64,000 nt of DNA, taken from Chloroflexota bacterium. Lineage in GTDB: Bacteria; Chloroflexota; UBA11872. The notes under the pieces are model-generated. The model was given only the letters and a program-made list of their open reading frames with translations. It had not been told where the DNA came from and did not search any database. The position numbers and the translations under genes were made by a program. Within the stretch, counting starts at the first letter, position 1. Each line of letters begins with the position of its first letter. Shown piece by piece: positions 1 through 64,000 of this stretch. The stretch covers positions 16,633 to 80,632 of the forward strand of contig WTFW01000120.1 in NCBI GenBank assembly GCA_011523785.1, read 5' to 3'.

Positions 1-1086
1 GAGTTGCTCAGTTGGGCCGACGAAATCCGCCGGCTCCAAGTCTGGGGGAATGCCGACACGCCCGAAGAAGCGGAACTCGCCCGGTCGTACGGTGCGCAGG
101 GCATCGGCCTTTGTCGCACCGAGCATATGTTTCGTGAAGGCGACCGCTTGCCCATCGTGCAGGACATGATCCTGGCCGAATCCGAGGCCGAGCGACGTCG
201 CGCGCTCGACCGCCTGCTGCCCATTCAGCGCGATGACTTCATCGGCATTCTGCGGGCAATGCATGGCCTACCGGTGATCATTCGCCTGCTCGATCCGCCG
301 CTGCACGAATTCCTGAGCGGGGTGGAAGACGAACTGGCCGGCCTGGAGGAGAGCGGCGCGTCAGAGACCGAACTGGCGCTCGCCCGTCGCAAGGTTGCGC
401 GCGCCGCCGAGTTGCACGAGTTCAATCCCATGTTGGGCTTGCGCGGCTGCCGCCTTGGTCTGGTCTATCCAGAGGTTTACGAGATGCAGGTCCAGGCCAT
501 CGTGGAGGCCGCGTTGCAACTAAAGGCCGAGGCCGTGCATGTACTGCCGGAAATCATGATTCCGCTCATCGGCCACATTTCCGAGCTCACGACCATCGAG
601 TCCCGCCTGCGCGCGACGGCCGAGCACGTGCAGCAACGAGTCGGCGACCGGATCGACTACAAGTTCGGAACCATGCTGGAAGTGCCGCGGGCCTGTCTGA
701 CCGCAACCGAGATCGCCGGTGTCGCGGAGTTCTTCAGCTTTGGAACCAACGACCTCACGCAGACCACATTCGGCATCAGCCGCGACGACGCCGAAGGACG
801 TTTCCTGCTCAAGTACGTGGAAGACGGCATCCTCGTCGACAACCCGTTCGGTGTGCTTGACCGCGAAGGCGTTGGGTCGCTCATGCGCACCGCCACCGAG
901 CAGGGCCGCGCCGCCCGCGCTGACATCGAGGTTGGAATCTGCGGCGAGCATGGCGGCGACCCGTCGTCCATCGACTTCTGCGAGTCGCTGGGCCTGGACT
1001 ACGTCAGTGCCTCCCCGTACCGCGTACCGGTGGCCCGCATCGCGGCCGCGCACGCACGCCTGGAGCAGGGATTCCGCGACCGGTAG
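1..1086 (+). CDS. ppdK: Pyruvate, phosphate dikinase, C-terminal part (truncated by window start)
   Basis: Translation has the PPDK PEP-utilising C-terminal barrel: GAQGIGLCRTEHMF, PVIIRLLDPPLHEFL, EFNPMLGLRGCRLG, FFSFGTNDLTQTTFGISRDDAEGRFL, ICGEHGGDPSSI, YVSASPYRVPVARIAAA. Confidence 0.95.
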   Translation, partial: ELLSWADEIRRLQVWGNADTPEEAELARSYGAQGIGLCRTEHMFREGDRLPIVQDMILAESEAERRRALDRLLPIQRDDFIGILRAMHGLPVIIRLLDPPLHEFLSGVEDELAGLEESGASETELALARRKVARAAELHEFNPMLGLRGCRLGLVYPEVYEMQVQAIVEAALQLKAEAVHVLPEIMIPLIGHISELTTIESRLRATAEHVQQRVGDRIDYKFGTMLEVPRACLTATEIAGVAEFFSFGTNDLTQTTFGISRDDAEGRFLLKYVEDGILVDNPFGVLDREGVGSLMRTATEQGRAARADIEVGICGEHGGDPSSIDFCESLGLDYVSASPYRVPVARIAAAHARLEQGFRDR

Positions 1087-1114
1087 CGCGCGCAGACGTT
1101 CTCCGAGCCGCAAT

Positions 1115-1936
1115 GTGACTGAATTTATCGTCAGGCGGCACCCGGATGCGAAGGCGTTTCTTGCGCGAGCGCAGGGGCACCTCGTTGGGCGAGAAGCCGA
1201 AAACGTGCTCATGCTCGGGATGGCATCGAGCGCGACCGAGGCCGAGCACGCGCTGACCGTGGATCGCGGCGGAGTCTGCGTCATGGCGGCGCTGCAGTCC
1301 GGGGCGAATCTGATCCTGTCTCGCGGGCAGCCGGGAGCCGTTGAAGCGCTGGCCGAGCAGTTGAGCCTGGACACTTCCTCACTTCCCGGCGTCATTGGTC
1401 CGGCCAGAACGACCGCGAGCTTCCTGGAGAGCTGGCACGCGCGCACGGGTCACGAGACGCGTTTCCAAATGCACGCGCGCGTCCACGAACTGACCGAGGT
1501 CATCCCACCCAGACGACCGCCTGGAGTGTTCAGACGGGCTGCCAATTCCGACGTGGAACCGCTGGCCCGGTGGGCCGATGCCCTGAACATTGAACTGCGG
1601 TCCGAGGACCCGCCACCTGGCGAACAGAGCGTGAGAAGGCGCATCGGCCTCGGACGCATGTACGTCTGGGACAACGGGGGACCTGTGTCGATGGCCGCCT
1701 GCGATGGGCCCACCCCGCGCGGCATCAGGATCAACTTCGTTTACACCCCGCCGGAACATCGAGCCCGTGGGTACGCCTCGGCTTGCGTCGCGGACCTCAG
1801 TCAGCTGCTGCTCAACGAAGGCCGCCGGTTCTGCGCGCTGTTCACGGACCTGGCCAATCCCGTTTCCAACCGGCTATACGCGCGGTTGGGCTACCGGCCG
1901 ATCTGTGACTTCGACGAGTACATCTTTGTGCCGTAG
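1115..1936 (+). CDS. GNAT-family N-acetyltransferase
   Basis: Likely GTG start at 1115 (VTEFIVRRHPDAKAF) inside the longer ORF 719..1936. C-terminal INFVYTPPEHRARGYASACVADLSQLLLNEG...FCALFTDLANPVSNRLYARLGYRPICDFDEY is a GNAT acetyl-CoA binding region. Confidence 0.85.
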   Translation: MTEFIVRRHPDAKAFLARAQGHLVGREAENVLMLGMASSATEAEHALTVDRGGVCVMAALQSGANLILSRGQPGAVEALAEQLSLDTSSLPGVIGPARTTASFLESWHARTGHETRFQMHARVHELTEVIPPRRPPGVFRRAANSDVEPLARWADALNIELRSEDPPPGEQSVRRRIGLGRMYVWDNGGPVSMAACDGPTPRGIRINFVYTPPEHRARGYASACVADLSQLLLNEGRRFCALFTDLANPVSNRLYARLGYRPICDFDEYIFVP

Positions 1937-2037
1937 CGCGCGCTGCTCGGACAACCGCGCGCGCTCGAAACGCGACGCTCACGGCGCCTAACCTGTACGG
2001 CGCGGCACGTCGAACGGTGGCTTAAGCTCGGCTTGAG

Positions 2038-3894
2038 ATGGCGACGCCGGTAGAGGAAGTCAAGGCCCGGCTGGACGCGGTCGAGTACATCGGCCGAGAC
2101 GTTCGGCTGCAGCGCGCCGGCCGTAACTGGAAGGGCCTGTGCCCCTTCCACAGCGAGAAGACTCCGTCCTTCTTCGTCTTTCCCGACCGTGGAAGCTACA
2201 AGTGCTTCGGCTGCGGCGAGGGTGGCGACCTGCTCACGTACGTGATGCGCCGCAATCGCATCGAGTTTCCCGACGCTCTGGGCGAACTCGCCCGCGAAGC
2301 CGGCATCGAGATCCAACGCGGACCCGCCGATCCCGAACGCCGCGGGCGCCAAAACGCGATGCTCGCTCTGCTGGCGGAGGCGCAGAAGTTCTTGCACCGT
2401 CAACTCCTGGAGTCGCCGACCGCCGAGGAAGCACGGGTCTATGTGCGGACGCGAGGGCTGGCAGACAAGACAGTCGTGCGATTCGGATTGGGCTACGCCA
2501 GCGCACACGGCTCACCGCTCCTGGCGCATCTGCGTGAGCTTGGCTTCAAGGACGATGCCATCGAAGCCGCCGGCTTGGCCCGCTCCGACGAGCGCGGCTA
2601 CCGCGACTACCTGTTCGACCGCCTGATCTTCCCCATCTGGAACCGCTCCGGGGCCGTCGTCGGCTTCGGAGGCCGAACGCTTCGAGACATCGAGCCGAAA
2701 TACCTGAACACTCGCGATTCCGAGGTCTTTACAAAGGGCCATCTCCTGTACGGCTACCACCTGGCTCGCGACGCCGTTCGCGAGGAACGCACCGCGGTCA
2801 TCGTCGAGGGCTACATGGACGTGATTGCCGCGCATGAAGCCGGCTTCACCAACACCGTGGCCTCCATGGGCACCTCACTTACCCCCCAGCAGGCCCGCAT
2901 GCTCACGACTTCCGGCGCGTCGCGGGTGGTCATTGCCCTGGATGCTGACGCGGCCGGCGCGGCGGCTGCCCGCCGCGGGCTGGACGTCGTTCGCGAGGCC
3001 GGCGACTACGAGTCCGGAACCACGGTCGACGTCCGTGGTCTTGTCCGGCACGAGGATCGCCTCACCACGGATATCGCGATCGCCGAGCTACCGGTTGGCG
3101 ACGACCCGGACTCCTTGGTTCGCTCCAAGCCGGAGCGCTGGCGAGATCTCATTGCCAGCCCCACGCCACTGGCCGACTTTGCCTTTCGCTGGGCCGGTGG
3201 TCAGCACGATCTTGGCAGTCTGAGCGGTCGGCGTGCGGCAATGCGTGAACTCTTGCCGATCGTTTCCGAGATAAGCGACGCCGTGGTTCGCGCGCACTAC
3301 TTCGGGCGTCTGTCCGAGTTGAGCGGTGTACCAGTTGACGAACTGCGGCGAATGGCAGCTCGCGACGGCCGGCGCGGCGCACCCCGCGCGGCGGCTCGCA
3401 GCACCCAGGAGACCGCTGTGGCGGCGCCGATGCTGATGGACCGGCTGGAAGAGGGGCTCTTGCGCTGCGTCGCCAGAGCTGGCGTGGGGAACGCTGAACT
3501 GGTCAGTCGACTCGATCCGGCGCTGCTAACAGATCCCGCAGCGAGGCACATCCTGGCGCGAATCGTGGCTCACGCTCGCGAGCACGACGATCTCGACTGG
3601 GAACGCATAAGCGCGACCCTCGACCCTACGTCGCAGCAGCGTCTGACCGCCGTTTTGGAACGCGCGGCGGAGGCTCCCGGCGGCGACGCATCCCTGAGCT
3701 TGGAACTGCAGTTCGCAACGCTCCGCCTGCGTGAGCGACGGCTGAATGCCGAACTCGAGGAAACCCGGCTCGCGGCAGACGGTGACGCCGCCGTTCCGAT
3801 CACAGCCCGGCGTCGGGAATTGATCAGCGAGATGGATAGCGTCCATCGCGCCAAGCTGGAGTTGATCGGCGCGCGCAGCTTTGCAGCCGGCTAA
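2038..3894 (+). CDS. dnaG: DNA primase
   Basis: CHC2 zinc finger (LCPFHSEKTPSFFVFPDRGSYKCFGCGEGGDLLTYVM), TOPRIM (VIVEGYMDVIAAHEAGFTNTVASMGTSLT), YLNTRDSEVFTKGHLLYG. Confidence 0.97.
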   Translation: MATPVEEVKARLDAVEYIGRDVRLQRAGRNWKGLCPFHSEKTPSFFVFPDRGSYKCFGCGEGGDLLTYVMRRNRIEFPDALGELAREAGIEIQRGPADPERRGRQNAMLALLAEAQKFLHRQLLESPTAEEARVYVRTRGLADKTVVRFGLGYASAHGSPLLAHLRELGFKDDAIEAAGLARSDERGYRDYLFDRLIFPIWNRSGAVVGFGGRTLRDIEPKYLNTRDSEVFTKGHLLYGYHLARDAVREERTAVIVEGYMDVIAAHEAGFTNTVASMGTSLTPQQARMLTTSGASRVVIALDADAAGAAAARRGLDVVREAGDYESGTTVDVRGLVRHEDRLTTDIAIAELPVGDDPDSLVRSKPERWRDLIASPTPLADFAFRWAGGQHDLGSLSGRRAAMRELLPIVSEISDAVVRAHYFGRLSELSGVPVDELRRMAARDGRRGAPRAAARSTQETAVAAPMLMDRLEEGLLRCVARAGVGNAELVSRLDPALLTDPAARHILARIVAHAREHDDLDWERISATLDPTSQQRLTAVLERAAEAPGGDASLSLELQFATLRLRERRLNAELEETRLAADGDAAVPITARRRELISEMDSVHRAKLELIGARSFAAG

Positions 3895-3939
3895 AGAATC
3901 CTGGGACTCGACAGGTCCGCAAGACGCGTCGGCTTGGCG

Positions 3940-4272
3940 CTATGCCCCGTTCAGCGCCTGGTCCAGGGCCGCGGCCAGGTCTGACTTCGGACGGAACCCG
4001 ACGATGCGTCCGACTTCCGCGCCGTCGTTGAACACCAGGAGCGTTGGGATGCCGCGAATGCCGAACTGCCCGGGCGTCATGGGGTTGGCGTCAACGTCCA
4101 CCTTGGCGAAGGCCACACGACCGTCGTACTCCTCGGCCAGTTCGTCCACGATCGGGGCGATCATCTTGCAGGGACCGCACCACTCGGCCCAGAAGTCCAC
4201 CAGGACCGGCGTGGAGGCTTCGAGCACCTTGGACTGGAAATCGCTGTCGCCGACCGCTTCGGGCGCTGCCAT
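3940..4272 (-). CDS. trxA: Thioredoxin
   Basis: 110-aa product [49 protein letters not shown]...[19 protein letters not shown] active site. The ORF-track N-terminal extension is not homologous and was trimmed. Confidence 0.95.
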
Positions 4273-4353
4273 CGGAACTCCTCGGAGTATTACCAGACGT
4301 TCTGATTCGAGCGTAGGCAGGCCGATGCGCGAAGTCAACGGAAGTCCATCCCG

Positions 4354-4980
4354 ATGACTGCCCCACGGTTCTCGGTCGTCATCCTGGCCGGTGGGCAGAG
4401 CCGGCGCATGGGGCGCGACAAGCGCGCGCTGCCCTGGGCGCCGGCGGCTGACGGCTCGCCGCAGACGCTGCTTGGCCACGTGGTGGCCACCGTCTCGAGG
4501 CTGACGGACGATGTGGTGCTGGTGGCCAACGATGACCCGGGGGTAACGGGCGCGCGCGTCGTTGGCGACCTGTACCCGCGCTCCGGGAGCCTGGGCGGCA
4601 TCTATAGCGGACTTGCCGCCGCGGCCCATGACCTCGCGTTCGTTGCAGCTGCCGACATGCCATTTCTCAGCCCGCCGCTCATTCTCGATCTCGTCGGGCA
4701 GGCATCTCGCGCGGACGCGGTGGTACCGGTGACCGGCGGCCGTCCGGAGCCGCTGCACGCGGTCTACCGAAAGACGGTATTGGCGCCGGCCCGCCGGCAG
4801 ATTGAGCGGCGCGAACTGAAGATTGCGCTCGTATTCAACGGGATGTCGACCGTCGAAGTTCCGGAGGCCGAGGTGCGTAGGCTCGATCCGGACCTTCGGT
4901 CGTTCTGGAATCTCAATACGCCGGAGGAATACCAGCGCGCGTTGGTCTTAGCCGAAGACCACGGAGCTGGGGGCGCCTAA
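4354..4980 (+). CDS. mobA: Molybdenum cofactor guanylyltransferase
   Basis: [59 protein letters not shown]; ends [13 protein letters not shown]. Confidence 0.92.
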
Positions 4981-4992
4981 ACTGGCGGCACT

Positions 4993-5559
4993 ATATCTAC
5001 GGGCCGACGACCGATCGACCTCGACCTAACGACGTTTCGACTTCGCATCCACGACGCCGCTGCTCGTCCGCTCCGCGTCAACCGCGATGAGTCCGGATCG
5101 CTCGTCGAAATCCTGCGCACGGACTGGCCGGATGTATACGAGCACGAAAAGCGACCGTTCGCGCAGACCTACTTCTCCACCACACCTGCGTGGCTGGCCC
5201 GCGACGAGGACGAATGGCACGTGCACCGGCACCAGGAAGACCGGTTCGTGGTGGCTGCCGGTGACATCATCCTGGCTCTTTGGGACGGTCGCGACGAGTC
5301 GCCGACCGCCCGCACGTTGGATCTCCTGCCGATGGGCCAATCCCAGCCAGACGACGCCCAGTACACAGTGCTGATTCCAAGGCTGGTCCACCACGGCTTC
5401 ATGGTGGCGGGCGAGCGGCCAGCGATCCTTCTGAATTCGCCGACCCAGCTCTACAACCCGAGCGACGAAGGCCGCGACCCGTTCAGCGAGGTGGGGGCGA
5501 CCTTCGACAGCGGCCAGCCGTTCAGCTGGGCGGCCGTCCGCGAAATCCTGCGCGGCTAG
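4993..5559 (+). CDS. dTDP-4-dehydrorhamnose 3,5-epimerase-like (RmlC) cupin; start codon non-canonical or uncertain
   Basis: The frame is open from directly after the mobA TAA (4978-4980): ...RLRIHDAAARPLRVNRDESGSLVEILRTDWPDVYEHEKRPFAQTYFSTTPAWLARDEDEWHVHRHQEDRFVVAAGDIILALWDGRDESPTARTLDLL...VLIPRLVHHGFMVAGERPAILLNSPTQLYNPSDEGRDPF. The conserved N-terminus precedes the first in-frame ATG/GTG/TTG (GTG 5221). 4993 is the in-frame ATA. Confidence 0.75.
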   Translation: MSTGRRPIDLDLTTFRLRIHDAAARPLRVNRDESGSLVEILRTDWPDVYEHEKRPFAQTYFSTTPAWLARDEDEWHVHRHQEDRFVVAAGDIILALWDGRDESPTARTLDLLPMGQSQPDDAQYTVLIPRLVHHGFMVAGERPAILLNSPTQLYNPSDEGRDPFSEVGATFDSGQPFSWAAVREILRG

Positions 5560-6815
5560 GGGTAAATCCCTCGAAGCTGGGTGGCCTCGGCCACTCGTCC
5601 AACCGCAATCTGGTAGGCCGCCTCGCGCAGGTTGACGCCGCGGTCCTGCGCCAGATCCCAGACCTCTTGCGCGGCGCGCCCCATGTGGTCGGCGAGCAGC
5701 CTGTTGATCTCGTCGCGGCTCCAGAAGAAGTGCTGCATGCCCTGCACCCACTCGTAATAGGACACCGTCACGCCCCCGGCATTGGCCAGGATGTCGGGAA
5801 CGACGACTACGCCGCGAACGTTCAGCAGGGCGTCGGCCTCCGGCGTGACCGGACCGTTGGCGCCCTCGACGATCAGGCTGGCCCGTACGTCTGCGGCGTT
5901 GCCCGCGTGAATCTGGCCTTCGATGGCGGCTGGGGCCAGCACTTCGACGTCCAGCGCCAGTAGCTCGGCATTCGAGATGTGCTCGGCTTCGCAGTAGTCG
6001 GCCAGCCAGCCGCCAGCGGCAACGTGCTGGTACACCCGCGACGTATCGAGGCCCTGCGGGCTGTAGACGCCGCCGCTGCTGTCGCTGATGGCGGCGACCG
6101 TGAAACCCGCCTCGCTGAAGAGTTGCAGGGCGTTCAGACCGACGTTGCCGGCGCCCTGGATAGCGACGGTTCCTGCTGCCGGGCGCCCCAGTCGTTCAAG
6201 CATGGCCTGCGTGGCCACCAGCATGCCCCTGGAAGTAGCCCGTTCGCGGCCTTCCGATCCGCCGATGGCTACCGGCTTGCCCGTGACCACGGCGGGCACC
6301 GAGTAGCCCATGTGCATGGAGTAGGTGTCCATGATCCAGGCCATTACCTGCATGTTGGTGCCCATGTCGGGGGCGGGAATGTCGCTGTCGGGGCCCATCA
6401 GGGGAATGATCTCGGTGGCGTAGCGGCGGGTGAGGTTTTCGAGTTCGTGGCGGCTCAACGTGCGCGGATCCACGGTCACGCCGCCCTTGGCGCCGCCGTA
6501 GGGCAGGTTCATTACGGCGCATTTCCAGGTCATCCACATGGCCAGGGCGCGAACTTCATCCAGGTCGGCGCTGGGGTGATAGCGGATGCCGCCCTTGGCC
6601 GGGCCGCGGGTGACGTTGTGCTGGACGCGGTAGCCGGTAAAGCACGTAATCGAACCGTCGTCCATCTCGACCGGGAAGTTGACCGTGAGTTCGCGCTTGG
6701 GACAGCGCAAGACCTCGCGCAGATTCGGATCCAGATTGATCTGGTCGGCGGCTTGATCGAACTGCGCCAGCGCGGCGGCATACGGTCCCGTGGCCGGCGC
6801 TTCGGCAGTGTTCAT
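5556..6815 (-). CDS. gdhA: Glutamate (Glu/Leu/Phe/Val) dehydrogenase
   Basis: VNFPVEMDDGSITCFTGYRVQHNVTRGPAKGGIRYHPSADLDEVRALAMWMTWKCAVMNLPYGGAKGGV, IPAPDMGTNMQVMAWIMDTYS, VAIQGAGNVG. Confidence 0.96.
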   Translation of the reverse strand: MNTAEAPATGPYAAALAQFDQAADQINLDPNLREVLRCPKRELTVNFPVEMDDGSITCFTGYRVQHNVTRGPAKGGIRYHPSADLDEVRALAMWMTWKCAVMNLPYGGAKGGVTVDPRTLSRHELENLTRRYATEIIPLMGPDSDIPAPDMGTNMQVMAWIMDTYSMHMGYSVPAVVTGKPVAIGGSEGRERATSRGMLVATQAMLERLGRPAAGTVAIQGAGNVGLNALQLFSEAGFTVAAISDSSGGVYSPQGLDTSRVYQHVAAGGWLADYCEAEHISNAELLALDVEVLAPAAIEGQIHAGNAADVRASLIVEGANGPVTPEADALLNVRGVVVVPDILANAGGVTVSYYEWVQGMQHFFWSRDEINRLLADHMGRAAQEVWDLAQDRGVNLREAAYQIAVGRVAEATQLRGIYP

Positions 6816-6924
6816 CTGGCGCGCTCCATCCGTCGGACGATGTCGATTGTTGGGTTCAGATGCTGCTGATCAATCCTAGTCGCCCGGTCCTCAGTCCGTC
6901 GGACTCGGGCGCTATTTGGGGGTA

Positions 6925-6980
6925 CTCGCGACCGCCGGCCGGGAACCCCTTAAGGGGTGTTCCCGGCCGGCGGTCGCGAG
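6925..6980. repeat. 56-bp near-perfect inverted repeat (strong hairpin)
   Basis: CTCGCGACCGCCGGCCGGGAACCCCTTAAGGGGTGTTCCCGGCCGGCGGTCGCGAG. It is self-complementary apart from a 2-nt TG bulge and has a perfect 12-bp CCCCTTAAGGGG centre. Confidence 0.95.
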
Positions 6981-7097
6981 ATTTGGCGGGTTCTTGGGGG
7001 TGGCGGGACGCAAGCTGTGCGCTGTCGGGCGAGGGGTCGGCGGCGCGGCGTTTGCGAGGAGGCCATCTGAGAATCAGGTTGTGCGGACATCGGGGCT

Positions 7098-7126
7098 ATT
7101 GTACACTTAGTGTGCACGAGGGTCAA
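7098..7126 (-). promoter_or_regulatory. Sigma70-like promoter reading leftwards toward gdhA
   Basis: Minus strand TTGACC (7121-7126) - 17 bp - TACAAT (7098-7103). Confidence 0.65.
7100..7116. promoter_or_regulatory. Operator-like imperfect palindrome overlapping the -10 and spacer
   Basis: TGTACACTTAGTGTGCA: 8-bp half sites with 7/8 matches around a central base. Confidence 0.5.
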
Positions 7127-7144
7127 TCACCGATCCCGTGAGCT

Positions 7145-7162
7145 GCCGGCGAGGGGCGGCTA
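7145..7162 (-). repeat. 18-bp exact repeat copy 1, abutting the gatB stop codon
   Basis: GCCGGCGAGGGGCGGCTA, identical to 55683-55700; minus strand TAGCCGCCCCTCGCCGGC begins with the stop codon. Confidence 0.8.
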
Positions 7163-8620
7163 CGGGGCGGCGTCGAGTTCGTCTCGGATGAGCTCGCTGA
7201 CGGCGCGGGGGTTGGCTTTGCCGCGGGTGATGCGCATGACCTGGCCCATGAGGAACTGAAGCGCGCGGCCTTTGCCGTCGCGGTAGTCCTGGACGGCCTG
7301 GGGGTTTTCCTGGATGACCTGGCGGGCGATTTCGAGGAGTTCGTCCTGGCCGCTGATCTGCGGGCCGCGGGCCTGGACGATTCCTTCGGCTGATTTGCCG
7401 GTGGCGAACATTTCGTCGAGGACTTCGCCGGCCATGGTGCTGCTGACCGATCCCCTGGCCCGCAGGGCGAGAAGGCTGGCGACTTCCGTCGGTGGGATCG
7501 GAATGGTTGCGCTCTTGTCGGTCTGGGCGTTCAAGGCGCGGCGGAACTCGTGGACTATCCAGGTCACGGCCTCACCGGCGGAGGCGCCTGCTTCGATGAC
7601 CGCGAGCGTGTAGTCCGTGAGAGGGCGGTCCTGGACGACTTCGGCCACGTCGGCTTCGGGGGCGCCTTGCTCGATCAGGTCGGCGGCGACGAGGTCGGGA
7701 AGGCGCGGGAGGGCGGCGCGCAGGGCGTCGACGCGCTGTCGAGTGATGTGCAGCGGGGGCAGGTCGGGTTCGGGGAAGTAGCGGTAGTCGTGGGCGTATT
7801 CCTTGGTGCGCTGGGAGCGGGTTGTGCCCGAGGATTCGTCCCAGCCACGGGTTTCCTGTTCGATGGCTTCGCCGCGCTCGCGCCGGCCGGTCTGACGTTC
7901 GATTTCGAAGGCCAGGGCACGGCCGAGGGCGCGGAAGGAGTTCATGTTCTTGACTTCGACCTTGACGTCGCCGATCGGCTCGCCCTGGGGCCAGACGGAG
8001 ATGTTGGCGTCGATGCGCAGCGCGCCGTCTTCCATGTTGGCGGTTGATACGCCGATCCAGCGCAGCAGCGCGCGCAGTTTCTCGCCGTAGGCCATGGCCT
8101 CGGCGGGCGTCTGGATGTCTGGCTCGCTGACGATTTCCATCAGAGGCGAGCCGGAGCGGTTGACGTCGATCAGGCTGGCCGGCGCGCCGTCGGCGGCGGT
8201 GACGTGGGTCAGCCGGGCGGTGTCTTCTTCCAGGTGGACGCGCGTTATGCCAACGCGGGTCGTTGCGCCGTCGACTTCGACATCGAAATGACCGTCGATG
8301 CAGAGCGGCAAGTCGTACTGGGAGATCTGGTACCACTTCATCAGGTCGGGGTAGGCGTAGTTCTTGCGGTCGAACTTGGCGTACTCGGGGATCTCGCAGT
8401 TGAGCGCCAGGCCGGTGCGGATGGTGTGGTCCACGGCCTCGCGGTTGATGACCGGCAGGACGCCGGGCATGCCCAGGCAGACGGGGCACACGTGGGTGTT
8501 GGGCCGGGCGTTGGCGTAGTCGGCGGCGCAGCCGCAGAACATCTTGCTGTGGGTGCGGAGCTGGACGTGGGTTTCTAGGCCGATGACCACTCGGTAGGCG
8601 GTGGCGCTGGCAGTGGTCAT
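7160..8620 (-). CDS. gatB: Aspartyl/glutamyl-tRNA(Asn/Gln) amidotransferase subunit B
   Basis: [100 protein letters not shown]. Confidence 0.98.
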
Positions 8621-10086
8621 GCGTCGATGGCCTTGACGGGCGCGGCCAGCTCACCGCGGGCGCGTTCGTAGGCGCGGGCGGCCTGGAGGAGACGGGACTC
8701 GGCGAAGGGAGGCGCGATGAGTTGGAGGCCGACCGGGAGGCCGTCCACAAACCCGCAGGGAATGCTCAGGCAGGGCAGGCCGGCGAGGGAGGCGGGCAGG
8801 GTCATGATGTCGGACTGGTACATGGCTACGGGGTCGTCCAGCTTGGCTCCCAGGTCAAAGGCCGGGGACGGTACGACGGGCGCCGCTATGACATCGACAT
8901 TCTGAAACGCGGCCTCGAAGTCGGACTTGATGAGGGTGCGGACTTTCTGGGCGCGGACGTAGTAGGCGTCGTAGTAGCCGGAGGAGAGCGCGAAGGTGCC
9001 GATCATGATGCGGCGCTTCACCTCGGAGCCGAAGCCCCGGCCGCGGATGCGGGCCATCATCTCGTCCACGTCGGTGGCCTGCGGGTCGGAAAGGCCGTAC
9101 TTGACGCCGTTGTAGCGAGCCAGGTTGGCGCTGGCCTCCGACGGGGCGATGACGTAGTAGGTCGGCAGGGCGTACTCGGTGTGCGGCAGCGAGACTTCGC
9201 GCTCGGTGGCCCCGAGACCCAGCAGGTCGTTGATTGCCGCACGAACGCAGTCACCGACTTGCGGATCGAGGCCCTCGCCGAAGTACTCAGGCGCCACGCC
9301 AATACGTAGCCCGCTGACGACGCCGTTCAGTTCGCCGGCGTAATCGGGCACCGGTTCCGCGGCCGACGTTGAGTCGCGCGGGTCGTGCCCGGCCAGGGCA
9401 CCCAGCAGCAGGGCGGCGTCGGTGACGTCCTTGGTCAGCACGCCGATCTGGTCCAGCGACGAGGCGAAGGCGATCAGACCGAAGCGCGAGATGCGGCCGT
9501 AGGTGGGCTTGAGTCCCACGCAGCCGCAGAGGGCGGCGGGCTGGCGGACCGAGCCGCCGGTGTCCGATCCCAGGGCGGCGAGGCACTCGTCGGCGGCCAC
9601 GGCGGCCGCGGAGCCGCCGCTGGAGCCGCCGGGCACCTTGTCCAGGTTCCAGGGGTTGCGCGCCGGCTTGTAGCCGGAGTGCTCGTTGGACGAGCCCATG
9701 GCGAACTCGTCCATGTTGGTTTTGCCGAGCGTGACCGCGCCCGCGTCTTTCAGTCGAGTTACGGCCGTCGCGTCGTAGGGAGGGATGAAGCCTTCGAGAA
9801 TGCGCGAGGCGCAGGTCGTCTGTACGCCGGCGGTGCTGAGCACATCCTTGAGGGCGATGGGCAGGCCCAGCAGCGGGCCATCCCGGCCCGTGGCGCGGCG
9901 GGCGTCGGCGTCGGCGGCCTGTTCGAGGGCCAGGTCGGGGGTGACGGTGAGATAGGCGCCGGTCCGGCCGTCGACTGATTCGATGCGGTCGAGCAGGGAC
10001 CGGGTGAGTTCGACTGAACTGAAGTGCCCGTCTCGCAGACCCTGGGCAGCCGCGTGCAGCGTCAGCCGATACAGCTCATCGGCCAC
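8617..10086 (-). CDS. gatA: Aspartyl/glutamyl-tRNA amidotransferase subunit A
   Basis: Amidase signature [101 protein letters not shown] overlap with gatB. Confidence 0.98.
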
Positions 10087-10089
10087 CGG

Positions 10090-10383
10090 TCAGGACTCGT
10101 CCAGCACGGGGGGAACGCGAATCTGGCCGTCCTCCACGCGGGGCGCGTTGTCGAGCACGGCGTCGAGCGGCAGGGAGCCGGCGACCACGTCATCGCGCTC
10201 GACGTTGCCCAGCGGAATGACCTGCGCGGTGGGAGGAATGTGCTCGGTGTCCAGGGTGTTGAGCGCCTCGAAGGCCTGCAGGATTTGCCCCAGCTCGCCG
10301 CGCAGCCGCTCGCGCTCGTCGTCGGACAGCTCGAGCCGCGCCAGTTCGGCGGCATGGTCGACTTGCGAACGGTCAATGGACAC
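10090..10383 (-). CDS. gatC: Aspartyl/glutamyl-tRNA amidotransferase subunit C
   Basis: MSIDRSQVDHAAELARLELSDDERERLRGELGQILQAFEALNTLDT; directly upstream of gatA. Confidence 0.93.
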   Translation of the reverse strand: MSIDRSQVDHAAELARLELSDDERERLRGELGQILQAFEALNTLDTEHIPPTAQVIPLGNVERDDVVAGSLPLDAVLDNAPRVEDGQIRVPPVLDES

Positions 10384-10415
10384 GGCGCTGCTCGGGTGAA
10401 TCGGAACCGGGGGAG

Positions 10416-10421
10416 ATTATA
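10416..10421 (-). promoter_or_regulatory. Possible -10 element (TATAAT) of the gatCAB operon
   Basis: Minus strand CTCCCTATAATCTCCC about 33 nt upstream of gatC; no convincing -35. Confidence 0.45.
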
Positions 10422-10825
10422 GGGAGCGGGCTCAGGGCGGTTGGGGCGCGCTCGTTCCGCCGGTGAGGGACGGGAGGACTTGTAGGATTGACGAGCCGAA
10501 CCCGGCCCACGGGCCGTCGCGAGGCCTGCATCGTCGAAGCGGCAGGAGGCTAAGTATACCGCGAAGGCGAGGTTCGCCTACGGCGTACTAGGACTGCTGG
10601 GAGTGCTTGGCCTCGAAGGAAGACAAGAGCTTATGAGGCACATTGACGATTGGCCACCGCCCTTTCGTTTCAGTCGTGGTAGGCGGGCGACGGCGGACGC
10701 GTGGGAAGGGGCGCATGATCTAGAGAAGCTGAAGCGGGCTATCTACGCTGCCTGTCTCGGTAGGTGCCGTCCTCGCGCTGATCGCAGCACTGTGCCGCTG
10801 AACTCCCGCGGCTTGGACTCCTGAG

Positions 10826-11746
10826 TTGCCGAAATATGTCCACCGGTCTACCGGTGTCAGAGTCACGCGGTGCACGTCCTGGGATGATTTCATCCAGGAG
10901 TTGAGGCCCATCCCGAATGCGGAACCAGATTGTCAGCGAGTTTATCGGGGACACGCCGAGCCCTCCTGGAAGCTGTCGTCAACATGGGAAAGAGACCTTG
11001 AGCGCTTCCGTAAATCCGACAGACCCTTCAGCCGTCACCAGATATATCAAGGGGACGATGGATACCAAAAGAAACGCGACAGAGGACTCAACCTTCTCAA
11101 ACAGTTAGCCAGGACAATGCCGGGAATTCCGTCAGACTCTCTCATAACCGACAATGACTGGTGGGCACTAGGTAGGCATTATGGACTTGAAACTCCGTTG
11201 CTTGATTGGTCTCGTAGTCCTTTCATTGCCGCGTTTTGGGCATTCGCAGAACGAGTGGCTTGGGAAGAGAAACGTATCAGTGCAGCAAGCACGATAATAG
11301 TCGATTATCCACCAAGTGATCCTGTAGTAGTTTGGGGTTTAGGCTACATGGAGGCCGACTTGGCAGATTCAAACAATGAGACTCTCTTTACTGATGGCGA
11401 GTTCGACTTTGTTGACAACACGAGCTATAACCTCCATAGACAGCGAGCACAGCAGGGTGTGTTTACACGTCTCGAACACGATGCATACACGGATGTTGAG
11501 GGCTACCTTGATTGCAAAGGTCTTGGGGAACGTCTGGAGCGATTCGAAATACCATGCCGGACAATGCTTGATCTCAGCGTTGCGCTGTCTGATCTCGAGC
11601 GGATGAATATTCACTATGGGACTGTCTTTCCCGATCCTCAAGGTGCGGCAATTCAGTCCAACATGGAGAAACACTGGCGTATGTTTAGGATTAGCTCATA
11701 TTCCGACTCACCACTTTGGGGACGGGCCCCAGTAGACGATGGCTAG
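10826..11746 (+). CDS. FRG-domain protein
   Basis: QRVYRGHAEPSWKLSSTWERDLERF (F/Y-R-G motif), WWALGRHYGLETPLLDWSRSPFIAAFWAFAE, LHRQRAQQGVFTRLEHD, LERMNIHYGTVFPDPQGAAIQSNME. TTG start. Confidence 0.85.
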   Translation: MPKYVHRSTGVRVTRCTSWDDFIQELRPIPNAEPDCQRVYRGHAEPSWKLSSTWERDLERFRKSDRPFSRHQIYQGDDGYQKKRDRGLNLLKQLARTMPGIPSDSLITDNDWWALGRHYGLETPLLDWSRSPFIAAFWAFAERVAWEEKRISAASTIIVDYPPSDPVVVWGLGYMEADLADSNNETLFTDGEFDFVDNTSYNLHRQRAQQGVFTRLEHDAYTDVEGYLDCKGLGERLERFEIPCRTMLDLSVALSDLERMNIHYGTVFPDPQGAAIQSNMEKHWRMFRISSYSDSPLWGRAPVDDG

Positions 11747-11924
11747 CAATTCGTGTTTGCTTCTGACTCAGTTCGCGTCCTCCTCCAGGACTTCTGTGAA
11801 AACCTTGATCCTGTCATGCTATGGAGCAGCGACACCTGTAGTGACATGTGCTGGGATCGGCGTATTTTGCCAGTTCGAGTTCTGAAACGCGGAGGATCTT
11901 CTGGATAGGGCAAGGGCCTTCTTG

Positions 11925-14477
11925 ATGGCTATTGGCTTGGTTACACTGGTTGGCTTGGCGGTTATGGGTGTGGCTGTGGTGGTTTTCGCGATGGTCCGGC
12001 CGCAGCTTGCGACGCAATTGATCAGCCAGATGCCGGAATTAGGCCCGACTGCTGCGCCAACGTCAGCACGGTCCGCAACGCAAACGGCGCGTCCGATGCC
12101 GCGTTCTCCATCGGCGGACGGTCTGACGCCAACCTTAGTGCCGCCCCAAGCCTTGACACGCGCACCGGATCCATCCCCTACAACTAAGCAAGTCCCAGCG
12201 CTCACGTCCGTTCCAACTTTGACGCCGACGCGGTTCTCCCGGCCCACGGAGACACCATTCGCTGCGACGTCCGTCGCCGAATTGGTGCAGCGGGTGCGTA
12301 CCGCCGTTCGATACATACGCACAGCGGAAGGCATCACTGGTAGCGCGTTTGTCATAACGGAAGATGGGTACGTTGTCACGAACAGCCATGTGCTGAGCGC
12401 GGCGGACGGGGCTTACGTGGGAACTCACGCTGGGCGAGAAGAATTTGCTCCGATAGTGGCGGATGCCCCCGACCTTGATCTGGCACTGCTGAAGCTCCCT
12501 GGCGACGGACCGCATCCGTTCGTTGACTTTGGTCGCTCAAACGACCTCAATCTCGGCGACGATTTGGTCATTCTTGGATACCCGCTGAGACTCGACACCC
12601 TCACCGTAACTCGCGGTGTCCTGTCGGCTCGCCACCCAGGCTGGTTACAGACCGATGCCACAGCGAACCCGGGCAATAGCGGAGGGCCGGCCTTCAGTGA
12701 GCAAGGGAGAGTGATTGGCGTCGTAACCATGAAGCTCGGGGGCGGAGTGGTAAGTCGAGTGGAAAGCGCAAATTTCCTGATCAACGGCGACTTGGTGCAT
12801 CGCACCGTCGACGCGTGGATCGCGGACCATCGGGTCGCTGATGGCGCGATTGCGCAAATTCCGACGGCGGCGGGCAGCGGCCTGCCGATTGTCAGCGCCG
12901 GCAATGGGCACACCTGCGAGGTGAGAATTGATGGGACAGTTGCCTGCTGGGGGATAAATGACCATGGCCAGGCGTCACCGCCGACTGGGTTGTTCCAGTC
13001 TGTCAGCGCCGGCGGTTGGCACACATGTGGATTGCGAGCCAACGGAACCATTGCTTGCTGGGGAAGGAACGACTACGGTCAAGCGAATCCACCGCCTGGC
13101 ACCTTCCAAACCGTTAACACAGGAGACAGGCACACCTGCGGACTACGCATCGACGACACCATTGCCTGCTGGGGCGCGAACGGTGAAGATGGCCGAGCCA
13201 ACCCGCCGCCAGGTGTTTTCCGAACGGTCAGCGCCGGCTCCCGCCACACCTGCGGGGTGCACATTGATGGAACGGTAGCCTGCTGGGGATCAAACGAAGG
13301 AATCCTTGGGAAAAATCTAGGGCAGGCAGTCCCGCCTGCAGGCATCTTCCGGACCGTCAGCGCCGGCTTTGAGCACACTTGCGGGGTACGCGCCGACGGG
13401 ACCGTCGCTTGCTGGGGTGACAACACATTTGGCCAAGCGACCCCGCCTTCGGCCGTCTTTCAAGCTGTCACGGCCGGCTTTAGTCACACCTGCGGACAAC
13501 TTGTCGATGAGAGCGTTGAGTGTTGGGGACATGACCTATTTACTGGTCAAGCCACCCCACCTCCGGGGAGCTTCCGATCCATCAGCGCCGGTGGCCGCCA
13601 CACCTGCGGGGTGCGAGTCAGCGGGTTCGTCGAGTGCTGGGGGGTGCCGTGGAGCCTAGGGGACTATTCGGGCCCTGCTGTTCCCCCGGCTGGCACGTTT
13701 CAAGCAGTCAGCACAGGTTATAACCACACCTGCGGACTACGAACCGACGGAACGATCACTTGTTGGGACTCGAAGGCAGGAGGCAAGGCCGTTCCGCCAG
13801 CGGGCGTATTTCAATCCGTCAGCGCGGGTTTCGACCACACCTGCGGGGTGCGCGCTAATGGAACGGTCGCCTGCTGGGCTGGGTCATCAGGTCGGGGTGT
13901 CCCCTCGGGCCAAGCTGACCCGCCAGCAGGGTCTTTTCGGACCGTCAGTCTGGGTCTGTCTCACACCTGCGGAGTTCGATCCGACGGAAGCATTTCTTGC
14001 TGGGGCTCAAACCTTGACGGTAGAGCCACTCCTCCGCCCGGTGCTTTTCAGTCCGTGAGCTCTGGTTTGAGCCATAGCTGCGGAGTGCGCACCGACGGGA
14101 CGGTTGCTTGCTGGGGAGACCACGAGAACGGCCGAGCTGACCCACCGGCCAGCACGTTCCAGTCCGTTAGTGCAGGCGACAACCATTCATGCGGATTACT
14201 CGTAGACGGCACCATTTCCTGCTGGGGTTCAAACAGTGCCGGCCAAACTGATCCGCCGGCCGGTAAGTTCCAGTCCGTCAGTGCTGGCTTTAGCCACACT
14301 TGCGGACTACGCACCAACGGCACAATTGCATGTTGGGGCCTGAATGACGACGGCCAGGCCGATCCACCGGCGGGCAGCTTTCTAGCTGTCAGTGCCGGCA
14401 CGACCTTCACGTGTGGGCTGCGAACCGGCGGTGCTGTCGCCTGCTGGGGCGGGTCTCAATATGTGACTCGAAGCTGA
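11925..14477 (+). CDS. Membrane-anchored trypsin-like (HtrA/S1-type) serine protease fused to RCC1-like repeats
   Basis: N-terminal TM (MAIGLVTLVGLAVMGVAVVVFAMV), Pro/Thr linker, protease motifs VTNSHVL (His), DLDLALLKL (Asp), TDATANPGNSGGPAF (Ser), then about 14 units of VSAGxxHTCGLRxDGTxACWGxNxxGQAxPPxGxFQS. Confidence 0.9.
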   Translation: MAIGLVTLVGLAVMGVAVVVFAMVRPQLATQLISQMPELGPTAAPTSARSATQTARPMPRSPSADGLTPTLVPPQALTRAPDPSPTTKQVPALTSVPTLTPTRFSRPTETPFAATSVAELVQRVRTAVRYIRTAEGITGSAFVITEDGYVVTNSHVLSAADGAYVGTHAGREEFAPIVADAPDLDLALLKLPGDGPHPFVDFGRSNDLNLGDDLVILGYPLRLDTLTVTRGVLSARHPGWLQTDATANPGNSGGPAFSEQGRVIGVVTMKLGGGVVSRVESANFLINGDLVHRTVDAWIADHRVADGAIAQIPTAAGSGLPIVSAGNGHTCEVRIDGTVACWGINDHGQASPPTGLFQSVSAGGWHTCGLRANGTIACWGRNDYGQANPPPGTFQTVNTGDRHTCGLRIDDTIACWGANGEDGRANPPPGVFRTVSAGSRHTCGVHIDGTVACWGSNEGILGKNLGQAVPPAGIFRTVSAGFEHTCGVRADGTVACWGDNTFGQATPPSAVFQAVTAGFSHTCGQLVDESVECWGHDLFTGQATPPPGSFRSISAGGRHTCGVRVSGFVECWGVPWSLGDYSGPAVPPAGTFQAVSTGYNHTCGLRTDGTITCWDSKAGGKAVPPAGVFQSVSAGFDHTCGVRANGTVACWAGSSGRGVPSGQADPPAGSFRTVSLGLSHTCGVRSDGSISCWGSNLDGRATPPPGAFQSVSSGLSHSCGVRTDGTVACWGDHENGRADPPASTFQSVSAGDNHSCGLLVDGTISCWGSNSAGQTDPPAGKFQSVSAGFSHTCGLRTNGTIACWGLNDDGQADPPAGSFLAVSAGTTFTCGLRTGGAVACWGGSQYVTRS
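12888..14474 (+). repeat. About 14 in-frame RCC1-like units (about 37 aa / 111 bp each, some with insertions)
   Basis: Counted by eye: 13 full units from IVSAGNGHTCEVRIDGTVACWG and a terminal partial VSAGTTFTCGLRTGGAVACWGG. Each keeps a HTCG...CW cysteine pair. Confidence 0.88.
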
Positions 14478-14548
14478 AGTTAGAGCGCAGATACAACGTT
14501 TAAGATGAGTCGTTCGCCCGCTTTCATCTCGCGTCTCGGTGTGGCTGC

Positions 14549-15157
14549 CTACGTCGAATAGTCGAACTTTGCTTCCCAGTCGCCGACGCCGTCGCGGAGC
14601 AGGTCGAAGAGGTGCCAGACGCTGCAGTAGGAGTCGCCGGGTCCGAGGAAGTCCGAGGCGACGCGCACGATGGAGCCGTCGGGATTCTTGTGGAAGGCGG
14701 AGACACCGGGCATGGCGTTGGAGCCGTAGTGCTCGTCGTCGGACTCGAAGCCCATGTCCTTGAACAGGGTGGTGTCCGCCGCCGAGTACATGCGGAAGCG
14801 CCAGCCGCGGTTTCTTCGAAACTCCTGCTGGGTCTCGACGTCGTCGGGCGAGACGACGACGAAGGCCGAACGGTCCTCGAGGTGATGGAGTACGCCATTG
14901 AAGCCGTCGGCCCACATGGTGCAGTAGGGACAGCCCGAGCCCATGTTGTGGATCAGGATCAGGTCGGACTTGTCGCCGAACAGCTCGGAGAGGTTGGTCG
15001 TTCCATCAGGCCCGCGGAGTTCGTAGTCCTGGACGGGCTCCGAGGGCACCCGGCGGCGAACTTCCTTCAGACGCTGCTGCGCCTTCTCCAGGTCGGCCCA
15101 GGCGGCGGCAAGCTCTTCCTGTAAAGCGGTTGGAGCGGTCACCGTGATTCCCTTCAA
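14549..15157 (-). CDS. DUF899-family thioredoxin-like protein
   Basis: YELRGPDGTTNLSELFGDKSDLILIHNMGSGCPYCTMWADGFNGVLHHLEDRSAFVVVSPDD...RGWRFRMYSAADTTLFKDMGF...GVSAFHKNPDGSI. Confidence 0.88.
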   Translation of the reverse strand: MKGITVTAPTALQEELAAAWADLEKAQQRLKEVRRRVPSEPVQDYELRGPDGTTNLSELFGDKSDLILIHNMGSGCPYCTMWADGFNGVLHHLEDRSAFVVVSPDDVETQQEFRRNRGWRFRMYSAADTTLFKDMGFESDDEHYGSNAMPGVSAFHKNPDGSIVRVASDFLGPGDSYCSVWHLFDLLRDGVGDWEAKFDYST

Positions 15158-15318
15158 CGTGCCCTTGGGCGGGCGATCAGTCCAGTTTCGTCAAGTGTAG
15201 GAGCGCAGCCCGGCCGAGCCGTGCGTAGACAGGACGCCGCATCACTTCAATGATTCGAAGGCGCGAATTGGCGGCAATGGGACGTAGGATCTTCGCGAAG
15301 TCGCCGAGGTGAATCGCA

Positions 15319-16392
15319 ATGGTCCTGACGGGTGAGCCGGACCTTGTCAAAGACGCCCCGATTGCGGTGGGGCAGGCGCACCGGCTGTTTACCAGCGACG
15401 CGCCGCACACTCACTACTCGGCCAGCCTGGCGCAGCTTGGGAGCGGGCGGCTGGTGATGGCGTTCAGCTGGGCGCCGGCGGTGCAGCGTCGGAATAACAG
15501 CGTGATGCTGACGTCGCGATCCGACGACGATGGGGCGACCTGGACGGCGCCGGAGGCCATCTATGCAAAACCCGGGTGGGACTGCATGCACCTTGGCGGG
15601 TTGATGCCGTTCTCCGACAAGCGGCTGCTGCTGGGCCTTGGGCGCATCCAGATGGATGCCAGCCTGCCGGGCGACGAGCCGTGCACTGGGTGGTATCTCT
15701 CTACGACGTGTTCAACGGACGGGGGCGAGACCTGGGGGCCGGAGAGTCCCGAGATTCGCCTGTTTCCCGAGTGGTCGGAGTTCTACGGGGCGAGCAATCC
15801 TCATCGCCTGGACGACGGGCGGCACATGCTGGCGGTCATTGGAACCACCGGGCGCGACACGGGCTGGCAGGCGGGCGTCTGCTTTACGGACGACGAGGGC
15901 GAGAGCTTCTCAGCGCCGGTGATCGTGGCAGCGCACCCGACGCTGGGGTTTGGGGACATGGACATTACACGGCTGGCGGACGGGCGGTACCTGGCCGTGG
16001 CGCGGGTGTTCGACGGGCATCCCAGCGTGGTCGCGTATTCGGACGACGACGGGGCGACCTGGACCGAGCCGCGGCCGGTGGAGTTCTGGGGGGCGAATAT
16101 CAAGCTGCAGCGACTGCGGTCCGGGGCGTTGCTGTGCGCCTATCGGGACGAGGCGGGCAACCGCTCAGGGGTGGGGTGCAGCGTGAGCGAGGACGACGGC
16201 GCGACCTGGCGACGCATCGGCTGGCTGGCCAGCCCGAGCGACGGCCCGCCGCCGGCGGCCGGCGACGTGCGATGCGGCTACCCGGACATGGCGGTGCTGC
16301 GGAGCGGGCGACTGGGCTGCGTGCTGGCGCCGTCGGCCGACGCAGCCGGGATCATCGACTTACGCTGGCTGGAACTGATCGACCGGACGTAG
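15319..16392 (+). CDS. Sialidase/BNR-repeat family exo-alpha-sialidase-like protein
   Basis: Asp-box-like motifs SRSDDDGATWTAPEAIY, CSTDGGETWGPES, YSDDDGATWTEPRPV, SEDDGATWRRIG. Confidence 0.87.
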   Translation: MVLTGEPDLVKDAPIAVGQAHRLFTSDAPHTHYSASLAQLGSGRLVMAFSWAPAVQRRNNSVMLTSRSDDDGATWTAPEAIYAKPGWDCMHLGGLMPFSDKRLLLGLGRIQMDASLPGDEPCTGWYLSTTCSTDGGETWGPESPEIRLFPEWSEFYGASNPHRLDDGRHMLAVIGTTGRDTGWQAGVCFTDDEGESFSAPVIVAAHPTLGFGDMDITRLADGRYLAVARVFDGHPSVVAYSDDDGATWTEPRPVEFWGANIKLQRLRSGALLCAYRDEAGNRSGVGCSVSEDDGATWRRIGWLASPSDGPPPAAGDVRCGYPDMAVLRSGRLGCVLAPSADAAGIIDLRWLELIDRT

Positions 16393-16400
16393 ACCGGCGC

Positions 16401-17156
16401 TCAGTACTGGTGGACCCAGCCGCCGTCCACCGGGATGACGGCGCCGGTGATGTAGGCGGCGGCGTCGGAAGCAAGGAATTGGGCCATGCCGGCGATTTCG
16501 TCGACCTGGCCGTTGCGACCCAGGGCCACTCGCTCGGCCAGGTTTCCGGTCCACCAATCCGCGTCCGTGTAGCCGGCGGTCATGTCCGTCTCGATCACGC
16601 CGGGAGCGATGGCGACGACGCGAATGCCGTCGTTGCCCCATTCCCTGGCCAGCCCGACGGTGTAGGAGGACAGGGCAGCCTTGAGGGGGCCGTAGGGCTC
16701 AGCGCCACCGAGCCTCGCCGAGACCGAGGACACGTTGATGACCACAGGCGCGTCGGACTCGAGCAGGAAAGGCCGCGCGGCCTGCGTGACCAGCACCGGG
16801 GCGCGGAGGTTCACGTGCAGCAGGCGGCGGTAGGCGTCCAGCGTGAGGCCGTCGTGGCCGCCGTCGCCCGCGTTGTTGACGACGATGTCCAGGCCGCCCA
16901 GGGCCTCGGCAGCGCGCTCGACCAGGCGGGTGGGCGCTTGCGCGTCCGTCAGGTCCGCGCCGTAGGTGTGGACTTCGGCGCCGTGTTCACGGACGTTGTC
17001 GGCGACTTGCTGCAAGTTGGCGCTGGTACGGGCGGCCAGAGCCAGGCGGGCGCCGGCCTGGGCGTAAGTCTCGGCAATCGCGCGCCCGATGCCGCGGCTG
17101 GCGCCGGTGATGAGTGCGCGGCGGCCGTCGAGGCGGAAGGGACCGGGGGCGGTCAT
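16401..17156 (-). CDS. SDR-family oxidoreductase
   Basis: RRALITGASRGIGRAIAETYAQAGARLALAAR, NNAGDGG, SVSARLGGAEPYGPLKAAL (YxxxK), IAPGVIETDM, GAVIPVDGGW. Confidence 0.93.
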   Translation of the reverse strand: MTAPGPFRLDGRRALITGASRGIGRAIAETYAQAGARLALAARTSANLQQVADNVREHGAEVHTYGADLTDAQAPTRLVERAAEALGGLDIVVNNAGDGGHDGLTLDAYRRLLHVNLRAPVLVTQAARPFLLESDAPVVINVSSVSARLGGAEPYGPLKAALSSYTVGLAREWGNDGIRVVAIAPGVIETDMTAGYTDADWWTGNLAERVALGRNGQVDEIAGMAQFLASDAAAYITGAVIPVDGGWVHQY

Positions 17157-17944
17157 CGTCTGGCGAAGAAGTCGCGGCCGCCGTCGATGGCGATGGTCGT
17201 TCCGGTCACAAAGCCGGCGGCGGGCGAGGCAAGGTAGACGACGGCGGCGGCTATTTCCTCCGGATCCGCAGCCCGCCCCCGCGCTGTGTGGTGCAGGATG
17301 GCGTTCAGCTCGGACGGATTGGCCCGCACGTGGGCGGTCATGTCGGTGATGACCTGGCCCGGCGCCAGGGCCACGACGCGGATGCCGTCGTTGGCGTACT
17401 CGCGGCTGAAGCCGCGCGTCAACGCATGAACTCCGGCCTTGCTGGCTCCGTACAGTCCGGCGCCCTTGGTCCCTGCAATGGATCCGATGTTGACTATTGC
17501 GCCGCCGCCGGCCGCGGCCAGGTGGGGACGGGCCGCCTGGCAGCCGAAGAGTACGGCGCCGAGGTTGATGTCGTACATGCGGTCGAACTCGGCCGGGTCG
17601 TGGATTTCAAACCCGCCGCGATGGGAGACGCCGGCGTTGTTGACAAGGAGGTCGAGCCCGCCCAGCTCATCGGCCGCGGCGTCGATGGCCGGTGCGATGG
17701 CTTCCAGGTTGGCGAGGTCCAGCGGAACGACGTGCGCGCGGCGGCCCAAGGTTTCGATCTCCGCGGCAAGCTCGGTCAGCCGGGCTTCGTCGCGGGCGGC
17801 CAAGGCTACGTCAGCCCCGGACTCGGCCAGCGCGATTGCAATGGCCCGTCCAATGCCGCGGCTGGCGCCGGTGACGAAGGCGCGGCGGCCGTGGAGGCGG
17901 AAGCGGTCGAGGACGGGCATTTGCAACTTCTGACGTGGGCTCAT
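17153..17944 (-). CDS. SDR-family oxidoreductase (paralogue of neighbour)
   Basis: RRAFVTGASRGIGRAIAIALAESGADVALAAR, NNAGVSHRGGF, SIAGTKGAGLYGASKAGV, GTTIAIDGG; 4-bp overlap with 16401..17156. Confidence 0.93.
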   Translation of the reverse strand: MSPRQKLQMPVLDRFRLHGRRAFVTGASRGIGRAIAIALAESGADVALAARDEARLTELAAEIETLGRRAHVVPLDLANLEAIAPAIDAAADELGGLDLLVNNAGVSHRGGFEIHDPAEFDRMYDINLGAVLFGCQAARPHLAAAGGGAIVNIGSIAGTKGAGLYGASKAGVHALTRGFSREYANDGIRVVALAPGQVITDMTAHVRANPSELNAILHHTARGRAADPEEIAAAVVYLASPAAGFVTGTTIAIDGGRDFFARR

Positions 17945-18026
17945 GTTGTGCTCAGCCTAGCGGCAGCAGCCGAGAGTTGAGCGCCAATCGTCGACTCGCC
18001 GACACAGGACTTGGCACACACGTTTG

Positions 18027-18533
18027 CTAGCCCGCCGCAGGCGGATCCCCGATAGTCCCGGCGCTCGAGTCCTGCGGTTCTGGTGGATCAATGTCCTGGT
18101 GCCCGCGCTGCCGGAGGGTTCCGTAGACGAACACGCCCGCGGCAGAGGCGATAGCGCCTATTACGGTGGCAGTCCCAAGGGCGTGCTGTCCCAGTGTTGC
18201 CAGACCCCAGGCAAAGGCGAATGCGGCGAGGACGACGGTTAGACCCGCGAAGACACCGACAATGCTGCGCCAGGCATCCAGGGTCTCAAGCTTCTGGCGA
18301 TGCGCCTGCTGTCGCTCGGCCAGCGCCAGGATTCGCTCCGGGGCATCGGGCTGCACGTCCTTGTACTGAGCAAGCGTCGTCGGTGGTGGAATCGGACCGG
18401 CGTACAACGAAGTCTGGACGGCCCGAATGAGTTGACTCGTGGAGTGCGTGTCGAGGTTTCCGGCGCCGGGGGCGTCGGAGCGCTCGTCGCTGCTTGAAGC
18501 GTCGTCTAGGTGTTGATTCTCGTCGTGCGACAC
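18027..18533 (-). CDS. DUF2335-like predicted membrane protein
   Basis: YAGPIPPPTTLAQYKDVQPDAPERILALAERQQAHRQKLE followed by two predicted TM helices (SIVGVFAGLTVVLAAFAFAWGLATLG, GTATVIGAIASAAGVFVYGTL). GTG start. Confidence 0.8.
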   Translation of the reverse strand: MSHDENQHLDDASSSDERSDAPGAGNLDTHSTSQLIRAVQTSLYAGPIPPPTTLAQYKDVQPDAPERILALAERQQAHRQKLETLDAWRSIVGVFAGLTVVLAAFAFAWGLATLGQHALGTATVIGAIASAAGVFVYGTLRQRGHQDIDPPEPQDSSAGTIGDPPAAG

Positions 18534-18763
18534 GCGGCTTTGTCTTCACGCTCGGCTCGGTATGCCTGAAGCGCCGCCCGCATGTCGTCCCCAACCGCCT
18601 GCCAGTCCGCCCACATGGCAAGCGCATCCGCCCGAGAACCCGAGGTGGTGACGCTGTATCGATTCAAAGCGCCGCCAAAGTCAAAGATGCTCGCTACCCC
18701 GGTCCAGAACGACGGCCGCGCATACCGAGCCGGCATGCGCAGCGCATTGCGCTTGTTGAGCAA
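18506..18763 (-). CDS. Small conserved-looking protein upstream of and overlapping the DUF2335 gene
   Basis: MLNKRNALRMPARYARPSFWTGVASIFDFGGALNRYSVTTSGSRADALAMWADWQAVGDDMRAALQAYRAERE; same strand, 28-bp overlap with the DUF2335 start. Confidence 0.6.
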   Translation of the reverse strand: MLNKRNALRMPARYARPSFWTGVASIFDFGGALNRYSVTTSGSRADALAMWADWQAVGDDMRAALQAYRAEREDKAACRTTRINT

Positions 18764-18808
18764 GAAAAAACCTCCACTCAGTGATCAAGGTTACAACGGT
18801 TGCAAGGC

Positions 18809-19714
18809 TTACGTCCCGGAGTCTGCGAGACGACGAATGTCGTGCCTTCGCGGCATCGAGGGTTGCGCGCCCGGTGTGGCGGCGGCCAGGGCGCCGGCGG
18901 CCTGGCCCCAGCGCAGGGCGGTTTCGACCGGACGACCGGCCGCCAGCGCCGCGGCGAACACGCCGCAGAAGGCGTCGCCGGCGCCGGTGGTGTCGACGAC
19001 GGTTGTTGGAAAGGCGGGTTGGACGTGGGTTTGGCCGTCGACGTGGGCGACCAGGCCCTGGCCGCCCAGCGTGACGACGCAGCCGCGGTGGGTTCGCGTG
19101 GCCAGGGCCCTGGCCAGCGCTGCAGGGTCGTCGGCGTTTGAGTCGGCGGTCAACTGCGCGGCTTCGATCTCGTTGACGACGGCGATGTCCACCAGGGCGA
19201 AATCGATGGCCACGCCCTCGTCGACCGGGGAGACGTTAAGCACGCGTAGGCCGGGTGGCGCGGCCCCGAAGGCGGCGTTGGTGACGTCATCCGGGACCTC
19301 GCGCTGTCCGATCACGGCGTCCGGCTGAATGCCGGCGATTGCGCTTGTGATATCTGCCGGATCGATTTCGAAGTTCGCGCCTTCGGCCACGGCTATGGAG
19401 TTGGCGCCGGCATCGTCAACGGCAATGAGCGCCGTGCCGGTGGCGGCCGAGTCCACCCGGGCGACATGCGTGGTGTCCACGCCTTCAGCGATCAGGCCGC
19501 GTAGGAGGTCGTCGCCGTCGGGGTCCGTACCGACGGCAGCTAGCATGCTGACCGTCGCGCCGGCGCGGGCAGCGGCCACGGCCTGGTTGGCGCCCTTGCC
19601 ACCGGCATAGCGCGCGAGGCGGCCGTGGTGGACGGTTTCCCCGGGCCGGGGGATGCGCGGGACGCGGATGACGATGTCCTGGTTGATGCTGCCCACCACG
19701 GCGATGCAACTCAT
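18809..19714 (-). CDS. rbsK: Ribokinase / PfkB-family carbohydrate kinase
   Basis: IAVVGSINQDIVIRVPRIPRPGETVHHGRLARYAGGKGANQAVAAARAGA; FPTTVVDTTGAGDAFCGVFAAAL. ORF-track N-terminus trimmed to MSCIAVVGS. Confidence 0.93.
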   Translation of the reverse strand: MSCIAVVGSINQDIVIRVPRIPRPGETVHHGRLARYAGGKGANQAVAAARAGATVSMLAAVGTDPDGDDLLRGLIAEGVDTTHVARVDSAATGTALIAVDDAGANSIAVAEGANFEIDPADITSAIAGIQPDAVIGQREVPDDVTNAAFGAAPPGLRVLNVSPVDEGVAIDFALVDIAVVNEIEAAQLTADSNADDPAALARALATRTHRGCVVTLGGQGLVAHVDGQTHVQPAFPTTVVDTTGAGDAFCGVFAAALAAGRPVETALRWGQAAGALAAATPGAQPSMPRRHDIRRLADSGT

Positions 19715-20496
19715 CGAACCCCAATCTCCAGGCCAAGGGCTTCGAGGATGGCGAGGCGGGCGAATTCCGGCAACGCGCGCATACGTCGCCAGCGCCAGGG
19801 CTCCCTGGCGAGGCGGTAGGCCCACTCAAGCCCAAGCCGGCGCAGCGGCGCGGGGGCGCGCGGAATGCGGCCGGCCAGGTAGTCCAGGGTTCCGCCGACG
19901 CCGATGCCCACCACCGGCGCCAGGTCCCGCAGATTGCGGTCGAGCCAGAACTCCTGCGCGGGCGCGCCGTAGGCGGCCAGGACGATGTGCGGGCGAAACT
20001 CGTGGATCAGGGCCCGGGCTTCGGCGTCACCGTCTGGTCCAGGCTCCCCGACCAACGTGGCCGGAGGAGAGAGGGCCGGATAGCGACGTTGCAGTTCGGC
20101 GGCGGCCTGGTCCGCGACGCCGGGGGCCGCGCCCGCCAGCAGCAGGCGATAGCCGTGGACGGCGGCGAGGCCGGCCAGATCGTCCACCAGGTCGACTCCG
20201 GTAACGCGCTGCCGCATTGGCAGGCGTCGGAGGCGGGCCGCGGCGACGATGCCCGCGCCGTCGGGGACGTTGAGGCGCGTGCGTTCCAGCAGTTCGCCGT
20301 AGGCGAGGTCATGGCGCGCGCGCATAACGATTTCGGGGTTGATCGTCACCACCTGCGCGCGGGCGACGGAAGCCAGCCAGGCGTCGATCCAGGCCACGGT
20401 GAGCCCGCGCCCAATGGCATGAACGCGCACGCCGAGGATGTGCGTTTCGAGCTCGTCGAGGAGGGTGTCCGTGCGGTTGGTCGTGGCGGTACTCAC
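19711..20496 (-). CDS. WecG/TagA/CpsF-family glycosyltransferase
   Basis: VVTINPEIVMRARHD, LNVPDGAGIVAAARLRRLPMRQRVTGVDLVDDLAG, LVAYGAPAQEFWLDRNLRDLAPVVGIGVGGTLDYLAGRIPRAPAPLRRLGLEWAYRLAREPWRWRRM. Confidence 0.92.
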   Translation of the reverse strand: MSTATTNRTDTLLDELETHILGVRVHAIGRGLTVAWIDAWLASVARAQVVTINPEIVMRARHDLAYGELLERTRLNVPDGAGIVAAARLRRLPMRQRVTGVDLVDDLAGLAAVHGYRLLLAGAAPGVADQAAAELQRRYPALSPPATLVGEPGPDGDAEARALIHEFRPHIVLAAYGAPAQEFWLDRNLRDLAPVVGIGVGGTLDYLAGRIPRAPAPLRRLGLEWAYRLAREPWRWRRMRALPEFARLAILEALGLEIGVR

Positions 20497-20547
20497 ATGG
20501 CCGTGATGCCGGTGCCTATGTTGACATAACGACTCATAGCGGCGCCG

Positions 20548-21660
20548 TCAGCGAATCAGCTCCAGGACCGTGTCGCGTACTTGCTCGGGCGCAAGCCATT
20601 GCATGCAGAGCGCGTCGCCGAAGCGGCACTCGGCGGGGCGGTCGAAGGTGTAGCAGGGTCCGCAGGGGAGGTTGACGCGTAACGCGCGGGAATCGGGGTG
20701 GCCGGGACCGTGCACGTAGATGTCGGTGGGTCCGTGGAGCATGACGACGCGTCGTCCCAGCGCTCGCGCCAGGTGTCCGGGTCCGCTGTCGGTTGATACG
20801 ACGACGTCGGCATGGGCCAAGACGCCGATGAGTTGGTCAAGGGATGTTTGACCGGTGAGGTCGTGGATGGCTGCGGACTGCGCTATTTCGCTGGCGGTGC
20901 GGCGCGTGTCGGCAAGACCGACGACGGCCAGCGTGGCTGCGGCGGGTTCCAGCTCGCGAGCCAGGGTTGCCCAGTGCGCGTCCGGCCAACGCTTGGCGTC
21001 GCCATGAGCCGCGCCGGGGTGCAGGACGATCAGCGGGCGCGGCAGGTCGGCAAGCAGATCGGTCTCGGTAACTGCCACGACGGTGTGCCAGGCCGGATCC
21101 GCCTGTTGAATCAGGTTGGTGGCCAGTTGGGCCTCATGGGGGCCGCCGTTGCGGCGACGTCCCGGCAGCGCCTGGTCGAAACTGAAGGCGGGCGCTTCGG
21201 CGCGGTAGCCGACCCGCCACCGGGCGCCGCTGAGCGCCACCAGGGCGCCGGCGATTGGGCCGTAGACGCTCACGGCTACGTCGAATTCGCGGGCGCGGAC
21301 TGATAGCAGGATGCGAAGGGCCCTTGCCAAGGCTGTTGGGTCCAGTACCGCCGGCCAGTGTGTGATGGCGCCGCCGTCGAACCGGATGACCTCGTCGACG
21401 GCCGGGCAGCGCTGGACGATGGGCTGCCAGGCGGGCGGCGCCATGAACGCCAGGTGGGCGTGCGGCCAGCGTTGGCGAGCCGCCACAGCGGCGGAGAGGG
21501 AGTTGACCACGTCGCCCATCAGGTCGAATCGCACGATGAGGACGCGGCGGGGAGTTGCCGGCGGGCTCCGGCGGCCACCGAGTAGGCGCCGCAATCCGAA
21601 GCCGAGGCTCAGCAAGATCCACAGCCCGTGGCCCAGCCAGGTTCGGGTACGGCGCTTCAT
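20548..21660 (-). CDS. Glycosyltransferase family 9 (heptosyltransferase-like)
   Basis: VLIVRFDLMGDVVNSLSAAVAARQRWPHAHLAFMAPPAWQPIVQ; LIVLHPGAAHGDAKRWPDAHWATLARELE; DVVVSTDSGPGHLARALGRRVVMLHGPTD. Confidence 0.92.
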   Translation of the reverse strand: MKRRTRTWLGHGLWILLSLGFGLRRLLGGRRSPPATPRRVLIVRFDLMGDVVNSLSAAVAARQRWPHAHLAFMAPPAWQPIVQRCPAVDEVIRFDGGAITHWPAVLDPTALARALRILLSVRAREFDVAVSVYGPIAGALVALSGARWRVGYRAEAPAFSFDQALPGRRRNGGPHEAQLATNLIQQADPAWHTVVAVTETDLLADLPRPLIVLHPGAAHGDAKRWPDAHWATLARELEPAAATLAVVGLADTRRTASEIAQSAAIHDLTGQTSLDQLIGVLAHADVVVSTDSGPGHLARALGRRVVMLHGPTDIYVHGPGHPDSRALRVNLPCGPCYTFDRPAECRFGDALCMQWLAPEQVRDTVLELIR

Positions 21661-22172
21661 TGGCGGCGCTCGTCCTCGGTGCGCTCGGGCCAGGGCCAGG
21701 CGGCATCGAAGCGTTCCAGAAAAGCGGAAGGCCGAAACAGCACGCGCTGCGCACCGTCCGGCGCCGTCGCCGCCAGCTTGTCGACCTTTTGCCGGGTGTC
21801 GTCAAGCCGCCGTTCGAGCTCGCGTCGTTGCCGAAGGTGCATCGCTCTGGCGCTGTTGAAGGCGTCCTTGAAGTCCGCCGCTCGCCCGGATACCAGGGAC
21901 TCCCGCACGTCGCGCATGCGGCCTTCGTGCCGGGCGAGGTGGTGGCGCAACTCGTCCAGCGCCTGATCCACCTCGCCCGCCAGGGCGATCCAGGGCGGCG
22001 AAACGTTCGCGTCGCGCATCACCCGGAAGGCCAGTCGCAGGTCGGCCGGCACGTGGGGATCATCGGGCGCCAGGTCCAGCGGCTTGCCACGGCCAGTTGT
22101 GCGCTCGAACAGTCCGGACGCGGCGGCTTCGTCAAGCCGGCGGCGTGCTCGGCGGTCCGGGAGCGTCTCCAT
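21657..22172 (-). CDS. DUF1992 (DnaJ-homologue-subfamily-C-member-28-like) domain protein
   Basis: RRRLDEAAASGLFERTTGRGKPLDLAPDDPHVPADLRLAFRVMRDANVSPPWIALAGEVDQALDELR. Confidence 0.85.
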   Translation of the reverse strand: METLPDRRARRRLDEAAASGLFERTTGRGKPLDLAPDDPHVPADLRLAFRVMRDANVSPPWIALAGEVDQALDELRHHLARHEGRMRDVRESLVSGRAADFKDAFNSARAMHLRQRRELERRLDDTRQKVDKLAATAPDGAQRVLFRPSAFLERFDAAWPWPERTEDERRQ

Positions 22173-22174
22173 GG

Positions 22175-23530
22175 CTAATTCGCTCCCAGCACGGGCGGAT
22201 CGGACTCCACCGGGATTCCGGCGGCCGCTCGAATGTCGGCGGCGACCGCCAGGCTTCCCGTGGCGAGCACGGCCTGTCCGGGCTGCGTGGCGTCGCGCGC
22301 CAGGGCCAGCGCGCTCGCGGCGTCGGGGGCCGCCGTTGCATCAAGGCGTCCGTCAAGCTGGTTGAGCACTATGCCGGATGGCATCCCGCGTGGGTGTCCT
22401 GGCTCGATAACCACCAGGCCTGTCGCAAACGGTCGGAGCGCTTCCGCCATGGGTCGGACCGATTTGTCGCGCAGGGCGCCGAATATGACCGGACCGCGCT
22501 GCAGATTGAGTTGCCGACGCAGCGTTTCGACCACGACGGCGACGGCTTCAACGGTGTGCGCCCCGTCCACGACGACTGGCGGATCGTTGGCTACCAACTC
22601 CAGGCGGCCTGGCCAGCGCGCGGCGGCGAAACCCGCGCGGATCGCGTCGCGTGGAATGGCAACGCCGCGGTCGCCGAGCGCACGGCAGACGGCATAGGCC
22701 AGACCAGCGTTGCGGGCCTGGTGAGGGCCGGCCAGGCCCAGCGGCAGGGCATCGCCCGACAGCGGATCCCGGGCCACGGTGACGGCGCGACCGTCGCGCC
22801 AGCCGGCCGATCCGTCGGTCGCCAGCGCCGGCACGACCTGGACTTCGGCCCCGGCGGCCTCGGCCACGTCACGAATCGCGTCCACGACCTCGCGCGACTG
22901 GTCGCTGACCAGCATCGGAACCCCTGGTTTGGCTATGGCGGCTTTTTCCCGGGCGATTACGGGCAGCGTGTCACCGAGCAGTCGCGTGTGCTCGCGCACG
23001 ATGGTGGTGACGGCCGTGAGGTCGGGCGTCACTACGTTGGTGGCGTCGAGCCGTCCGCCAAGCCCAACTTCCAGGATTGCCAGGTCCACCTCTTCCATTC
23101 GAAACCAGGCCAGTGCCATTGCCGTGCTTATCTCAAACGTGGTTGGAAGGCCCAGCGTTTCGTCGGGGGTCCGCGCTACAGCCACTCGCATTCGATCAAC
23201 AAGGCGCGTAAACGAAGGCGGGTCGATGGGTTGTCCGTCGATCTGAAAGCGCTCGCGAAAACTGTGCAGGTGCGGCTGCGTGTAGAGGCCGGTCTTCAGG
23301 CCGGCGGCTTCGGCGGCCGAGGCAACCAGGGCGCACACGCTGCCCTTGCCCTTGCTGCCGGCCACGTGAACGATTGGCAGGCCGTTGTGCGGGTTGCCAA
23401 GATCGGCCAGCAGCCGCGAGGTTCTTGCCAGACCGCGCTCGAACGGCGGGCCGCCTCCCAGCCCCGTGCCGCGCTCGAAGTCGGCGTAGGCGTAGAGCCA
23501 GGCCAGCGCGTCGGTGTACGTCTCGGACAT
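22175..23530 (-). CDS. folC: Folylpolyglutamate synthase / dihydrofolate synthase
   Basis: NGLPIVHVAGSKGKGSVCALVASAAEAAGLKTGLYTQPHLHSFRERFQIDGQPI; LAILEVGLGGRLDATNVV; VVVDGAHTVEA. Start trimmed to MSETYTDALAWLYAYADFERG. Confidence 0.95.
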   Translation of the reverse strand: MSETYTDALAWLYAYADFERGTGLGGGPPFERGLARTSRLLADLGNPHNGLPIVHVAGSKGKGSVCALVASAAEAAGLKTGLYTQPHLHSFRERFQIDGQPIDPPSFTRLVDRMRVAVARTPDETLGLPTTFEISTAMALAWFRMEEVDLAILEVGLGGRLDATNVVTPDLTAVTTIVREHTRLLGDTLPVIAREKAAIAKPGVPMLVSDQSREVVDAIRDVAEAAGAEVQVVPALATDGSAGWRDGRAVTVARDPLSGDALPLGLAGPHQARNAGLAYAVCRALGDRGVAIPRDAIRAGFAAARWPGRLELVANDPPVVVDGAHTVEAVAVVVETLRRQLNLQRGPVIFGALRDKSVRPMAEALRPFATGLVVIEPGHPRGMPSGIVLNQLDGRLDATAAPDAASALALARDATQPGQAVLATGSLAVAADIRAAAGIPVESDPPVLGAN

Positions 23531-23537
23531 TGCTCGA

Positions 23538-24041
23538 TTATCGCGGAGCCGAGAGCGACTCTGGCGGGTACGCACGTTCGATACCGGCGCGACCGACCCG
23601 CGCGGCCAGCGTGGATAGCGTGGCATCCGCACCGGGTAGTACCAGGTCTGGCGCCAGGTCCGCCAGCGGCGCCAGCACGAAGCCCCGCTCGGCGAAGGCC
23701 GCGTGCGGAATGTGCAGGCGCGGCGTGCCGACCACCAGGTCTCCGAACGCAATGATGTCCAGGTCCAGTTGACGCGGTCCCAACCGCGGGCCGGGCCGCC
23801 GGCCAGCGGCCAGCTCGAGCGACTTTGCCCAGAAGAACAGACGCTGTGGACCCTCGGTCGTTTCGCCACGAACCGCCGCGTTCAGGAAGGGCGGTTGTGT
23901 GAGCACGCCGACCGGGCTTGTCTCATATACGTGCGAAACCTGGACGTGGCGGAGCACCGTCCGCAGGCCAGCCACGGCGTTTTGAAGGTGCGTCAGCCGG
24001 TCACCGACGTTCGAGCCAAGCCCGATCAGCACGTCCGTCAC
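23538..24041 (-). CDS. folK: 2-amino-4-hydroxy-6-hydroxymethyldihydropteridine pyrophosphokinase
   Basis: VLIGLGSNVGDRLTHLQNAVAGLRTV, VYETSPVGVLTQPPFLNAAV, RPGPRLGPRQLDLDIIAFGD, LHIPHAAFAERGFVLAPLADLAPDLVLP. Confidence 0.96.
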   Translation of the reverse strand: MTDVLIGLGSNVGDRLTHLQNAVAGLRTVLRHVQVSHVYETSPVGVLTQPPFLNAAVRGETTEGPQRLFFWAKSLELAAGRRPGPRLGPRQLDLDIIAFGDLVVGTPRLHIPHAAFAERGFVLAPLADLAPDLVLPGADATLSTLAARVGRAGIERAYPPESLSAPR

Positions 24042-24249
24042 CGGGGTAGTCCATCGATGGTTGGCGCGGCAGGCCGCCGATTGTCCCGCGCCGGAGGGTG
24101 CCGATCGACCGTTGACTGGTTAGGCTCGCCGGTTTGCGGAACAGAGTACGATTCTGGCCGTTCCCCTGACATGGCGACCGTAATTTGACGCGTCACGCGA
24201 CCACCGTGGGCAGGCGCCCCACACGCGCCGGAGATTTGCGGCGGCAAAG

Positions 24250-26112
24250 GTGAATGCCCAGGGGCTGACAGGGTTACGCCCGAGCTGGCGCCCCGCGATA
24301 GGGAGCGCAGGGTTGGCGCTTGGTTCGCTGCTGGTGATGCTGCCAGCGGCGCTGACCGGACCTGAACTGTTGTGGGTTCGCCTGGTACCGCTGGCCGCCG
24401 GGACGTTTCTGGCGACCGCCGCCGTGGTGGGGCTGCGCTTCCGGCAAGCCCACGATCGCCACCTGGAGATTGGGCTAGCGTCCGCGGGGCTGACGTTGGG
24501 TATCACCGGCGTTCTGGTCCAGGTTGGACTGCTGGCCGCCGCCGCTTGCCTGGTGCTGATCGCTCCCTTGTCGGCCGGGGCGATGCTGTGGCGTGCTCGA
24601 CATGCGCCTGGAAACGGGCCCGGTTGGGTGGGCCTACGGCATCTCAAACCGGATCGCGCGGCCTGGCCCACCGCGGTCCGTGCGGTGGCGATGGGTGTGG
24701 TCGCGGTGGGACTGGCCCTGGTCGGTGTCGTCGCGGGACCGCTGCCGACGCTGGCGCTTACGGCGCTTCTGCTCTTGGCGGTAGTGGTGGCGACGCTTCG
24801 CCTTGTGTTGCCGGCCTTCGACGCGCGGGCGGCGGTCGCCGTGCTGGTTGCGCTGGCCATTGCGGCCGTCCCGTTTCGAGGAGTGGCCGAGATCCAGGTC
24901 AGCGGCATCGCGTTTGGGGCGAGCGACCTCCTGCTGCTTGGGGCGCTGGCCGTCTGGGTGTTCGGTCGTGGCGCCCGAAGTCGAGCATCCGTCCCGAGTT
25001 ACACGTTCGGGCTGCTGATCTTTGCCGGCTGGCTGATGGTCACCGCACTGGCAGCGGCGAATCTGGCGCCGGTGCTCAAAGAAGTCCTGAAGTGGCTCCA
25101 GATTGCGGTGGCGCTGGTAATCCTGGCCGACCTGATGCGCGACCCGTCGGGGCGCCGGATCGTCGCCTGGGCGGTTGGCGCGGCGGTCCTCCTGCAGGCC
25201 GGACTGGGACTGGTCCAAACGGCGGCAGCGGCGGGTCCCGGCGGGTTCGTAGTGGGCGGCGTCCTGCGCGCGTATGGGACCTTCGATCAGCCGAATCCGT
25301 ATGGGGGCTACCTGGGCATTCACTTGCCGCTCATCCTGGCGGCCGCCATCTATGCGCGGGGCTCGCGGCGGCGCTGGCTGGTCCTGCTGGGCATCGTCGT
25401 ATTGGCGGGCATTGTGGCCAGCCGGTCCAGGGGCGCCTGGCTAGGCGTGGGCGCCAGTTCGCTGCTTGTGGCGCTGATGGCCGGTCGTCAGGCGTCGCGG
25501 CGAGTTCGCGGCGCGTTGGTCCTGGTCGCCGCGGCGGTGCTGGTCGCCTCGCTTGTACTCCTGGGCGGGGCGTTGGAGCGGACGCTGCCGCCCGACATTT
25601 CGCGGATGTTGCAAGGCGAGCACCCGGTGGACGACGTTGTGCGTGACCGCGCGCATGACGACTTTGCGGTCGCGCAGCGGGTGGCGCACTGGGCGGCGGG
25701 GTTGCGGATGTTTCAGGATCGGCCCCTGCTGGGCGTTGGCGCCGGGAACTTTGACGATGCCTATCGCGCCTATGCGTTACAGCCCTTCGACGAACCCCTG
25801 GGGCACGCGCACAATGTCGCCCTGAACTTCGGCGCCGAAGCCGGCTTGCCCGGCATGCTCATATTCGCTGGCCTCGTCCTTTGGGCGCTTGGTATCGCTG
25901 TGGGCGCGGTCCGCCGGGCACGCGGCGCGGCGTTTGAATGGGGCGCCGTAGGCGCGCTGGGCGCCCTGGTCGGCTTTGCGACGCACAACCTGGTGGACAG
26001 TCTGTTTGTGAGCGGAATGGGGATTTCATTCGCGCTGATCCTGGCGCTGGCGCTGGCGATTCCGAAGCGGCCACGCGGCCTGGCCTCAAATGCAGAACGG
26101 GCGCTGACGTGA
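24250..26112 (+). CDS. O-antigen ligase/polymerase-like multi-TM protein
   Basis: Many hydrophobic segments plus GTFDQPNPYGGYLGIHLPLILAA, SRSRGAWLGVGASSLLVAL and RPLLGVGAGNFDDAYRAYAL...GHAHNVALNFGAEAGLPGMLIFAGLVLWA, typical of Wzy/WaaL proteins. GTG start. Confidence 0.9.
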   Translation: MNAQGLTGLRPSWRPAIGSAGLALGSLLVMLPAALTGPELLWVRLVPLAAGTFLATAAVVGLRFRQAHDRHLEIGLASAGLTLGITGVLVQVGLLAAAACLVLIAPLSAGAMLWRARHAPGNGPGWVGLRHLKPDRAAWPTAVRAVAMGVVAVGLALVGVVAGPLPTLALTALLLLAVVVATLRLVLPAFDARAAVAVLVALAIAAVPFRGVAEIQVSGIAFGASDLLLLGALAVWVFGRGARSRASVPSYTFGLLIFAGWLMVTALAAANLAPVLKEVLKWLQIAVALVILADLMRDPSGRRIVAWAVGAAVLLQAGLGLVQTAAAAGPGGFVVGGVLRAYGTFDQPNPYGGYLGIHLPLILAAAIYARGSRRRWLVLLGIVVLAGIVASRSRGAWLGVGASSLLVALMAGRQASRRVRGALVLVAAAVLVASLVLLGGALERTLPPDISRMLQGEHPVDDVVRDRAHDDFAVAQRVAHWAAGLRMFQDRPLLGVGAGNFDDAYRAYALQPFDEPLGHAHNVALNFGAEAGLPGMLIFAGLVLWALGIAVGAVRRARGAAFEWGAVGALGALVGFATHNLVDSLFVSGMGISFALILALALAIPKRPRGLASNAERALT

Positions 26113-27134
26113 CTGACAGCGGAACAGAGGCTGCCGAGACCGTCGCGGACCCGACACGGACTGATCTTCGTCGGCGATTCCTCAGCTCGCGAACGCTCCT
26201 CAGCTTCCTGGTAGCCGGCGCGCTATTGGCGCTCACCTGGATCCTGGCCGACCTGCGGCTCGAGGACATCGTGTCGCGCATCCGCTCCGCCGATCCGTGG
26301 CTGATCCTGCTGGCCTACGTCGTCTTTGCGTTGACGTTTCCCATTCGCACGCTCAGGTGGCGAATCCTGCTGACCAACGCGGTGCACCGGGAAGACGTAA
26401 CCCCGCACTACCGAATGCGGGACCTCGCGCAGGTGCTCTATATCTCCTGGTTCGTCAACGGCGTGGTACCGGCCAAGCTGGGCGACATCTATCGCGCCTA
26501 CATGGCACGGGCCAACTACGGCACGTCGCTCACCCGCACGCTGGGGACCATCTTCTCGGAGCGGGTGTTCGACGTGGGGGCGCTGATCATCATGGTCATG
26601 GCATCGGCCGCCTGGATTGCCAGGTCGCCGGAGACCAGCGAAGACGTAGGTCGAATCCTGGCTGTGGCGGCGCTGGCACTGGCGATCCTGGCGTTGGGCG
26701 TGCTGTTCCTGCTGGTGTTTGGCACGCCGATCTTCGCGCGGCTCCCAGAGTCGGCCGCGGCGGTTTACGAACGCTTTCACAGCGGCGTGTTCGATAGCTG
26801 GACCTGGCGGACCGGCCCGTTTCTGTGGCTGGCCAGCTTTGCCATCTGGTCGATTGAAATGGTGCGCCTGGCCATCGTCATGCGGGCGCTTGGATTGGAT
26901 CTGAACCCGGCCGAGATCGTGTTCGTGGGCACGGCGGCATCGCTGCTGCTGGCCGTGCCGACGCCGGGTGGCCTGGGCGCGGTGGAGGGCGGCCTGCTGG
27001 GCCTGATGCGGCTGATCGGCGTTGGCGGAGGCGTCGCCGGAGCGGTCGCGATTGTCGACCGGGTCATCACCTACTGGTCGGTCATCCTGACCGGCGGTCT
27101 GCTGTTCGTGTTCACCCGCCTCAAGCGCCGGTAG
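26109..27134 (+). CDS. Lysylphosphatidylglycerol synthase TM-region-like (YbhN/AglD family) protein
   Basis: FPIRTLRWRILLTNA, YISWFVNGVVPAKLGDIYRAYMARANYGTSLTRTLGTIFSERVFDVGALI, VPTPGGLGAVEGGLLGLMRLIG. GTGA overlap with the preceding gene. Confidence 0.9.
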   Translation: MTDSGTEAAETVADPTRTDLRRRFLSSRTLLSFLVAGALLALTWILADLRLEDIVSRIRSADPWLILLAYVVFALTFPIRTLRWRILLTNAVHREDVTPHYRMRDLAQVLYISWFVNGVVPAKLGDIYRAYMARANYGTSLTRTLGTIFSERVFDVGALIIMVMASAAWIARSPETSEDVGRILAVAALALAILALGVLFLLVFGTPIFARLPESAAAVYERFHSGVFDSWTWRTGPFLWLASFAIWSIEMVRLAIVMRALGLDLNPAEIVFVGTAASLLLAVPTPGGLGAVEGGLLGLMRLIGVGGGVAGAVAIVDRVITYWSVILTGGLLFVFTRLKRR

Positions 27135-27136
27135 TC

Positions 27137-28312
27137 ATGCGCGTCGCGATTGACATTACCGCCGCGGCGACGCAACAGGCCGGGATCGGACGTTCGGTTC
27201 GTGAGCTTGTCAACGCGCTCGTAATCGAACCCGACCGACCCGATTTGACGCTTGTGTACACGCGTCGCGGGCCGTCGCGGGAAGCGGACGCGCTGGCCGT
27301 TCATGAGCGGGTGAACGTACGCCGGATTCCCGTTTCGCCCCGAGTCGCGCTGGCGACCTGGTTCAAGGCGCGGCTTCCGGTACCGGGTGAGGCCCTGGCC
27401 GGACCGGCCCGGATATTCCATGGTCCCGACTTCACCCTGCCGCCGCTCGCGGCCGCCCACGGTGTGCTGACCGTTCACGACTTGTCGTATGTCATCCGTC
27501 CGCAGGATGCGCATCCGCGCCAGCGCCGGTTCCTGGAGACGGCCGTACCGAAGTCGATCGATCGCGCCCGGCTGGTGATCGCGGTCTCCAAGGCCACGAA
27601 GCGCGACCTGATGCAGCGCTACGGCGTGCGGCCGCAGCGGATTCGCGTGGTTCCCAATGCGGTGCCGGACTGGTTTGGCCCGGTCACGGACGGCGACGAG
27701 CTTGCCGCGGTTCGCAAGCAGCTCGCGCTGCCTGAACGATTCGTGCTCTCCGTGGGAACCATCCAGCCGCGCAAGAACATCGAAGGTTTGGCTCGAGCGG
27801 TGTCGCTGGCGTCGGCGCGCAGCGGACTTCCCACCATCGAACACATCCATGCCGGAAGCGAGGGCTGGCTTTGCGACCGGGTCTATGCGGCCATCGAACA
27901 GGCCGGCGACCGTGTTCGCTTCATGGGCCGCGTAAGCGACGGTACGTTGCGAGCCCTCTATTCGCTGGCCTCCGCTTACGCCTATCCAAGCCACGGCGAA
28001 GGGTTTGGCATTCCCATCCTGGAAGCCTTCGCCTGCGGGTGTCCTGTCCTGACCGCGGATACTCCAGCGACCACCGAAGTTGCCGCGGACGCGGCGCTCG
28101 CGGTGGATCCCTCGGATTCGGAGGCGTTGGCGGACGGGCTCAGCACACTGCTTACAGATGAAGCGAGCCGAAGCGAACTGATCGCACGCGGCCACGAGCG
28201 GCGGTGGGCTTATTCCTGGCGTCAGTCCGCGCAGCGCCTGATCGAGGTCTACCGGGAGGCGACCGCGGGACCGCCCGTGCCGCAGCCTTCCGGCGCGACC
28301 CGAGACGGCTAG
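27137..28312 (+). CDS. Glycosyltransferase family 4
   Basis: MRVAIDITAAATQQAGIGRSVRELVNAL; FVLSVGTIQPRKNIEGLARAV; LASAYAYPSHGEGFGIPILEAFACGCPVLTADTPATTEVAADAAL. Confidence 0.95.
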   Translation: MRVAIDITAAATQQAGIGRSVRELVNALVIEPDRPDLTLVYTRRGPSREADALAVHERVNVRRIPVSPRVALATWFKARLPVPGEALAGPARIFHGPDFTLPPLAAAHGVLTVHDLSYVIRPQDAHPRQRRFLETAVPKSIDRARLVIAVSKATKRDLMQRYGVRPQRIRVVPNAVPDWFGPVTDGDELAAVRKQLALPERFVLSVGTIQPRKNIEGLARAVSLASARSGLPTIEHIHAGSEGWLCDRVYAAIEQAGDRVRFMGRVSDGTLRALYSLASAYAYPSHGEGFGIPILEAFACGCPVLTADTPATTEVAADAALAVDPSDSEALADGLSTLLTDEASRSELIARGHERRWAYSWRQSAQRLIEVYREATAGPPVPQPSGATRDG

Positions 28313-28336
28313 ATAGAATGCGGCGGAGCACCCGCG

Positions 28337-28975
28337 TTGAACCCTGAACACATCCCAACGTACGCCCTTGTAGGCACGATTGCCTACATGATTGGCAGCG
28401 TCCCGGCGGCGTTGCTCGCGACGGCCATCCTCAAGCGCTCGGACCTGCGCAACACCGGCTCGGGCAACCTGGGCATCCAGAACACATTCTTCCGGGCCGG
28501 CAAGCTCCCCGCTGTGATCGCCTTGCTCTGGAACGTGGCCGCCGCCGCCTCGTCGGTGCTGCTCGCACGGGCGCTGGCGCCAAACGAGCCGGTGGTTGAA
28601 CTCATCGCCATCACCGCGGTGACAACGGGCAGCATGTGGCAGGTCTTCGTACGTTTTCGGGGAAGCCGTGGGACCACAACCATGGGCTTTGGATTGCTCG
28701 TCGCTCAGCCCGCGATCTGGGCCGTCTGCCTTGGTATCTGGCTGGTGGCCTTGCTGCCGCGTCGCCGGACGACTGACGCAACGCCTACCGTGCACGCGCT
28801 GCTACCTGCGGTCTTTGGTCTGTACGCGTTGTTCGGTCAGACGGATCTGTGGTGGATCTACTCGATTTGGGGCGCTGTTTTGGGCGGGTTGCTTGAGTTG
28901 AAGCGGCGAACCAGCCCGGACGACGCCATGGCGCTCGGCCTGTATCGACGCTTTGGCGTCAACGTGCACCAGTAG
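28337..28975 (+). CDS. Divergent PlsY-like glycerol-3-phosphate acyltransferase family membrane protein
   Basis: AYMIGSVPAALLATAILKRSDLRNTGSGNLGIQNTFFRAGKLPAVIALLWN matches PlsY motif 1. The second motif region (GSMWQVFVRFRGSRGTTTMGFG) lacks canonical GGKG. TTG start. Confidence 0.75.
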   Translation: MNPEHIPTYALVGTIAYMIGSVPAALLATAILKRSDLRNTGSGNLGIQNTFFRAGKLPAVIALLWNVAAAASSVLLARALAPNEPVVELIAITAVTTGSMWQVFVRFRGSRGTTTMGFGLLVAQPAIWAVCLGIWLVALLPRRRTTDATPTVHALLPAVFGLYALFGQTDLWWIYSIWGAVLGGLLELKRRTSPDDAMALGLYRRFGVNVHQ

Positions 28976-28993
28976 GCGCGCGAGGCCCGCGCG

Positions 28994-30052
28994 CTGCGCA
29001 TCGCGTTTAACGCCTACTTCCGGCGCTTTCCGGACACGGGGTCCGGCCAATACCTGAGATTCCTGGTTCGGGCACTGCGGGCGGGGTATCCCGACCTCGT
29101 GATCGACGAGCGCACACCACCCCGGTTTCCGAGCGGGCAGTCAGGCAAGGTCGCATGGGAGCAGGCAGGGTGGCCGTGGCAGGCGCGTGGCGCCGTTGGT
29201 CACGTTCCTTATCTTGCACCGCCGCTGCTCGCGCCACGGGCGGTTGTGACCGTCCACGACCTGATCCCGCTGGCGATACCGGCCTATGGGGCAGGTCGCG
29301 GCCAGGCGCTCTATTTCCGATTGGTTCGCGTGGGTTTGCGGCGGACGCGCGCCCTGATCGCGGACTCTGAGTGGACCCGAAACGACCTCGCTAGGCTGGC
29401 AGGCGTGTCGTCTGAGCGAGTCCACGTCGTGCCCCTGGGAGTCGATGAACGGTTTCGTCCCGGCGACGCGGCCGCGCGTTCCCACGCCCGTCAACGGTTG
29501 GGATTGCCGGAACGATTCGGCCTTTTTCTCAGCACGCGCGACCTGCGCAAGAACCTGGGCGTGGTGCTGGCGGCCTGGCCGGACGTTTGGCGAACTTGCC
29601 GCCTGCCGCTGGTGGTCGCCGGGCGCTCGCCGCGCGAAGCGAGCCGGGTCTACGTCGATTGGTTCGCCCACCTCGATCCCGGCGCCGACGACTGGCTGCA
29701 CGTATACGGTCCCGTGGACGAGCGAGACAAGCCCGATCTCTATCGTGCGGCGAGTGTGTTCGTCTTCCCCTCTCGTTATGAGGGCTTTGGCCTGGATCCG
29801 CTGGAGGCCATGGCCAGCGGCGTGCCGGTAATCGCCGCCAGGGCGACCTCGCTTCCCGAGGTGGTGGGCGACGCCGGGCGGCTCCTGCCGCCCGACGATC
29901 CGGCTGCCTGGACCGACGCTGTTTCGGCGGTGGCTGGCGATTCCGCGGCAGCCACCGAGATGCGCGAGCGCGGCCTGGCACGCGCGGCAACCTTTACCTG
30001 GGCGCGCACGGCCGAACGCACTTTCGCGGTCTATCGACGGGCGGCCGCATGA
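28994..30052 (+). CDS. Glycosyltransferase family 4; probable CTG start
   Basis: In-frame upstream sequence LRIAFNAYFRRFPDTGSGQYLRFLVRALRAGYPDLVIDERTPP completes the GT4 N-terminus. No ATG/GTG/TTG lies between the plsY-like TAG (28973) and GTG 29099. C-terminal half: GLFLSTRDLRKNLGVVLAAW, VFVFPSRYEGFGLDPLEAMASGVPVIAARATSLPEVVGDAG. Confidence 0.88.
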   Translation: MRIAFNAYFRRFPDTGSGQYLRFLVRALRAGYPDLVIDERTPPRFPSGQSGKVAWEQAGWPWQARGAVGHVPYLAPPLLAPRAVVTVHDLIPLAIPAYGAGRGQALYFRLVRVGLRRTRALIADSEWTRNDLARLAGVSSERVHVVPLGVDERFRPGDAAARSHARQRLGLPERFGLFLSTRDLRKNLGVVLAAWPDVWRTCRLPLVVAGRSPREASRVYVDWFAHLDPGADDWLHVYGPVDERDKPDLYRAASVFVFPSRYEGFGLDPLEAMASGVPVIAARATSLPEVVGDAGRLLPPDDPAAWTDAVSAVAGDSAAATEMRERGLARAATFTWARTAERTFAVYRRAAA

Positions 30053-31146
30053 GAGTGCTGCTGGCGTCCAAGGCCCTGATTGTCGGCGCGCATCACGACA
30101 AGCTGCGGGCGCTGGGCGCCAACCCCGATCTGGACTTGCTGGCCGTGGCGCCCGACCGTTGGGTTGAGCAGGGTCAAGTCCAGGTTGCCGAGCGCCCACC
30201 GCCGCGCGGTTACGAGATGGTTTACACGCCGCTGGCTCTCAACGGGCGCTATCACCTCTTCTGGTTTCGCCGGCTGCGCCAGGTCCTGCGCCACTTCCGG
30301 CCGGAGGTGCTGCACATCGACGAGGAGCCCTACAACCTGGCCACGGCCATCGCCTGCCGCGACGCCGTGCGCTACGGCGTACGTCCGGTCTTCTTTGCCT
30401 GGCAAAACCTCTATCGGCGCTACCCGCCGCCGTTTCGCTGGATCGAACGCTACGTGCTTGCGCGGGCGGACGCCATCGTGGGCAGCGAGGACGCTGGCGA
30501 AGTCATTCGGCGCAAGGGCCACACGCGCCGAATCGAGGTGATCCCGCAATTTGGCGTGGATCCGGAGCTGTTCGCGCCTCGCCCGCGGCCGCGAGACCCG
30601 GATCGCTTCGTGGTTGGATACGCCGGCCGGCTGGTCGCCGCCAAGGGCGTGGACGTGCTGATTCGCGCCGTCGGCGCCATTGGAAGAGATGTCGTCCTGC
30701 GCCTCGCCGGAACCGGACCCGCCGAGCCGGACCTGCGGCGTATGGCCGCCGCCATGCCTGACGTCGTCTTCGAGGGCGCGCTCCCCAGCGCCGACATGCC
30801 GGCCTTCTACAACGGGCTGGATGCGTTCGCGCTGCCGACCGTCGGGCGCCGCGGCTGGACGGAGCAGTTTGGCCGAGCTGCGGTGGAAGCCATGGCCTGT
30901 GGCGTGCCTACCATCGTGTCCTCCACTGGTGAGCTCCCGCATGTTGTGGGCCAGGCCGGCGTGGTTGTGCCGCCTGCCGACGCGCATGCCCTGGCGCATG
31001 CGTTGGACCGACTGCGCGACGACCCGGACGGCCGCGAACAACTCGCCCAGGCCGGCCGCGCCCACGTGCTGCAGCGCTACACCACGCAGGCCGTAGCCGA
31101 CGCAACGGCGGCCTTTTATCGCTCAGTCGTCAGCGACGGAGGCTGA
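30049..31146 (+). CDS. Glycosyltransferase family 4
   Basis: ADAIVGSEDAGEVIRRKGHTRRIEVIPQFGVDPELFAPRP, VVGYAGRLVAAKGVDVLIRAVGAIG, LPTVGRRGWTEQFGRAAVEAMACGVPTIVSSTGELPHVVGQAGVVVPP. Confidence 0.95.
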   Translation: MRVLLASKALIVGAHHDKLRALGANPDLDLLAVAPDRWVEQGQVQVAERPPPRGYEMVYTPLALNGRYHLFWFRRLRQVLRHFRPEVLHIDEEPYNLATAIACRDAVRYGVRPVFFAWQNLYRRYPPPFRWIERYVLARADAIVGSEDAGEVIRRKGHTRRIEVIPQFGVDPELFAPRPRPRDPDRFVVGYAGRLVAAKGVDVLIRAVGAIGRDVVLRLAGTGPAEPDLRRMAAAMPDVVFEGALPSADMPAFYNGLDAFALPTVGRRGWTEQFGRAAVEAMACGVPTIVSSTGELPHVVGQAGVVVPPADAHALAHALDRLRDDPDGREQLAQAGRAHVLQRYTTQAVADATAAFYRSVVSDGG

Positions 31147-31151
31147 GCCGT

Positions 31152-32423
31152 TCAGCCGCTGACGATGTCGCCTTCGACCGGGTCGGCGCGGATGCCCTGG
31201 GCCTCCACCCACTCGATGGCGGCCTCGAGCTCGGAGCGCTCGCCTTCCAGCATCAATTGCACCCAGCCAATGCCCGCGTCGATGTCGGCGCGACGCACGT
31301 TGAACTTCAGGTGAAATCGCCGAGCCAGCTCGTAAAGGATCGGTTCCTGGATTCGGTCTGACGGATAGGTCAACTGGATCCGAATCCGCGCTGGCCCGTG
31401 GTCAACCAGCCGCCCCGCGGATCCATGCACCGCATCGTCAACGTCCACGGGCGCGCCGCGCTCGGCTGACGCGCGCAAGGCATCCAGCACGTTCAGCGTG
31501 CGGATCGCATCGTGCCCGTCAACGCTCGGAGGTCGACCCAGGTGCACGGCGGTGGCGAACTCCGCCATCTCGGCGTCGTACATCGGCTGCAGGGGGTCCG
31601 ACTGCACGTATTCGACTGTCGGCCGGCGGAATTCGTGGGCGCCGGAACTCTCGATGTCGATCTGCCCGCTTTTCCAGTCCGACCGGATTCGTCCCCGGTC
31701 GCCGGTGATTTCGAGATGGTCGTACGCGACGCCGGCGGCCTGGCTGAGGCTGATGGTGGCGCTCACGCCATCGGCAAACTCAATAACGCCGGATATGGAC
31801 TCATCGCTCCCGGTGTCCTCCCGGTACGTCATGTGCGCGTAGGCGCGAACCACGGGCTGGCGGTGCAGCCAAAGCAATTGGTCCACCAGGTGAGATCCCA
31901 GGAACAGCAGTTGCCCGCCGCCGCGGGCGGGATCCGCCAGCCAGCCCGGCAGCGGTGGGCTGCCCTTGGCGGCCGCCAGGGTGCGAATGTTGCCCACCAC
32001 GCCGCGCCGGACCAGGTCACGGGCGCGGGTGCGCACGTCGTTGAATCGCAGGCAATAGGCGGGCATGTAGGTGAGCCCGCGACTGTTGGCGGCCTCCACG
32101 ACTCCCGCCACCTCGGTCGCATTCAGCCCGGCGGGCTTCTCCACCAGCACGTGCAGGCCGGCTTCGATACAGGCCTGCGTGATCGGGACCAGGTCGTCGT
32201 GCGGCACGGCAATCACCGCAGCGTCGGCATGGCCGCCGGACGTCAACTCCTCCACGCTGGTCAGCACTTCGGCCACGCCATGGGCAGTCTTGCGAGCCGC
32301 CGCGGGGTTTACGTCAACGCACGCGCTCAGGGCCACGCCGTCGGTGGACCACACGGCCGGAGCCAGGCGCGTACCGCCGTGAGCTCCACACCCGATCAGC
32401 GCAATCCGAAGGTCAGTAGTCAT
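31152..32423 (-). CDS. Gfo/Idh/MocA oxidoreductase with C-terminal NIL domain
   Basis: N-terminus LRIALIGCGAHGGTRLAPAVW..., VLVEKPAGLNATEVAGVVEAA, RGGGQLLFLGSHLVDQLLWL. C-terminal 80 aa IRIQLTYPSDRIQEPILYELARRFHLKFNVRRADIDAGIGWVQLMLEGERSELEAAIEWVEAQGIRADPV matches the NIL domain (PF09383) pattern from memory. Confidence 0.88.
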   Translation of the reverse strand: MTTDLRIALIGCGAHGGTRLAPAVWSTDGVALSACVDVNPAAARKTAHGVAEVLTSVEELTSGGHADAAVIAVPHDDLVPITQACIEAGLHVLVEKPAGLNATEVAGVVEAANSRGLTYMPAYCLRFNDVRTRARDLVRRGVVGNIRTLAAAKGSPPLPGWLADPARGGGQLLFLGSHLVDQLLWLHRQPVVRAYAHMTYREDTGSDESISGVIEFADGVSATISLSQAAGVAYDHLEITGDRGRIRSDWKSGQIDIESSGAHEFRRPTVEYVQSDPLQPMYDAEMAEFATAVHLGRPPSVDGHDAIRTLNVLDALRASAERGAPVDVDDAVHGSAGRLVDHGPARIRIQLTYPSDRIQEPILYELARRFHLKFNVRRADIDAGIGWVQLMLEGERSELEAAIEWVEAQGIRADPVEGDIVSG

Positions 32424-32468
32424 TGGGAAGCGGCGCCACGGCACAAGGTGGCCGCATTCTAGGCGACG

Positions 32469-33305
32469 CTAGAAGTCGCGGCGGTTGAAGGTGCGAACGG
32501 CGAACCCCAGCGCCAGTGCCAGGTGCAGCCCCGCGATCAGCAGCATCCAGCCGGAGGGCGGGTTGCTGGCGCCGAAGGGGCCCGCGCTCAATTCGCCGGC
32601 GAAGCCGCCGGTTGCCAGCTGGGCGCTGGCCATGTCCCAGATGGCGCGGGTGGGAACCAGGACGCTGCTGAAGACGCCAATGTTGAACATGACCGCGCTT
32701 TCCAGCACGTCGCCGATCTGCTCGATCACGCCGCCAATCAGCGCCGTCGCGTACAGCGTGAAGACAATCACGCCGTTCGGCAGCGGGCTCAGGCGGGAGT
32801 TGCCCGCCAGCGCCAGTCCGATCAGCAGCATCGAGGCCAGCAACATCAGGAGCGGACCGGACCAACTGGCGCCGACAAGCTGGCCGGTGATCACGGCCAC
32901 GATCAGGATCATCAGGCTGGCCGAGACGCCGATGAAGACCGCCAGCATCAACGCGAAGCCAACGAACTTCCCCAGCACGATTTCGGCGCGGCGCACCGGT
33001 CGGGCCGCAATGGCGTGCAGCGTGCCCTGGTCCACTTCGCCCCCGAGAGCGCCAACAGACAGAAAGATGGCCAGCACCGAGGCGATGAAGTTCAGGCTCC
33101 AGAGACCTCCGACCAGCATCAGGTTGATGACGCCTTCCGTCAGCCCGGGCGGTCCGCCGGGGGTGTCTTGCAGGTCGCGGTAGCCGAACCAGACCCCGAC
33201 GCCGTAAAGCACCAGGTATCCGAAGGTCAGCAACGCCGCCGCCAGCACCACACGACGCCGCAACGCCTCGCGGAGTGTGAAGAACGCGATCAGGTGGGTG
33301 CTCAC
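32469..33305 (-). CDS. ABC-2-type transporter permease
   Basis: Six or so TM segments; FTLREALRRRVVLAAALLTFGYLVLYG, VDQGTLHAIAARPVRRAEIVLGKFVGFALML (NosY/ABC-2 style). Overlaps the ATPase gene end (ATGA). Confidence 0.87.
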   Translation of the reverse strand: MSTHLIAFFTLREALRRRVVLAAALLTFGYLVLYGVGVWFGYRDLQDTPGGPPGLTEGVINLMLVGGLWSLNFIASVLAIFLSVGALGGEVDQGTLHAIAARPVRRAEIVLGKFVGFALMLAVFIGVSASLMILIVAVITGQLVGASWSGPLLMLLASMLLIGLALAGNSRLSPLPNGVIVFTLYATALIGGVIEQIGDVLESAVMFNIGVFSSVLVPTRAIWDMASAQLATGGFAGELSAGPFGASNPPSGWMLLIAGLHLALALGFAVRTFNRRDF

Positions 33306-34213
33306 ACGTCGCCCCGTTCGGCCACGCGCACGAACAGGTCCTCCAGCGAGTCGCCGACCTGCCGCACGTCGTAGACGGGCACGCCGGCTTCGACGATGCG
33401 CTGCACGAGGATTGCGGTCTCTTCGTCGTTGGCAACACGCACGCGCAGTCGTCCGTTGCGCGCGCGAACCTCGGCGTCGCCCAGGGCCTGGCGGGCGGCG
33501 GCCTCGGCGCCATTGCCGGCGCGAATCTCGATTTCCTGGGCGCGCAGCAACGAGTCCAACTTGCCCTCGGCCACGATGGCGCCGTGGTCGATGATGGCTA
33601 CGCGGTCACAGACTTGCTCAACCTCGGATAGCAGGTGGGAGTTCAGAAAGACCGTGACGCCCTGTTGACCGAGTTCCCGGATGCGGTCCCTGACGTCGCG
33701 GCGTCCGATGGGGTCCAGGGCCGATGTCGGCTCGTCCAGGATCACCAGCCGAGGCTGACCCACCAGGGCCTGCGCCAGGCCGACGCGCTGCATCATGCCC
33801 TTGGAAAAGGTGGAGAGACGGTCGTCCAGGCGGTCGCTGAGTCCGACCAGTTGCAGCAGTTCACATACACGCGCGGCGCGAACCTGGGCGGGAACGCGGG
33901 CCAGTCCGGCGTGGAAGTGCAGCAGCTCGGACGCGGTGAGCCAGTCGTGAAACCGGAAGGTCTCGGGCAAATACCCAACCTGGGCGCGCGCCGCCAGGCT
34001 ACCAACCGGTTGACCCAGGACCTCGATTTCGCCGGCCGTTGGGTACGTCAGGCCCAGGATCATCTTGACGATCGTGCTTTTGCCCGCGCCATTGGGCCCC
34101 AGGAAGCCGAAAATCTCACCGTGCTCGACCGACAGGCTGACGTCGTCAACGGCGACGGTGGCGCCGTAGCGCTTGGTGACGCCGGCGAGAGTGATGGCGG
34201 GGTGGTCGCTCAG
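33302..34213 (-). CDS. ABC transporter ATP-binding protein; probable CTG start overlapping upstream stop (CTGA)
   Basis: Extending the track ORF 33302..34063 upstream in frame gives (L)SDHPAITLAGVTKRYGATVAVDDVSLSVEHGEIFGFLGPNGAGKSTIVKM, which includes Walker A. The rest contains LSTFSKGMMQRVGLAQALVGQPRLVILDEPTSALDPIGRRDVRDRI. Confidence 0.92.
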   Translation of the reverse strand: MSDHPAITLAGVTKRYGATVAVDDVSLSVEHGEIFGFLGPNGAGKSTIVKMILGLTYPTAGEIEVLGQPVGSLAARAQVGYLPETFRFHDWLTASELLHFHAGLARVPAQVRAARVCELLQLVGLSDRLDDRLSTFSKGMMQRVGLAQALVGQPRLVILDEPTSALDPIGRRDVRDRIRELGQQGVTVFLNSHLLSEVEQVCDRVAIIDHGAIVAEGKLDSLLRAQEIEIRAGNGAEAAARQALGDAEVRARNGRLRVRVANDEETAILVQRIVEAGVPVYDVRQVGDSLEDLFVRVAERGDV

Positions 34214-35058
34214 CGCTCGGTCCTTGCGGTTTCGGCCAGGCGCAGCAGGCTGTCAGGCGGCAGTGGCCCCGTGAGCAGAAGCTGCGACCGTTCGTGCATC
34301 CAGGAAACGCCCAGGCTTCCGGTTGGCAGGTCGGTGACGGATGGTTCTGCCGAATCAGATGTCGAGTCGCCGTCCAGGCCCAACGCCAGCCGGACCAGCG
34401 GGATTTCCAGCACGTCGAACTCCTGGCTCAAGATCGGCGGAACAAAGGCCTGGGCCAGCAATTCGGCCAGCAGCTCCAGGTCGCGCGGCGGCAGTCCGCG
34501 AACGAGCGGCGCTTCGATCTGGAGCAGCGTGAGCGGTTCCCGGTCGGTGTCGTCAGCCGGCCAGGTGGTCATAACGTACGCGCCGCCCGAAATCGTGAGT
34601 TCGTCGGTTCCCAAGCGACGCGCGAGCGACCGCGACCCGAAGCCTCCCGACAGCAGCGCGGCCAGGTCGGCTGTGTCCAGTTGCAGCGTCAGCGTGCCAA
34701 GGGTGGAGATGCTGCGCTGCGGTTCGCCTGAAAACCCCTGGGAGGGACTGATGGTGAGTACGTCGAAGGGCAAGGCGCGGAGTTCCGCCGGCGCCGGGTC
34801 TTGAATCGTCAGGCCGGGTTCCGAACTGACCACCTCGACGACCTCGGCGAGGGTCGGCGTAGGTGTCGCGGGCACGGTTCGCCCGGCGGCGGTTGCCGGA
34901 CCGGCGTCCGCGTCGATCTCCAGCGGCGTCACCCGCAGCCAGCCCAGGACCGTGTGCGTGATGTCGCGCGCCGGGGCAAGCGTGATCAACAGGACCACCG
35001 CCAACGTGATGGATCCAATGGCGGCCCAAAGGGCACGCGAGCGGACGACCTGGCTCAC
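34210..35058 (-). CDS. Membrane-anchored hypothetical protein in ABC exporter operon
   Basis: GTG start (VSQVVRSRALWAAIGSITLAVVLLITL), one TM then an extracytoplasmic domain; GTGA overlap with the upstream gene. Confidence 0.7.
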   Translation of the reverse strand: MSQVVRSRALWAAIGSITLAVVLLITLAPARDITHTVLGWLRVTPLEIDADAGPATAAGRTVPATPTPTLAEVVEVVSSEPGLTIQDPAPAELRALPFDVLTISPSQGFSGEPQRSISTLGTLTLQLDTADLAALLSGGFGSRSLARRLGTDELTISGGAYVMTTWPADDTDREPLTLLQIEAPLVRGLPPRDLELLAELLAQAFVPPILSQEFDVLEIPLVRLALGLDGDSTSDSAEPSVTDLPTGSLGVSWMHERSQLLLTGPLPPDSLLRLAETARTER

Positions 35059-36770
35059 GCCGCGGGATCTGCGTCCGAATGGACGCCGCGAACGGCCAGC
35101 ACCACGCCCAGAAACAGGGTGAGCAGTCCCAGGCTGCGGACGGATAGGGCAGTCATGGATATATCGAAGATACTCCCAAACAGCCCGCTGTAGGCGTCCA
35201 GGGGCAGCGAGGCCAGCGCCAGCCCCGCTCCGCACAAGACCGGCGTCCAGCGGCTGGCGCCCGTGGGCCAGCGAAACGCGAGGCTCAGACCTAACAGCGG
35301 AAGCAGCCAGGCCAGGTAGTGCGGCCAGGTGACGCCGCTGATGACGAGCGCCGTCACGACAGCCAGGCTGAACTCCAGCACGAACGCCCGGCCCTGGCGC
35401 GCCCTTGACCCCAGCGCCTTCGCCGTAACGACCAGGGCGGCGAGCACGGCCATAACGGTCAGTAGCCGAGCCATCGCAATGTCCGGCTGAAGGTCCAGGA
35501 AGCCCTTGGCAAGCTCCGGTCCCATGAAGACTCGCAGGATCAGTCCCGGGAGCGAGAGATTGTTGAAGAGGGCGCTGCCCGCCAGCAGGTCCGGCAGCCG
35601 GACGGCGAGGTAGTACTGCCAGGCATCAACACCTGCGAACGCCAGGCTGAGCCCACCGGCAACCACGACCACGGCGGCCAGTCCGCCCAGGGCCTTCCAG
35701 CGTCCCCGCCACAGCAGATACAAGGCCAGCAGGCCTGGCGCGATCTTGAGCATGGCCGCAATGCCGATACAGGCGCCGGCCCAGGCGTCATCGCCGCCGC
35801 GCAATCGATACGCGGCCGCGGCCAGCGCCAGGCCGATGACCAGGTCCACCTGACCCAGCCGGAAGGCCAGCAGAAACGGGTCGAGGAGCGTCACCACGCC
35901 CAGAACAAGGCCAAGCCACACCCACGGCGGTAGGGCCGGCCGGACCATCCGCCACGTCAGCGCCGCGGTTGCCAGCAGCGCCAGGTGGTTCATCGCCAGG
36001 AAGACCAGCCGCGCAGCTGCCAGCGGCATGGTCGAGTACGGCGCGAAGTACAGCATGGCCGTTGGCGGGTTGGTGACCATGGCCCAGAGACGGGTGCCGA
36101 CGTAGGGGATGGCTTCGCGTCCGGCGACTTGCAGGGCAACGGCGTTGTCGTACGGATTCAGGCCGTCGCGCAGCGCTAGCGCGCCGATGTAGTTGACCCG
36201 CAGGTCCGAGGGAACTTCGATCGCCAGCACGTCCAGGAGCGCCAGCCGCAGATAGGCCAGCGTGCCCACCACGGCTACGACAGTCAGCCCTCGGCCGGCT
36301 ACCGGCGCGGGGGCGATGGAGCTTGGACGCCTTGCCGCCAGCCATGGCCAACTTACCCACAACAGCGCGAGCGCTACGAACTTGACGCTCAACCACTCGG
36401 TGACCGACGGCCGTGCAAACAGTTCGGGCGTCACCAGCCCGACGGTTAGCAGATGGTTGGTGGGCTCGTGCGCGTAGTGGAACCCGGCAATGATCCAGCC
36501 GTCCAGCGTTGCCAGCAGGGGCAGACCGGCTGCGACCCAGCCGGTTTGGTTCCCAGTCAAATGTCGAATCCGCCAGGCTCCGGCCCAGAGGAGCAGGGCC
36601 CCGACGAGACTGCCCAACGCCGTGGCCGCCCAAGCCAAACCGGGCGCCGTGAGGTCGGCTCGGCCGATCGAGGCGCCGGCTATTGCCAGGGCCATGCCGA
36701 TGAGACTTGCCCACCCCAGCGCGCCGAGCGCCGTGCGCGGGGGTGGGAGCGTGGCGGGCAACCTACGCAT
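35055..36770 (-). CDS. GT87/DUF2029-like polytopic glycosyltransferase
   Basis: LRVNYIGALALRDGLNPYDNAVALQ, TNPPTAMLYFAPYSTMPLAAARLVF, RLGQVDLVIGLALAAAAYRLRGGDDAWAGACIGIAAMLKIAPGLLALYLLWRGRWKAL. Confidence 0.85.
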   Translation of the reverse strand: MRRLPATLPPPRTALGALGWASLIGMALAIAGASIGRADLTAPGLAWAATALGSLVGALLLWAGAWRIRHLTGNQTGWVAAGLPLLATLDGWIIAGFHYAHEPTNHLLTVGLVTPELFARPSVTEWLSVKFVALALLWVSWPWLAARRPSSIAPAPVAGRGLTVVAVVGTLAYLRLALLDVLAIEVPSDLRVNYIGALALRDGLNPYDNAVALQVAGREAIPYVGTRLWAMVTNPPTAMLYFAPYSTMPLAAARLVFLAMNHLALLATAALTWRMVRPALPPWVWLGLVLGVVTLLDPFLLAFRLGQVDLVIGLALAAAAYRLRGGDDAWAGACIGIAAMLKIAPGLLALYLLWRGRWKALGGLAAVVVVAGGLSLAFAGVDAWQYYLAVRLPDLLAGSALFNNLSLPGLILRVFMGPELAKGFLDLQPDIAMARLLTVMAVLAALVVTAKALGSRARQGRAFVLEFSLAVVTALVISGVTWPHYLAWLLPLLGLSLAFRWPTGASRWTPVLCGAGLALASLPLDAYSGLFGSIFDISMTALSVRSLGLLTLFLGVVLAVRGVHSDADPAA

Positions 36771-38523
36771 CAGCGGAGCTCGTGGCCGCGGCAGGTTCGG
36801 CCGCGCTCGAACGGTCCTCGCGCCAAAGCCGGCGCGCAAACACGGCGCCCAGGGTGAGAACGGCGAGCGTCCGTGCGACCACAACGACCCAGAGAACCCA
36901 CTGGTGCTCCGACCAGAGCACGAAGTAGGCCGGGTACTCGAGCAGCGCCAAGACTGACAGGCCGGTGGCGATCAGGAAGCCGCGTCCGCCGGGAAACGCC
37001 AGCAATGCGAAGGGCAGGAGCCAGACCATGAACTGTGGCGACCAGCCCCGCAGATACAAGGCGAAAGCCGCCAGGGCCAGGCCAGTTGACCACACTGCTG
37101 ACGCCGGCGTCGGCGGCGCCCGTCGCAGCGCCAGCACCGCGTAGAGGGCCGCAAGGGCGGCGGCCGTGCCCCACCAGGCCGCGGCGGGCAGATCCGGGGT
37201 GTAGTTGAACTCCAGAGCCGTGTCCGGCGACTGGCGGTAGCGGTGGATCCAGCCGAAGCCGAAGTAGCCGTCGGCCAACGCCCACACCGTTTCCCAGCCT
37301 GGTCGCAGCAGCATGTTCTGGATCGAAGCGACAAAGAACTCACGCCCAATCACCGCCAGCGGCGCCAGAGCCCCGATCACCGCCGCGGCCGCGAGGCCCA
37401 GATAGCGCGTCCGCGCCGACCAGCGCTGCCCCGCGAGCAGCGCTGGAAGGGCCGCTGCCGGAAACAGCTTGGTAAGCACGCCCAACGCGATGGCCAGGGA
37501 CGCCGTATGGCGACGTTCGCGAATCACCAGATACACGCCCATCAGCATGAAAAACACGGCAATCGATTCGAAATGCCGGTTGGCGATGTAGATCGGATAG
37601 AAAAGCGCGGCATAGGCTGCGGCCGTGACGAGGCCCCGCGGTTCGTCCCAGACCCGCACCGCAATGGCGTGGATGAGCCAGAGGATGCCGGCCTCGAAGA
37701 GGACCATCATCAGGCTGAACAGGACCTGGAACGCGGCCTCGTCAGCGCCCAGCGGAACGCTCAGCAGCTTTAGACCCGAGGCGGTCCAAGGGAAGAGTGG
37801 CGGGTATTCCACCCAGTAGTCCAGGTATGGCTGCAAGCCTTGCAGGGCCAGGCGAGCGCGTTGCTCGTAGGCGCCGACGTCGCTGCCGCGCTCGAAGAGC
37901 CCAATCGGCCGCCACAGCAGGGCCAATCCCAAGCGCAGCATGATGAATTGCAGGAAGATCAGGCCGAAGGTCAGCCGCGTGAACCGGCTGCCCGCCAGTC
38001 CCGAAATGGCGTTACGAACCATGCGAAAGGACGCGGGCCGCACGCGATCCAGGCTGAAGGGCAACCACAAGACCTGGCCGGCGGCCCAGATGCCAAGCGG
38101 CGCCGCCCACAGCCAGCGCAAGTCATCCGTCTGAAGGAGGCGATGGTTCACGGCGTCCGACACGAACGCCATGACGGCTAGCGTGACCGGCGCCAGCAGC
38201 GGCCAGTGCGTCCACGCGTGGCTGGTCAACACGTCGTCCACCCGGCGCTGCGCCACGAATGCCACAAGCAGAGCGCCCGCCACGCTCCACCCGGTCGTGG
38301 CGGTAAACGTGACCAGGAAATAGAGCGCCCAGGCAAAGCTGAGGTTGCCCGGCGTGGTGCGTCCCTCGCGCATGAGCGCGACAAAGACGGCCAATCCCAG
38401 GATCAGAACCAGCGTGACGGCAAGGGCGGCGATTCCGCGCCAGCGCAGCGCCGGGTAGGCGGAGGCCTCGCTGGCGGTTACGTCTCCGGCGGCGGCGCCC
38501 TTGTCAGTTGGCTTTGACGTCAA
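36763..38523 (-). CDS. Polytopic membrane protein, GT87/mannosyltransferase-like
   Basis: Multi-TM; GSDVGAYEQRARLALQGLQPYLDYWVEYPPLFPWTASGLKLLS, IANRHFESIAVFFMLMGVYLVIRERRHTASLAIALGVLTKLFPAAALPALLAG. Confidence 0.82.
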   Translation of the reverse strand: MTSKPTDKGAAAGDVTASEASAYPALRWRGIAALAVTLVLILGLAVFVALMREGRTTPGNLSFAWALYFLVTFTATTGWSVAGALLVAFVAQRRVDDVLTSHAWTHWPLLAPVTLAVMAFVSDAVNHRLLQTDDLRWLWAAPLGIWAAGQVLWLPFSLDRVRPASFRMVRNAISGLAGSRFTRLTFGLIFLQFIMLRLGLALLWRPIGLFERGSDVGAYEQRARLALQGLQPYLDYWVEYPPLFPWTASGLKLLSVPLGADEAAFQVLFSLMMVLFEAGILWLIHAIAVRVWDEPRGLVTAAAYAALFYPIYIANRHFESIAVFFMLMGVYLVIRERRHTASLAIALGVLTKLFPAAALPALLAGQRWSARTRYLGLAAAAVIGALAPLAVIGREFFVASIQNMLLRPGWETVWALADGYFGFGWIHRYRQSPDTALEFNYTPDLPAAAWWGTAAALAALYAVLALRRAPPTPASAVWSTGLALAAFALYLRGWSPQFMVWLLPFALLAFPGGRGFLIATGLSVLALLEYPAYFVLWSEHQWVLWVVVVARTLAVLTLGAVFARRLWREDRSSAAEPAAATSSADA

Positions 38524-38533
38524 GCGCAGACGC

Positions 38534-39271
38534 TCAACTCGGCGCGACGCCGGTCAGTAGCGTATTCGCGAAGTCTTCAGAGAGCGGAACACCAAGCGCT
38601 TGCACCTCGGCATATGCGCCCTGGTGGTCGTAGTCCACCCGCCGCAGTTCGGCCGACCAGCGGCCGCCTGAGTCGTCCAGAACCGCGTAGGTCGCCAGGC
38701 CGGGTTGGCCGTCGTGGGAGCGGCCCACCGCCCCGCAGTTCACGGCCAACACGTCGCCCGCGTGTCGGATCATGGCGGTGTGGGTGTGGCCGCTGACGAC
38801 GGCCGTGGCTTCGGTGGGACCGATCACTTTGGCCACGGTCTGCTCATCGTCGTCGCGGCTCCAGCCGGTCTCGTCGTCGCCCGGCGACCCGTGCACGACC
38901 AGCAGCGTGCCGGCCGGTGACGGGATGCTGGCCTGCCGCGGCATGGCGCCCATTTCCCTGACCAGGGCCGGTCCCAACCGCTCGGCAGCCCAGGCGACAT
39001 TTGTCGCCCTGAAGTCCGTCGGTCTGCGCGCGGGCTTGCCAACCGCGGCGAGCCCGGGGCCGAGGGTGGCGATGTAGCGGTCGGTATTGCCCTGCACCAG
39101 CCGCCAGCCGAGATCGAGGACGCGTTCCCAGCACTCGCGCGGCCGCGAGCCGAACAGCGCCGCGTCGCCACCAAACACCACCTGGTCCGCGCCCACCCGC
39201 CGCAAGTCGGCCAGCACCGCGAACAGGGCGTGGCGGTTGCCGTGAATGTCCGTGACGACCGCGATTCGCAT
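38534..39271 (-). CDS. Metallophosphoesterase (YfcE/calcineurin-like)
   Basis: MRIAVVTDIHGNRHALFAVLADL, VVFGGDAALFG, LLVVHGSPGDDE, AVVSGHTHTAMIRHAGDVLAVNCGAVGRSHDGQPGLATYAVLD. Confidence 0.93.
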   Translation of the reverse strand: MRIAVVTDIHGNRHALFAVLADLRRVGADQVVFGGDAALFGSRPRECWERVLDLGWRLVQGNTDRYIATLGPGLAAVGKPARRPTDFRATNVAWAAERLGPALVREMGAMPRQASIPSPAGTLLVVHGSPGDDETGWSRDDDEQTVAKVIGPTEATAVVSGHTHTAMIRHAGDVLAVNCGAVGRSHDGQPGLATYAVLDDSGGRWSAELRRVDYDHQGAYAEVQALGVPLSEDFANTLLTGVAPS

Positions 39272-39459
39272 CCTGCCCGCCAGCGTGCCCTACCGGACAC
39301 GACTCTTCCAGTAGGGAGCGGCAGCTGTGCAGGTCGTGGAAGTCGGTCACCGCTCGGCCAACCACGTGCGCCCTATTGCACACATGCTCTGGTAGCTTGA
39401 AAGCCTGCCGCCGCTGACCCGACCACTGGCGCTATTCCCAGCGGCGAATTGGCGAGAAC

Positions 39460-40161
39460 TTGGACTTAACCGGACCTTCGTTTGTAGTCGCCGCGATCAT
39501 TGTGGCCGTTGCCCTGCTGGTGGTTGTTGCCGGCTGGGTGATCTTCGGGGCCGCGTTCGTCGTGGCCGCAAATGCCGCGATTCACCTGGCGAGGGGCGCG
39601 TTTCACTGGGTCCATTTTCTGGTCGGCGGTCGGGCCGCGGAGCTTCCCGATGCACGTACCACCGGGGCGGCGCCGGCCGCCAGCCGCGCGCCGCCGGTGC
39701 GCCGCGACCCGGCCGTGCGAGCCCAGGCGGCAACGGTCATGGCGCAGCGGCAGCGGCGTAGTCGCCGGACGCTGGGTGCGCTCGTCCTGGGTGTCGCACT
39801 CGTTGGACTGTTTCTTCTGGGCTACAACCTGTGGCTGAACATCCTGGCGGAGCGCCGCGAGATTCGCGTGGTTCACAGCATTTCGGAAGGAACGGAAGCT
39901 CTCCCCGAATTCCTGACCACCCAAATGACCCTCGTATCTGAGCCGCCCGGCAACGCGGGTCTGCCCTGCACGGTCAAGCTCACCTGGATCGAGTCGGGCG
40001 GCAGCCGACGTCTGAACCGCGTTATCGAAAGCCCGGATCGGCTCAGTATTCGGGACCTGGCATTCAGCGGGGGCATCAGGGAAAGCCCCCACTACCGGCA
40101 GGATCCAGTGACCCTCAGCTCGAAAGGCTGCCGACCATGGCGCGTGGAAATGTCCGGCTGA
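39460..40161 (+). CDS. Hypothetical membrane protein
   Basis: TTG start; two hydrophobic segments (FVVAAIIVAVALLVVVAGWVIFGAAFVVAA and TLGALVLGVALVGLFLLGYNLWL). No family recognised. Confidence 0.55.
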   Translation: MDLTGPSFVVAAIIVAVALLVVVAGWVIFGAAFVVAANAAIHLARGAFHWVHFLVGGRAAELPDARTTGAAPAASRAPPVRRDPAVRAQAATVMAQRQRRSRRTLGALVLGVALVGLFLLGYNLWLNILAERREIRVVHSISEGTEALPEFLTTQMTLVSEPPGNAGLPCTVKLTWIESGGSRRLNRVIESPDRLSIRDLAFSGGIRESPHYRQDPVTLSSKGCRPWRVEMSG

Positions 40162-40222
40162 CCTTGGAAGGAGCCAATTTGGCCCTGCTGTGACCGCGTC
40201 TCGGCCACCCACGGCCCTTGGC

Positions 40223-40233
40223 TAGACTGCGCC
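40223..40233 (+). promoter_or_regulatory. Possible -10 (TAGACT) 6 nt upstream of the LarA-like ATG
   Basis: TTGGCTAGACTGCGCCATG; would place transcription start at or next to the ATG. Confidence 0.35.
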
Positions 40234-41493
40234 ATGCCTGAATCCGCGCCATGTATGCACCTCGTCCGCCAGACGTTCGATACCGTCGAGCTGGACGATC
40301 TCGAAGGGCACCTGGCCGGTGGCCTGCGCCGACAGCTTGACCAAGCCGCCTTGTCGGCCGGGGCTTCGGTGGCCATCGCCGTGGGATCGCGCGGCGTCTC
40401 GCCGGTCGTAGAGGTTGTGCGGACCCTGGTGAGCGGACTGCGCGAAGCGGGGGTACAACCGTTTGTCGTCCCCGCCATGGGCAGCCACGGCGGCGGCACG
40501 GCCGAGGGACAGGCGTCGGTTCTCGCCGACTACGGGGTCCACGAGCAGAGCGTCGGCGCTCCGGTTCGAGCGACCATGGAGACTGTGGTACTGGGCAAGA
40601 CGGCTTCCGGCATCACCGTCCACCTGGACGCCGAGGCCGCGGCGGCCGACGGGGTGATCGTGATTGGCCGCGTCAAGCCGCACACCGGGTTCCGCGGGCC
40701 GATCGAAAGCGGCCTCTGCAAGATGTCCGTCATCGGCATGGGCAATCGCCGCGGCGCCGAGTCATTGCACGCTCACCCGCTGGCCACCGGCATACCCGAA
40801 GCCGCTGCCCTCACCGTCGCGTCCGGCCACCTGCTCTGCGGTGTTGCGCTGGTCGAAAACGCTTTTGACCGGCCGGCCCGCGCCGAGGTCGTGCCCCCGG
40901 ACGCCTTTCACGCGACCGACGAGGACCTCCTCAAGATCGCCCATAAGCTCATGCCCCGGCTGCCCCTGGAGAAGCTCGACGGCCTGCTGATCGACCGCAT
41001 GGGCAAGAACATCTCCGGATCGGGCATGGATCCCAACGTCGTCGGCATGTGGCGGCGCCTGGGCGAGCTTGACCGCACGCCCGACTATGGCTGGCTGGCT
41101 GTCCTGGGCCTTACGCCCGAATCCCACGGCAATGCCGTCGGCATTGGCCTGGCCGATCTCTGCAGCCGCAAGCTGGCCGACGCCATCGATCACGACGCCC
41201 TGGCCATGAACACCCTCACGGCGATGGCGCTGCACGCCGCCAAGGTGCCGCTGACGCTGCCCACCGACCGTGCGTGCTACGAAACGGTCCTGCACCTGGC
41301 CGCGCGTTCGACCAATCAGCCGCTCCGGATCGGGCGGATCCGCAACACGCTCGATCTCGAGACCTTCTGGGTCAGCGAGGGCGCGCTCGACGATCTGCCG
41401 GGCAGCTGCGAGGTCATCGACCCGGCCAATCCGTTTGGTTTTGATGCCGACGACGCCATCCTCGAAACCGGCGCGTTTGAACCGTCCGCCTGA
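40234..41493 (+). CDS. LarA-like / DUF2088 family protein
   Basis: VAIAVGSRGVSPVVEVVRTLVSGLREAGVQPFVVPAMGSHGGGTAEGQASVLADYGV, GVIVIGRVKPHTGFRGPIESGLCKMSVIGMGNRRGAESLH. Confidence 0.85.
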   Translation: MPESAPCMHLVRQTFDTVELDDLEGHLAGGLRRQLDQAALSAGASVAIAVGSRGVSPVVEVVRTLVSGLREAGVQPFVVPAMGSHGGGTAEGQASVLADYGVHEQSVGAPVRATMETVVLGKTASGITVHLDAEAAAADGVIVIGRVKPHTGFRGPIESGLCKMSVIGMGNRRGAESLHAHPLATGIPEAAALTVASGHLLCGVALVENAFDRPARAEVVPPDAFHATDEDLLKIAHKLMPRLPLEKLDGLLIDRMGKNISGSGMDPNVVGMWRRLGELDRTPDYGWLAVLGLTPESHGNAVGIGLADLCSRKLADAIDHDALAMNTLTAMALHAAKVPLTLPTDRACYETVLHLAARSTNQPLRIGRIRNTLDLETFWVSEGALDDLPGSCEVIDPANPFGFDADDAILETGAFEPSA

Positions 41494-41526
41494 CAGCTCG
41501 CGAAAAGATCGGCGGCCGGCTCACGC

Positions 41527-42693
41527 ATGACCATTGGCGGGCGGCGTTCGGTCGTCCCACGCTCCATGCCGTTCTATTTCACCGTCGGCCTCGTGCTGGC
41601 GATACCGGGCCCATCGCTCGAGGCGGTGCGCGCCGACCTCAACCTCTCCTATGTGCTGGTGGTCCTGACGTTGATCGTTCCCGCGACTTCGTACGCAACC
41701 GGCACGATTGTCGGCGGGTTGGTGGCGGATCGGCTCGGCCGTCGCTTCACGCTTACCACCGGCGTGACCCTCTTTGCAATCGGGTTGCTGACGTCCGGCT
41801 TCGCGCCGGCGCTGGACGTGTTGCTGCTTGGCGCCTGCCTGAACGGCTTTGGATTTGGTCTGACGGAGGCCCCGCTCATGGCCACCATTTCGGACGTTGC
41901 GGGCGAAGCAACCGGCCGCGCCATGACAATCTCGCAGATGCCCTTTGGCTTCGGCGCGCTTACGGCGCCGCCGCTGGTCGGCGCGCTGCTGCAAACGCCG
42001 ATCGGCTGGCGCGGCGGCTATCTCACCGCGGCGCTGTTGGTCATGCTGACGTCGATCATGCTGCTGTCGGCACGCATTCCGGCCGCTTCCGAGCTTCGCG
42101 CCAAAGGTGGCGCCCTGGTCTCCGCCGTCCTGCGTCCCGTGCCAATCCTGCTCGGCTGTGTCGTCGTTGGCTACTTCAGCATGCAACTCGGGCTTGGCGG
42201 ATTTCTGGCGGCCTATCTGGAGGCCGAGCATGGTCTCACGCGCTCGCTCGCGGCCACGCTCGTGGCCGCCTTCTGGTTCGGCATTTCGCTCGGGCGGATC
42301 ATTGGCGCATGGCTGGCGCTGCGAGTGCAGGCCTACAGCCTGGCCCTTGGCAGCCTGGGACTATCGCTACTCTGCGCCGTCGTTGTGGTCGGTGTTCCCC
42401 AGCCCGCGGCAATCCTCGCCGCCGCATCGCTGGCCGGCCTGGTGGCCGGTCCGCTGTTTACGACCGTGGTGGGAATTGGGGTGCGCTACCGCCCGTCGGC
42501 ATCCGGCATGATTGCCGGATTCATGCTCGCCATGGGTGGCGCGGGATTCGCCGGACTCTCGCTGGCGGCAGGCGCCGTTGCGGATGCGCTGTCCGTCCGT
42601 GCGGCTGTGGCCGCCATGCCGGTCACACTTGGAATCGCCTTTCTCTTGCTGCTGCTTGCGCGCCGGTTGCACGCGGCCGAGCTGCGATATTGA
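41527..42693 (+). CDS. MFS transporter
   Basis: 12-TM-like; GGLVADRLGRRFTLTTGVTLFAIGLLTSG, GFGFGLTEAPLMATISDVAGE. Confidence 0.92.
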   Translation: MTIGGRRSVVPRSMPFYFTVGLVLAIPGPSLEAVRADLNLSYVLVVLTLIVPATSYATGTIVGGLVADRLGRRFTLTTGVTLFAIGLLTSGFAPALDVLLLGACLNGFGFGLTEAPLMATISDVAGEATGRAMTISQMPFGFGALTAPPLVGALLQTPIGWRGGYLTAALLVMLTSIMLLSARIPAASELRAKGGALVSAVLRPVPILLGCVVVGYFSMQLGLGGFLAAYLEAEHGLTRSLAATLVAAFWFGISLGRIIGAWLALRVQAYSLALGSLGLSLLCAVVVVGVPQPAAILAAASLAGLVAGPLFTTVVGIGVRYRPSASGMIAGFMLAMGGAGFAGLSLAAGAVADALSVRAAVAAMPVTLGIAFLLLLLARRLHAAELRY

Positions 42694-42727
42694 CGGCATC
42701 CAGGTCGTTGGACTCCGGGTGCGCACG

Positions 42728-43918
42728 ATGATTCTGGCGGCCAGCATGTGGTTCTACGCCGCCGGCGGCGCCGCCATCAGCGTTTTTGGCCCGTCACTCG
42801 AATCGATCAGCGAAGACTTCGGCATCACGTACAGCCAGATCAGCGTGGTCATAACCGTAATCTCCGTCGGCTTCATTGCCGGGTCGCTGGCTGGCGGTGC
42901 GGTGTCTGACCGCTTTGGTCGCCGGGCGGTGATGGTCCCGTCGGCGCTGGGAACGGCCCTGGCCATGTTCTGGTTTGCCGCCAGCCCCACGTTCGGCTCC
43001 CTGCTGGCGGCGGGGTTTCTGATTGGCGCCGGGTTCGGTCCGGGCCTGGCGGCTGCAACAGCGCTCGTCGCCGACCTGGCTCGCGAGCGCAGCACGCGTG
43101 ACCTCAACCTGTTCAACACCGCGTTCGCCCTCGGGGCCATCGTGGCGCCGCCGCTCGTGGCAATCTGCCTTGCGGCGTTTGCCAGCTGGCGAGTGGCCTA
43201 CGTGGTCGTGGCCGTCTGGTTTGCCACCAGCGGCCTCATGTTCATGCGCTTGTCCTACCCGCCGCGTACTGGCGCCGTTCCCCCCGTTCGCGGCGTAGTC
43301 AGAGCGCTTGGCTCGCCGGTGTCGATTCTGCTTGGACTGGTCCTGATGCTGTACGTCGGGGTCGAAATCGCGTTCGGCGACTTCGGTGCGGCGTTCATGG
43401 AACGCGTGCAGGGAATCCCGCGAGCTGCCGCGGCCGCTTCCGTGACGACGTTCTGGATTGGAGTCTTGCTCGGGCGATTGGTCGTGGCCCGTCTCGTGGG
43501 CACCTGGCGTGCGTCGAGCATCGTTCGCTGGTCGCTCGCGCTCGCATTCGGCATGTCGGGATTGGCGGCGCTGGCGAATTCCGCGCCGCTGGCTGTGCTG
43601 GGCTTCGTCCTGACGGGCGCAACGGTCGGGGGCGTCTTTCCAACTGCACTGGGAATCGGCCTGCGTCTTCGGCCGGAAATGGCCGGATCCCTTGCCGGGG
43701 CTCTCACGGCCCTGGCCAGTGTTGGCGGCGCGCTGCTCGCGCCCATGATCGGAGTTGCGTCGGACGCCGCCGGACCGCGAGGTGGCATGCTGCTCGCGCC
43801 GGCCTTCATTTTCGCGGCCATGGTGCTGTTCGAACTCGTACGGGCGCTGCGACGTCGGAACGCGCGCGCGACGGCCGGCCTCGCGGCGCCGACGGTCAAG
43901 GGCTCCATTGATGCCTGA
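42728..43918 (+). CDS. MFS transporter (tandem paralogue)
   Basis: MILAASMWFYAAGGAAISVFGPSLESISEDFGITYSQISVV, GGAVSDRFGRRAVMVPSALGTALAM. Start chosen at ATG 42728; GTG 42719 is also possible. Confidence 0.92.
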   Translation: MILAASMWFYAAGGAAISVFGPSLESISEDFGITYSQISVVITVISVGFIAGSLAGGAVSDRFGRRAVMVPSALGTALAMFWFAASPTFGSLLAAGFLIGAGFGPGLAAATALVADLARERSTRDLNLFNTAFALGAIVAPPLVAICLAAFASWRVAYVVVAVWFATSGLMFMRLSYPPRTGAVPPVRGVVRALGSPVSILLGLVLMLYVGVEIAFGDFGAAFMERVQGIPRAAAAASVTTFWIGVLLGRLVVARLVGTWRASSIVRWSLALAFGMSGLAALANSAPLAVLGFVLTGATVGGVFPTALGIGLRLRPEMAGSLAGALTALASVGGALLAPMIGVASDAAGPRGGMLLAPAFIFAAMVLFELVRALRRRNARATAGLAAPTVKGSIDA

Positions 43919-44879
43919 TCAGTCCCGACCGGTTGGCGCAATCGACCTTGGTGGGACCAGCGTGCGCGCAGCCGTGGTTGACGAGAACGGCGGCATTGCG
44001 GGCTTCGTGGCCGGCGCCACGAAAGCGTCCCAGGGCCCTGATGCGGTGATCGATCGCATCGTTGACGTGCTGCACGACTCGCTGGCCCGTGCGTCCGCCA
44101 CAACCTCGGACCTCGCAGCCGTCGGAATCGGCGCTCCCGGACCGCTCGACTGGGCCACCGGCGTCATACACGAGGCTCCCAACCTGCCAGGCTGGAAGGA
44201 AGTCCCGCTGGCGGCACGTATTGGCGATGCGGTTGGCCTACCGGCCTTCCTGGAGAACGATGCCAATGCCGCGGCGCTGGCCGAGCGCCAGTACGGCGTT
44301 GGCCGGGGCGCGCTCAACATGCTCTACATCACCGTCAGCACCGGCGTCGGCGGCGGCCTGATATTGGACGGTGAGCTCTGGCACGGCGCCTACGGCAGCG
44401 CCGGCGAGTTCGGCCACATGACCGTCGACTTCGACGGCCCGCTGTGCGACTGCGGCAACCGGGGCTGCATCGAAGCCATCGCCGCCGGGCCCGACATTGC
44501 GGCCTGGGTCGTGGATCAAATCGCCGCTGGGCGCTCCAGCAGTCTCAGCGGCCAGGGCGACCTTTCCGGCCGCGATGTGGTCGAAGCCGCGCAAGAGGGC
44601 GATGCGCTCGCCGTGAGCGCCCTGGAACGGGCGGGACGCGCCGTCGGCTTTGGCGTCATCAACGTCGCCCACCTCGTCAACCTGGACACGGTGGTCATCG
44701 GCGGCGGCATTGCCAACGCGGGCGACCTCCTGTTCGATTCGATCCGGACTACCGTGCGCGAGCATCTCCTGGAGAGCACCGCACCGAACCTGCGGCTCGA
44801 ACCCTGGTCGCTGGGCGAAAACGTGGGTCTACTTGGGGCGGCTGCCGCTGCCCGCTCGCGTTTGCAGGGTGGCGTCTAG
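43911..44879 (+). CDS. ROK-family sugar kinase (glucokinase-like)
   Basis: VGAIDLGGTSVRAAVVDENG, GAPGPLDWATGVIHEAPNLPGWKEVPL, NDANAAALAERQYGVGRGALNMLYITVSTGVGGGLILDGELWHGAYGSAGEFGHMTVDFDGPLCDCGNRGCIEAIAAG. Confidence 0.95.
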   Translation: MPDQSRPVGAIDLGGTSVRAAVVDENGGIAGFVAGATKASQGPDAVIDRIVDVLHDSLARASATTSDLAAVGIGAPGPLDWATGVIHEAPNLPGWKEVPLAARIGDAVGLPAFLENDANAAALAERQYGVGRGALNMLYITVSTGVGGGLILDGELWHGAYGSAGEFGHMTVDFDGPLCDCGNRGCIEAIAAGPDIAAWVVDQIAAGRSSSLSGQGDLSGRDVVEAAQEGDALAVSALERAGRAVGFGVINVAHLVNLDTVVIGGGIANAGDLLFDSIRTTVREHLLESTAPNLRLEPWSLGENVGLLGAAAAARSRLQGGV

Positions 44880-46406
44880 GGCACTTCCCCAGGCCGGCAG
44901 GTAGTCCGACGCCGGGTTGTTCGTAATCCGCTGCAGGTCCGTCCCGTCGACCCGAACGGTATAGATCTCCCAGTTGGCGTCCCGGTAGCTCGCAAAGGCG
45001 ATCTTCGCGCCGTCCGGCGAAAACACCGGATTCCAGTCAGGCGCCGGGTGCGTGGTCAGCCGTATCTCGTTCGACCCGTCCGCGTCCGCCACAAATACAT
45101 CAAACGCGTCGCCCACCCAGCGCGCAAAGGTAATCAGCGTGCCGTCCGGGGAAAACGAAGGATCGCGCCCGCTGCTGATCACCGAGCGCGTCCGCAAAGG
45201 ATTGGCAAGGTCCACCGTCACGATGTCGGAGCCGCTGGTAAAGATCAGTTGCGTGCCGTCTGGCGACCATGCGGGGTAGCAGAGAAACCCGGCTTGATCC
45301 CCGATAATCCGCTGGTCGGAGCCGTCCGCGAACATGGTGTAAATCTCACTCTCGCCGCTGCGTGTGCTGGCAAACACCAGGCGCTCGCCATCCGGCGACC
45401 ACCAGGCCTCCCAGTCCGTGGCGGTGGTGTTCGTCAGTTGCTGTGGGTTCCCACCGTCGCTGTCCGCCACAAAGACCTGGTACCCCCCGCTTGCAAACGC
45501 GGCGTACGCAATCCGCCGCCCGTCGGGCGACCAGTTCGGGCGGCTGGTCAGGCCTCCCGACTGCGTGAGCTGCGTGAGCTCGGTTCCCGTTGGGGTCATC
45601 GACCAGAGATTCCACGCCCCGCTGCGGTTGCTCAGGAACGCCAGCAGCCCCGTCGTTCCGGCCAGGTTCGGATCGGGAATTGCGGCCGTCGCCTCGGCCG
45701 GAATCAGGCCGCCGTCCCGGTAGTCCAATCCGCTGTGAGCAATGAGGACATTGGGCGGGCTGACCGCCGCTTCGGAGTCAGGGCGCCACAGCCGGAACAC
45801 CGCGCGCTGCGCCCGCAGTACCACAAGGTCGCCCCGGTCTTCGACGACCACCGGCAGGCCATAGGCATCCAGCCAGCGGTCATTGCGAAACCAGCGGCGC
45901 TCGATCTCCGGATAACGCTTCAGCATCTCCAGGCGTTCCGCTAAGACTTCGTCAAACGCACGCCCGTCCGCTTCTCCTGCGTCCGGCGGAACCGGAATGC
46001 CGCGCGCGGTTCTCAGCCAGGGGTCCCGCCCGGCCTGGCTGAGCGCGTCGTAGACGTTCAGCAACGTCACCCCATCGGCCGCTGTCCATTGCAGGACCGC
46101 CTTCTGAAACGTCTGGAGCGTCAGGGGACCTGCCGTCCAGCGGTTGGAAATCGGGTAGCCAAGCTGTCGAACTCCACCGGCGGACTGAAAAAACGTCCAG
46201 AACGGGATGTCGTCCGCGTCGGTCACCTCGAAACCAAGACCGTCGCCCGGTCCGGCCTGCGTATAGAACCAGCCCTGGGCGCTAGCCCAATCCGCCGGCG
46301 ATTCCGCCTGCGCAAACCGGGCTGGGGCAAGAAACACCCCGCCCAGGAGCGCCAGCGCCAGCAGCGCGCCCCGAATGCTGCGCTGGCGACGGGCGCTAGA
46401 GGGCAT
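44829..46406 (-). CDS. Secreted PD40/TolB-like beta-propeller protein
   Basis: Signal peptide GALLALALLGGVFLAPARFAQAES and repeated WSPDGRRIAYAAF, WSPDGERLVFAS, WSPDGTQLIFTS, FSPDGTLITFAR, FSPDGAKIAFASYRDANWEIY. Confidence 0.92.
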   Translation of the reverse strand: MPSSARRQRSIRGALLALALLGGVFLAPARFAQAESPADWASAQGWFYTQAGPGDGLGFEVTDADDIPFWTFFQSAGGVRQLGYPISNRWTAGPLTLQTFQKAVLQWTAADGVTLLNVYDALSQAGRDPWLRTARGIPVPPDAGEADGRAFDEVLAERLEMLKRYPEIERRWFRNDRWLDAYGLPVVVEDRGDLVVLRAQRAVFRLWRPDSEAAVSPPNVLIAHSGLDYRDGGLIPAEATAAIPDPNLAGTTGLLAFLSNRSGAWNLWSMTPTGTELTQLTQSGGLTSRPNWSPDGRRIAYAAFASGGYQVFVADSDGGNPQQLTNTTATDWEAWWSPDGERLVFASTRSGESEIYTMFADGSDQRIIGDQAGFLCYPAWSPDGTQLIFTSGSDIVTVDLANPLRTRSVISSGRDPSFSPDGTLITFARWVGDAFDVFVADADGSNEIRLTTHPAPDWNPVFSPDGAKIAFASYRDANWEIYTVRVDGTDLQRITNNPASDYLPAWGSALDATLQTRAGSGSRPK

Positions 46407-46546
46407 GGGGCGACATTGACCGTGGAGGTGGCGGCGGGCACTGTAGCCCACTCGCGCGAATGCGAATGTAATACGGATTCGATTTCGTGCAAGAATTGGC
46501 CCCGCATCCGCGCGGGCGAGTCAGCAATCCCAGGTAGGTAGCCTCA

Positions 46547-47389
46547 ATGGCCGAATATGTGAATCCAGACACCCTCGTCGACACCGACTGGGTCGCTGCC
46601 CATGGCGGCGACGATGACGTCCGCCTGGTCGAGGTGGATGTCGACACGTCCTCGTACGACTCCGGGCACATTCCCGGCGCCGTGGGTTGGAATTGGGAGA
46701 CGCAGCTTTCCGACGGCATCCGGCGCGACATTGCCTCGCCGGAACAGTGGAAGGAGCTGCTCGAAAGCTCCGGCATCGCCGCCGACACCCACGTCATTCT
46801 GTACGGCGACAACAACAACTGGTTTGCCGCATTTGCCTACTGGCAGTTCAAGATGGGTGGGCACGAGCGCGTGAGCCTGATGAACGGCGGCCGGCTCAAG
46901 TGGGAGCAGGAAGGCCGCGAGTTGACCACCGACGAGACCGTCGTCGAGTCCACCACCTACGAGGCCGGTGAGGCCGACCCGTCGTTGCGTGTCTTGCAGC
47001 CGGATGTCCGCGCCGCGCTTGGCGACGGCTCCACCGTGCTGGTGGACGTGCGTTCGCCCGCCGAGTTCACCGGCGAGATCCTGGCTCCGCCGGGCCTCCA
47101 GGAACTGTCACAGCGCGGCGGCCACATTCCCGGCGCCGACAACGTGCCCTGGCTAACCGCCGTCAACGAGGCCGATGGAACATTCAAGTCGGCCGACGAG
47201 TTGCTGGAGATTTATGGTCCGCTCGGCGCTACGGGCGATGCACCCGTCATCACCTACTGCCGCATCGGCGAGCGCTCCGCCCACACCTGGTTCGCGCTGC
47301 ACGAGTTGCTCGGCGTCGGCAACGTCCGCAACTACGACGGCTCCTGGACGGAGTGGGGCTCGATGATCGGACAGCCGATCGAGCGCTGA
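46547..47389 (+). CDS. Tandem-rhodanese sulfurtransferase
   Basis: VDTDWVAAHGGDDDVRLVEVDVDTSSYDSGHIPGAVGWNWETQL; VLVDVRSPAEFTGEI; catalytic loop ITYCRIGERSAHTWFAL. Confidence 0.95.
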   Translation: MAEYVNPDTLVDTDWVAAHGGDDDVRLVEVDVDTSSYDSGHIPGAVGWNWETQLSDGIRRDIASPEQWKELLESSGIAADTHVILYGDNNNWFAAFAYWQFKMGGHERVSLMNGGRLKWEQEGRELTTDETVVESTTYEAGEADPSLRVLQPDVRAALGDGSTVLVDVRSPAEFTGEILAPPGLQELSQRGGHIPGADNVPWLTAVNEADGTFKSADELLEIYGPLGATGDAPVITYCRIGERSAHTWFALHELLGVGNVRNYDGSWTEWGSMIGQPIER

Positions 47390-47413
47390 GCCGCGTGCCG
47401 CGGACGCGATCGC

Positions 47414-49015
47414 CTAGGCGTTGAGTGAAACCTGCGCCAGGTCGATTGCGCCGCTCACCGGGTCGATTCCGAACCCCGTCACGTCAGGCTTCAGCAGGAA
47501 GGCTGAGGCGTGGCTGCCTATGGCGATTGCCGGCGCCTCGGATTCCAGCACGGCGTCGGCGGCCGCGTAGGCCTCCCGCTGGGCCTCCTGGTCCGTTGTC
47601 GCGGCTGCCGTGGCCAGGTGTTGGTCAAACGCGCTGTTGGCCCAGCCCGTGCGGAAGAAGTCCATGTCGGAACGCCACAGGTCATCCAGCCAGTTGGCGG
47701 GGTGGCGGTATTCCGAAGTCCAGCCGGCGCGATAGGCGTCAAAGTCGCCGGGCGCGTTCGAGAAGTCCAGAAAGTCGCGCCACTCGCGCACGTCCGGCTG
47801 CACCGCCACGCCCAGCGTGTCGCCCCAAATTCGGGTCAGTTCGGCGGCCAGCCGATCCCACTGGTCCGTGCGGTGGTAGGTGAAACGCAGGGGCGGGAGG
47901 CCTTCACCGTTGGGAAACCCGGCGCTCGCCAGCAGGGCCCGCGCCTCGTCGACGTTCGGCGCGCCGCCCGGCTCGGCCGCCAGGATGCTCCCGGGTGTCA
48001 GCCGCTGCGCCGGCAGCGTGGGCTGGTCGAACACGGCCGCGGTCAACGCCTCGCGGTCGAGCGCCAGCGATAGCGCGCGCCGCACGGCTGCCGCGTCCCA
48101 GGGCGCCTTGCGCGTGTTGAACACGATGAACCACGTGCCCGCGCGCTCGAACAGCCGCACCTGCGGCCGCAGGTCCGCGTTGGCCATCGCCGACCTGTAG
48201 TCCGCTCCGCTCACGCTGGCGGCGTGCGCCGGACTTGCATGAAAGTCCTGTAGCCGCGAGTCGGCGGAGCGCGGGAATCGAATCACGACGTCGCTGAACA
48301 CCGGCGGCGCCGGACCGCCGTATTCCGTATTGCGATGCAGCGTCATGCCCAAGCCGCGGTCCCACTGCGCCAGCTTGTACGGCCCGTTGCTGCGAATCCG
48401 GATCGGGTCGGTCCAAGAGGCCCCCGTGCCCTCGATTTCCGCCCGTGGCAGCGGAACGAACGTCGAGGTCGCCACGCGCGCCAGGAATCCGGGCGTGGAG
48501 CTTCTCAGGTGCACCCGCAGGGTCGACGTGTCCGGCGCGCCTATCTCCGGCTCGTCGCGATTGCGGCCGCCAGCGGCATAGCTCTCCGCCCCCGTGATCG
48601 GGAACAGGAGGTAGTTAAACGTGGCGCCCAGTTCCGGCGCCAGGTTGCGCCGCCAGGACCAGACAAAATCGTCGGACGAGACCGCCTCACCCGACGTCCA
48701 TCGGCCGCTGGCCGCAAGATTGAACTGGTAGGCATGCCCGGCGTCCGTGATCTGCCACGATTCGGCGGCGGCTGGTTGGGCCAGGCCACCTTCGCCGACG
48801 CGGACGAGCGGCTCGAACAGAGCCTCCGCAACCGTCGCCTCCTGCGGCTGCGCGACCAGCGCCGGATCGATGGTGGCGGGCTCGTCCAGCAGCAGTTCGA
48901 GGCGCTGGCCTTGGTCGTCGCCTTCGAGCGTTAGCGGTCCTTCGCACGCCGCCAGGGCCGCAAGCGCAACGCCGCTACCGGCCAGGCCAACAAACCGCCG
49001 ACGGTTCAGCGGCAT
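47414..49015 (-). CDS. ABC transporter substrate-binding lipoprotein, family 5
   Basis: Lipobox MPLNRRRFVGLAGSGVALAALAAC; LLLDEPATIDPALVAQPQEATVAEALFEPLVRVGEGGLAQPAAAESWQITDAG; DFVWSWRRNLAPE. Confidence 0.92.
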   Translation of the reverse strand: MPLNRRRFVGLAGSGVALAALAACEGPLTLEGDDQGQRLELLLDEPATIDPALVAQPQEATVAEALFEPLVRVGEGGLAQPAAAESWQITDAGHAYQFNLAASGRWTSGEAVSSDDFVWSWRRNLAPELGATFNYLLFPITGAESYAAGGRNRDEPEIGAPDTSTLRVHLRSSTPGFLARVATSTFVPLPRAEIEGTGASWTDPIRIRSNGPYKLAQWDRGLGMTLHRNTEYGGPAPPVFSDVVIRFPRSADSRLQDFHASPAHAASVSGADYRSAMANADLRPQVRLFERAGTWFIVFNTRKAPWDAAAVRRALSLALDREALTAAVFDQPTLPAQRLTPGSILAAEPGGAPNVDEARALLASAGFPNGEGLPPLRFTYHRTDQWDRLAAELTRIWGDTLGVAVQPDVREWRDFLDFSNAPGDFDAYRAGWTSEYRHPANWLDDLWRSDMDFFRTGWANSAFDQHLATAAATTDQEAQREAYAAADAVLESEAPAIAIGSHASAFLLKPDVTGFGIDPVSGAIDLAQVSLNA

Positions 49016-49019
49016 GGGA

Positions 49020-50633
49020 TCAACCGGCGATCGTCAGCTCGGTGAGCCACTCTCGCGTCATCGGGCGGCCGGCATAACCTTCCACCCCGGGCTGCACCAG
49101 CTCGTGCGATACAAAGAACAGCAGGGGAATCAACACCCCTTGCTCGATGACTCGATTTTCGATCTCCCCATAGCGCGCCAGCCGCTCGTCGTCGGTAGCG
49201 GCCGACCGAGCCTGCTGAATGAGGTTGTCGACGACATCATCCGAATAGCGCCACGAGTTGTCCGGTCGGTTGGAACCGAACAGCTCGCCGGTGAAGTTGA
49301 AGGCGTCGTGGAAGTCGGCCGACCACCCAAGGAAAAACGCCTGGATGTCGTGGTCCGGATCATCCAGCGAGGTGAGGAGATCGTCGAAAGAGCGCACCTC
49401 GATCACCACGTCCACGCCAAGTTCGGTACGCCACGGATCGACGATGAGCTCCACGAATGGACTCCCTGACAGGCCGTCGCCCGGCGCTACCACGGTGATG
49501 GGCGGCAGGGCGTCGGCGCCGCCGTAGCTCGACTTCTCAAGTTCAGCCTGCGCCGCGTCCAGGTCAAATGCCAGGCCTTCGAAATCCGCCCGGTGACCTG
49601 GCAAGCCCGGCGGAACGACGCCCCTGGCCTCCCGCTGTGTTCCGGCCAGCACGACCTCATTGATGAACGACCGGTCGGTGGCCAGGGCCAGGGCTCGCCG
49701 CACATGCACGTCGTCGAACGGCGCCAGCGTCGTGTTGAAGCCAAGGTATTGGAACGCCAGGTCGGGCGTGCTGATCAATTGGCTGCTGCGCGGTTCATTC
49801 GGGTCGCGAAACCGGTTCAGATCGGACGCCCCGATTGAGATCAGGTCAAGCTCGTCGTTCTCGTACAGCAAGAGATTCTCGCCGACGTCAAGCTGATGGA
49901 ACTCAACGACCGCCGGTCCACCCGGCCGCCAGGGCGCCGTATCCGCCCGGCCCAGCCTGATCAGCGATTCCGGCCGCCAGTCGAGGAGTTGGTAAGGCCC
50001 CGAACCGTTGGGCGAGCGCCACCACTCGCCGGCCGCCGCGACGGTGCGTTGGTCCACCACCAGTGTGGGGCCGGCGCTGAGCTTGCTCGGGAAGAAGGAC
50101 AGCGGTGTGGTCAGCGCGACCTCAAGCGTCCGCGTGCCGCGCACCCGCAGCCCCGAGACCGACTCCGCCTCACCCGCCGCGTACTCCGCCGCGCCCTCAA
50201 TGTCTTCCAGGAACACGGGGCCCGAGAGCGAACCGGTGTCCGGGTCCAGGGCGCGGCGCCACGACCAGACGACGTCCGTTGCGGTCAACGGGGTTCCGTC
50301 GTGAAACCTCGCCTGCTGGCGAATGGTGAAGGTGTACGTCAGGCCGTCGCTGCTGACGGTCCAGGCCGAAGCCAGGTCGGGTTCGACCGACAAATCGGGC
50401 GCAATGCGCGTGAGACCGGCGAAGATCTCCTGCACATACTCGGCTGAGCCCGTGTCGCGCACGTGAACCGGATCAAGGGTCAGCGGCTCGTTGGCCGCCA
50501 GCCGCAACGTGCCTGACGCGGCAGGCTGCGTAGGCCCCGCATCGCCCCCGCCGAATACCGTGAACCCCAGCGCCAGCGCCGCGGCCAGAACCAATCCGCG
50601 GCCCGCGCGTCTCCACTTGGAGGCCTTAGGCAC
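49020..50633 (-). CDS. ABC transporter substrate-binding protein, family 5
   Basis: TLRLAANEPLTLDPVHVRDTGSAEYVQEIFAGLTRIAPDLSVEPDLASAWTVSSDGLTYTFTIRQQARFHDGTPLTATDVVWSWRRALDP. Confidence 0.94.
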   Translation of the reverse strand: MPKASKWRRAGRGLVLAAALALGFTVFGGGDAGPTQPAASGTLRLAANEPLTLDPVHVRDTGSAEYVQEIFAGLTRIAPDLSVEPDLASAWTVSSDGLTYTFTIRQQARFHDGTPLTATDVVWSWRRALDPDTGSLSGPVFLEDIEGAAEYAAGEAESVSGLRVRGTRTLEVALTTPLSFFPSKLSAGPTLVVDQRTVAAAGEWWRSPNGSGPYQLLDWRPESLIRLGRADTAPWRPGGPAVVEFHQLDVGENLLLYENDELDLISIGASDLNRFRDPNEPRSSQLISTPDLAFQYLGFNTTLAPFDDVHVRRALALATDRSFINEVVLAGTQREARGVVPPGLPGHRADFEGLAFDLDAAQAELEKSSYGGADALPPITVVAPGDGLSGSPFVELIVDPWRTELGVDVVIEVRSFDDLLTSLDDPDHDIQAFFLGWSADFHDAFNFTGELFGSNRPDNSWRYSDDVVDNLIQQARSAATDDERLARYGEIENRVIEQGVLIPLLFFVSHELVQPGVEGYAGRPMTREWLTELTIAG

Positions 50634-51111
50634 CCACGTTCTCTGGGTTCTGACGGCTCAGCAGGTCTTCCGCTCGAAGCATGATCGTGCGCTCGTTCAC
50701 GTGATGCAGCATGCGCACCGCGTCCGGCATCGCCACCCAGCGCGCCTCCACGTGCTCCGCCGGGTCGGGGCGAATGCTGCCGCCGGTGGACCGCAGCAAG
50801 TACTGATGCACGACTTTCGGCACAAACCCCGTCCACAGGTCGGGACGGACTTCGTAGCGAATCTCGCCCAGGTCGTCCACCACTTCGCCCACGATGCCGG
50901 TTTCTTCCAGGACTTCGCGCACCGCCGCGTCCTTGGGCGCTTCGCCCGGCTCCACGGCGCCCTTGGGCAGGACCCAGGCGCCGCGCTGCGTCTGGACCAC
51001 GGCCACCTGAATCTGGCCGTTCTTCTGGCGAAAGATCACGCCGCCTGACGATTCGAGGAAGGGTTCCTCGCTGCCGGCGGCGACTGCGGGCTGATCGGCG
51101 GCTTCTGCCAT
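50626..51111 (-). CDS. NUDIX hydrolase
   Basis: GAWVLPKGAVEPGEAPKDAAVREVLEETGIVGEVVDDLGEI (Nudix box). Confidence 0.95.
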   Translation of the reverse strand: MAEAADQPAVAAGSEEPFLESSGGVIFRQKNGQIQVAVVQTQRGAWVLPKGAVEPGEAPKDAAVREVLEETGIVGEVVDDLGEIRYEVRPDLWTGFVPKVVHQYLLRSTGGSIRPDPAEHVEARWVAMPDAVRMLHHVNERTIMLRAEDLLSRQNPENVGA

Positions 51112-51120
51112 TGGGTGCTC

Positions 51121-51705
51121 CTATGCCGTGTGGACGTCGCGGTAGGCGAATCCAAGGTGCGACCGGCTGGGGGTGGATCCCCGCTGGTCCTGATACTTGC
51201 TGTCCAAACCCGGCGAGCCGTACGGACGTTCCGCCGGGCTCGTGAGTTGCATCACCGAAAGCTGGCTGACCCGCATGCCGGGCCAGAGCAGGATGGGCAA
51301 GTTGGCGTGGTTCGACAACTCCAGCGTCAAACTGCCGCGAAAGCCGGGATCTACATAGCCTGCGGTGCTGTGCACCATTAATCCTAGCCGTCCCAGCGAA
51401 CTCTTGCCCTCGATGCGGCCCACGAGGTCGTCCGCCATCTGGATAGTCTCCACCGTGCCCCCCAGCACGAACTCGCCGGGGTGGAGGACGAAACTGGCGC
51501 CGTCGTCGACCTCGACGGTCTTGGTCAGGTCCGGCTGGTTCAGTTTCGGATCGATATGCGTCTCGGTCTGATTCACAAAGACCTGGAACCGTGAGCCCAG
51601 GCGCAAGTCGATGCTCGATGGCTGAATAGCGGTTTCGTCGAGCGGCGTGACGTGGAGACGGCCTGACGCGATCGCCTCGCGCAGAGCCCGATCGCTCAGG
51701 ACCAC
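51121..51705 (-). CDS. dcd: dCTP deaminase
   Basis: VLSDRALREAIASGRLHVTPLDETAIQPSSIDLRLGSRFQVF, EFVLGGTVETIQMADDLVGRIEGKSSLGRLGLMVHSTAGYVDPGFRGSLTLELSN. Confidence 0.97.
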   Translation of the reverse strand: MVLSDRALREAIASGRLHVTPLDETAIQPSSIDLRLGSRFQVFVNQTETHIDPKLNQPDLTKTVEVDDGASFVLHPGEFVLGGTVETIQMADDLVGRIEGKSSLGRLGLMVHSTAGYVDPGFRGSLTLELSNHANLPILLWPGMRVSQLSVMQLTSPAERPYGSPGLDSKYQDQRGSTPSRSHLGFAYRDVHTA

Positions 51706-51718
51706 TCGCCCCCCTTTT

Positions 51719-51735
51719 CGCGGCCACTGGCCGCG
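51719..51735. repeat. 17-bp perfect palindrome in dcd-glpK divergent region
   Basis: CGCGGCCA-C-TGGCCGCG. Confidence 0.8.
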
Positions 51736-51749
51736 CGGCGCCGATGCTA

Positions 51750-51777
51750 CCGTACGCCTGCCCCGCGAGGCGTACGG
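51750..51777. repeat. Inverted repeat, 10-bp perfect arms, 8-nt loop, just upstream of glpK
   Basis: CCGTACGCCT gccccgcg AGGCGTACGG. Confidence 0.85.
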
Positions 51778-51785
51778 GTTGGTCC

Positions 51786-53261
51786 GTGGTGATTCTTGCC
51801 ATTGACCAGGGCACGACGGGCACCACGACCCTGGTCATCGACGAGGACAGCCGCATCGTCGGCCGGGCCTACGCGCCGGTCGATCAGAGCTATCCGCGTC
51901 CGGGCTGGGTGGAGCACGACCCCAATCAGATCTGGGACGGCGTGCAGCGCACCACCCGACAGGTGCTTGAGGCCGCGCCGGCTGGAACCGTTGCGGCGAT
52001 CGGCATCACCAACCAGCGCGAAACGGCCGTGGCCTGGGACGCGGCGACCCTGGAGCCCCTGGGGCCGGCCATCGTCTGGCAGGACGTCCGCACCGGGCCG
52101 GCCATGGCCGACCTGGAAGCCGGTGGCCACGGGGATGTGATCCGGGCAATCACCGGCCTGCGGCCCAGCCCTTATTTCAGCGCCGGCAAGTTTGGCTGGA
52201 TGCTGGACCACGTGCCCGAGGTCGCCTCGGCTCGCGACAGCGGCCGTTTGCGCCTCGGAACCGTCGATGCCTGGCTGATTGCCCGGCTGTCCGGCGGCGC
52301 CCACCGCATCGACGCCACCAACGCCTCCCGAACCCTGCTGATGGATCTCGACACGGGCTGCTGGTCGACGGACATGACCGAGCTGTTTGAGATTCCATTG
52401 CACGCCCTGCCGGAGATTGTTCCCTCGGTCGGCCGGTGCGCGGTGACTGGCAGCGATGCGCCGGTCGCCTCCGGAACCCCGATCAGCGGCATCGCGGGCG
52501 ACCAACAGGCCGCCCTGTTCGGTCACCTGGCGGTGTCGTCCGGGGCCGCCAAGGTGACCTACGGCACCGGTTGCTTCCTCCTGCAGCACGCGGGCGACGC
52601 GCGGCCGCCCGACATCGAAGACCTGCTGACGACGCTGGCGCTGGGTCGGCCCGATGGCTTGACCTATGCCTACGAAGGCAGCGTGTTCACCGGCGGCGCC
52701 CTGGTGCAGTGGCTGCGCGACGAACTGGGCCTGATTGGCGCCGCCCCCGAAATCGAAGCGCTGGCGCGGGCGGTGCCGGATACCGCCGGGGCGGTGATTG
52801 TTCCGGCCTTCACGGGGCTCGGTGCGCCGTACTGGGATCCCGACGCGCGCGGCGCGATTCTCGGCCTCACGCGCGGGGTCTCAGGCTCTCACCTGGCCCG
52901 CGCCGCGCTGGAAGCCATTGTCCACCAGGTTCAGGACGTCCTGGACCTCATGCCGCCGCTCCAGGGCGAACTGTTCGTCGACGGCGGCGCAGCCGCCAAT
53001 GACTTGCTGCTGCAACTCCAGGCCTCCAGCGCCAACCGTCCGGTCGCCCGGCCGGTGGATATCGAGACCACGGCGCTCGGCGCGGCCTACCTGGCGGGCC
53101 TGGCCGAAGGCGTATGGGCCAGCGTGGACGAGCTGCGCTCGCTTCGCCCGGACCCAGCCCTGTTCGAGTCGGGCTTGGAGACGCTCGCGATCGATCGTCC
53201 CACCTGGCGCCGCGCCGTCGGGCGCACCCGCGGCTGGGCCGCGCCCCCGTCGGACGCGTGA
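51786..53261 (+). CDS. glpK: Glycerol kinase
   Basis: VVILAIDQGTTGTTTLVIDEDSRIVGRAYAPVDQSYPRPGWVEHDPNQIWDGV, GITNQRETAVAWD, AGDQQAALFGHLAVSSGAAKVTYGTGCF, PAFTGLGAPYWDPDARGAILGLTRG. Confidence 0.95.
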   Translation: MVILAIDQGTTGTTTLVIDEDSRIVGRAYAPVDQSYPRPGWVEHDPNQIWDGVQRTTRQVLEAAPAGTVAAIGITNQRETAVAWDAATLEPLGPAIVWQDVRTGPAMADLEAGGHGDVIRAITGLRPSPYFSAGKFGWMLDHVPEVASARDSGRLRLGTVDAWLIARLSGGAHRIDATNASRTLLMDLDTGCWSTDMTELFEIPLHALPEIVPSVGRCAVTGSDAPVASGTPISGIAGDQQAALFGHLAVSSGAAKVTYGTGCFLLQHAGDARPPDIEDLLTTLALGRPDGLTYAYEGSVFTGGALVQWLRDELGLIGAAPEIEALARAVPDTAGAVIVPAFTGLGAPYWDPDARGAILGLTRGVSGSHLARAALEAIVHQVQDVLDLMPPLQGELFVDGGAAANDLLLQLQASSANRPVARPVDIETTALGAAYLAGLAEGVWASVDELRSLRPDPALFESGLETLAIDRPTWRRAVGRTRGWAAPPSDA

Positions 53262-53274
53262 GAGACTGCCGCCA

Positions 53275-54045
53275 ATGAGCCTGCAAGTCGCGTTCTGCCT
53301 GTGGGGTCTGCCCGACGATCAGGCCGCCGCCACCGAATTCGCCGCCGCCGCCGGGTTCCAGTCCGTGGATGTCCGCCCCGGCTATAGCCGGCTATCGGAA
53401 ACGGAACGAACCCTCCCAATTACCTGCATGGCGGTCGCCCACCTCATGCCCGACGGCGCCTTGCTGGACGCCACCTCGGAGGCCGCCCGGCAGCTTGCGG
53501 TGGACCACGTTCGGACTGGAATCCTCGAAGCCCGGCATCTCGGCATTCCCGACGTGTATCTCGCGCCCCCCGCCACGCCCGACGCCCCAGCCATCGCGGC
53601 CTACCGAGAATCGGCTCTTATCCTGGCTGACCAAGCCCGGCGCGCCGGCATCCGCCTCGGCATCGAGCACTTCCCCGGCCGCGGTCTTCCCACCGTCCGC
53701 GAAACGCTCGACTTCATCACGGCCTGCGGCCACGACAACCTCTACTTGCTGCTTGACGTCGGCCACAACCAGATCGCCGGCGAGTCCGTGGCCGAGTCAA
53801 TCCAGGCCGCCGGCGACCGCCTGCAATACGTCCACGTCAACGACAACGACGCCCGGAGCGACCTGCACCTTGGCTTGCTGGAAGGCGTCCAGGACGAGGC
53901 CTGGGTCAGAGAAGCCCTGCGGGCGGTTGTCGAGGCGCCCTACAAGGGTCCCGTGAGCGTCGAAGTCAACATGGCCTTGGACGATCCACGAACCTCTGCC
54001 GCCAGCAGCCTTGCGATAGTCCGTCGGCTGGAGCCGCGGGACTAA
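53275..54045 (+). CDS. Sugar phosphate isomerase/epimerase (AP endonuclease family 2 TIM barrel)
   Basis: ARRAGIRLGIEHFPGRGLPTVRETLDFITACGHDNLYLLLDVGHNQIAGESVAESIQAAGDRLQYVHVNDNDARSDLHL. Confidence 0.9.
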   Translation: MSLQVAFCLWGLPDDQAAATEFAAAAGFQSVDVRPGYSRLSETERTLPITCMAVAHLMPDGALLDATSEAARQLAVDHVRTGILEARHLGIPDVYLAPPATPDAPAIAAYRESALILADQARRAGIRLGIEHFPGRGLPTVRETLDFITACGHDNLYLLLDVGHNQIAGESVAESIQAAGDRLQYVHVNDNDARSDLHLGLLEGVQDEAWVREALRAVVEAPYKGPVSVEVNMALDDPRTSAASSLAIVRRLEPRD

Positions 54046-54051
54046 GCCGAG

Positions 54052-55056
54052 CTAGACCCGTCCAGCCGCCTGGTACGCGTCATCAATCAGTTGCACCGCG
54101 TTCGCGCAGTCCCGCGGCGTGATGGCCGGAGGATCCCCGCGACCCACCCGCTGCAGGCAGTCCCTGACGAAGTTCGGATACGAGGAGACAACGGTCACCG
54201 GCGTTGCGATGTGCTCGTTTCGTCCCGGACCCAGGATCTGTAGTCCATCGGCTACCGCGCTCAGCATGGCGTTGGCGCCTGCCACCTTCATCTCGGAGTC
54301 GGATTCGTTCGCGGGCCACGTGGGCATCGTGTAGCCCACCTCCACGTGAACCAGCGTGCCGCTGCTGCTGCGCAGCGTCGCCAGCGCGTAGTCCTCGACC
54401 TCCGATGCATGCACGATGTTGCTGATGACCGCCGAGGCCACCTGCACGTCCTCGCCCAACAGGAACCGAGACATGTCCATCCCGTGGCCGCCCAGGTTGG
54501 TCAGCGCGCCTCCGCCCGCCTGCGAGCGGTCCAGCATCCACGGCGAGTCCCATTCGACATAGCGCTGCATGGTCGGCCGGATGATTCGAAACACGATGTG
54601 CGATATCGGCCCGAACTCGTCCGCCGCAATCATCGTCCGCGCCTTCTCCGCCCACGGCGACTGCCGGTTGGGAAACGGCACCGAGACCCAGGCGCCGCGC
54701 GCCTCCGCCAGGTCCGCCAGGCCGCTCACGACGCCGGCGCTGGTACCCATGGGCTTTTCCATCATGAATGGAATGCCGGCCTCGATCAGGTGCCCCGCGA
54801 TCTCCGGCATCTCCACGTGCCGTCCAAGGGCGATCACGAACTCCGGCTTCGTCGCGTCAACCATCTCGCGATAGTCGGTAAACGCCGTTGTCTCGTACCG
54901 GCGCGCCCGGTCCTCCGCGATCGCGGCGTCGCTGTCCGATACCCCGACCAACTCGACATCCAGGTCCAGGTTCTGCAGAACCGTCAAATAGGCGGCGTCG
55001 TAGGTGGAATGCCAGTGGTTGACTTCAATAACGGCGATTCGGCGCGGGGTGCTCAT
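54052..55056 (-). CDS. Gfo/Idh/MocA-family oxidoreductase
   Basis: RRIAVIEVNHWHSTYDAAYL, EAGIPFMMEKPMGTSAGVVSGLADLAEARGAWVSVPFPNR, DRSQAGGGALTNLGGHGMDMSRFLLGEDV. Confidence 0.88.
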   Translation of the reverse strand: MSTPRRIAVIEVNHWHSTYDAAYLTVLQNLDLDVELVGVSDSDAAIAEDRARRYETTAFTDYREMVDATKPEFVIALGRHVEMPEIAGHLIEAGIPFMMEKPMGTSAGVVSGLADLAEARGAWVSVPFPNRQSPWAEKARTMIAADEFGPISHIVFRIIRPTMQRYVEWDSPWMLDRSQAGGGALTNLGGHGMDMSRFLLGEDVQVASAVISNIVHASEVEDYALATLRSSSGTLVHVEVGYTMPTWPANESDSEMKVAGANAMLSAVADGLQILGPGRNEHIATPVTVVSSYPNFVRDCLQRVGRGDPPAITPRDCANAVQLIDDAYQAAGRV

Positions 55057-55146
55057 GGGCGACGACTCCAGGGTCCGGCGGCGCGACGGTAGCACGAGCC
55101 GCCGCAGTAAGCTCTAGGCAGCGAATCCGCCGTACCAGGTGACACC

Positions 55147-55677
55147 ATGAGCGCGGAAGATAAGGAACCAACGGGCTGGGGAAGTCGCCTTGACGGCCTG
55201 ATTAAGCGTGTGGGCGACGAGGTCGGCGGCGAACGCGGCGAGAAGGTCCGCACCCGCCTGACCGAAGCGAAATCGCGCGTCGAGGCCGGCCTTGAAAGTG
55301 ACGAGGCCCGCCGCATTCGCGGTGAGATGGTCACGCTCGCCGACAAAGCCCTGGAGCGGGTGGACGACGCACTCAGGCACGAACGCACCCAGACCGTCGT
55401 CAAGCGCGTCGACGCCACCCTCACCGAAATCGGCGACCGGCTCCGCGGCGAAGATCCCGAGCCCCCAAGGAGCGCACCGCCCCCCGAAGCGCCTGCGGAC
55501 GCCGCTGGTTCCGAGGAGACAGCCCCACCGACCGAGTCAACCGCCGCGCCGCCTGATGCAGCCCCGGCGCAAGCCGACGATGCAACTGCCGTCCGCGACG
55601 CGTCCTCAGTCGCCGGCGACGTGTCCCCCACGATCTCTACAGACGGCGAGGACCAACCACCGACGAAACGCGCCTGA
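55147..55677 (+). CDS. Hypothetical charged protein with Pro/Ala-rich tail
   Basis: MSAEDKEPTGWGSRLDGLIKRVGDEVGGERGEKVRTRLTEAKSRVEAGL...; complete ORF with no overlapping alternative. Confidence 0.6.
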   Translation: MSAEDKEPTGWGSRLDGLIKRVGDEVGGERGEKVRTRLTEAKSRVEAGLESDEARRIRGEMVTLADKALERVDDALRHERTQTVVKRVDATLTEIGDRLRGEDPEPPRSAPPPEAPADAAGSEETAPPTESTAAPPDAAPAQADDATAVRDASSVAGDVSPTISTDGEDQPPTKRA

Positions 55678-55682
55678 CACCG

Positions 55683-55700
55683 GCCGGCGAGGGGCGGCTA
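55683..55700 (-). repeat. 18-bp exact repeat copy 2, abutting the FAD-reductase stop codon
   Basis: GCCGGCGAGGGGCGGCTA, identical to 7145-7162. Confidence 0.8.
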
Positions 55701-56891
55701 GCTGCGCCCGTGCACCAGCAACCGCGCCAGGCTCCGCCAGGACAGCGCCGTCCCCTCGCCCACCAGCAGTTCAATGCCTTCCCGCACAAACTCCGGCCTT
55801 CGCCGCGCCGCGCGCACGCCGAAGTCAGCGATCCAGGCCCGCTGCGCCAGCCGTTTGGCGCGTGCCGAGGCCCGAAAGTGCTCACCGAACCGCTGCCGGA
55901 ACCAGCCGTCGTACCCCTCGAACGGCCGCCCGCCGGATCTCGACCGTAACGCCCGAACCGCGCGCGTCGCCGCCTCCATTCCCGCAGCCATTCCGTAGGC
56001 GATCCCCTCGCCCGAGAACGGATTGATCATCGACCCCGCATCGCCAATCAGCGCCACCCGGCCATGCTCCAGCGGCGGCACGTAGCTGGCGAACGGCAAC
56101 ATGTACGCCCGCGACCGCTGCGGCTGCAGGGCCTCGTAGCCGCTGGATTGGAGAAAGTCGCGCAGCAGCTCCGGCAGGCTCCGCCCATGCTGTCGGAAGC
56201 GGCCGGCGTCGATCATCACCCCTACATTGGCGCCCCGCTCGTCGATCGGGAAAACCCAGCCGTACGCCGGCAGCAGTTCGCGCTTGAAGTAGAACGCCAT
56301 GTGCTCGAACCCGCCGGGCCGCTCCACGTAGGCCCGAATCGCCACGCCCGTGTGCGCCGAGTCGTTGTAAGCCACGCCCAGCAGGCGCCGCACATCCGAG
56401 CGCGCCCCATCGGCGGCGATAACGGCCCGTGCCTCAAGGGATACCGATCCGTCAGCACCGCTCGACGTGACGCGAACCGGCCCCTCAGCGGGAGTCGCCA
56501 ATCCCTCGAGCCGGCTTTCGGTCAGCACCTCGGCGCCCACATCGCGGGCGTGGGTCAGAAGGTCACGGTCGAATTCCGACCTCGGCACCACGTAGCCCCG
56601 CGCGCTCGTGCCGATGGCCGGCAGGTCGCCCACGACCTCGGCGCCCGACGGCGCAACGATCTTCAGCCGCTCGACCGGACGGCGCCCCCGAACGATCTCG
56701 CTGGCGTCCAGGTCCGCCAGTCGCGCCACCACGCCCGGTCCCAGGCCGTCGCCGCAAGCCTTGTCCCTGGGAAACTTCTGGCGGTCCAGGACCACCGTGC
56801 TAAGTTCCGGCGCTGCCCGTCGGGCGGCAATCGCGGCGGCCGCACCCGCCGGACCACCTCCAACCACCACCAGGTCGCACGCTCGGGTCAT
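55698..56891 (-). CDS. Geranylgeranyl-reductase-like FAD-dependent oxidoreductase
   Basis: CDLVVVGGGPAGAAAAIAARRAAPELSTVVLDRQKFPRDKACGDGLGPGVV, VIAADGARSDVRRLLG, VALIGDAGSMINPFSGEGIAYGMAAGMEAA. Confidence 0.93.
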   Translation of the reverse strand: MTRACDLVVVGGGPAGAAAAIAARRAAPELSTVVLDRQKFPRDKACGDGLGPGVVARLADLDASEIVRGRRPVERLKIVAPSGAEVVGDLPAIGTSARGYVVPRSEFDRDLLTHARDVGAEVLTESRLEGLATPAEGPVRVTSSGADGSVSLEARAVIAADGARSDVRRLLGVAYNDSAHTGVAIRAYVERPGGFEHMAFYFKRELLPAYGWVFPIDERGANVGVMIDAGRFRQHGRSLPELLRDFLQSSGYEALQPQRSRAYMLPFASYVPPLEHGRVALIGDAGSMINPFSGEGIAYGMAAGMEAATRAVRALRSRSGGRPFEGYDGWFRQRFGEHFRASARAKRLAQRAWIADFGVRAARRRPEFVREGIELLVGEGTALSWRSLARLLVHGRS

Positions 56892-56984
56892 CACGCGTGT
56901 CGCTCCGCCGCGGCTGGGCGCCGCGAAGTATAGGGAGGCTCCCGCCCTAAACTGGCGCCGCGCCGCCTGCGCTGGGATTCCGTC

Positions 56985-58496
56985 GTGGCGAATGAGCCTT
57001 CGGTCAGCCGGTCGCCCCTGGTACTGAGCATCGACGTCGGCAGTTCCTCGGTCCGCGCCGCCGCCCACACCGCCGATGGCTCACCGATCCCCGGCAGCGA
57101 GGCGCAAATCGCCTCCGGCTTCGACACCACGCCCGACGGCGGCGTCCAGGTCGACGCGGACATCCTGTTCGACCGCCTGGTGCAGGCCATTGACGTCGCC
57201 CTCCAGCGCCTCGGCCCTCAGGTCACCACCATCCAGAGCGTGGGTGCCAGTGTCTTTGCGTCCAGCGTGCTCGGCGTGTCGGCCGCCGGCGAGCCGCGAA
57301 CGCCCATTTATACGTACGCCGACACCCGCTGCGCCGCCGACGCCTCAGTACTCCGCCAGGAGTGGGACGTGGCCGCCTCCTACGACCGCACCGGCACGCC
57401 CATTCACGCCAGCTACGTGCCGGCCCGCCTGCGCTGGCTTCGCCGCACCCAGCCGCACGTGGTCCGCCAGGTCGCCCGCTGGATCACCTTCGCCGAATAC
57501 GCCTTCCAGCGCCTGTTCGGACGACCCTGCGGCCTCGGGCTAAGCCTCGCTGCCTGGTCCGGCATGTTGAACCGTCGTGAGCTCGATTGGGACCTCGCCA
57601 CTCTTGGCGCGCTCCACGTCGATCCCGGCTCACTCGGCGCCATTGACCCGGCCGGCGAGCCGTTGCGGGGCCTTGCCGAACCCTGGCGCCAACGCTGGCC
57701 CGCCCTGGTCGACGTGCCCTGGTTCCCCGCGTTGGGCGATGGCCTGTGCAGCAACCTCGGAACCGCCCCTGGTGAGGCCGACGCCATCGTCTTCAACATC
57801 GGCACCAGCGCCGCCGTTCGCGCGCTTGTTTCCGGCCCGGTGCGCTCGGTTCCCGCCGGCCTCTGGGAGTACCGTGTCGACCGTTCGCGATCGCTGCTGG
57901 GCGGCGCCGAGAGCAATGGCGGGATCGTCGTCGCCTGGTTGCGCGAGCTCCTGAGCGGCGTCCGTGGCGACGACCCCGATGACGTGGTCGCCCCCCTGCC
58001 GCCGGACGGCCACGGCCTCACCGTGCTGCCCTTCCTGGCCGGCGAGCGCAGCCCCGGCTGGGATGACTCCGCGCGCGCCACCATCCACGGCGCGCGCCTG
58101 AATACCCGGCCCGCCGACCTGCTGCTGGCAGGCATCGAAGCCGTGGCGTACCGCCTGGCGGCCATCTACGACCTGCTCGTCCCCGTCATCGGCGAACCCC
58201 ACGTCGTCCACGTTTCAGGCGGCGCGCTCCAGCGATCCGACCGCTGGACCCAGATCCTTGCGGATGTCCTCGGCCGTCCCGTCATCCGCTCCGCCGTTGC
58301 CGAACCCACCAGCCGCGGAGCCGCGATCTGGGCACTGCAGTCCCTCGGTCATCCCTTCCCGGCTAACGAGATACACGAAGGCGATCAGCCATTCGAACCG
58401 AACCTCGACCACCACGCCCTGTACCAGGAGGCCCGCGCCCGTCAGCGTCGGCTCTACCAGCGCATGGCCGGGATAGGTGGCCTTGAGGCCCGTTGA
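56985..58496 (+). CDS. FGGY-family carbohydrate kinase (gluconokinase-like)
   Basis: PLVLSIDVGSSSVRAAAHTADG, SVGASVFASSVLGVSAAGEPRTPIYTYADTRCAADASVLRQEWD, VVHVSGGALQRSDRWTQILADVLGRPV. GTG start. Confidence 0.9.
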   Translation: MANEPSVSRSPLVLSIDVGSSSVRAAAHTADGSPIPGSEAQIASGFDTTPDGGVQVDADILFDRLVQAIDVALQRLGPQVTTIQSVGASVFASSVLGVSAAGEPRTPIYTYADTRCAADASVLRQEWDVAASYDRTGTPIHASYVPARLRWLRRTQPHVVRQVARWITFAEYAFQRLFGRPCGLGLSLAAWSGMLNRRELDWDLATLGALHVDPGSLGAIDPAGEPLRGLAEPWRQRWPALVDVPWFPALGDGLCSNLGTAPGEADAIVFNIGTSAAVRALVSGPVRSVPAGLWEYRVDRSRSLLGGAESNGGIVVAWLRELLSGVRGDDPDDVVAPLPPDGHGLTVLPFLAGERSPGWDDSARATIHGARLNTRPADLLLAGIEAVAYRLAAIYDLLVPVIGEPHVVHVSGGALQRSDRWTQILADVLGRPVIRSAVAEPTSRGAAIWALQSLGHPFPANEIHEGDQPFEPNLDHHALYQEARARQRRLYQRMAGIGGLEAR

Positions 58497-58571
58497 GTAC
58501 CGGCCGGACGTGCAAACGATGCCCCGGTCGCGGAAACTGCCCCCGGGCACGGCCATTCCCCGGAGACACCC

Positions 58572-59033
58572 ATGAACGTCGCCATCGGCGTGGACCACCG
58601 CGGCTTTGCAATCAAGTCCGATCTCGTCTCGATCCTGCGCGCCGCCGGCTGCGACGTCATCGACTTCGGCGCCCACTCCGATGAGTCCGTGGACTACCCC
58701 GACTATGCCGCTGCCGTCGCCGGGGCCGTCGCCTCCGGCCGGGCCGACCGCGGCATCATTGTCTGCGGCAGCGGTGTCGGCGCCTGCGTTGCCGCCAACA
58801 AGATCGCCGGCGCCCGCGCCGGCATGTGCCACGACACCTACTCCGCCCGCCAGGGCGTCGAGCACGACGACATGAACATCCTCTGCCTCGGCTCCGGCAT
58901 CGTCGGACTCTCGCTGATCGAGGAACTCGTCGACGCCTTCCTCGGCGCCAAGTTTGCTGACGACGAAGCGCGCTACGTCCGCCGCCTCCGCAAAGTCCAG
59001 GCCCTCGAACGCGGCGAACGCCTCAACTCTTGA
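58572..59033 (+). CDS. rpiB: Ribose-5-phosphate isomerase B
   Basis: MNVAIGVDHRGFAIKSDLVSILRAAGCDVIDFGAHSDESVDYPDYAAAVAGAVASGRADRGIIVCGSGVGACVAANKIAGARAGMCHDTYSARQGVEHDDMNILCLGSGIVG. Confidence 0.97.
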   Translation: MNVAIGVDHRGFAIKSDLVSILRAAGCDVIDFGAHSDESVDYPDYAAAVAGAVASGRADRGIIVCGSGVGACVAANKIAGARAGMCHDTYSARQGVEHDDMNILCLGSGIVGLSLIEELVDAFLGAKFADDEARYVRRLRKVQALERGERLNS

Positions 59034-59255
59034 CCGGAGACGCCGAGGTGCCTGAATGCCTCGCATTCGGATACACAGCCAGGACTTCATCCAGGTTGTA
59101 GCCCCGCGTTAATCCCCAGTTGAACACCTCGGCCCTTCAGCAAAGGCCGCTTGCGGCGCCGTTGGTACGATTGCCGTAGCAGACGTACTCGTGTAAGCCA
59201 CCGCTTGCACGATCGACCTCGGCCGATCACCGTCGCTCCGGCCCTGGAGGATTCG

Positions 59256-60383
59256 ATGTCGCAAACCCCGCTGCACGAACTGCATGCGCATGGTCAAAGC
59301 GTCTGGCTGGACTTCCTCAGCCGGGACCTGGTCGACTCGGGAGAACTCGCCCGCCTGGTCGCTGAGGAAGGCGTCCGCGGCATGACCTCCAACCCCACGA
59401 TCTTCCAGGAGGCCATCAAGGGCAGCGAGACCTACGACGAGGACATCCGCCGTCTCGGCGCCCAGGGCCTCTCGCCCGAGGAGATGTTCGAGGCCATCGC
59501 CGTTGACGACATCGCCGCCGCCTGCGACGTGCTGCGCCCGGTCTTCGACGACTCCGGCATGACCGACGGCTTCGTCAGCCTGGAGGTCTCCCCGCGCCTG
59601 GCCCACGACACCGAGGGCACCGTCGAAGAAGCCCGCCGCCTGGTCGCCTCGGTGAACCGCCCAAACCTCATGATCAAGGTCCCCGCCACGCCGGCCGGTC
59701 TGCCCGCCGTCGAGACCCTGATTACCGAAGGCGTCAACGTCAACATCACCCTCATCTTTGCCCAGGCCGTCTACCGCGGCGTGGTCGATGCTTATCTCAG
59801 CGCCCTCGAAAACCGCGCGGCTGCCGGCGAACCGGTGGACGATGTTGCCTCCGTGGCCAGCACCTTCGTCAGCCGCATCGACACTGCCGTTGATGCCCAG
59901 CTCGAAGCACTCCTGGCGGAACGCCCGGGCGACGCCGATGAAATCCGCTCCCTCCTCGGCAAGGCCGCCATCGCCAACTCCAAGGCCGTCTACGAGATCT
60001 TCGAGGAGATCTCCGCCTCCGAGCGCTACCAGGCCCTGGCCGCCGACGGCGCCCAGCCGCAGCGCCCGCTCTGGGCCAGTACCAGCACCAAGAATCCCGA
60101 GTACCCGCCCACCCTCTACGTGGACGAGCTCATCGGCCCCAACACCGTCAACACCATGCCCTCGGTCACCATGGACGCATTCCGCGAGCAGGGCGAGGTG
60201 CAGCCCACCGTAAGCAGCGACCCCGACTATTGGAGCGCTGTCCTCCAACGGCTGGCCGCGCTGGGCGTCGACCTGGACGCCATCATGGACCAGCTCCAGG
60301 ACGAGGGCGTCCAGAAATTCATCGATTCGTACGACGACCTCCTGCAAGACCTGGAGGCCAAGGCGGGGGCGCTCGCCTCCTAG
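59256..60383 (+). CDS. tal: Transaldolase
   Basis: HAHGQSVWLDFLSRDLVDSGELARLVAEEGVRGMTSNPTIFQEAIKGS, GFVSLEVSPRLAHDTEGTVEEARRLVASVNRPNLMIKVPATPAGLPAVETLITEGVNVNITLIF. Confidence 0.97.
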   Translation: MSQTPLHELHAHGQSVWLDFLSRDLVDSGELARLVAEEGVRGMTSNPTIFQEAIKGSETYDEDIRRLGAQGLSPEEMFEAIAVDDIAAACDVLRPVFDDSGMTDGFVSLEVSPRLAHDTEGTVEEARRLVASVNRPNLMIKVPATPAGLPAVETLITEGVNVNITLIFAQAVYRGVVDAYLSALENRAAAGEPVDDVASVASTFVSRIDTAVDAQLEALLAERPGDADEIRSLLGKAAIANSKAVYEIFEEISASERYQALAADGAQPQRPLWASTSTKNPEYPPTLYVDELIGPNTVNTMPSVTMDAFREQGEVQPTVSSDPDYWSAVLQRLAALGVDLDAIMDQLQDEGVQKFIDSYDDLLQDLEAKAGALAS

Positions 60384-60401
60384 CCAGGAACTGAGGCGGC
60401 A

Positions 60402-62111
60402 ATGTCCGGCGAGGGTCCTACCGCTCGTTTCGGCCCGGCGACCGAGGCCGTGGCCGAAGCCTTGGATCGCGCCCAGGCCAACGACGTCGCCCGGCGTCTC
60501 TGGGCCGCCGATCTCTCCCTCTGGACCCAGAATCCTCTCGTCCAGAACCAGATCGCCGACAGCCTCGGCTGGCTGCGCGTGGCCGAATCCATGCGCGCCG
60601 GCGTCGACGACCTCACCGCTTGGCGCGCCGAAATCGCTGAACAAGTCGACGATGTCGTCCTCCTCGGCATGGGCGGCAGCAGCCTCGCGCCTGAGGTCAT
60701 GGCCGCCGTTATCCCGCAGGCCCAGGGCTCGCCCCAACTCACCGTTCTCGACACCACCGACCCCGCCGCCATCCGCCGCGTCGAGTCCGGCCTCGACCTC
60801 ACCCGGTCGCTGTTCATCGTCGCCAGCAAGTCCGGCGGCACCCTGGAAACCGCAACTCTCGCCGAATACTTCTGGTCGCGCTACGCCGCCGCCGGCGCTC
60901 AGTCGCCCGGCCGCCAATTCGTCGCCATCACCGATCCCGGAACCAGCCTCGCCTCGCTCGCGCAGGACCATGCCTACGCCCGCGTCTTCCTCAACCCGCC
61001 TGACATCGGCGGCCGTTACTCCGCGCTGTCCTTCTTCGGACTCGTCCCCGCGGCGCTCGCCGGCATCAACCTGGAGCCGCTGCTCGACCGCGCCATCGCC
61101 GCCGGTCAAACCTCCGCCGCCAACCCCTCGGTCAGCACCAACCCGCCCGTCACCATCGGCGTGGCGCTCGGTGCACTCGCCGGGGCGGGGCGGAACAAAC
61201 TCACGCTCGTACCCTCCGCCTCCCTTCGGCCCGTCGGCGCCTGGGTCGAACAGCTTGTCGCCGAGAGCACCGGCAAGGAAGGCCAGGGCATCGTGCCGGT
61301 CGACGGCGAGCCGCTGGGCGACCCCGGCATGTACGACAACGATCGTGTCTTCGTGGAACTCGCCCTGACCGGCGACCCCGACGACGGCCGCTGCGCCCGC
61401 CTCGAAGCTATCGCCAACGCCGGCCACCCGGTCATCACCCTCCCGCTGGACGATCCGCACGACCTCGGCGCCCACTTCCTCACCTGGGAGCTGGCCACCG
61501 CCGTTGCCGGCTCCCTGCTTGACATAAATCCATTCGACCAGCCGAGCGTCGCCGAGAGCAAGGACAACACGGATCGCGTCCTCGGCCAGATCAGTGCCTC
61601 CGGCACGCCGTTTGACGTCCCGGCCGGCCCCACGGCCAACGGCGTACTCGCCGCCGGAAGCCAGGCCCCCGACCTCACCGCCGCCCTCACCGGTTGGCTC
61701 AGCTCCGTTCGCGCAGGCGACTACATCTCCATCCAGGCCTACGTCGACCGCGCGCCCGCCCACGACGCCGGCCTGCGCACCATCCAGGCCCTCCTTCGCG
61801 ACGCCCTTCATCGCACCGTGACCCTCGGCTACGGTCCCCGCTTCCTGCACTCCACCGGCCAGCTACACAAGGGCGGTCCCGATACCGGCGTCTTTCTTCA
61901 GATCACCGCCGACCGACAGGACGACGTTGAAGTCCCCGGCCGCGGCTACACCTTCGGCACGCTCATAGACGCTCAAGCCATCGGTGACCTGGAATCCCTT
62001 GCCGCCCGCGAACGCCGCCGCCTCCGCCTGCATCTCGGCGACTCGTCCACCGACCTCGATACCGTGGCCTCCGCCCTTCGCACCGCCCTGGACCAGATCA
62101 CGTCCGCTTGA
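60402..62111 (+). CDS. pgi: Glucose-6-phosphate isomerase (the type related to the PGI half of bifunctional TAL-PGI)
   Basis: DVVLLGMGGSSLAPEVMAAVIPQ, FIVASKSGGTLETATLAEYFW, PDIGGRYSALSFFGLVPAALAGINL; 18-nt gap after tal. Confidence 0.92.
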   Translation: MSGEGPTARFGPATEAVAEALDRAQANDVARRLWAADLSLWTQNPLVQNQIADSLGWLRVAESMRAGVDDLTAWRAEIAEQVDDVVLLGMGGSSLAPEVMAAVIPQAQGSPQLTVLDTTDPAAIRRVESGLDLTRSLFIVASKSGGTLETATLAEYFWSRYAAAGAQSPGRQFVAITDPGTSLASLAQDHAYARVFLNPPDIGGRYSALSFFGLVPAALAGINLEPLLDRAIAAGQTSAANPSVSTNPPVTIGVALGALAGAGRNKLTLVPSASLRPVGAWVEQLVAESTGKEGQGIVPVDGEPLGDPGMYDNDRVFVELALTGDPDDGRCARLEAIANAGHPVITLPLDDPHDLGAHFLTWELATAVAGSLLDINPFDQPSVAESKDNTDRVLGQISASGTPFDVPAGPTANGVLAAGSQAPDLTAALTGWLSSVRAGDYISIQAYVDRAPAHDAGLRTIQALLRDALHRTVTLGYGPRFLHSTGQLHKGGPDTGVFLQITADRQDDVEVPGRGYTFGTLIDAQAIGDLESLAARERRRLRLHLGDSSTDLDTVASALRTALDQITSA

Positions 62112-62124
62112 CGGAGCACTTCCC

Positions 62125-63681
62125 ATGAGCACGAACGGCCAGGCCTTAGACGCCGCGCTTGGAGTCAATCCGCTACGTGAAGGCCTGTCATTCCAGGAGG
62201 CTCCCCCCGGCCACACCCTCATCATCTTCGGCGGCTCCGGCGACCTCGCCGCCCGCAAGCTCATCCCAGCCCTCTACAACCTCGAGCGCAACGCCCTGCT
62301 CCCGTCGTCCCTTGCCGTCGTCGGCCTGGGCCGCCGGCCCATGGACCACCAGAGCTACCGGGCCCGCCAACACGAAGCCACCACCAGCTTCTCCCGCACC
62401 GGCAAGCCCGACCCCGAACTCTGGAACGCCTTCCAGCAGGGCCTCTACTACGTCCGTGGCGACTTCAGCACCCACGCGGGCTACGAGGACCTGAAGCGCG
62501 AACTGGCCGAGATCGAGACTCGCCACGGCACCGGCGGCAACCGCATCTTCTACCTGGCCACACAGCCCAGCCTCTTCCCCGAGATCATTCGTCTGCTCGG
62601 CGAAACCGGCCTCAATCGCGGCCCCGGCACGACCCGCATCGTCATCGAGAAGCCGTTCGGCCGCGACCTCGCCACCGCCCTGGACCTCAATGCGATCGCC
62701 AACGACGTCTTTGACGAATCGCAGATCTACCGCATCGACCACTATCTGGGTAAGGAAACCGTGCAGAACGTCCTCGTCCTGCGCTTCGCCAACGTGATCT
62801 TCGAACCGGTCTGGAACCGCCGCTACATCGACTCCGTACAAATTACCGTGGCGGAATCCGTCGGCCTCGAGGGTCGCGGTACCTACTACGAGGAAGCCGG
62901 CGTCCTTCGCGACATGGTCCAGAACCACATCATGCAGCTCTTCGCCCTCGTGGCCATGGAGCCGCCCGTCGACTTCCAGGCCGACTCCATCCGCGACGAG
63001 AAGGTCAAGGTCCTCCGCGCCCTTCGCCACCTCGAACCCGCCCAGGTCGCCAGCAACGTCATGCGCGCGTCCTACGGCGCCGGCTTCGTCGAAGGCCGGG
63101 AAGTCCCCGCCTACCGCGACGAGGACGGCGTGGCCCCGGACTCCACCACGGAGACCTACTTCGCCTCGCGCTTCTTCATCGATAACTGGCGCTGGAAGGG
63201 CGTCCCCTTCTACCTGCGCAGCGGCAAGCGCCTCGCCAAGCGCGCCTCCGAAATCGCCATCCAGTTCAACGAAGTCCCCCACCTGCTCTTCGGCGAATCC
63301 AACCCCGACGGCGTCCCGCCCAATGTCCTGGCCATGCGAATCCAACCGGACGAAGGCGTCTCCATCACCTTCGAGGCCAAGCAGCCAGGCCTCGGCATGC
63401 GCGTGCGACCCGTCCGCATGGACTTCGGCTACGGCCAGAGCTTCGCCGAGGAGTCCCCCGACGCCTACGAACGCCTGCTGCTCGACGTGATGCTCGGCGA
63501 CCAGACCCTCTTCATCCGCCGCGACGAGACCGAAGCCGCCTGGCGCGCCGTCATGCCCATCCTCGAAGCCTGGGAAGGCGACCCCGTCTCCCGCCTCCCC
63601 ACCTACGAAGCCGGCCGCTGGGGCCCCCGCCAGGCCGGCGACCTCCTCCGAGCCGACGGCTTCCGCTGGCGCCGCCTGTGA
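62125..63681 (+). CDS. zwf: Glucose-6-phosphate 1-dehydrogenase
   Basis: TLIIFGGSGDLAARKLIPALYNLERN, RIVIEKPFGRDLATALDLNAI, YRIDHYLGKETVQNVLVLRFANVIFEPVWNRRYIDSVQITVAESVGLEGRGTYYEEAGVLRDMVQNHIMQL, PFYLRSGKRLAKRASEIAIQFNEVP. Confidence 0.98.
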   Translation: MSTNGQALDAALGVNPLREGLSFQEAPPGHTLIIFGGSGDLAARKLIPALYNLERNALLPSSLAVVGLGRRPMDHQSYRARQHEATTSFSRTGKPDPELWNAFQQGLYYVRGDFSTHAGYEDLKRELAEIETRHGTGGNRIFYLATQPSLFPEIIRLLGETGLNRGPGTTRIVIEKPFGRDLATALDLNAIANDVFDESQIYRIDHYLGKETVQNVLVLRFANVIFEPVWNRRYIDSVQITVAESVGLEGRGTYYEEAGVLRDMVQNHIMQLFALVAMEPPVDFQADSIRDEKVKVLRALRHLEPAQVASNVMRASYGAGFVEGREVPAYRDEDGVAPDSTTETYFASRFFIDNWRWKGVPFYLRSGKRLAKRASEIAIQFNEVPHLLFGESNPDGVPPNVLAMRIQPDEGVSITFEAKQPGLGMRVRPVRMDFGYGQSFAEESPDAYERLLLDVMLGDQTLFIRRDETEAAWRAVMPILEAWEGDPVSRLPTYEAGRWGPRQAGDLLRADGFRWRRL

Positions 63682-63823
63682 GCGCCCCCGGCGCCTTCGC
63701 TGCTCGAGAGCGTATAGGGGATCCCTCGCCTCTTGCTCCCTCTCCCTTCCGGGAAGTCGGCTTGGCTGCGGGTCTCTCCACCGCAAGCCGTCGACGCCGA
63801 AAGCGTCTACGCGCCATCTTCCT

Positions 63824-63856
63824 CCCTCTCCCGCTGGGAGAGGGTTGGGGTGAGGG
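63824..63856. repeat. Intergenic palindromic repeat of the CCCTCTCCC...GGGAGAGGGTTGGGGTGAGGG type
   Basis: CCCTCTCCC-GCT-GGGAGAGGG (63824-63844) followed by TTGGGGTGAGGG; a degenerate partial copy (CCCTCTCCCTTCCGGGAAG) lies near 63738. Confidence 0.75.
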
Positions 63857-64000
63857 TCTTCCGGTCGAGACGTCCCTTGCCACCGTGGCTCCGCCTCGCG
63901 TCTCGTCCCGCGCCACACCTTCTCCCCAACCGTTCCTGCCCCCACTCCTTGCCTCTCCCTCTTGTCTTCATCCCTTCTCACTCCTCTCCCCTCTCCCCTC

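Follow-up and report, generated by a model that had tools for sequence, protein, structure and literature searches.

The 64,000-nucleotide stretch of a Chloroflexota genome analysed here (the window) holds an open reading frame in which a dehydrogenase of the Gfo/Idh/MocA superfamily runs into a C-terminal NIL domain, naturally raising the questions of whether such a protein is real, where its NIL domain came from and what that domain might do there. The literature found describes NIL on two kinds of partner only, an importer of methionine and a ferredoxin of the homocysteine pathway; a NIL-bearing dehydrogenase adds another kind of enzyme that NIL may control. We find that the combination is real and undescribed in the literature searched.

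A dehydrogenase and a NIL domain in one reading frame

The features of the protein, all on the minus strand of the window, are as follows.

31152–32423, minus strand: gene of the Gfo/Idh/MocA–NIL fusion protein, 423 aa (translation, Pfam, orthologues in 19 genomes)
32058–32411, minus strand: NAD(P)-binding Rossmann domain PF01408, residues 5–122, with the EKP motif and K96 (Pfam, alignment)
31440–32027, minus strand: Gfo/Idh/MocA C-terminal catalytic domain PF22725/PF02894, residues 133–328, with F174 and H178 (Pfam, alignment)
31395–31439, minus strand: linker, residues ~329–343, variable, with low pLDDT and relaxed dN/dS (model, selection)
31188–31382, minus strand: NIL domain PF09383, residues 348–412, with N375 equivalent to N295 of Escherichia coli MetN (Pfam, alignment, model)
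31155–31187, minus strand: C-terminal tail ADPVEGDIVSG, residues 413–423, common to standalone NIL proteins (alignment)

Translation of window positions 31152–32423 (minus strand) gave 423 amino acids in a single open frame, and together with the Pfam search it confirmed the original prediction of one uninterrupted frame carrying a dehydrogenase and then a NIL domain. The domains and positions given there were correct, and all four families scored above cutoff: PF01408 with 61.6 bits at residues 5–122 (cutoff 24), PF22725 with 78.4 bits at residues 133–247, PF02894 with 63.1 bits at residues 136–328, and NIL with 48.5 bits and an E-value of 8e-13 at residues 348–412 (curated cutoff 24). The ATG at 32423 is where the orthologue alignment begins, which favours the 423-residue form over a possible extension to 430 aa from a GTG at 32444, 21 bp upstream. 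The frame is uninterrupted in 18/19 genomes of the window's family at 51–98% identity, including the single-contig 3.0 Mb genome G002, and the remaining copy (G008) is truncated by a contig end. No start codon before the NIL domain is conserved in the orthologue alignment, ruling out separate translation of the NIL domain from an internal start.

The dehydrogenase part is most likely an NAD(P)-dependent, sugar- or cyclitol-type enzyme, as its family matches and fold neighbours suggest. The whole predicted structure matched glucuronide-3-dehydrogenase, 1,5-anhydrofructose reductase and GenD2, all sugar dehydrogenases, in Foldseek. The best NCBIfam neighbour was inositol dehydrogenase, at 115.8 bits, and this score lies far under every equivalog cutoff, so that no substrate name can be assigned. 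The catalytic lysine K96 of the EKP motif and the histidine H178 are retained in all aligned members. Four residues before H178, a phenylalanine (F174) takes the place of the usual aspartate, as it does in the closest unfused relatives, while other members have D, E, H, S or Y at this site. Aspartate at this position is common in sugar dehydrogenases but not universal, and its absence is not disqualifying; the replacement nevertheless makes the substrate, and even the reaction, uncertain.

The AlphaFold2 model, built from an input alignment of 53 sequences, showed two confidently predicted domains (mean pLDDT 92.1, pTM 0.79) joined by a linker whose pLDDT fell below 50 around residues 335–339. 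Residues 344–415 were modelled as a beta-alpha-beta-beta-alpha-beta, ferredoxin-like fold. Modelled alone, the NIL domain had MetN C2 as its top Foldseek match (3tui_C, TMq 0.80, rmsd 1.6), and the ACT-bearing phosphoglycerate dehydrogenase (PGDH) 1sc6 was a weaker match (E 1.6e-3). Among near relatives, dN/dS was about 0.01–0.07 for the NIL domain and 0.093–0.120 (about 0.10) for the dehydrogenase, and a more distant pair, the window protein and L060, gave 0.18 and 0.26. Because the values are low in both domains, both are under purifying selection, the NIL domain being the more constrained. The 15-residue linker, with relaxed dN/dS, is flexible and evolves freely; the DPVxGDIV tail is conserved and lies outside the NIL fold.

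Distribution and origin of the fusion

The fusion is present in each of the 19 genomes that represent the window's family, 13 in its genus and 6 in the sister genus, and was not seen outside that family among 400 Chloroflexota genomes, of which 126 have a NIL domain of some kind. The best 30 NIL ORFs outside the family were MetN ATPases (recognized by Walker A plus LSGGQ), NIL-ferredoxins (two CxxCxxC) or short NIL proteins with neither feature, lower-scoring ORFs being judged by frame length only. A genome-collection scan for relatives returned Chloroflexi/Chloroflexota MAGs only; it used near-exact peptide patterns, which do not exclude the NIL–dehydrogenase architecture from other phyla. 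We read the hosts of the named relatives as sponges from the isolate names, and no relative of the NIL domain was plasmid-borne. The rarity originally claimed was correct, and no description of NIL on a dehydrogenase was found in the literature searched (open-licence papers only).

Two conserved neighbours of the fusion gene bear on its history.

32469–33305, minus strand: ABC-2 type permease, conserved, 45 bp upstream of the fusion gene on the same strand (neighbourhood comparison)
33302–34063, minus strand: ABC ATPase, conserved neighbour of the fusion gene (neighbourhood comparison)

The ABC ATPase gene is itself preceded by a gene (34210–35058, minus strand) that is conserved at this place in the two genera of the family and encodes a 282-aa protein with no Pfam match. 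Further neighbours include glycosyltransferases, an O-antigen ligase, an ABC-2 exporter and a glycerol-3-phosphate acyltransferase-like gene, which suggests a glycan or envelope setting. In the sister genus g4 (G020, G023), a free NIL gene stands at the fusion's spot behind the same ABC ATPase and ABC-2 permease, so that the neighbours say little about the substrate of the dehydrogenase. In the sister family f2 the NIL domain is likewise a free protein, of 74–79 aa, and no NIL was found in the 17 genomes of the remaining families of the class. As sister lineages have the same NIL free at the same locus, this system allows a direct comparison of the free form with the fused one.

In the alignment, the junction coincides with the former start codon of NIL: the free MARARVKFTYP aligns with the fused PARIRIQLTYP, and the tail VDPVEGDIV is common to both. 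The tree of NIL domains unites the fused copies in one clade (100/99) that groups with the free NILs of f2 (99/95), and the two together are nested in the standalone type, apart from MetN and ferredoxin NILs. By tree and motifs, the fused domain is thus shown to descend from the standalone ~80-aa 'NIRRAD' type, which rules out the MetN- or ferredoxin-type NIL that the original prediction had assumed. The simplest history is that the NIL gene was first free at this locus, encoding an ~80-aa protein behind the ABC transporter operon, and that in the family ancestor a dehydrogenase gene would have been placed in front of it, a single frame forming at the NIL start codon. The nearest unfused dehydrogenases (G113 and G034, 41–43% identity) belong to other families, so the dehydrogenase may be of outside origin.

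Possible roles of the NIL domain

What might a NIL domain do on a dehydrogenase? The reading we prefer, at somewhat short of an even chance, is that the fusion is a NIL-regulated sugar-type dehydrogenase. An allosteric amino-acid sensor is plausible, given the predicted fold match to MetN C2, the weak match to PGDH and the strong constraint on the NIL domain. Its ligand would be a small metabolite linked to the status of sulfur or of the aspartate-family amino acids, with methionine as one candidate, bound perhaps at a NIL–NIL interface as in MetN; binding might then alter how active the dehydrogenase is or how it assembles, in the manner of the C-terminal ACT domain of phosphoglycerate dehydrogenase. 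Against this reading, the glycosyltransferase and ABC-2 exporter neighbours give no pointer to amino-acid metabolism.

In E. coli, L-methionine on the MetN C2 domain inhibits the transporter, and N295A abolishes that binding (PMC12357092). PDB 6cvl has Ala at the MetN N295 position in the alignment, pinpointing N375, the Asn of the N-I-L motif, as its equivalent in the fusion. The methionine link implied by the original prediction is weaker than was supposed there: this Asn is kept in the window protein and in 12/19 fused proteins overall, but it is Asp in the other 7/19, and the domain is of the standalone type. Since a methionine pocket is not conserved, methionine is no more than a candidate ligand of the fused NIL. 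Methionine binding is also reported for the Methanosarcina acetivorans NIL-ferredoxin (PMC12068725), whose NIL belongs to a different clade from that of the fusion.

Elsewhere in Chloroflexota, a threonine-synthase-like gene, an ~80-aa NIL and a MoaD/ThiS sulfur carrier form a conserved operon, in this order (L097–L115), for example at L111:4754-6645. Standalone NILs of this type adjoin the threonine-synthase-like enzyme and/or the carrier in 14 of the 20 contexts inspected, a count for which the L099 MoaD and the L108 context were read by hand, and some contexts add MnmA-like, ThiF, JAB, CysM-like and homocysteine S-methyltransferase genes. The operon looks like a sulfur-carrier amino-acid route. 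A diverged standalone NIL (L105:6051-6290, L106:6047-6286) lies beside two genes that, by eye from their N-termini, encode Trk/KTN-like potassium-uptake regulators. The fused NIL, coming from the standalone type found in the operon, might have kept an ancestral partnership and act as a protein-docking module that tethers the dehydrogenase to the threonine-synthase-like/MoaD system. The tail conserved outside the NIL fold fits docking, as does the thrC–MoaD pair still present in the window's genome (G000:C105:1804-3335; L143, L150). However, NIL no longer adjoins thrC–MoaD in this bacterial order: in the window's genome the pair lies without a NIL on another contig, C105, away from the genome's sole NIL, the fused copy. 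Elsewhere in the class, thrC–MoaD occurs with NIL absent altogether in families f4 and f5, so that NIL is dispensable for the pair. We regard docking as unlikely, though it is the most serious rival.

The flexible linker, the junction at an old start codon and the NIL without a dehydrogenase at the same spot in g4 are also what would be expected if a dehydrogenase gene had merely landed before the NIL gene, leaving two unrelated functions on one polypeptide with each domain independent. Such a neutral joint fits poorly with persistence of the fusion in 19/19 genomes of two genera, down to 51% identity and with no re-split, and with the want of a conserved internal start for a separate NIL; it ranks below docking and is also unlikely.

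Returning to the sulfur-carrier operon, we considered where homocysteine might come from in these bacteria. Cys_Met_Meta_PP (MetB/MetY type) gave weak partial matches only, in 11 Chloroflexota genomes including that of the window (G000), and HcyBio (PF01837, DUF39) was absent from 14/14 genomes searched, G000 included, so that a DUF39/HcyBio pathway partner was rejected; the incompleteness of MAGs limits the weight of each single absence. Homocysteine S-methyltransferase was present in 12/12 genomes tested. A second threonine-synthase-like gene of the window's genome adjoins homoserine dehydrogenase (G000:C165:5801-7740). We put forward the ThrC2–MoaD route as a homocysteine source only as a hypothesis. 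In this setting of sampled Chloroflexota genomes without convincing MetB/MetY-type enzymes and without DUF39, the NIL could belong to an undescribed MoaD-thiocarboxylate homocysteine route with a second ThrC-like enzyme, the fused dehydrogenase reading the state of the route and linking it to sugar or glycan metabolism; we consider this quite improbable. Apart from that proposal, the standalone proteins reveal a third NIL class, tied to the threonine-synthase-like/MoaD operon; the bacteria concerned have no homocysteine synthase that can be recognised, and this class makes a missing step of methionine synthesis testable.

Two further explanations are readily dismissed. In one, the fusion stands in for homoserine dehydrogenase and NIL provides methionine feedback, an idea whose sole attraction is that NIL is methionine-linked and homoserine dehydrogenase lies in the same pathway; since the window's genome and most relatives have a genuine homoserine dehydrogenase (PF00742), and the fusion is closest in fold to sugar dehydrogenases, we rejected this very improbable reading. 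The other, a frameshift from sequencing or assembly that made one gene out of two, which the original prediction had listed as a possible refutation, has nothing in its favour and a negligible probability, being ruled out by the identical frame in 18 assemblies and by purifying selection on both domains.

Comparison with known systems

The fusion protein resembles the E. coli MetN importer ATPase (PDB 3tui, 3dhx) in having a C-terminal NIL/C2 domain of ferredoxin-like fold on an enzyme, with an equivalent of Asn295. Unlike MetN, it has no ABC ATPase domain (no ABC_tran match in Pfam), its NIL falls in another clade, and the Asn gives way to Asp in 7/19 fused relatives; methionine binding is a feature of MetN and in the fusion a candidate only. 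The NIL-ferredoxin of the DUF39/HcyBio homocysteine pathway (PMC5764234) likewise has NIL in a metabolic-enzyme context, whereas the fusion lacks 4Fe-4S cysteines (no Fer4 match), has a NIL of another clade and comes from a genome without HcyBio. The closest likeness in the NIL domain is to the standalone ~80-aa Chloroflexota protein, the ancestral type by tree placement, which shares the NIRRAD motif and the DPVxGDIV tail; that protein is free, in a thrC-like/MoaD operon, while here NIL is fused to a dehydrogenase and thrC–MoaD lies on contig C105.

Both catalytic domains, the EKP lysine and the histidine are shared with the Gfo/Idh/MocA dehydrogenases 8tdi (glucuronide-3-dehydrogenase), 2glx (1,5-anhydrofructose reductase) and 6nor (GenD2), to which the fusion adds a C-terminal NIL and a Phe in place of the Asp before the His. 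Although its dehydrogenase superfamily differs, its fold match is weak and NIL is not ACT, 3-phosphoglycerate dehydrogenase (1sc6) offers a functional analogue, in which a dehydrogenase carries a C-terminal ferredoxin-like regulatory domain (ACT).
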